Positions 1-23,764 of a DNA stretch of 23,764 bases are shown here, one piece after another. Location: IMG/VR virus record IMGVR_UViG_3300005590_000077, positions 1 to 23,764 of that record. One strand, written 5' to 3'. Position 1 is the stretch's first letter. Every line of letters starts with the position of its first letter. The notes beneath the pieces are model-generated. The model saw only the letters and a list, made by a program, of their open reading frames with translations, was not told where the DNA came from and made no database searches. A program made the translations under genes and the position numbers. This DNA is from a virus.

Positions 1-445
1 TGACCGGGTTTTTGGCACCACCGGGCCGCTGGCTGGTAAAGCCCGGTGCGATATAGAGGCGCGGCTCTACGCCAAACTCACTTTGCGCCCCTTTAAAGGC
101 GTGGACACCACTCATAGAGGAAGCCGAACCGACAACATTGGTTAGCGTTGCATCAATGTCTGCACCTTCTTCAACACGCGTGATAACCGTCATGGCCCCG
201 GCCTGTTTATAAATCAGGTTCATATTATCAAGCAGGGTGCCAAGACCGTTGCCGGTCGCATCAAGGGCGGCGGCTTTGCGCGGTTCATTTTTTAGAAGAA
301 CCGGCTCATTCAATGGAAAAATGTTCGGGTCGGCATCCGGCGCGGTGCCGATGATGCCAATCACGGAGGATTTGACGGTCTGGATCGGACGCGAACCGCT
401 GTCGTCTTCCAGTGTCTCAATGCCGTGTAAAAAATCTAGGCCCAT
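1..445 (-). CDS. FI: Contractile tail sheath protein (P2 FI-like), 3' end missing
   Basis: The minus-strand frame opens at an ATG at 443-445 and stays open to the window edge, giving the first 148 residues. The start reads MGLDFLHGIE, followed by a section with RPIQTVKSSVIGIIGTAPDA and, soon after, FPLNEPVLL. This is the N-terminal pattern of P2-type tail sheath protein FI, which polymerises around the tail tube and contracts on infection. P2 FI is about 396 residues, so roughly the last 60% lies outside. An AAGG about 9 bases before the ATG is a plausible ribosome site. It follows the fibre gene after 28 bases, the P2 order (fibre, then FI); in Mu the sheath lies before the baseplate genes. 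Tail tube and tape measure genes should follow beyond position 1. Confidence 0.9.
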   Translation of the reverse strand, partial: MGLDFLHGIETLEDDSGSRPIQTVKSSVIGIIGTAPDADPNIFPLNEPVLLKNEPRKAAALDATGNGLGTLLDNMNLIYKQAGAMTVITRVEEGADIDATLTNVVGSASSMSGVHAFKGAQSEFGVEPRLYIAPGFTSQRPGGAKNPV

Positions 446-473
446 TTATTTGTACCTTTCGAAAGTGGGGAAG

Positions 474-1967
474 TTAGCGGATCAGCCATTCTTCGACGGT
501 GTCGGAGATATCGCGCAATTTGACCCAGTTCGGGGCAGTCTGTTCGCCTTTGAGGATAAAGACCTTGCCAAGAAGGGCGACTGTGTCCCATTCGGGGCGG
601 TCTGTGCGCGGGATGTAGTCGAGGTTTGGATCAAAATCAGGATTAAGTTTGCGCCGCGTTTGCGTTGAATATTGCGCATCATCGGGGACTTGAATGTCAG
701 CCGGTAGATTATCAACGGCGTGGGAATGAGGGATCGTTCTTGTGCCTGTCACAATTGTCTTGTTGACCATAACGGGTTCGGCATGAAGAACAGCTTTGTT
801 ATCGTCATCAAGAACCGCGACGCCGTTTTCATCAAAGACGGGATAATATGTGTATTTGTATTTTTTTGAAGTAACCGGCACCGTGACCAAAACAGCCTTG
901 CCATCCTGAATTTCAGTCTTGGTAACATTTTCGGTCACCTCGATATAATCGTGAATGGTAACTTCGGCTGTGTCTTCGATAACTTCGTCCCACTGGACAA
1001 CTTGATAGTCTTCAAAAAGAGGCGCGCCGAATACATCACTGAGGAATTTTTCTTTCCAGCTCAAATCCCCCGCGTCACCGATAATACCGGCACGGCGCGT
1101 GATAACACCGATGGGTGTTTCGCCGCTCTCGGTTTGACGGATTTTACCGTTATCAAGTGTAACAGACCAACCTGCTCGGTTTTCTTCATCAGGGTTTTCA
1201 TCGCTATATTCAAACAATTCTGCGTAATCGGCTGCGGGTGTAGAAACAGCCCCGTCGATCTGGATATTGCCTGTATCGGTGAAACGAATTTTACAATCCG
1301 GGGTACCATTGTAGTCAGCAACGTACTCGGCAAAACTGTAAGAACCACTCGCCGGGCGCATACAACGCAAATATTGAATGATATTTGCGAAGGATTCATT
1401 ATCTGCGGAGACCAATGACGGTGCCCAATTGGCATTATCATTTGAAATAATCTGCGTATGTTTATCGCCGATGGTATGGACATGGAGTGAAGATTGAGGG
1501 GCATCCGCTGCACCATCAATGCCAATATTTCCAGTGGCGCGATCAATCGAAAACGGTGTGGCTTTAAAATATCCATTGTCATCAAAAGCGGTGATGAAAA
1601 AGTTTGAGCCAACATTGCCACCTGTTTCAGGAGCATTGGATGCCCCCCAATCCCAACGCGGAGAACCATCCGTCGTCACACCAAAGTATTTGAAAAAACC
1701 CGCCGGAGCATTGGTTTTCACGTAACCGTTATATAGGCCATTACCCCCTGCATTGATCGTCTGACAATTGAGCGTTGTTGCTTCAATTGTATTTACATAT
1801 CCAACAGCATAACGTTTATCAGACCGCCCAAGAGAACCTGTGCTATTAAAAGCCGGATATGGCCCTTGGGCGGCAAATTCTGTCATGGTGTCGTTGTTGC
1901 CGGTGACTTCTTCGGTCAAAGCGGTAACAGCGGTGGTCAATTCGTTGACGGCATTTTCAATCGTCAT
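474..1967 (-). CDS. Tail fibre/spike protein with C-terminal Peptidase_G2-like self-cleaving domain
   Basis: 497 residues. The N-terminal 40 residues are helical and polar (probable coiled coil). Residues 40-240 are Gly/Asn/Asp/Thr-rich, typical of a beta-structured fibre shaft. From about residue 245 a run ADYAELFEY, later a GVITRR segment, and near the end RPEWDTVALLGKV resemble the Peptidase_G2 intramolecular chaperone domain of phage appendages, which helps trimers fold and then cuts itself off. Host-receptor binding is the likely role. The start overlaps the stop of the upstream gene (TAATG), with GGAG 8 bases before it. No tail-fibre assembly chaperone gene follows, which fits a fibre carrying its own chaperone. 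The domain call rests on remembered family patterns; the cut site was not located. Confidence 0.72.
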   Translation of the reverse strand: MTIENAVNELTTAVTALTEEVTGNNDTMTEFAAQGPYPAFNSTGSLGRSDKRYAVGYVNTIEATTLNCQTINAGGNGLYNGYVKTNAPAGFFKYFGVTTDGSPRWDWGASNAPETGGNVGSNFFITAFDDNGYFKATPFSIDRATGNIGIDGAADAPQSSLHVHTIGDKHTQIISNDNANWAPSLVSADNESFANIIQYLRCMRPASGSYSFAEYVADYNGTPDCKIRFTDTGNIQIDGAVSTPAADYAELFEYSDENPDEENRAGWSVTLDNGKIRQTESGETPIGVITRRAGIIGDAGDLSWKEKFLSDVFGAPLFEDYQVVQWDEVIEDTAEVTIHDYIEVTENVTKTEIQDGKAVLVTVPVTSKKYKYTYYPVFDENGVAVLDDDNKAVLHAEPVMVNKTIVTGTRTIPHSHAVDNLPADIQVPDDAQYSTQTRRKLNPDFDPNLDYIPRTDRPEWDTVALLGKVFILKGEQTAPNWVKLRDISDTVEEWLIR

Positions 1968-2488
1968 TATTTAATCTCCAACAGTTTCATGCGTTTGTGC
2001 ATCTTGATTTCACGGTGCATGGTTTTGACCAGTGCAGTCGCCATACGGATCAGTTCGGAGGCCATCGAAAGATTGAGCGGCACCCCATCACCTTGAATAG
2101 TGATTGAATTTGCGGGCAGGGCGTTGACAGCCAGATCAAATTTAAGAATTAGTTGCCCATCTTTTGATTTGAACGTGAGGGTGCGCCCCGGCTCACTCCA
2201 AACCGCGAGCAAGACACCGTCAGACGTTAGAAACCCGACTTCGCGGACATAGAATTCCTCCGGTCCGTCTGCCAGCATTTCAAAATGGATTTGCGCACCA
2301 TCAATTTTTGAACTGGATGCAAAAGGCACCTGCAAATGTGGTGAGGCCAGTGCGGTTTGTGTGGAAACGGGTTCGTAGCTGGCATCGCCAAAAACGATAT
2401 GGGTCAGTTGAACGGATTTATTTTCCCCGACGGCATCCATAACCGCTTCCAACCCGGCTTCGGTAATAACAGGAATTAAAGTCGTCAT
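1967..2488 (-). CDS. Tail fibre N-terminal attachment protein (P2 gpH N-terminus / DUF3751-like)
   Basis: 173 residues from the ATG at 2486-2488, chosen over the upstream in-frame codon at 2512 because it forms an ATGA overlap with the preceding gene and has GGAG 5 bases upstream. The opening (MTTLIPVITEAGLEAV), then LTHIVFGDA, EEFYVREVGFLT and VWSEPG, are hallmarks of the N-terminal domain of P2-type tail fibres that docks the fibre on the baseplate. Here that domain is a separate short protein, and the distal fibre is probably the 497-residue product immediately downstream (TAATG overlap). The last 30 residues are strongly basic and helical. Splitting of dock and shaft may ease exchange of receptor-binding parts; that is inference. 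Confidence 0.82.
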   Translation of the reverse strand: MTTLIPVITEAGLEAVMDAVGENKSVQLTHIVFGDASYEPVSTQTALASPHLQVPFASSSKIDGAQIHFEMLADGPEEFYVREVGFLTSDGVLLAVWSEPGRTLTFKSKDGQLILKFDLAVNALPANSITIQGDGVPLNLSMASELIRMATALVKTMHREIKMHKRMKLLEIK

Positions 2489-3207
2489 GTCAGCTCCATA
2501 GAAAATTGACAAATGCTCAACCCGCGCACGGTACAGGCGGTATTGAGCGATGTAAGGGAGGAAAGCGGTGCAAGGGCCAGTTTTGCGGACGTGCGTTCAA
2601 CACTGTTGATCTTGGTGAGTGCCGCCACGTTGATCCCGTTTGCACCGTCTAAAGCGGGTAATTTTGCACGGGCCGATGTTTGTACGGTCGAAAGAACCCG
2701 GCTTGCACTGGCCATCGTGATCCCGTCGCGAAACAACGCACCGAGACGTAAGGAAAAAGTCCGCGAAACAGGTTTCGTATTTTCAATCGCCTTGATCAGT
2801 TGTGCGAGCAGTTCAGCCGATAAAATCGTATCGTTATCTGGCGTCAGATTTTCGTGAGACCATGCTGTTACTTTAAAAGTGCCCGGTGTGCTGCCGTCCT
2901 GCCACCATTCAACCAGATCCACCTGAACGCCAAGGGCAGACATGGCGCGTTTAACCGCACCGACGGTGCCTTTTAAACGGTGAATAACGACACTTTCGGC
3001 AATCACCTGCCGCTTGACGTTTTCCGGCCAGTTTGATGACCAGTCGTCAACACTCAGCGCCCAAGCAAGCCAAGGCAAAAGCTCAACAGGGCAGAGCCAA
3101 GGGTTCCAAAGTTTGGCAATCGGCACGTCAACCCGACTGATAAACTGAACCGTTGTTTCCAGATCCAATTCAAACTTGGTGGCGTTAGGTGGCAATAAAC
3201 TGGTCAT
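2485..3207 (-). CDS. I: Baseplate wedge protein I (P2 gpI-like tail protein)
   Basis: 240 residues. The N-terminal 100 residues carry MTSLLPPNATKFE, a P-LWNPWLCPVELLPWLAWALSVD-type segment and a VIHRLKGTVGAVKRAMSALG-type helix, the conserved core of P2 tail protein I, which joins gpJ in the baseplate and anchors the fibre. P2 gpI is about 176 residues, so this copy has a longer C-terminal part, rich in Ala/Ser/Leu and less conserved. Its ATG directly follows the TAA of the J gene, and its TGA overlaps the start of the fibre-docking gene, so the three should be co-translated. Confidence 0.9.
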   Translation of the reverse strand: MTSLLPPNATKFELDLETTVQFISRVDVPIAKLWNPWLCPVELLPWLAWALSVDDWSSNWPENVKRQVIAESVVIHRLKGTVGAVKRAMSALGVQVDLVEWWQDGSTPGTFKVTAWSHENLTPDNDTILSAELLAQLIKAIENTKPVSRTFSLRLGALFRDGITMASASRVLSTVQTSARAKLPALDGANGINVAALTKINSVERTSAKLALAPLSSLTSLNTACTVRGLSICQFSMELT

Positions 3208-4098
3208 TTATGCACCTGCCATGCTTACAGTGACGTTGATGCAATAAGGAGCCTCGGTTGGCCCTGCCACAATATCGGACCAATCGCTTAAATTTACTTT
3301 CTTCACCCCGGTTGGTCGAAGGGCCGCTTTAATTCCGTCATCCACAACTTCACCGCCAAGGCGATGTTGTTTTTGAATATATGTGTTCAAGCGGTTTTGC
3401 GCTTCGGCAAAAACCACGGACTTATCCGGGCCATTATAAAAGGAAAGTTCCGCAACCACAGAATATTCCAAAATACCGGCACTTTGCAGGGTGACTTGAT
3501 CGCCAAGGGGGCGCACGTCTTCATCATTCAGTCGGGCGGCAACCGTATCCAAAAGCTCCGAACTCGCCGTTCCGTTCCCGGTGTGGGATAAAACAGTGAC
3601 CGTGACTTGGGCCGGGCCTGAGTTTTCAGCCAATACGTCTTTCACATCCCCTGAAGCCGATCCGGCATGAAACTCATAAGCCCCACGCGGACCGGCCACA
3701 CTGTATCCTTCAGGGGATTGAGCAATGCGTTCGCGGAAATCGTCGTCACTTTCCATTGTTGGGGCAATGGGTGGTGTGGCATCCGGGTCGCCGGGATCAA
3801 TGACCAGACGTTTTAAATGAAACGGAACCGCAAGATGATCAAGATCACTGCCTTTCGAAAAGGCAACCATAACGGCGCGCACACCGTCATTGACCTCTTG
3901 TCGGTTGCCCATCGCCAGATAGGATGCAACTTCCATATTTTTGACAGAAGGGTCAGCTTCAGATTGAAGGGCGGTTGTTTCCGGGGATAATTCCGCAAAC
4001 TTGTCTTTGGCCGTTTGCAGGATAGATTCATAATCCACATTCTTGATTGCATCCGGTGCCGGAAGGTCTTGTAGATTGATGTCGGTATAAGTGGTCAT
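3208..4098 (-). CDS. J: Baseplate J family protein (P2 gpJ-like)
   Basis: 296 residues, close to P2 gpJ (302). It begins MTTYTDINLQDLPAP and has the family features of a D-D-FRERIA segment, a G-AGPRGAYEFHA segment in the middle (residues about 130-150) and a late GVKKVNLSDW stretch. gpJ-type proteins form the wedge that links the central spike to the sheath initiation ring. The start overlaps the stop of the W gene by ATGA, and the I gene follows with no spacer, matching the P2 W-J-I order exactly. No defect is visible in the frame. Confidence 0.93.
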   Translation of the reverse strand: MTTYTDINLQDLPAPDAIKNVDYESILQTAKDKFAELSPETTALQSEADPSVKNMEVASYLAMGNRQEVNDGVRAVMVAFSKGSDLDHLAVPFHLKRLVIDPGDPDATPPIAPTMESDDDFRERIAQSPEGYSVAGPRGAYEFHAGSASGDVKDVLAENSGPAQVTVTVLSHTGNGTASSELLDTVAARLNDEDVRPLGDQVTLQSAGILEYSVVAELSFYNGPDKSVVFAEAQNRLNTYIQKQHRLGGEVVDDGIKAALRPTGVKKVNLSDWSDIVAGPTEAPYCINVTVSMAGA

Positions 4099-4433
4099 TT
4101 GATCCGCACCCCTTCCAGTTTAAGCATTTGCTGACGCTCTTTGTCGTAAACGTCTAAATCCAGAACCATCGCGCCTCGGCTCATCTGGGCAACGAAGGCC
4201 CGGCTGAGCCGGATAACCGGCAACCAGCGTTTCAATGCAACGGCGGTGGCGGCGTAAATCTCAATTGTTGTGCTTTCATTCAGCGGCGCGTCAATCAGTT
4301 CAGGCAGGCGTGATCCGTAATCCCGGCGCATAACGCGGGTACCGATCGGCGTGGATAGAACGTCCTCAATGGATTGAATGAGGTGTTCGGTACCCGACAA
4401 TGCCTTTCCAGAACTGATGGACATGCCTTGCAT
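4095..4433 (-). CDS. W: Baseplate wedge protein W (GPW/gp25 family)
   Basis: 112 residues, P2 gpW being about 115. A central stretch with IEDVLSTPIGTRVMRRDYGS, followed by LPELIDAPLN, is the diagnostic GPW/gp25 core. The family forms a lysozyme-like baseplate wedge that starts sheath assembly. The ATG at 4433 has AGG about 8 bases upstream; an internal Met four codons later is an alternative, but its ribosome site would be too close. It lies 3 bases after the 54-residue gene and overlaps J by ATGA. The small protein upstream therefore sits inside the tightly coupled baseplate operon. Confidence 0.93.
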   Translation of the reverse strand: MQGMSISSGKALSGTEHLIQSIEDVLSTPIGTRVMRRDYGSRLPELIDAPLNESTTIEIYAATAVALKRWLPVIRLSRAFVAQMSRGAMVLDLDVYDKERQQMLKLEGVRIK

Positions 4434-4436
4434 AAA

Positions 4437-4601
4437 TTAAGCCTTTGCCTTGGTTTTGCTGCTCGCAGCGTCTTTGAGTTTGATCTTGCCTTCCAACAGC
4501 AAGTATTTGGCCTGCTTCGCCGTCAACTTGACGGTTGCGTCCTTTTCACCAAGGCGCGGGATCTTCACCAGAAGGATGTAATCTTTGGTGTTTGGTGTCA
4601 T
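4437..4601 (-). CDS. Small basic tail-operon protein, 54 residues, unknown
   Basis: A short minus-strand frame starts at the ATG at 4599-4601 and stops with TAA at 4437-4439. GGAG lies 8 bases before the ATG, inside the end of the PAAR gene. The product starts MTPNTKDYIL, has a middle with LTAKQAKYLLLEGKIK and a Lys/Ala-rich tail (KTKAKA). It is very basic and predicted helical. The start codon lies 1 base after the PAAR stop and the W gene begins 3 bases after its end, so it is packed like a real gene. I do not recognise a family. By position it could be a small baseplate or spike accessory; that is inference only. Confidence 0.75.
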   Translation of the reverse strand: MTPNTKDYILLVKIPRLGEKDATVKLTAKQAKYLLLEGKIKLKDAASSKTKAKA

Positions 4602-4602
4602 T

Positions 4603-4893
4603 TTAGTTCTCCACTCGAAAGGCGTTTACCCCTTGGGCAACGCTTGAACCACAGGCGACGGGGTCTCCGATCCGCCCGATTTGTTTTGCGTTAATGCGAA
4701 ATTCTGCCGCCCCGGCAGCTAACACGCTGGCGTGAGGCGGACAGGTTGCGCAGCCATGCGCCGACCACGCATGGGTTTGTAAATGCACCTCAATCCCGTT
4801 GATGCGAAAATGTGGTTCGCCTTGGGCACTTGGGCGGGGCGGATAGCAACCGTGTCCGGTGCAAATATGTCCTTTTAAAGTGACTGGCGGCAT
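4603..4893 (-). CDS. PAAR-domain-like spike tip protein
   Basis: 96 residues. The chain contains MPPVTLKGHICTGHGCYPP, an AWSAHGC-T-CPPH segment and two repeated motifs built as A-E-FRIN-IG-IGDP and CGS-VAQG-FRV. Gly, His and Cys placed this way are typical of PAAR proteins, which form a small metal-bound cone at the tip of phage spikes and type VI secretion needles. His/Cys pairs (CTGHGC, HGCATCPPH) are candidate metal ligands. GGAGG 7 bases before the ATG overlaps the end of gene V, directly upstream. P2 itself carries its metal-binding tip within gpV, so a separate PAAR gene next to a shorter gpV fits a two-part spike. Confidence 0.8.
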   Translation of the reverse strand: MPPVTLKGHICTGHGCYPPRPSAQGEPHFRINGIEVHLQTHAWSAHGCATCPPHASVLAAGAAEFRINAKQIGRIGDPVACGSSVAQGVNAFRVEN

Positions 4894-4896
4894 GGC

Positions 4897-5385
4897 TTAT
4901 CCTCCCACCGTCCAGTCAACATCCGGCGTGTTGACCGTCCAACCGGCATTCGTGATTTCCAAAGTGGAACCTCCGACTGTGACAGAGAACTTGCCGCCTG
5001 CCGGAATGGACAAAGAATAGATACTGGATGCACGGTCATGCTCAATCACCGTTCCATCCTTGAATTTTGTGCGGGTGATATCGACCGCATTTGCCGGGGC
5101 CGAGTGCGCGGTTTGGTAAAGGGATTTAACAATAATACCTTGTGTCAAATCACCGTTTGGGCTGAACACGAGAACTTGCTCATCCACTTCAAAAGGCTTC
5201 CATGTCTGGTCAAGACCGGCGCGCTCTACACCCCAATCCAACCAGCCGGTTTTGATGTCACCAATCTGTACACGGCAACGCGGCGGGGTGTATTCCGCTT
5301 CCACGACCTTTCCGATCGTCACCATATTGGCGAGACGGCGTTCCAGTTCCGTAATCTGATAGAGGGCTTCTTCGAGAGCTGACAT
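4897..5385 (-). CDS. V: Baseplate assembly protein V (central spike, P2 gpV-like)
   Basis: 162 residues from the ATG at 5383-5385, which overlaps the preceding stop; a GTG one codon earlier is an alternative. The N-terminus is helical (ALYQITELERRLANM), followed by an OB-fold-like region with GKVVEAEYTPPRCRVQIGD, TGWLDW and DEQVLVFSPNGDLTQGIIV. The C-terminus (about residues 110-162) has short beta repeats typical of a spike helix. The family forms the trimeric membrane-piercing spike. P2 gpV is about 211 residues; the shorter C-terminus here probably hands the tip role to the PAAR protein encoded next. Confidence 0.92.
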   Translation of the reverse strand: MSALEEALYQITELERRLANMVTIGKVVEAEYTPPRCRVQIGDIKTGWLDWGVERAGLDQTWKPFEVDEQVLVFSPNGDLTQGIIVKSLYQTAHSAPANAVDITRTKFKDGTVIEHDRASSIYSLSIPAGGKFSVTVGGSTLEITNAGWTVNTPDVDWTVGG

Positions 5386-5969
5386 CACTCACCCCCAACG
5401 GTGATGAGTTCATAATCATCAATATGATCCTCACCGATTTCAGGGGACTGGCCGACATAAAGACCGGAGGGCAGGATACCGCTATCGGCAAATTCATTTT
5501 CACCGAAACGGATCTTTTGCGTCCAAGCGATGCCCCACACTGAAACGTTTCTACGTCCCAATTTTTTAGAATGTAGGTTTTGTGCCTCACCGACTGCCTC
5601 TTCCTCAATGGGAAACAAGCCGCCAATATGACCCTTTTCAGCTTCAGGAAGATCAAACGTTTGTCCTGGCAAAAAGGTGATAATATCTTCAACGATATTG
5701 AGTGCTGCCTCAGTGCGGGTCAGCCCCTTTTTATCATCTGTGATAAGAAAGGCGGCAAACTTGACATCACGGTCAATCTCTCCAGTCCCAACGGCCTTGC
5801 CTTTACTCATTGCCAAGATCGCAAACCGCAAGGCAGGTGCCTTGATTGCCATATCAGTCAGTTCTTCAACGGAAAAACGTCCGGGATGGATATCGATATG
5901 ATCACTCATGTCTGGCAAGCGTTGTTGGAACGCTTTTTTAATGGCTTCTTGAAGGTTGACGAGTTTCAT
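5385..5969 (-). CDS. DUF1834 family protein (Mu gp37-like)
   Basis: 194 residues starting MKLVNLQEAIKKAF. Residues about 30-75 (FSVEELTDMAIKAPALRFAIL, then a conserved Gly and Asp near DRDVKFAAFLITDD) match the DUF1834 pattern of Mu gp37. A middle section with RTEAALNIVEDIITFLPGQ fits too. Gp37-type proteins are encoded between the head genes and the tail sheath in Mu and are thought to act at head-tail joining or tail completion. Here the gene is the last Mu-type gene before the P2-type baseplate block. ATGA overlaps join it to both neighbours. Confidence 0.85.
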   Translation of the reverse strand: MKLVNLQEAIKKAFQQRLPDMSDHIDIHPGRFSVEELTDMAIKAPALRFAILAMSKGKAVGTGEIDRDVKFAAFLITDDKKGLTRTEAALNIVEDIITFLPGQTFDLPEAEKGHIGGLFPIEEEAVGEAQNLHSKKLGRRNVSVWGIAWTQKIRFGENEFADSGILPSGLYVGQSPEIGEDHIDDYELITVGGE

Positions 5970-6415
5970 GACAACGCCCCTTCAATAAAGCTCTCAAGAG
6001 CACCTGAAATTTCTTTTTTGTTATCTTCAGATAAACCTAAATATGGACGTTCAGGAATATCCTTACCAACTTCTTCGCCGCCAGCATGTTGAATGGCGGC
6101 ATAAACCAAAGGGGAACCGATAGAAACCGCATTGTTTTCTACAAAGTTATCAATGCTGTCGATCAGATCGCCTTCACCTTCAAGCAAGCTATGTCCACTG
6201 TGACGGGTGTTGGCGTACTGATCGGACCATTCAACCCATGCTACCCCGTCCGGGCTTTCTTTCTCTTCAGAAAGGCGTCTGCGTGTTTGACTTTCAACCA
6301 GAGCACCAAGGTCACCAAGAAAGTCTTTTTGAACATCTAGGCCAGCAAGTTTGTTCAAACGTTCCTGAAGAATTGCCTCTTCTTTGAGATCATACTCAAA
6401 ACGAATACCAACCAT
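5966..6415 (-). CDS. Phage virion morphogenesis / tail completion protein (Mu gpG, P2 gpS type)
   Basis: 149 residues. Recognisable family features are the early helix (LQERLNKLAGLDVQKDFLGDLGALVESQTRRR), the central SPDGVAWVEWSDQYA-type segment, and the later VSIGSPLVYAAIQHAGG followed by IPERPYLGLS. These are typical of the virion morphogenesis family (Mu gpG/gp31, P2 gpS), used in tail completion or head-tail joining. In Mu, G lies next to gp30; here it sits after gp36 instead, so it has moved relative to Mu. Its start overlaps the stop of the DUF1320 gene (TAATG). Confidence 0.9.
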   Translation of the reverse strand: MVGIRFEYDLKEEAILQERLNKLAGLDVQKDFLGDLGALVESQTRRRLSEEKESPDGVAWVEWSDQYANTRHSGHSLLEGEGDLIDSIDNFVENNAVSIGSPLVYAAIQHAGGEEVGKDIPERPYLGLSEDNKKEISGALESFIEGALS

Positions 6416-6831
6416 TAAAGCCCCCTCATTTTGTCACGAGTGAACAGACGATCAGGTCCGGCCAGAACGACTGGCTTGGGCGGTCGGCTTTGCTGTTTCG
6501 GTAAATCAAGAGCGGCTTTTCCGTTTGCAATCCGGTTCAAATGAGAAATTGAATTGTTGTATTGATCCTTCAGATCATCGGTCATGGCTGGGGTATTAAG
6601 GCACAGCTTATAAAGTGCGATCCAGACGCATAGGTCTTTAACAATCTCGGGCACTATCGGCAGGGGCAAAGGATAACGCACAGCTAGATAGCTATCGATT
6701 TCGGCTGAAGCAGAGGTCAACGCACTATCGATGGCGACGGTGTCGAGAATATCATCACCGTCGCGATCAGCAGCGACGAACAAAGCGTCCTCTCCGACTT
6801 TCGCGATCATATCTTGCTGGGTTGCATACAT
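6415..6831 (-). CDS. DUF1320 family protein (Mu gp36-like)
   Basis: 138 residues, similar in length to Mu gp36. The N-terminus MYATQQDMIAKVGED and the middle section ALTSASAEIDSYLAVRYPLPLP, followed by a short VKDLCVWIALYKL helix, are the DUF1320 signature. The family is structurally a head-completion or connector-type protein in Mu-like phages. It is separated from gp35 upstream by a 92-base gap with two hairpins, so it may start a separately tuned part of the head operon. No strong Shine-Dalgarno sequence is visible before its ATG. Confidence 0.9.
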   Translation of the reverse strand: MYATQQDMIAKVGEDALFVAADRDGDDILDTVAIDSALTSASAEIDSYLAVRYPLPLPIVPEIVKDLCVWIALYKLCLNTPAMTDDLKDQYNNSISHLNRIANGKAALDLPKQQSRPPKPVVLAGPDRLFTRDKMRGL

Positions 6832-6862
6832 TAAAGGCTCGTTAGATTAAGGTGAAAAGGGT

Positions 6863-6913
6863 GCCGGTCTTTCCCGGCTGTCAGGCTCACATAATGAGTG
6901 GCGCCACCCACTC
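6863..6913 (-). terminator. Two hairpins between gp35 and gp36 genes (possible attenuator)
   Basis: The 92-base gap between the gp35 and DUF1320 genes holds two inverted repeats. The first in transcription order is GAGTGG, a 6-base loop, then CCACTC (6896-6913). The second is GCCGG, a 6-base loop, then CCGGC (6863-6878), followed on the minus strand by ACCCTTTTC. The short T-run after a GC-rich stem suggests weak intrinsic termination that would lower expression of tail-joining genes relative to the head protein. The stems are short, so this is tentative. Confidence 0.4.
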
Positions 6914-6923
6914 TGCTGAGGAT

Positions 6924-7460
6924 TCAGTTTTTGAAGTCCACGTCCTTGAAAACAGCGAAAGCCGCATCGCGAACATCACCGCTCACGTTCGCATCTTCAA
7001 CACCGAGAGCTTTCAAAGCCTCTACGACCTTGTCCACGGTCGGCTTGCCTTTCTTCTCAAAGGCAGCGGTTGCCGTTGCCTTCAAAAGGTCCAGAGAAGA
7101 AGCCAGCAAAACATCACGTTCTTCTTCTTCAAGTCCATTCCAGCTTGGTTCATCCATTCCGGATTGTTGTTGAGCGAAGGCAACAAGCTCACCAAGCTGC
7201 AGATTGATCTTGTCTGCGATCTGAATGACGGCGGGAAGACTGGAGGAACCGACCAAGGTTGAAACGGATGACATTTCCGGCTCAATGGATGCCCCATCCA
7301 CATCACGGACGATGTTCAAACGGGGATCGGCATCAAACAACCCCAATTGTTCTTCCGTGAATTCGCTAACTTCATACGATGTCGCTTTAGCTGCATGAAA
7401 GATGCCGCCGCGCCAGTGACCTTTTGCAGAAAGGGATGCCAGAGTGATCGTTTTTGCCAT
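6924..7460 (-). CDS. Mu gp35 / FluMu gp35-like head protein
   Basis: 178 residues beginning MAKTITLASLSAKGHWRGG. The early stretch with WRGGIFHAAKATSYEVSEF and FDADPRLNIVRDVDG is the FluMu N-terminal domain seen in Mu gp35-type proteins. The C-terminal half is Ala/Val-rich and helical, ending in a VDKVVEALKALGV-type helix like the short structural repeats at the end of this family. It sits immediately after the major head protein gene, as in Mu (T, then gp35). Its exact role is unknown; by position it is a head or head-completion protein. Confidence 0.8.
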   Translation of the reverse strand: MAKTITLASLSAKGHWRGGIFHAAKATSYEVSEFTEEQLGLFDADPRLNIVRDVDGASIEPEMSSVSTLVGSSSLPAVIQIADKINLQLGELVAFAQQQSGMDEPSWNGLEEEERDVLLASSLDLLKATATAAFEKKGKPTVDKVVEALKALGVEDANVSGDVRDAAFAVFKDVDFKN

Positions 7461-7472
7461 GTCATTCCCCCC

Positions 7473-8372
7473 TTACTTCAACCAATCAGTTTCCATGAGT
7501 TCAACATCCTCGAACCAGATATTGGACTCACCACCATTGATCAGCGGAGCCTTGATGACCTGACGACCAGCAGCCTTGTTGCTTTTGCCAACAACAAGAG
7601 TATCCGGCCCCAATCCCAGCGGCTCGCCTTCACTATCAACCAGAACCGCAGCCATAGCATCTTTGGCGGCCTTATAATTGGCTGCGGTCAACGGCTGTTT
7701 TGAACCATAGACGAACTGCCACAAGCCATAGCCGACATTGCAACGACCATCGACGCCATACAGGTATTCATCACGCATGAAGACGTGATCGTTTTTGGGG
7801 TCTTCAATAACCGTGAATTTAAACTTTTCACGTTCCTGATAGATGATCGGCTTCAACGGCAACTTGTTGATCATCAGGAACCATGCATCGCCAGTTCCAC
7901 CGCCGAAGTTCGAAACTGTTTTAGTCCCGCCATTACTGTCTTGGACAGGATGATCAGTATCAACAAACGCCTGCCCATCGTAACAAAGGCCAGTAAAGGC
8001 GTTTGCCAAAGCCTGAAAAACAAGCTTATTCGGAAAATTAGCAACTCGGTTGCCTTGCATTTCAAACCGAGGACCGTAGAGGCCCAGATTGTCATCCGCA
8101 ATGTCCGTGCGTTGAACACGAACTGTATTTTCGAATTTTTTGTTTTTGATTGCATAATCCCAAGCCGCCAATTGCTTGAGAACGCGCTCACCAACCCATT
8201 CACGAATTTCCGGCCAATCGCCGAGCCATCCGTAGTCATTTTGTCCGGTGGTTGACAAAACCTTGGTTGCAATTTTTTCCCAGTCCGGCGAACTGACACC
8301 AGCAATGCCTCTTTGGAAAGCCGCATTGAACGTCCGGTTCAGTGCGGTGATATTCGTGCCGTTAATCAGCAT
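7473..8372 (-). CDS. Major head (capsid) protein, Mu gpT/gp34-like
   Basis: 299 residues, against about 305 for Mu gpT. It starts MLINGTNITALNRTFNAAF, a form of the family N-terminus, and contains W-KIATKVLSTTGQNDYGWLGDWPEIREW, a long middle with YDGQAFVDTDHP, and a C-terminal segment with LGPDTLVVGKSNKAAGRQVI. The protein assembles the icosahedral shell of HK97-like fold. AAGGA before the ATG gives a good ribosome site. It lies between the decoration-like protein and gp35, the usual Mu order. Confidence 0.96.
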   Translation of the reverse strand: MLINGTNITALNRTFNAAFQRGIAGVSSPDWEKIATKVLSTTGQNDYGWLGDWPEIREWVGERVLKQLAAWDYAIKNKKFENTVRVQRTDIADDNLGLYGPRFEMQGNRVANFPNKLVFQALANAFTGLCYDGQAFVDTDHPVQDSNGGTKTVSNFGGGTGDAWFLMINKLPLKPIIYQEREKFKFTVIEDPKNDHVFMRDEYLYGVDGRCNVGYGLWQFVYGSKQPLTAANYKAAKDAMAAVLVDSEGEPLGLGPDTLVVGKSNKAAGRQVIKAPLINGGESNIWFEDVELMETDWLK

Positions 8373-8406
8373 GAAATTAATCCTTTTCGAAATTTGAAAC
8401 GCGGCC

Positions 8407-8805
8407 TTAAACCGTTACCCAGACACCGTGGTCATCGATGTCGTCGATTTTTCCAGCCACAGATCGTGTTCCTGTACCGTCATTGACAGCGACCGTTTCA
8501 TCATCAACGATGTAGGCTGTGCCACCGATATCAGCTCGCGTGATCACGTCCGTATCGTGGTTGTTGAAGCGAAATGTGCCTTTGTCGGTATGGGCGGTTT
8601 GGTCACCATCCAAACCGTTTGAATTGTCGACTGTTTCCAATGCGCGGCCACGGCTAGTCAACCCGACAGCTGTTGAACCCGGCACGAGAAATCCGTTTGC
8701 GTTCAGAGCGGTAAGAGCCCCTGCACGGATAACAGTACCGGCAGCAACAGGATCGGCGTGATCAATGCCGCCACGAGACGGTGTATTGCGATCGGCGTTC
8801 AACAT
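8407..8805 (-). CDS. Putative head decoration/stabilisation protein
   Basis: 132 residues of small, acidic and Gly/Asp/Thr-rich composition, predicted mostly beta. It has an early DPVAAGTVIRAGALTALNANG stretch, and late D-ETVAVNDGTGTRSVAGKIDDIDD and GVWVTV segments. The turn-rich pattern and its place between the protease/scaffold gene and the major head gene match capsid decoration proteins such as DUF2190 or gpD types. The start overlaps the gp32 stop (TAATG), with GGAG 8 bases upstream. Assignment is by composition and position; I did not identify a specific family. Confidence 0.65.
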   Translation of the reverse strand: MLNADRNTPSRGGIDHADPVAAGTVIRAGALTALNANGFLVPGSTAVGLTSRGRALETVDNSNGLDGDQTAHTDKGTFRFNNHDTDVITRADIGGTAYIVDDETVAVNDGTGTRSVAGKIDDIDDHGVWVTV

Positions 8806-9308
8806 TACGCAATCTCCTTATTGGCAACACGAAATTCGTCTTCGGTCAGTCCCATTTGTGAACAGAGTTCTTTTTCAAGACTGGTCAACGTATCCGACTT
8901 GTTCGGCTCTTTGCCTTCCAGCCCGGACGGCGCACCGATAACCGGCGCGGCCTTAATAAAGTCCTTGAACTTATCGAGACCACCTTCGGAACGGCACTGT
9001 TCGCGGTAATAGTCGGCAGTGGACGGAACGATCTTGCCGTCGGTCAAAGCCTGATCGATGACACCATCAATCTCTTTGTTGCGATCGGCACTCTCCAGCT
9101 CGGCAATACGTGCCTGAGAAGAGTTGAGTTCCTTTTTCAAAGCATCATGGTCCGCACGGGGAACGAACTTTTCAAGGTCCGGGCCTTTTTGCGAAGCATT
9201 CAATGCCTTGTCGCGGTCATCCTTAATCGCGTTGATCGCACCGAGGATCTGATCCTCATTTGCACCATCAACCAATTTAAGAGCCGCACAGACCTTTGAA
9301 AGATCCAT
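8805..9308 (-). CDS. Nested in-frame scaffold protein (Mu gpZ-like internal start)
   Basis: Inside the gp32-like gene, the Met codon at 9306-9308 (residue 165) has AGGAG six bases before it, a much better ribosome site than that of the full gene. Translation from here gives 167 residues comprising only the scaffold half. Mu makes its scaffold gpZ from the 3' part of I, and lambda Nu3 is similar, so a nested start is the expected arrangement. A second in-frame Met two codons earlier is too close to the AGGAG to be favoured. Confidence 0.65.
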   Translation of the reverse strand: MDLSKVCAALKLVDGANEDQILGAINAIKDDRDKALNASQKGPDLEKFVPRADHDALKKELNSSQARIAELESADRNKEIDGVIDQALTDGKIVPSTADYYREQCRSEGGLDKFKDFIKAAPVIGAPSGLEGKEPNKSDTLTSLEKELCSQMGLTEDEFRVANKEIA

Positions 9309-9800
9309 TGACATCTCCTGAGTTGGTGTTTCAGCACGATTAAGTGCTTTCAATGACGTGAGATTAGGCTGACCGACGAGACCGACTGAATCGATACCGC
9401 CAATGCGTCGTTTGCCATCCTTGGAAAAGAGAAGCACTGGAGACAGGAAGCGATATTCCTTGTCCTTCACCATTTGGCTGCCTTTAGGCGTCCAGATCAC
9501 GCGGCCCCAAACAGACCCACCGTCACGAACCTCCATCTCCTCGACCCAAGCTGCAGCCGGTGCCGGTTCTCCCAGAGGGGCCTTGTGCTCGGTCGCATGT
9601 TCATAGTCGATGATCAGAGGGCGGTTGCTTTCTTTAAAGAAATTAACAACTGCATCAGGTTGGTCGTGGAACCATTGCCGTTTGTCGTAACCGGTGATCA
9701 GCGGTCCGGCAGGAATGAGTTCAACCCATTCCGGTGCGTTCCCGGTTGCATCGGTGTTAAGTGCAATGTGAAAATTGGTGCTTGTGCTTTTCTGTTTCAT
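8805..9800 (-). CDS. Prohead protease with C-terminal scaffold (Mu gpI/gp32-like)
   Basis: 331 residues. The N-terminal half (1-155) has PEWVELIPAGP near residue 23, RPLIIDYEHAT near residue 60, and YRFLSPVLLF near residue 116, the Mu I-type serine protease core. The second half is a helical, charged scaffold (about 165-290) with a coiled-coil section near 215-245. Such proteins cut the scaffold and other head parts during maturation. The ATG at 9798-9800 lacks a clear ribosome site. A palindromic site and CATAAT element just upstream (9807-9850) suggest a promoter, like Mu PI, which serves the same gene. Confidence 0.93.
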   Translation of the reverse strand: MKQKSTSTNFHIALNTDATGNAPEWVELIPAGPLITGYDKRQWFHDQPDAVVNFFKESNRPLIIDYEHATEHKAPLGEPAPAAAWVEEMEVRDGGSVWGRVIWTPKGSQMVKDKEYRFLSPVLLFSKDGKRRIGGIDSVGLVGQPNLTSLKALNRAETPTQEMSMDLSKVCAALKLVDGANEDQILGAINAIKDDRDKALNASQKGPDLEKFVPRADHDALKKELNSSQARIAELESADRNKEIDGVIDQALTDGKIVPSTADYYREQCRSEGGLDKFKDFIKAAPVIGAPSGLEGKEPNKSDTLTSLEKELCSQMGLTEDEFRVANKEIA

Positions 9801-9806
9801 GGGGTC

Positions 9807-9850
9807 ATTATGGTGACAGCCCGCTGAAACCTAGACGCGGAAGCACTTCC
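9807..9850 (-). promoter_or_regulatory. Putative late promoter with palindromic activator site (PI-like)
   Basis: Read on the minus strand, GGAAGTGCTTCCGCG begins at 9850, and a CATAAT box at 9812-9807 starts 32.5 bases from the centre of the dyad. The same motif and the same spacing occur upstream of the endolysin. This places the dyad near -44 if CATAAT is the -10 box, a typical position for an activator of the Mor/C type. Mu has a C-dependent promoter before the corresponding gene I. Caveat: the -10 ends only 6 bases before the gp32 ATG, so the message would be nearly leaderless. Confidence 0.5.
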
Positions 9851-9875
9851 ACCCCAACAGTTAATAGGGTTTGTT

Positions 9876-10259
9876 ATGAAGATTGATTACGACTATCTGA
9901 AAGATGATCTATTTCCATTATTTCTCGCGGATGACATAATTGAGATTCCTTACCCAACGGGTTTTGAAAAATTGCGGAGATCTAAAGGCAGCAGAATTTT
10001 TGACTTCCACTTTGGTCTCCTGGAGGATAAGGGCTATGTTACTAGTCGAGATAGTGCTTCTAAAGAAACCAGGGTTGGTACACTGCCGCATACTGCTAGG
10101 CTTGTTGCTCGTTTAACTTTTGATGGTCAAGAGTTCGCTGAAAATTTAACAGCTGCAAAACCAGAATGGCTTGATAAAATCAAAGGTCAGGGCTTAAATG
10201 TGGCAAGTGATGTTTTAAAAAACCTTATAACAACTTATCTTACTTCTTCTCCCTCATAG
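9876..10259 (+). CDS. Plus-strand cargo gene, DUF2513-like winged-helix protein
   Basis: 127 residues, the only well supported plus-strand gene. AGGG lies 6 bases before the ATG. The start MKIDYDYLKDDLF and the C-terminal pattern RLTFDGQEFAENL, a Trp, KIKGQG and a final VLKNLITTYL resemble DUF2513, a small wing-helix-type family common in phages and mobile elements. Function is unknown. It is AT-richer than its surroundings (23 G/C of 60 in 9901-9960), faces against the head operon, and separates gp30 from gp32, adjacent genes apart from G in Mu. All this fits a 'moron' acquired separately and possibly expressed in the lysogen. Confidence 0.6.
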   Translation: MKIDYDYLKDDLFPLFLADDIIEIPYPTGFEKLRRSKGSRIFDFHFGLLEDKGYVTSRDSASKETRVGTLPHTARLVARLTFDGQEFAENLTAAKPEWLDKIKGQGLNVASDVLKNLITTYLTSSPS

Positions 10260-10281
10260 CCGCTCCTGCCCCTCACACCCC

Positions 10282-10364
10282 TTTAAAAAGCCGTTTAAAG
10301 AATTTGCCCCAAACGTCATCGGTAAAAATTGCAACGCGCCTACAGAGGCATTAAAACGGCTTTT
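10282..10364. terminator. Inverted repeats between convergent cargo gene and gp30 gene
   Basis: The gap between the convergent ends holds CTTTAAA, a 6-base spacer, then TTTAAAG (about 10281-10300). A larger pair is formed by AAAAGCCGTTT (10286-10296) and AAACGGCTTTT (10354-10364), perfect over 11 bases but 57 bases apart and overlapping the end of gp30. Either could act as a terminator for both directions. The far spacing of the larger pair makes the hairpin less certain. Confidence 0.4.
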
Positions 10365-11145
10365 CTAATTGGTCAAAAATTTTCGTACTATCTGCTAATT
10401 TCTTCGCCAATACATCAGCCCTTGCCTTTCCCGGATTATTGTCCCACCCCGGATCAATACCTTTGGGGACATGTAGAACTTCACCAGTTCGCTCATTTGT
10501 CCATTTCACAGTGTCTATGGTTGGGGTACCAATTTTTAAGCCGCGACGTTTAACTTCGGCAGCACTGATCTGGCGAACCCGACATTTACATCCCCAGCCA
10601 TTGGAGGGCATCCAGACATCCCAAATTGGATCCTCAATTTCTGCAACGGTACCAGCCATTGCCTCATGCTCTTTGCGGTGTGTTTCGCTTGGCCCTAATT
10701 CATAAATGAAATAAGGCAACGCTTTTTTTGTACGTAAGGCTCGTTGGTATTGCCCAGCCGATCTAGCCGTTCGGATATTTGCCCGATAAATGGCTTTTAA
10801 ACGTCGAGGGCTTCCCAATTGCGCCTTTATGATTTCACCTGTCAAAGGATCTTTCATCATTTCTTGCCCCCACCATCCAAGCTTTTGAAGGGTTGGAGTT
10901 AGGTCTTTCTTGAATTGTTGAAAGGTTATGCCGTTTTCTATGGCCTGTTCAATCGCCTCACGGATCGCGACAAGTATGTCCTTTTCCATAGCTTTGGCCA
11001 CTGTAAAGGCAAATGCGTGTTCGTCTCCCCAAACATCCTTGTAGCTGAAGCCGATCTTCCAGCCTTTTTGTTTGATGTAATTCAGAACTTCTGGAGATGG
11101 TCCTTGGCCAAAACTGAAACCCGGCTTTTCATGTTCAGTCGGCAT
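10351..11145 (-). CDS. Phage minor head protein (Mu gp30/gpF-like)
   Basis: 264 residues from the Met at 11143-11145. AGGGG lies 6 bases upstream of it; an ATG at 11163 in the same frame is the alternative. The family region includes W-IGFSYKDVWGDEHAFAFTVAK, a helical AIREAIEQAIENGITFQQFKKDL, RAIYRANIRTA-type residues, and Cys/His-containing segments near HKEHEAM and GWGCKCRVRQI. Gp30 (F) is a minor capsid protein linked to the portal and needed for head assembly. The start overlaps the end of the portal gene. It is shorter than Mu gpF (about 430), with the C-terminal extension absent. Confidence 0.9.
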   Translation of the reverse strand: MPTEHEKPGFSFGQGPSPEVLNYIKQKGWKIGFSYKDVWGDEHAFAFTVAKAMEKDILVAIREAIEQAIENGITFQQFKKDLTPTLQKLGWWGQEMMKDPLTGEIIKAQLGSPRRLKAIYRANIRTARSAGQYQRALRTKKALPYFIYELGPSETHRKEHEAMAGTVAEIEDPIWDVWMPSNGWGCKCRVRQISAAEVKRRGLKIGTPTIDTVKWTNERTGEVLHVPKGIDPGWDNNPGKARADVLAKKLADSTKIFDQLEKPF

Positions 11146-12685
11146 CGGCATCCCCTGCAACATATGCTTTAAAGGTGGCTGCTGCCAAACTTCGGATCAT
11201 GGTTTCCATATCCATTTCCAAACCGCGTAACCCCTGAAGGACATCTTCGAAATTTTCCGAGTTATTGAAAAGCTCTTCGATCGGATCAATAACCGGCTGC
11301 ATTTGCGCTTGCCAGTTTTCAAGTCCAAGCTCTTCGATTTCATCATCAATGCTGACAGTTTTTTGAGAACGGTTTGCCGCCTTTTCCATATCGGGCTTAG
11401 GTGCCGAGGCTTCCTCAGCTTTCTTACCGATGACTTCATCGCCTGCTTGAGGGTCAGAGAAACCAAGTTTGGCCCGAACCTCCGAGGCTTTAACTGTCAG
11501 CCCCTTGTCTGCCAACTTGTCCAGTGCTTCAATAATCAGCGCGATATCTTCAGGCTCAAGCACCGGCATAGAGAAGGTCGGATAGGATTCCTGTGCGCCG
11601 AAGTTAATATCAACAAAAGCGCGAATTAAATCCCTATTGATCGTCAAGGCAAGCTGGCGGCAGTCTGATCTTAAAATGTCACGACGCACGTCTTCCTGAC
11701 TGTCTTCATTGCCAAGCTTACCCGGAGTTCCCTCAGAGCTGGCCGTTTGTCCGAGAACGCCTTTGGAAATCTGGCGATCCCACCATTCAGCGGTTGATTG
11801 GAAAACGGCAGCGCCATTACCGGCACCACCTCCCTGAGCAGCCTGTTCAAAGTCAATGCGCATGCCTTCAGGCAGGATCGCCGCCGCATCAGTGCCGATA
11901 TTAGCCACCGCCTGGACAAGGACATCAATGTCATCCTGCGTTGCGTTAGGACCGTAACGGCCAAGGCGCAGCGGCATCCCGAAGACTTCCAAAAATGCAT
12001 GCCAATCCTTGACCGTATAGCTTTTACACATGAAGGCCATCGCCGCCAATCGAGCCAAACCACCACGGATCGGCAAACCGGATTTAAGGCGGGGAATGTG
12101 GGTAATGAACCGATACGACGGTAAGAGAATGCCGAGCGGATTACTTTCATCAATTAAACGGATCTGTTTGCCTGTTTCCCGGTCCCACGTGAAAAAACGA
12201 GGATCGCGGTATTCATATCGTTCAACGGTCCAGAACCGGCCACGCTTCCAAACGATTTCGGCGACACTGTATCCTTTGGCCAAGGCATCCAGAAGATCGT
12301 CAAGGATTTCAACAAAGTTGGGGTCATGCAGGATGTGGGTGCGAACCGCATCCGCAATTTCTTTGTCCTTTGGCGCATCGGATGCCGGTTCAATTGCCAT
12401 CTCAACACTACCGATCGCACGCTTGCGGGTACCCAATACCGACTGATAATGTATTTCGCGTTCTTCCATTTCTTCAGCCAGCACGAGATAATCATGGGCA
12501 TCACCTTCAGCAGCGGCACGCATAATCGTAGCCAGTCGGTCCGGGGTCAGGCCAGAAGCAACGGTCGGCGACCAAGCATTACGAACGCCTGTCAAACTGG
12601 GGGCCGCAATCTCTTTTGTCAAAGATTGACGTTTAATCGGCAGGCCATCAGGCCCGTAAAGAACAACCTTTTTATTGTCCATCAT
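11135..12685 (-). CDS. Portal protein (DUF935, Mu gp29-like)
   Basis: 516 residues, matching Mu gp29 in size. Clear DUF935 stretches are YLVLAEEMEEREIHYQSVLGTRK and a later G-AEIVWKRG block (residues about 75-155), WHAFLEVFGMPLRLGRYG near residue 225, and SKGVLGQTASSEG near 315. Gp29 forms the portal ring through which DNA enters and leaves the head. The end is acidic and helical (about 430-510). ATGATG at the start overlaps the terminase stop, with AAGGA before it. The gp30 gene begins inside its last codons. Confidence 0.95.
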   Translation of the reverse strand: MMDNKKVVLYGPDGLPIKRQSLTKEIAAPSLTGVRNAWSPTVASGLTPDRLATIMRAAAEGDAHDYLVLAEEMEEREIHYQSVLGTRKRAIGSVEMAIEPASDAPKDKEIADAVRTHILHDPNFVEILDDLLDALAKGYSVAEIVWKRGRFWTVERYEYRDPRFFTWDRETGKQIRLIDESNPLGILLPSYRFITHIPRLKSGLPIRGGLARLAAMAFMCKSYTVKDWHAFLEVFGMPLRLGRYGPNATQDDIDVLVQAVANIGTDAAAILPEGMRIDFEQAAQGGGAGNGAAVFQSTAEWWDRQISKGVLGQTASSEGTPGKLGNEDSQEDVRRDILRSDCRQLALTINRDLIRAFVDINFGAQESYPTFSMPVLEPEDIALIIEALDKLADKGLTVKASEVRAKLGFSDPQAGDEVIGKKAEEASAPKPDMEKAANRSQKTVSIDDEIEELGLENWQAQMQPVIDPIEELFNNSENFEDVLQGLRGLEMDMETMIRSLAAATFKAYVAGDADAD

Positions 12686-14139
12686 AGAAGTCCTTTGCGT
12701 GCGTTAAAACCAGCGGTTAACCGGATATGGCGATCCAGTCCGTCTTCACTCGGCCTCACGGCTTGATAAGAATATGGTTGATACTGGGTCTGCGCAGCCT
12801 GACAAGCCAAAGCACCCGCCCAAAAACGATCAGCGTGCCCATCGGCATCACTGTCTGCAACGAAACGAGGAATACCTGTTTCCCCAGTGGTTTTCTTAAT
12901 TTTATGGAGATCGGCCCGAAGTTCCGGACGCGCAGCAGGAATGCGAATTTTACGATCATCAAATGTTTGCTTGATGGTTTGTGCCAGCATTTGCTTATTA
13001 CTGTTCGTGAACAGTAAACCTTCAACTCGTGTGGCACCATAACGGCGAATAGCGTCTTCAACCGGCTTTTCACCCATGCCAGTTTGGTCCATCATCAATC
13101 GAAGCATCCGATAATACATAACGAGGCGGTCCATTTCCGCATCCTGTGACGCAAAACTAGCACGCTTCAATATGGAGATTTCCCGAGTCCAGAGCACGTC
13201 ACCGACTTGCTCCAGAACCCAAGCAACCCACAAATCGTTTCTGGCCGCAATATCGTTCCCAATATAAACCGGACCGCCTGCATAAAGTTCAGGACGTCCA
13301 GCTAAAGGGTGCTCAACGGATGAAATGAGATCGTAATCAAGCCAAGCCGATGCGGCATCCAACCAGTGCAGCTCATATTCCTGCGACCAGACATCATCGT
13401 CGCGCAAGGCGGACTTAAGTTCCTGAATGTTACGAGGGAGCCCCTGATCCACAGCTTTATAAATGTCCGTGATATGGCGGCTCCAGCCATCTTCATCTGG
13501 AGCTGGAGTGTTAAGACCGCGCGCTTCCCAGCCGGGGCCTCCCGTCATCAAATCATAGAACTTATTGCCTTTTCCTTTAGGTGTAGAAACAACCCGTAAT
13601 TTGAGGCCACCTTTAGAGATTACAGGGAAAAGCGCACCCCAAATTTCACGACTATCAGCATGAATACCAAATTCATCAAGAAGCACATTGGCTGAAAAGC
13701 CCCGCGCCGTATCTGGGTTAGCGGGAAGAGCTGTAATGCGTGAACCTGACGGGAATGTAACCTCAAGAGCTTTGTAGGTCGCTGTTATACCTTTGCCTTT
13801 ATCTACAACATAGTCATATTCTCGCACTTCCGGATCCCGCTTGTGTTTCAGGACCGCGTTGTAGACATGATAAAACGCTTTAATCAGCGGTTTGATTGCC
13901 TCATCCATAGCTTCCTTAGACTGACGCTCCCCACGAGACAGGATAACCCAGCGGGTTCTTTTTCCTTCGATTTCATGGTCAATACAGTCTTCAACGATCT
14001 CGGCGCAGGTTGTAAATGTCTTACCTGACTGGCGGGAGAACATACCGATCTTGAAACGGCTTTTGTCTTTCAACCAAAGTCGCTGATATTTGTGAAAGTC
14101 GATGACTTTATCTTGAGAGTGGTTGCTTTCTGGGATCAT
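12682..14139 (-). CDS. Terminase large subunit (Mu gp28-like)
   Basis: 485 residues. Walker A-type SRQSGKT is at 35-41, the Walker B-type VLLDEF is at about 152-157, and an STPKGKGNKFYD motif-III-like stretch follows near 185. The C-terminal RNase H-like nuclease shows GNDIAARNDL with D296, and MMDQTGMG with D351, the usual metal-binding acids. The protein packages phage DNA, cutting host-flanked Mu-type DNA by a headful method. The start overlaps the end of the DUF3486 gene (small-subunit-like partner) by ATGA. Full length, no visible defect. Confidence 0.96.
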   Translation of the reverse strand: MIPESNHSQDKVIDFHKYQRLWLKDKSRFKIGMFSRQSGKTFTTCAEIVEDCIDHEIEGKRTRWVILSRGERQSKEAMDEAIKPLIKAFYHVYNAVLKHKRDPEVREYDYVVDKGKGITATYKALEVTFPSGSRITALPANPDTARGFSANVLLDEFGIHADSREIWGALFPVISKGGLKLRVVSTPKGKGNKFYDLMTGGPGWEARGLNTPAPDEDGWSRHITDIYKAVDQGLPRNIQELKSALRDDDVWSQEYELHWLDAASAWLDYDLISSVEHPLAGRPELYAGGPVYIGNDIAARNDLWVAWVLEQVGDVLWTREISILKRASFASQDAEMDRLVMYYRMLRLMMDQTGMGEKPVEDAIRRYGATRVEGLLFTNSNKQMLAQTIKQTFDDRKIRIPAARPELRADLHKIKKTTGETGIPRFVADSDADGHADRFWAGALACQAAQTQYQPYSYQAVRPSEDGLDRHIRLTAGFNARKGLL

Positions 14140-14657
14140 TCATCCCACCCCATAATGCGTTTTGCCTCAGCTGCAGCTTCACGACTATAGTCTCCAGCTT
14201 CAACAGCATGTTCAATCTTGGAAAGCTGCTCTTCACGCATCTCTTTTTTGATTTGGGCTGCCAACTTTTTCTGAGACACACTTGACCTTGCCAGATCAGC
14301 GACAGATCGGGTTAATTTGTTGATGTCGACCTTTTCAGGATCAATCTCAAAATCAATCAGAAGCGTGAAGACCTTTTCCTGCACAAGACGGATCAGGGCA
14401 TCGTTGACTGCCCCGTCTTCATCTGGGCTGGCTTCGACTACAGCCTTGGCCTGTTGAGTGATGGTTTTAAGGCTTCGCACCCGATCTTCAAAGTTTTGCC
14501 CCCAGCGATGAACTGCCGACTTGCTGATTTCAAAGCCAAGTTCCTGGAGCCATGCAGACAGCTCGGCATAATCACGAAACCCATCGGAGATCAGCTTCTT
14601 TTCCAACTGCTCACGCACTTTAGTTGGCAAGGTGTCAATTTTTGAACGAGGTGGCAT
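14136..14657 (-). CDS. DUF3486 family protein (Mu gp27-like, small-terminase-type)
   Basis: 173 residues. The N-terminus MPPRSKIDTLP, then VREQLEKKLISDGF, Y-ELSAWLQELGFEISKSAVHRWGQ, are the family signature and form a helix-turn-helix that probably binds DNA. The middle and end are helical. In Mu-like phages this gene always precedes the terminase large subunit, so a role as small terminase subunit, recognising the left end of the integrated genome for packaging, is widely inferred. The gene ends inside the ATGA overlap with the large subunit. No good ribosome site before its ATG. Confidence 0.92.
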   Translation of the reverse strand: MPPRSKIDTLPTKVREQLEKKLISDGFRDYAELSAWLQELGFEISKSAVHRWGQNFEDRVRSLKTITQQAKAVVEASPDEDGAVNDALIRLVQEKVFTLLIDFEIDPEKVDINKLTRSVADLARSSVSQKKLAAQIKKEMREEQLSKIEHAVEAGDYSREAAAEAKRIMGWDE

Positions 14658-14660
14658 TGC

Positions 14661-14972
14661 TTAGGCCCATTGTTTGGGACGAGCAATACCGGCCGGACAT
14701 GCGATCGTGTATTCCACCACATCAACACCGACACCCGTCAAGGCGGCTGCCCAGACCGGGGTTTCTTCGTTCGTCAGTTCAATCAGTTTCTTATCGCGAA
14801 GGTAATCAAGTTCCCTGCGCAATTGAGCCGGAGTGACCGCTAGAGAAACATCTGACAACGCTCTGAAGATCACAGTTTCAGAGACACTGGTCGGGCGACC
14901 AGCATCCAGAATGCGTAAAATCCGCCACCGGGTTTCTTCCCGGTTTGCCTTTTCGAGATCAACTTCGTGCAT
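14661..14972 (-). CDS. Winged-helix small protein at the Mu gp26 position
   Basis: 103 residues. The chain reads like a winged-helix domain: TRWRILRILDAGRP, then LAVTPAQLRRELDYLRDKKLIELTN, with a wing-like hairpin near WAAALTGVGVDVVEYTI. AGGA 8-9 bases before the ATG supports the start, which lies within the last codons of the gp25-like gene. At the place of Mu gp26 it is followed directly by DUF3486 and the terminase. A role in DNA recognition during packaging or in late regulation is possible, but I infer that from fold and place only. Confidence 0.8.
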   Translation of the reverse strand: MHEVDLEKANREETRWRILRILDAGRPTSVSETVIFRALSDVSLAVTPAQLRRELDYLRDKKLIELTNEETPVWAAALTGVGVDVVEYTIACPAGIARPKQWA

Positions 14973-15279
14973 GCACCCAATCCTTTATTCCGTCGAGCTT
15001 TTCGTTAAGTTTGTCCATTTTTTTATCGATCACAGTTGAGAAACGGATCCAGTCTTCCCGTTGGACAAATCGGTTGGGCAAATCCGTTTCAAGATCATGT
15101 AGTCGGGTTTCAAGTTCACGGCGGCGGGCAGCTTCTTTTTCCATATCGCTTTCGATATCGTCGAATTTCTTATCCATTCCAGCCACAGAGCGAACGATGA
15201 AATACCGGATGATCCCAACAAGAAAAGCGTTCCACGCGATGAATATAGCAACAAAAACGGCGATCATTTCCCAGTCCAT
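14959..15279 (-). CDS. One-helix membrane protein with coiled coil (DUF2730 / Mu gp25-like)
   Basis: 106 residues from the ATG at 15277-15279, chosen because AAGGAGG lies 9 bases upstream; a TTG 30 bases earlier has no support. Residues 3-26 form one hydrophobic helix (MIAVFVAIFIAWNAFLVGII), followed by a long charged coiled coil (residues about 35-95) with KKFDDIESDMEKEAARRRELETRLHDLETD-type spacing. This is the shape of DUF2730 (Mu gp25). It could take part in lysis as a spanin- or holin-like protein, or in head assembly. The class is likely, the function unknown. It is the only integral membrane protein in the lysis cassette. Confidence 0.75.
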   Translation of the reverse strand: MDWEMIAVFVAIFIAWNAFLVGIIRYFIVRSVAGMDKKFDDIESDMEKEAARRRELETRLHDLETDLPNRFVQREDWIRFSTVIDKKMDKLNEKLDGIKDWVHARS

Positions 15280-16064
15280 ACGCGCCGCCCTCCTTTGAGA
15301 AAGCGGCAATATTCCTTGATAGAATGATCTTTAAGCATTTGAACCGGATAAAAGCCGTCAAACCCTTCTTTCCACGCCGTAAACAATTCAATGCTACGAT
15401 CCAAAAAAACTTGCCAGAAATTAGGCTTCAGGATGATCTGCCCTTTGCGGTCGATGTAACAAAGGGTTCCGCTATGACGGTAGCCAAGCACAAAGAACGG
15501 CAACATGGGCACAACATCGGCCCCGTTGATAAAGCGCATATGCTGACCGGGGTGACGATTGGCCACGGCTGCACAAAATTCAGTATCACCAACACGAGGG
15601 CACCCAAAGGTCATAAGGCCGACTGGACGACTTTCTCCGATCCTATTTGCAGCAAGAACGGCAAGTGCGCCACCAAGGCTATGACCGGTCATCATCAGAT
15701 ATTGACTTCCCGAAAGATCGGCAATCGCCTGTTCAACATCATCCCAAATTTTATCCAAAGCTTGAGAAAAGCCTCGATGAACGCGACCGACACGACCTTG
15801 AGCAGACAAATCACGTTTGCGGATTTTAAGATCGGTTAGAATATCGCGTGGATCTTGTAGCTCAGTTCCGCGAAACACAACGATTACCACCTGATCATCA
15901 TGCACCATAAAGGCTTGCACGCCATCACGATCAAAAAAATGAATGCCTGAATAGCCAAAAGCGGAAACGGCCTGCTCAACAACATCATTGTCATCATAGG
16001 CCAGCTCGGCCAGAGACGCATAACGACGCGCTCTGACCATCAGTGTGGGACTGGCCAGTTCCAT
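15264..16064 (-). CDS. Class 3 lipase (alpha/beta hydrolase) in the lysis cassette
   Basis: 266 residues from the ATG at 16062-16064, which overlaps the lipoprotein stop (TAATG) and has GGGA upstream. Hallmarks are the oxyanion strand VIVVFRGTE (60-68), VHRGFSQAL (95-103), the nucleophile elbow GHSLGGA with Ser129 (127-133), FINGADVVPMLP with Asp183 (178-189), YRHSG (195-199), and the final DHSIKEY with His247. All three triad members of the Lipase_3 family are present. No signal peptide or membrane helix: it would act in the cytoplasm or escape after lysis begins. Probable substrate is a phospholipid or other acyl ester; unproved. Its neighbours suggest a role in membrane disruption at lysis. 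Confidence 0.88.
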   Translation of the reverse strand: MELASPTLMVRARRYASLAELAYDDNDVVEQAVSAFGYSGIHFFDRDGVQAFMVHDDQVVIVVFRGTELQDPRDILTDLKIRKRDLSAQGRVGRVHRGFSQALDKIWDDVEQAIADLSGSQYLMMTGHSLGGALAVLAANRIGESRPVGLMTFGCPRVGDTEFCAAVANRHPGQHMRFINGADVVPMLPFFVLGYRHSGTLCYIDRKGQIILKPNFWQVFLDRSIELFTAWKEGFDGFYPVQMLKDHSIKEYCRFLKGGRRVWTGK

Positions 16065-16594
16065 TACAAATTCCCTTGAATTTGCGCATGAAGTTGGTTG
16101 ACATGGGTTAAAAGTTCCTGCCATTCATCCCCGGTAGGGTCTCGACCTGCCTGATCAAGAGATCGCATCTGCCGTCGCACATGAATGGCCTCTTTACCCA
16201 ACTTTGGGGCCTGTGTAGCGAGTTTGAAAACCGATGTTTTTAGATCAAGGCCGACAATACTGATCCCATCTTTTGCAGCCAGAGCGGCGGCATAAAGACG
16301 CAAGGCTGACCGGGTCTGGTCAAGGGCCAAGGTCGTATCTTGACCGTTAAAGGTAACATCACGCAAACTTTCAATCGCCGATCGCGCCGAAAGGTCTGCA
16401 TTGCGAAATTCTTCAGAGGGCTGAGCAAGGGTGGCCAGACCTTCGTAGATCAGAAAAGCGCGATAGGCACGAAGATCGGCTGTTTCAGCCGGGCCGAATA
16501 CTTTATCGCGGACAGTGTCACAGGCTGCCAATCCGACAACCAACGACACGCAAAGAACCGCAAGAGCCATAAGGCTCTTAATGGACTTGGACAT
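16064..16594 (-). CDS. Helical outer-membrane-type lipoprotein in lysis cassette, unknown
   Basis: 176 residues from the ATG at 16592-16594, which has AGGAG 7-8 bases upstream. The start reads MSKSIKSLMALAVLCV and has a lipobox LAAC at about residues 22-25 (cleavage before Cys25). Positions after the Cys are D-T, compatible with inner-membrane retention (Asp at +2), though rules vary by host. The rest is helical, Ala/Leu/Arg/Gln-rich. Ending in TAATG with the lipase and overlapping the endolysin by 17 bases, it is locked between them. At 176 residues it is too long for an Rz1-type spanin; it could be a spanin-like, lysis-related or exclusion lipoprotein. Confidence 0.75.
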   Translation of the reverse strand: MSKSIKSLMALAVLCVSLVVGLAACDTVRDKVFGPAETADLRAYRAFLIYEGLATLAQPSEEFRNADLSARSAIESLRDVTFNGQDTTLALDQTRSALRLYAAALAAKDGISIVGLDLKTSVFKLATQAPKLGKEAIHVRRQMRSLDQAGRDPTGDEWQELLTHVNQLHAQIQGNL

Positions 16595-17165
16595 GAAGAA
16601 ACTCCTGTGAGTAAGCACGGTTAAGCCAACCATTGAGGTATTCAGCCAGATCCGGGCGGCTGTTCGTCAGCGAGCGATAAAAACCGGCAGCTTCAGAACA
16701 CAACGCCCCATGCATAACGACAGAATCAAGAGACGCAATCGCTTGACGGCTGCGAGAACCGATCAAACCATCAACAACCAAATTAGGGCCGTCAGCAGCG
16801 CGCACAGCACGTTGCAGGCACTTGTGCGCCTGAAAGCTTCCCATGTTGATTGAAAGGTCTACGGCCTTACCGGAAACAGGCCACGGCAAGTCGCCATAGC
16901 GGTATTTTTCCCACCAGTGATGGAAATAAATTTTACCCGCCGCCTCCAAGGTCATTGCCCGGATGTCGTCGGCATCGATGTCACCATCGAAGTCAAGATC
17001 GCCATCCATGAAGCCGTCGCCATCCAGATCAAGCAAACCAGCTTTCTTCAGAAAACGAAGGGAAATCCCGAAATTGGTAATGCCGCCCGGATCACTGGCG
17101 CGATCGGACAAGCCACCTTCATGTTTATGAATAATCGGAAGTACGTTTGTGTCGAAAGAAAACAT
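16578..17165 (-). CDS. GH108-type endolysin with acidic calcium-loop-like insert
   Basis: 195 residues. N-terminal segment with HKHEGG (Glu16 as catalytic acid), SDPGGITNFGIS, then later HHWWEKYRYGDLP, AVDLSINMG and the C-terminal PG-binding-like part with GLIGSRSRQAI, are the glycosyl hydrolase 108 (ZliS-type) layout. The enzyme cuts peptidoglycan. Between about residues 46-67 there are two D-x-D-G-D loops of EF-hand/dockerin type, not part of the usual family core, which may bind calcium. No signal peptide, so a pore is needed. The ATG lies inside an inverted repeat; GAGG is 8 bases before it. Confidence 0.92.
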   Translation of the reverse strand: MFSFDTNVLPIIHKHEGGLSDRASDPGGITNFGISLRFLKKAGLLDLDGDGFMDGDLDFDGDIDADDIRAMTLEAAGKIYFHHWWEKYRYGDLPWPVSGKAVDLSINMGSFQAHKCLQRAVRAADGPNLVVDGLIGSRSRQAIASLDSVVMHGALCSEAAGFYRSLTNSRPDLAEYLNGWLNRAYSQEFLHVQVH

Positions 17166-17197
17166 GCCTGCAACCTCAATGTAATAGGTGCAGGCAT
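17164..17197 (-). promoter_or_regulatory. Inverted repeat over endolysin start codon
   Basis: Arms 17164-17172 and 17189-17197 are perfect 9-base complements (ATGCCTGCA on the minus strand; its partner TGCAGGCAT). Two further G-C pairs follow after one bulged base, closing an 11-base loop. The Shine-Dalgarno GAGG falls in the bulge and loop side, and two bases of the ATG are in the arm. As RNA this would hide the ribosome site; as DNA it could be an operator. Confidence 0.6.
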
Positions 17198-17240
17198 CAT
17201 GCTCGGATTATGGGGGCTAATCAGCGCGGAAGTACTTCCG
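17196..17240 (-). promoter_or_regulatory. Putative late promoter with 14-bp perfect palindrome (Plys-like)
   Basis: Between mor and the endolysin, 17227-17240 is a perfect 14-bp palindrome with core GGAAGTACTTCC. On the minus strand it continues as GGAAGTACTTCCGCG, then 23 bases, then CATGAT (17201-17196), the same layout as 9807-9850. Another -10-like CATAAT is at 17212-17207. The position just after Mor and before lysis is that of the Mu late/lysis promoter. Mor is the obvious candidate binder. Which of the two -10 boxes acts is undecided. Confidence 0.55.
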
Positions 17241-17308
17241 GTCCATCTCTTCAAAGAGGTGTTTCAGGAGCATTTACCAGAGCGTTGGATTTGTCAATGC
17301 CCGTCTTA

Positions 17309-17713
17309 TTAGTCATCTTCCGGGTCTGAAAACAAATCTGATTGTTTTTCATCACCATACGGTGCACGGACCATTCGAACCCAGCGTGAAGTGACGCCAA
17401 ACTCTTTTGCAACCTTATTGGTTGAACCCTGTGCACGGGCAATGAGGGACTTCTTAGATTTATAAAAAGCGGCATTAGGGATTTCCACCCATTCACGACC
17501 GCGCATTTCTGACATCACTTTTGCAGCATCTCTGCCGACACATTGGACAAGCCAATGATCATCGGCAAGTCTGGTAGACCCTTCCGGTATATATTTGCGC
17601 TGTCCGCCATAATCAGCCGCCAATCGCAAGGCAAGACCGACTGACGTTGCTCTTGCAAATTCTGCAAGCAACGGCGGCAGCCCTGCGATTGATTGTTGCT
17701 GATTATCGGTCAT
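17309..17713 (-). CDS. mor: Mor-family transcriptional activator
   Basis: 134 residues, like Mu Mor (129). The N-terminal part has a dimerisation region with LLAEFARATSVGLALRLAADYGGQ, a Y-PEGSTRLADDHWL segment and a linker. The C-terminal HTH includes SLIARAQGSTNKVAKEFGVTSRWVRMVR (about residues 90-118). In Mu, Mor turns on the middle promoter that makes C, which then activates the late genes. No separate C gene is visible here, and Mor sits directly upstream of the lysis/head operon, so it probably activates it itself. Start overlaps the HNH stop (ATGA). Confidence 0.9.
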   Translation of the reverse strand: MTDNQQQSIAGLPPLLAEFARATSVGLALRLAADYGGQRKYIPEGSTRLADDHWLVQCVGRDAAKVMSEMRGREWVEIPNAAFYKSKKSLIARAQGSTNKVAKEFGVTSRWVRMVRAPYGDEKQSDLFSDPEDD

Positions 17714-18342
17714 TTTTTAAATTCTGCTTTCTGACGTTGGGAAACGCTGTGTTTCAGTTCAACGATAGCCATAACGGTTGGCTTCAGATCGTCGGGTGCA
17801 TTGTCATAATCATGCCATTTGTTCAGGCTTGGCAGCATGGCTCTTGGGATTAATTTCCAATTCTCAAGGACTAGGTTCTGTTTGTCTCCGTCCAGGCATT
17901 TGAGAACCATACCTTCCGGGATCGGACCGTTTGCTTGCTCCCATAAATAGCGGTGCTTAAGCACATAGCGACGTTCAAATCCTGTGTGTGGGTTGGTTTC
18001 TTCTATGCTGATTTCAACATATCCATCCTTGGAAACACGCTCATGCCCTGCAAACTTAGTGTTGTGGGGACGTTGCCCTTTCTTGAACCGGGTGCGTGCG
18101 CTGTTCGGGTTATAGGGCATTTTCTTACCCTTGTTCGCCGGAACACTCCCCTTGGAATATTGACCTGTCCTGCCAGTGTACCAACCATTACGCTTGCAAA
18201 GGCTGCGAAGATTGTCCTTGGAAACCTCACTGCGACCAAAAACTTTCACAAATTCAGCATGAAGCTCTATTCTCGGCATCTCTTTACGTGCCTCAATCCA
18301 GCTTAACTCTTCTTCGCTATAGGTTATGGTCTTGCGGGTCAT
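17710..18342 (-). CDS. Degenerate HNH-type protein with His to Cys/Lys change
   Basis: 210 residues. N-terminal half: HTH-like (ELSWIEARKEMPRIELHAEF; VSKDNLRSLCKRNGW), a linker with Lys-rich SKGSVPANKGKKMPYN, and RFKKGQRPHN. C-terminal half carries the HNH_3 outline: RRYVLKHRYLWEQANGPIPEG, then VLKCLDGDKQNLVLENWKLI. In active HNH_3 nucleases the second segment reads like H-H-x-D-G; here K-C-x-D-G replaces the His pair, so cleavage may be lost or changed. It may bind DNA without cutting. The same gene is placed between a small early gene (TAATG overlap) and mor (ATGA overlap), so it is part of the middle operon. Confidence 0.7.
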   Translation of the reverse strand: MTRKTITYSEEELSWIEARKEMPRIELHAEFVKVFGRSEVSKDNLRSLCKRNGWYTGRTGQYSKGSVPANKGKKMPYNPNSARTRFKKGQRPHNTKFAGHERVSKDGYVEISIEETNPHTGFERRYVLKHRYLWEQANGPIPEGMVLKCLDGDKQNLVLENWKLIPRAMLPSLNKWHDYDNAPDDLKPTVMAIVELKHSVSQRQKAEFKK

Positions 18343-18587
18343 TAGTTGATTTCCTTGGGCTGTTGTAACATTGGAAGGTTTTCAACGGCGTCTCGTCCAT
18401 ATTCGGCGGCAAGCTTACACGCATCCAATTGAACCCGAGCATTTCCTACAATTTGATCTGCGACACCTGCAACAGCCTTTGCACGTTTGATTTCTCTGTC
18501 GAGTTCCTCGCCTTTCAAATCTTCATCGCCCAGACGTTCGATCTGCATGAAAAGATGGTCATTCAGGTCTGTAAGTCGGTTCTTCAT
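18342..18587 (-). CDS. Small helical early protein, family known but function unknown
   Basis: 81 residues starting [24 protein letters not shown], with [24 protein letters not shown] and an end [13 protein letters not shown] recognise this pattern as a small family recurrent in Mu-like phages, typically annotated as hypothetical. It is acidic and all helical. GGAG lies 8 bases before the ATG; the stop overlaps the HNH start (TAATG). Its place among GemA, the zinc-finger protein and Mor suggests a role in early or middle regulation of host or phage transcription. Confidence 0.75.
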
Positions 18588-18598
18588 CTTGTTTTCTC

Positions 18599-18784
18599 CT
18601 ACTCAGCGCAGTTAACGCACTTCTGAACACCGGGAATTGCCTGACGACGACCTTCAGGAATCTGGTCATTGCAAACAATGCAGTGAGTGGCTGATGGACG
18701 TTTCGAACTTGACCCTTTCAAAGTGGACAGGGCGCGTTGCAAATGTTCTTGTTCGAGTTTTTGAGCGTGATCGACTTGATCCAT
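18599..18784 (-). CDS. Minimal TraR/DksA-like zinc-finger protein
   Basis: 61 residues. The C-terminal half has two Cys pairs (CIVC and CVNC) 17 residues apart, the C4 zinc finger of the TraR/DksA family. The short N-terminus ([15 protein letters not shown]) is the truncated tip helix seen in phage TraR-type proteins. Family members bind the secondary channel of RNA polymerase and change promoter choice without ppGpp. A phage copy would redirect host transcription. It is followed 11 bases later by the 81-residue gene. Confidence 0.82.
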
Positions 18785-18802
18785 AGTTGGTGTTGTCCTT
18801 AA

Positions 18803-18997
18803 TTAATTCAGTGTTGGTGTAAAACGAATAATGTCAGTCGGTTCGCATCCAAGGCTGGCCGGGCAGAAATCAGGAAATGCCCAACCGCGACGAATGTGTT
18901 CCTTAACAAAATCTTCAACGGTCATTTCACCGCCATTTTCGGAAAGGAGGATTTCAATGCGCGTTCTGATCACCAATGGATCTTTTTCCTTTTTCAT
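18803..18997 (-). CDS. Small acidic protein, 64 residues, unknown
   Basis: The ATG overlaps the GemA stop (ATGA) and the frame ends with TAA at 18803-18805. The product starts MKKEKDPLVIRTRIEILLSE and has GGEMTVEDFVKEHIRRGW, then CPASLGCEPTDIIRFTPTLN at the C-terminus. A short helix-turn-helix-like middle is possible. I do not know the family. The overlap and gene packing support a real gene in the GemA operon. Confidence 0.65.
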   Translation of the reverse strand: MKKEKDPLVIRTRIEILLSENGGEMTVEDFVKEHIRRGWAFPDFCPASLGCEPTDIIRFTPTLN

Positions 18998-19725
18998 TGC
19001 GCGTCCCCCTGTTCGCGGATCTTCTTGCCAAAATGCTCAATCAGCCGATCGGCAACGTCAGCGTCCAGCATGGTGTAAGAAATCCGGCAGGGTGAATCTG
19101 AGAACTTGGTGGCGTAAATCGACAAGCCACCTGTGGTCTTATGATCTGAAATCTTGCGCCATTGGGCTTCCAGAACTCGCGCACGACCATTGTAAACGGT
19201 GGTTGGGCCAGCGTTTGTATGGACAATATATCCTTCCCAGCTGACCTTGGCCTCACGTTCTGCCATCTTCTTGAGTGACTCGATGACCTTATAGGCTTGT
19301 GATTCCGTCATAGCCTGAAGCGGGAACGTCACATTTTCATTGCCCTTGGCACCGAGACAGATGCGCTTTGCATGATTCTCCAAAGCTTCTTCCTTCGGAT
19401 TACGAACGACACCAAGGTGATAAAGGGAGAGCCACAATGCACGGGCCTTTCGCTGTACCTTGCCATCAGCCAGACGTTTACGTCCTGCACGTTGCGGTAC
19501 CTTTTGGGCCTTCTTGGTCTTAAATCCAGCCTCTTTCATCAAAGACAGAGCATCTTCCAGTTCAGCAAAAGTCAGTTGCTTTAAAGATGTTTTCCCAAAG
19601 TTCTGTTCAAGCCAGTCTCGGTAAAATTCTGTCGCCCAGCCAAGATCGTTTCTGCCAATGTTGATTTTTGCATACATCCCCCGACGTTGAGGACTGACTG
19701 TTGCTTTCTTCGTTGCAGCACTCAT
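18994..19725 (-). CDS. gemA: GemA regulatory protein (Mu gp16-like, DUF1018)
   Basis: 243 residues. DUF1018 core: RRGMYAKINIGRNDLGWATEFYRDWLEQNFGKTSLKQLTFAELE (about 13-60), followed by FKTKKAQKVPQRAGRKRLADGKVQRKARALWLSLYHLGVV with basic residues. The C-terminal part continues from about residue 110 with FPLQAMTESQAYKVIESLKKMAERE, then a distinct IVHTNAGPTTVYNGRARV section. Mu GemA alters host gene expression and DNA supercoiling. Mu gp16 is about 190 residues; this C-terminal extension of about 70 residues is unusual and may be a fused or extra small domain. ATGA overlaps join both neighbours. Confidence 0.88.
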   Translation of the reverse strand: MSAATKKATVSPQRRGMYAKINIGRNDLGWATEFYRDWLEQNFGKTSLKQLTFAELEDALSLMKEAGFKTKKAQKVPQRAGRKRLADGKVQRKARALWLSLYHLGVVRNPKEEALENHAKRICLGAKGNENVTFPLQAMTESQAYKVIESLKKMAEREAKVSWEGYIVHTNAGPTTVYNGRARVLEAQWRKISDHKTTGGLSIYATKFSDSPCRISYTMLDADVADRLIEHFGKKIREQGDAQ

Positions 19726-20687
19726 TTTACGCCTCCACTAAACATATCACTTTGATTACCCCAAGCGGCCCAACCGGGACGCTTTTGACGGGCGAATAGC
19801 TCACACCGGAAAGCACCCGGCCAAAGGCGTTCAAGAATTTCATAAACGTCATCTGGTTTTCTGGAATGTTCGCGTACTTTGGCTGAAATAATATTCTGCT
19901 CTTCAAAAGTCTGGATGGTGTTACGCAATCCGCGATCAGCAATAACCGGCTTGCCACGGGTACCAATCAGAAATGGTTCACAACAACCCGAACGCAGAAT
20001 ATGGCCTGTGCTGAAATGCTCTTTTCCATGCTTGGTCCACTTGAACCATGCACCGCCTGTAGCAACGTTAAAGCCCCAATGGCGCATAATTGTCGTTGCA
20101 TTCCCCATGTGGGACCATGTTGTCCACATGAACAAAAGGCAACTTTTTGCTGCCAACCCGGCAACCGGCATTGCCGCAATATCTTCAAGGCTCATGCAAT
20201 CGTAAGGGCGATCTTTTGGATTTGTATCGCCCCAGACATCAAACGGCCATGCTGGATCCGCAAGGATGACACCATAGGTATTTTGATGCAGTGGGTGAAA
20301 ATACCATCCCAAGTCATCGGCAGGTTCCCAGCCAATTAAAGCCCCTTTAAATGGGAATTCATGAGTATTTTTAAGCCACGACATCATGTGCATAAGGTTG
20401 GCAAAGCCATCATTTCGGGCCAACCAGTCAATCTCCTGCATGGAAAGCTGCGCACCATTGAGAAAGAAATTGCTTTCAGTGATGAAAACCGGCTCGTAAC
20501 GATCACACTTCACATCTTCTTCGATGATTTTCTCACAAGCGGAGGTGCGCATACCGGTATAAAGCTGCAACATATCTCCTTTTTTCGCATGAGGACGACC
20601 ATCAGCCCGGTCAATGCGGATCGTGTGGCGCTTCTGGCCGGACTGAATCATCGGCACAAACTGTTTTTGAAAATTAAACGCGACCAT
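19722..20687 (-). CDS. ASCH domain fused to MT-A70 family adenine methyltransferase
   Basis: 321 residues. Residues 4-121 resemble a phage-type ASCH domain: FQKQFVPMIQSGQKRHTIRI, KKGDMLQLYTGMRT, and FPFKGALIGWE at the end. Residues 137-310 are an MT-A70 domain: catalytic DPAW at 144-147 (usual DPPW), LLFMWTTW near 184-191, EPFLIGTRG, and HSRKPDDVYE near 274. These enzymes place a methyl on N6 of adenine in DNA or RNA. In Mu, mom modifies phage DNA against restriction, so self-protection is plausible. The Pro to Ala change in DPPW is notable. Both domains are usually separate. A short overlap (14 bases) joins the gene to its upstream neighbour. Confidence 0.88.
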   Translation of the reverse strand: MVAFNFQKQFVPMIQSGQKRHTIRIDRADGRPHAKKGDMLQLYTGMRTSACEKIIEEDVKCDRYEPVFITESNFFLNGAQLSMQEIDWLARNDGFANLMHMMSWLKNTHEFPFKGALIGWEPADDLGWYFHPLHQNTYGVILADPAWPFDVWGDTNPKDRPYDCMSLEDIAAMPVAGLAAKSCLLFMWTTWSHMGNATTIMRHWGFNVATGGAWFKWTKHGKEHFSTGHILRSGCCEPFLIGTRGKPVIADRGLRNTIQTFEEQNIISAKVREHSRKPDDVYEILERLWPGAFRCELFARQKRPGWAAWGNQSDMFSGGVK

Positions 20688-20973
20688 GTTTTCTCATCGC
20701 TCCTTTCAGTGCGTGACGGCTAACGGCTGCGGTCAGCTCCGACCAAGTTCCACCAGCTTCAATAAATGTCATTACGACTTTTTCAGCGTCCCTGTAGTCA
20801 AAGTTGTCAGGGATTACCGGGGCGCTCAAAGAGTCTAACGCTTGTTGACATGCCTCTCTTAATGCCCGACGAGCACGGGCATCACTTTGACGAGACGCAC
20901 AGGCCAAAGCACAATCACAAAGCCGTTGCAGGGCTTGTTGGTGGCTTAAAGGCTGTGCGTCTTGTCGAGACAT
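20674..20973 (-). CDS. Unknown 99-residue protein
   Basis: Starts MSRQDAQPLSHQQALQRLCDCALACASRQSDARARRALREACQ; the chain is Ala/Arg-rich and helical, with Cys residues at about 19, 23, 27 and 43. The end reads SELTAAVSRHALKGAMRKHGRV. GAGGTG upstream of the ATG supports the start. Stop codon overlaps the methyltransferase start region by 14 bases. I do not recognise a family. It lies between the PraR-like regulator and the methyltransferase. Confidence 0.6.
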   Translation of the reverse strand: MSRQDAQPLSHQQALQRLCDCALACASRQSDARARRALREACQQALDSLSAPVIPDNFDYRDAEKVVMTFIEAGGTWSELTAAVSRHALKGAMRKHGRV

Positions 20974-20981
20974 TTTTCACC

Positions 20982-21449
20982 TCATCCGTTCACTGTTTCG
21001 CTTTCGGCAATCGCACGAACAACATCAATGACCCGTTTGCGGATAACTGGATCCTGAAGACGTGAGAAGGTACGTACCAATTCCAAAGTTTGACGACGGT
21101 GAAGCGTTAGATGTTCTTCAGGAATGTCGCTTTCAGCCGTTTCGCCCATATAACCGGGGAAACTCTCACGCACACTTTCCGGCATATCTTCAAAGAAGTA
21201 TGAGATCGGCACATCCAAGACGTTGCCAAGCTGCCAGAGCTTGCTTGCCGATACACGGTTGGCACCGCGCTCATATTTCTGGATCTGTTGAAAAGTCAGG
21301 CCAATGCTTTCCCCCAATTTACCTTGGGTCATACCCATAAGTGTGCGCCGCAGTTTGACACGTTGACCAACATACACATCGACAGGATGTGGCATGTCGC
21401 TCCCACGGGTGCCGGGTAATGGTGTCTTGTCTTTTCCGTCTAAAGGCAT
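20982..21449 (-). CDS. PraR-like XRE-family HTH transcriptional regulator
   Basis: 155 residues from the ATG at 21447-21449 with AAGGAG 7 bases upstream; a TTG 18 bases earlier is not favoured. HTH_3 domain at about 24-88: YVGQRVKLRRTLMGMTQGKLGESIG, then LTFQQIQKYERGANRVSASKLWQLG, and PISYFFEDMPES. This sequence matches the chromosomal PraR-type regulator family of Alphaproteobacteria very closely. The C-terminal half (95-155) is acidic then basic, and ends in helices. It may serve as the phage repressor or as a copy of a host regulator that rewires host genes. A transcription terminator-like hairpin separates it from Gam. Confidence 0.85.
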   Translation of the reverse strand: MPLDGKDKTPLPGTRGSDMPHPVDVYVGQRVKLRRTLMGMTQGKLGESIGLTFQQIQKYERGANRVSASKLWQLGNVLDVPISYFFEDMPESVRESFPGYMGETAESDIPEEHLTLHRRQTLELVRTFSRLQDPVIRKRVIDVVRAIAESETVNG

Positions 21450-21475
21450 TAGATTTCTCCTTATCAATTTGAAAG

Positions 21476-21514
21476 AAACGGCCTGTTCGAAGCTCCAAAA
21501 TCGGCAGGCCGTTT
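21476..21514. terminator. Strong hairpin between gam and the HTH regulator gene
   Basis: AAACGGCCTG at 21476-21485 and CAGGCCGTTT at 21505-21514 are perfect 10-base complements around a 19-base loop. On the plus strand the stem is followed by TATTTGA after a T; on the minus strand by CTTTC. It lies in the 74-base gap between the Gam stop and the regulator start. It may limit read-through in the early operon; because the following T-run is short on the minus strand, full termination is uncertain. Confidence 0.55.
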
Positions 21515-21523
21515 TATTTGAGA

Positions 21524-22027
21524 TTAATCGTCTGTCAGAAGCGCCTTGACTGTCTTGTCGAGGTCACTGTCTGCAGGTTTAACAAACGGGGCATCGCCGC
21601 CACCGCTTAATGAAACGCCGATGGCGCTCAATTCTGTACGTGTAAGATCGTTCATCGCTGACTTGATCGGCTTTTCTGTCACACTAATCAGGTCAGTTGC
21701 TTTTTCTGGAAGCTTTTCACGAATGCGTTTAACAACCGTAGCATCATCAAGATATTCAATCTTTCCCTTGCTTTTGGCATAGCCACAGCGGATGCCGTGC
21801 AACGTCTGAGACTTGGGTTTTTCAAACAGGTTCTTATTGGCCTGCACCTTCAGTTCAAGAGCTGATGTCAGGGCATTGACCTTCTCTGCAGCCTCGCGGA
21901 TACCAGCCATATGTTTGTCGCGAATTTCCGCTTCATCGTCTGTATAACGGCCCAAGGCATTTGCCAGTTCAAGACGCGCCTTTGAAAGTTCTGCACATTG
22001 GTTTTCGAGGTCTGCGAGTGTTGTCAT
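21524..22027 (-). CDS. gam: Gam-like host-nuclease inhibitor / DNA-end-binding protein
   Basis: 167 residues, against 174 for Mu Gam. N-terminal coiled coil (LADLENQCAELSKARLELANAL), then DEAEIRDKHMAGIREAAEKVNALTSALELKVQANKNLFEKPKSQTL, HGIRCGYAKSKGKIEYLDDATVVKRIREKLP, and TEKPIKSAMNDLTRTELSAIGVSLSG: the full Gam pattern. Gam is a dimer that binds double-strand DNA ends (Ku-like) and blocks exonucleases, protecting Mu DNA on entry. Start has AAGGTAAA before the ATG. The element needs a terminator or promoter near both ends of this gene. Confidence 0.95.
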   Translation of the reverse strand: MTTLADLENQCAELSKARLELANALGRYTDDEAEIRDKHMAGIREAAEKVNALTSALELKVQANKNLFEKPKSQTLHGIRCGYAKSKGKIEYLDDATVVKRIREKLPEKATDLISVTEKPIKSAMNDLTRTELSAIGVSLSGGGDAPFVKPADSDLDKTVKALLTDD

Positions 22028-22084
22028 TTTATTTACCTTCTAAGTGTTTTTTTGGGAAAAAAAGCGTTCTTCAGCCATTGCCAT

Positions 22085-22441
22085 TCACGCTTGAGATACC
22101 TGCGTAGTTTGCACATCTTGCACCTCATTGAGTTTGTAACAGGCAAGGCACATACCACTTGCCAAATCCAAGACCTCGGATGTGACCGGGCCTTTATGGT
22201 GATCAAGTAAAATTGCTGTCATGCGCTCTTCAAAGGCATCCATAACCTTGGGAGTGGATACAAAGCGATAGGTGTCCCCTTTAACATCGACAATGGCCGC
22301 AAATAGTGGGGCTGTATTGGGGATGTTGAGGATCAATACAGTACGGGTTTCGCCACTCCTGACGGTGCCGATCTGGTTGAATGCTTTCACCAAGTAGGTC
22401 ACGCCATCACAATTCACTTGTGCTTTTGTCCATGCGCTCAT
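22085..22441 (-). CDS. Unknown early protein, 118 residues
   Basis: Starts MSAWTKAQVNCDGVTYLVKAFNQIGT, with a central beta-type section TRTVLILNIPNTAPLFAAIVDVKGDTYRFVS and a helical end with MTAILLDHHKGP and CLACYKLNEVQDVQ. The mix suggests a compact alpha/beta domain. I do not recognise it. The ATG overlaps the stop of the upstream gene (ATGA). It lies in the early operon before Gam, a region that in Mu carries small host-takeover genes. A 57-base gap then separates it from Gam. Confidence 0.6.
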   Translation of the reverse strand: MSAWTKAQVNCDGVTYLVKAFNQIGTVRSGETRTVLILNIPNTAPLFAAIVDVKGDTYRFVSTPKVMDAFEERMTAILLDHHKGPVTSEVLDLASGMCLACYKLNEVQDVQTTQVSQA

Positions 22442-22665
22442 GCGGAATCCTCCTTAGCTAAAAATCGTTTTAGAAGCCCGGTGTGCTTGAATTTCCGGGC
22501 GTGCTGAAATGCTTCCTTAAAACTAGGTTTATCCCAAAATTCTAAAACCACAGGCCGATCCATCACGGCATCTTCCTCAGAAGGGTAATAGCGAATGTGG
22601 CTACCAACGGGTGCGGCAATACGGGCGATTATCACATCGCACTCAGACAAAGCGGAAACGCTCAT
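22438..22665 (-). CDS. Unknown early protein, 75 residues
   Basis: Starts MSVSALSECDVIIARIAAPVGSHIRYYPSEEDAVMDRPVVLEFW, ending with a basic helix FKEAFQHARKFKHTGLLKRFLAKED. Could be a small alpha/beta fold with a DNA-binding C-terminus, but no family is recognised. AAGGA upstream of the ATG. Overlap ATGA with the next gene and close spacing with the previous one show it is part of the early operon. Confidence 0.6.
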   Translation of the reverse strand: MSVSALSECDVIIARIAAPVGSHIRYYPSEEDAVMDRPVVLEFWDKPSFKEAFQHARKFKHTGLLKRFLAKEDSA

Positions 22666-22907
22666 GACACTTTTCCTTTATGGGGGATGATGCCGCGCAA
22701 ATCGATTGGAACTATTTCTGATTCCTGTTCGGTATGTACGAGCAGATAACAAGGGCGCTCCAGCTCCAACGCAGCTGGGGCTGAAATCTTTTGAAGTTGT
22801 TCGGCTACTAACGCTGCTGTGGCGCGGAGCAGGTTGGGATTTTGGGCACTAAGGGCCTCAGCTAAAGCGCCTGACAAGTCTTCAAGTTGGGCAGAAAGAG
22901 TGCTCAT
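22662..22907 (-). CDS. Unknown early protein, 81 residues
   Basis: From the ATG at 22905-22907, which overlaps the stop of the HTH gene and has GGAG 6 bases upstream; an ATG 12 bases earlier lacks a ribosome site. N-terminal half is a helix (STLSAQLEDLSGALAEALSAQ, then LLRATAALVAEQLQKI). The C-terminal half is beta-like (RPCYLLVHTEQESEIVPIDLRGI). No family recognised. The stop overlaps the next start. Confidence 0.6.
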   Translation of the reverse strand: MSTLSAQLEDLSGALAEALSAQNPNLLRATAALVAEQLQKISAPAALELERPCYLLVHTEQESEIVPIDLRGIIPHKGKVS

Positions 22908-23272
22908 TTTTCTCTCCATTGCTTACAAGCTTGGCAAGCTCGTGCCATATGAATACGAAACCCATTGAGGCGATTGCCTGCCTTGGCATGGCTTTGGTTA
23001 CGCAAACAGGTTTCCAGCGTAATTTCATCACCTTGAAAAGGGCATGTAACAAAGCTGCTCATCAGAGAGGTGCGAACCGTAGTCTCCATCACCTCATAGT
23101 TTGGCCCTGTCTTTTTGCCCAAAACCAAAGAGATCGTGGCTGCAGACTTTCCAAGGCGCTTGGAAACCTGCCCCTGACTGGTCTGGTCAACTTCATGGGC
23201 GAGAACCTCAATCCAATCCGGCATATTTTTCCAAGCAATGTTTGCTTTTTGAACTGCGCTCAAATCACTCAT
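22904..23272 (-). CDS. HTH protein with four Cys, Mu-like early region
   Basis: 122 residues. Residues about 19-55 (WIEVLAHEVDQTSQGQVSKRLGKSAATISLVLGKK) form a typical helix-turn-helix with recognition helix near 43-50. The C-terminal half carries Cys77, Cys89, Cys113 and Cys116 (CPF, CLRN, ACQAC), candidate zinc ligands. I know similar HTH proteins from alphaproteobacterial Mu-like phages, where they lie after the transposition genes; a regulator role is likely. ATGA overlaps on both sides. Confidence 0.75.
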   Translation of the reverse strand: MSDLSAVQKANIAWKNMPDWIEVLAHEVDQTSQGQVSKRLGKSAATISLVLGKKTGPNYEVMETTVRTSLMSSFVTCPFQGDEITLETCLRNQSHAKAGNRLNGFRIHMARACQACKQWREK

Positions 23273-23764
23273 AATTTGACCTCCTTCACATCTTCCCAGA
23301 CCACTTTCTTGGTGTTGGGATCAAAGAGGCGCTTTGTCTTCTGAATTTGCGGTGCCTTCGGGCCGATATCCTTTGAGCGCACAAAGGCATATTTCGCCAA
23401 ACCGGGAAGCCCCTTTTTGTGCGGCAACACGCGAATGCAGGGCAAATGCTGAATGAAGCCGAGGTATGTTTTTGCTGTGTTGTCCGCTATCGGGCAGTCG
23501 TCGGTAGCCGCAAACAAGGCCAAATCCTTATAGGTAAACGGCGCGTTCTGCATACGGATGGTGCGCCACATGTTGTTGACTGCGGAAACATTCAGGATGA
23601 TTGAGCCGTCAACACGAACACGCGGTGCCTCAGCGCCATAATCCTTGATCAAACGATAAGCTTTGGCCTTCTCAATTGGATCAATCTCTTCAACGATGCC
23701 AGCCTTGATCAGACACTTGATATAGTCCGTCACAGTCTTGCGATGGGCCTTACAATCCAACAAA
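23269..23764 (-). CDS. Winged-helix early protein, 5' end missing
   Basis: The frame is open through the window edge, so the start is outside; the first codon seen is at 23761-23763. Two related wing-helix-like modules: KTVTDYIKCLIKAGIVEEI with KAYRLIKDYGAEAPRVR, then (after NNMWRTIRMQNAPFTYKDLALFAA) NTAKTYLGFIQHLPC with YAFVRSKDIGPKAPQIQ. The repeated pair (xTVxxYIxxL... APRV / TAKTYLxxI... APQI) suggests duplication. Similar proteins lie after transposase genes in Mu-like phages of Alphaproteobacteria. They may help control transposition or replication. ATGA overlap with the next gene. Confidence 0.7.
   Translation of the reverse strand, partial: LLDCKAHRKTVTDYIKCLIKAGIVEEIDPIEKAKAYRLIKDYGAEAPRVRVDGSIILNVSAVNNMWRTIRMQNAPFTYKDLALFAATDDCPIADNTAKTYLGFIQHLPCIRVLPHKKGLPGLAKYAFVRSKDIGPKAPQIQKTKRLFDPNTKKVVWEDVKEVKL

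Follow-up and report, generated by a model that had tools for sequence, protein, structure and literature searches.

What part a class 3 lipase might play in the lysis block of a Mu-like phage is the question raised by the locus described here. The locus lies in an IMG/VR record of 23,764 bases (IMGVR_UViG_3300005590_000077), an incomplete phage genome that was analysed at its full length and is hereafter called the window. The window carries the Mu-like phage genes GemA, Mor, Gp27, terminase, gpF-like, I-like protease, gpT capsid, and baseplate J. The late block follows Mor on the minus strand in this order:

17309..17713, minus strand: Mor-like late transcription activator, preceding the lysis block (PF08765, PHROG 836)
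16578..17165, minus strand: GH108 endolysin with a PG_binding_3 domain (Pfam, 8.6e-19 and 6.1e-11)
16064..16594, minus strand: lipoprotein of 176 aa (from the sequence)
15264..16064, minus strand: class 3 (fungal-type) lipase of 266 aa (Pfam, predicted fold, and triad)
14959..15279, minus strand: gp25-like protein in the position of the Mu releasin (PHROG 462, 2.4e-11)
14661..14972, minus strand: protein in the position of Mu gp26 (PHROG 436, 2.1e-29; gene order)
14136..14657, minus strand: Mu gp27-like small terminase (PF11985, 5.9e-40)
12682..14139, minus strand: large terminase, gp28 (PF03237/PF17289)

The lipase gene is located inside the lysis block, on the same strand, and overlaps its neighbours on both sides. 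The lipoprotein stop and the lipase start share the letters TAATG, and the lipase gene overlaps the gp25-like gene by 16 nt; both overlaps had been proposed in an earlier reading made from the letters of the window (the sequence-only reading), and both are real. The 3' end of the endolysin gene overlaps the lipoprotein start by 17 nt. No close relatives were found in the bacterial genomes scanned. Some other genes of the window deserve mention. An HNH endonuclease gene (17710–18342) lies just upstream of Mor, and no equivalent was seen at that position in the related contig L002. The product of 19722–20687 has an MT-A70 adenine methylase domain (residues 138–312) and an extra N-terminal part that is ASCH-like by eye; the L002 contig encodes a shorter protein resembling a stand-alone MT-A70. 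A 497-aa protein with a Peptidase_G2 autocleavage domain is encoded at 474–1967, where the late region has its distal end.

The lipase ORF (15264–16064, minus strand) is intact. Its longest ATG form begins at 16124; the start at 16064 has an AAGGGA-like ribosome site of its own, and the homolog in L002 begins at the matching place. The protein matches Lipase_3 (PF01764) with an E-value of 2.8e-26 (92.5 bits versus a cut-off of 22) and carries the triad Ser129 (in GHSLGG), Asp183, and His247, exactly the residues that the sequence-only reading had named. The three residues are invariant in 97 of the 97 phage homologs surveyed (among the matches listed), and the conservation on which that reading had depended was thus borne out. 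A second histidine, at residue 197 (YRH), is almost invariant besides the catalytic one (80/80 and 16/17 of the matches listed). The Ser and Asp residues align with catalytic residues of Rhizomucor miehei lipase in an alignment that ends short of the His, and the sequence relatives in the PDB are fungal lipases, feruloyl esterase A, and plant phospholipase A1. The AlphaFold2 model of the lipase (pLDDT 89) has the alpha/beta-hydrolase fold of the fungal-lipase type. Its top fold match is feruloyl esterase A (2ix9; Z 27.1, 229 residues, rmsd 2.6), and further matches are R. miehei lipase (Z 26.0) and phospholipase A1 (Z 22.4). The comparison of the window and L002 genes gave a dN of 0.12 and a dS of 1.01 (dN/dS of approximately 0.12), indicating that the lipase is under purifying selection. 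Judging from the Pfam match, the fold, the invariant triad, and the purifying selection, the lipase is very probably an active hydrolase. Its identity and arrangement are far beyond chance. The fold and the triad do not fix the substrate: the top fold match is a feruloyl esterase, and triacylglycerol lipases and feruloyl esterases are also members of the Lipase_3 family. We infer a phospholipase activity on host membrane glycerophospholipids. Neither a signal peptide nor a hydrophobic N-terminus was found in the window lipase, which is soluble as judged by its sequence, and a scan of 91 phage lipases revealed no hydrophobic N-terminus; the window lipoprotein has a clear one. The lipase is therefore expected in the cytoplasm, like an endolysin.

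The neighbouring products were examined in the same way. The GH108 endolysin displayed no N-terminal signal or SAR segment. The lipoprotein has a signal peptide and a lipobox (LAAC, with Cys25 of the MSKS form) that are clear from the sequence. It is predicted to be all-helical in a low-confidence model (pLDDT 68) and gave no significant family match; homologs were found in no phage records, and within IMG/VR only in the L002 contig. A match of the lipoprotein to spanin2 (NCBIfam, E-value of 0.011) was given no weight, as it reached 16 bits versus a cut-off of 100 and included the signal peptide. Two-component spanins (Rz/Rz1) combine a coiled-coil protein of the inner membrane with a lipoprotein of the outer membrane, usually encoded by overlapping genes; the window has the lipoprotein, and a hydropathy scan revealed no i-spanin partner for it. 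The gp25-like protein consists of one N-terminal helix and a coiled coil, and showed weak tblastn matches to membrane proteins of other phages. It gave no match to DUF2730 (PF10805) at an E-value of 1; its position and single helix fit a releasin.

In phage Mu, lysis is holinless and employs the SAR endolysin gp22, the spanins gp23/gp23.1, and the releasin gp25, which frees the SAR endolysin (PMC9239132). The role of gp25-type proteins in combination with endolysins lacking SAR segments was left open (PMC9239132). The window resembles Mu in that the block occupies the same slot between the late activator and gp26/gp27/gp28, includes a gp25-like one-helix protein, and contains no visible holin. 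In contrast to Mu, the window has a GH108 endolysin without a SAR segment, and a lipoprotein and a lipase are found where Mu has its spanins. The hydropathy scan, which covered window ORFs of at least 35 aa, detected no ORF bearing more than one strongly hydrophobic helix and no spanin pair.

Fifty Mu-like records were examined, comprising the L002 contig and 49 relatives found by terminase; holins and spanins were called on several of the relatives by hydropathy and gene order. Lipase_3 was present in only 1 of the 50, the L002 contig. This contig has the same gene order as the window, with identities of 83% for the lipase, 92% for the lipoprotein, and 96% for the GH108 endolysin, and the genes upstream of the block differ between the two. 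The early part of the L002 contig showed no small holin-like late gene with several helices. Beside its early end, dGTPase-like and serine-recombinase-like genes were noticed by eye (L090, 646–4502), and this region is possibly a host junction. Another contig, L010, starts inside the tail of a third such lipase, upstream of the terminase, and the order GH108, lipoprotein, lipase, and gp25 is probably also present there. Other relatives carry different genes in the same interval. The two GH108-bearing relatives, L014 and L020, have a GTA_holin_3TM gene (6.8e-25 and 2.5e-26), the isolate Alteromonadaceae phage B23 has a pair resembling i- and o-spanins, and Rhodovulum phage vB_RhkS_P1 has a small hydrophobic protein. 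The window shares with the GTA-type holin and GH108 modules of L014 and L020 the position of GH108 directly after Mor and before gp25, but the slot of their GTA_holin_3TM gene is occupied by the lipoprotein and the lipase. The sequence-only reading had suggested a lipase in place of an obvious multi-helix holin and spanin pair. This proposal fits the intervals of L014, L020, and the isolate relatives but is unprovable on a fragment: the absence of a holin and spanins is known for the fragment only, and either gene may lie elsewhere in the genome. A holin is a small membrane protein with transmembrane helices, which the lipase is not, although a holin-like action of the lipase is conceivable.

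In order to place the lipase among other phages, lipase loci were collected by a profile scan of IMG/VR, which yielded at least 80 loci and constitutes a sample. Spanin-like or lysozyme genes lay within approximately 3 kb of the lipase in 22 of the 80 loci listed, besides the L002 contig itself. Eight marine T4-like loci (L120, L145, L146, L154, L160, L164, L167, and L168) have, in this order, a lipase, a one-TM protein, and an overlapping i-/o-spanin pair; in L178 the pair directly follows the lipase, and in L155, L158, L161, and others it lies less than 3 kb away. The representatives belong to the 'Rz-like spanin' families PHROG 739 (i-spanin, 5e-17) and PHROG 812 (o-spanin, 4e-7). In seven loci (L147, L148, L151, L152, L156, L170, and L172), the lipase directly follows a phage lysozyme gene, whose end ranges from 4 bases inside the lipase gene to 17 bases before its start, and a lysozyme-like gene is found within 2.5 kb of the lipase in L121, L137, and L157. 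The representative lysozyme matches PF00959 (8e-7), a domain common to lysis and tail lysozymes, and its best PHROG matches are tail lysozymes.

In the whole-contig search, 20 contigs were positive for the i-spanin; its gene lay no more than 3 kb from the lipase in 15 of these and more than 10 kb away in the other five. The short distance was found in 6 of the 10 contigs of at least 30 kb (1.2 expected) and, with one hand-picked contig per clade, in 5 of 10 (1.5 expected, P of approximately 0.006); these adjacency counts are inflated by closely related contigs, and the P values serve only as a guide. The i-spanin of L003 is about 138 kb from the lipase on the linear record and 63 kb if the record is circular, and the counts are unchanged either way. 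Lipase_3 genes are also found without an annotated lysis gene nearby in phages P-SSM2, XacN1, and Cr-LKS4. Together with the distant spanins of the five T4-like contigs, these cases indicate that the Lipase_3 family is not tied to lysis.

A further lineage, the Burkholderia-type prophages, comprises Shewanella phage vB_Sb_QDWS, Burkholderia phage BgManors32, and 17 IMG/VR loci. The two named phages have the order GH19/chitinase-type endolysin, small holin-like protein (69 and 109 aa in the pair), lipoprotein, and lipase. The lipoprotein and lipase genes of this lineage overlap by ATGA. A lipoprotein ending at the lipase start was extracted in 15 of the 17 loci, and a small hydrophobic ORF is listed in most of them, not all. 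Where two of these lipases are more than 85% identical, the mature parts of the lipoproteins in front of them are 14–93% identical, the low values being those of shuffled sequence. A dedicated inhibitor should track its target, and unrelated lipoproteins in front of near-identical lipases argue against such a function; the lipoprotein is thus probably not a dedicated lipase inhibitor. The very diverse lipoproteins before nearly constant lipases (L179–L195, L092, and L196) could be surface-exclusion proteins.

In a tree of the lipases, which has weak deep support and some long branches, those linked to lysis genes fall into several separate clades: the Mu pair, the Burkholderia type, and two T4-like groups. 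GH108 was dismissed as a constant partner of the lipase, since a close relative of the window GH108 was found only in the L002 contig. The association of Lipase_3 with GH108 endolysins, for which the sequence-only reading had proposed a survey of phages, is accordingly confined to a small clade around the window, although linkage of lipases to lysis genes recurs in the unrelated T4-like and Burkholderia-type phages. These phages also narrow the replacement proposal, as the lipase is there added to spanin or holin-like genes and replaces none of them.

The nearest parallels found are lipolytic enzymes of two other families that are encoded in phage lysis cassettes. A GDSL lipase is encoded in the lysis cassette of Pseudomonas syringae phage psageB1, and its esterase activity and a role at the outer membrane have been reported or proposed (PMC8537276, PMC12173070). 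The window shares with psageB1 a lipolytic enzyme gene in the lysis cassette of a Gram-negative phage, adjoining a holin and an endolysin in psageB1; unlike the window lipase, the psageB1 enzyme belongs to the SGNH/GDSL family and has a carbohydrate-binding domain. LysB of mycobacteriophages, the second enzymatic lysin, is directed at the outer lipid layer, with a mycolyl-arabinogalactan ester as substrate, and is encoded in the lysis cassette (PMC5707550). LysB is similarly a lipid-directed enzyme of a lysis cassette but differs in family: the Pfam matches of the window lipase are only Lipase_3 and a weak Hydrolase_4, and its model gave a weak fold match to the Lysin B of a Gordonia phage (E-value of 0.03). 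The view of LysB as a related idea from another family agrees with this, the LysB sequence family not being matched. The GDSL and LysB families are both distinct from the class 3 lipases, for which no report as lysis genes of Gram-negative phages was found in the open-access literature.

To our knowledge, the known holins and spanins of Gram-negative phages break membranes without lipid hydrolysis. The presence of the lipase in the lysis block, together with its relatives beside lysis genes in unrelated phages, suggests that some phages may have an overlooked lipid-cutting step in the opening of Gram-negative cells. On the basis of sequence and gene order, we consider it reasonably probable that the window lipase is a late cytoplasmic enzyme hydrolysing host envelope lipids at lysis. 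It would be made late from the lysis transcript, with the GH108 endolysin, the lipoprotein, and the membrane protein in the releasin position, and, having no export signal, would accumulate alongside the endolysin in the cytoplasm. It might then hit the inner membrane, alone or with the gp25-like protein, and free the non-SAR endolysin in a holin-like manner. Alternatively, it might exit with the endolysin through a membrane lesion and, after cleavage of the wall, act on the inner leaflet of the outer membrane, a spanin-like role. In the T4-like and Burkholderia-type phages, the latter or a helper role would be more likely because spanins or a holin-like gene are present. That the cytoplasmic class 3 lipase, with the lipoprotein and the gp25-like protein as helpers, replaces the holin and spanins in this Mu-like clade by hydrolysing membrane phospholipids is a tentative and rather doubtful extension.

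The late co-expression would fit equally well if the lipase were not involved in cell breakage and, once released, only cleaved membrane debris, vesicles, or surface lipids, thereby freeing progeny or degrading host polymers. With their spanin or holin-like genes, the T4-like and Burkholderia-type phages would not need a lipase for opening the cell, and an EPS or LPS target has been proposed for the GDSL lipase (PMC12173070). This explanation nevertheless leaves the missing holin and spanin genes in the interval of this clade unaccounted for, and we regard it as unlikely. We give still less credence to a moron, that is, a lysogenic conversion or auxiliary metabolic gene that happens to sit in the late operon. 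The occurrence of Lipase_3 in a single record of the Mu-like set indicates a probably acquired gene, and other phages carry Lipase_3 genes away from annotated lysis genes. However, the coding sequence of the window lipase runs into those of both neighbours, the scan detected no promoter or terminator signal above chance, the GC content of 0.489 is like that of the neighbours, and the linkage of lipases to lysis genes is repeated in other phages.

The lipoprotein raises another possibility. Type VI lipase effectors have lipoprotein immunity proteins, and in those pairs, too, the lipase and lipoprotein genes are side by side. The two products in the window might accordingly form a toxin-immunity or enzyme-inhibitor pair in which the lipoprotein protects the periplasmic side up to the time of lysis, and overlapping lipoprotein-lipase pairs do occur in two unrelated phage lineages. 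Unlike the type VI pairs, however, the window genes belong to a phage late operon with no secretion apparatus, the lipase has no export signal, and the Burkholderia-type lipoproteins, whose mature parts are as little as 14% identical, do not co-vary with their lipases. Such a pair is, in our judgement, quite improbable.

If the lipase does replace the holin and spanins in this clade, class 3 lipases would form a fourth component of the lysis modules of Gram-negative phages, one recruited repeatedly and on separate occasions. A lipase encoded in this interval, and beside lysozymes and spanins elsewhere, would offer a testable answer to the role of gp25-type proteins in the absence of a SAR endolysin. 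Such lipases would also draw attention to enzymes acting on the envelope from the inside.

The T4-like loci contain further small proteins around the lipase. A conserved one-helix protein of 95–102 aa (beginning with MWDMI or MWEII) is encoded directly after the lipase in about 15 loci (for example, L160 5630–5917 and L145 3976–4284) and in several of them lies just before the spanin pair; it is a candidate for an unrecognised holin or antiholin. In eight loci (for example, L160 6666–7130 and L146 6858–7307), the spanin pair is followed by a coiled-coil protein whose C-terminus carries a hydrophobic anchor.
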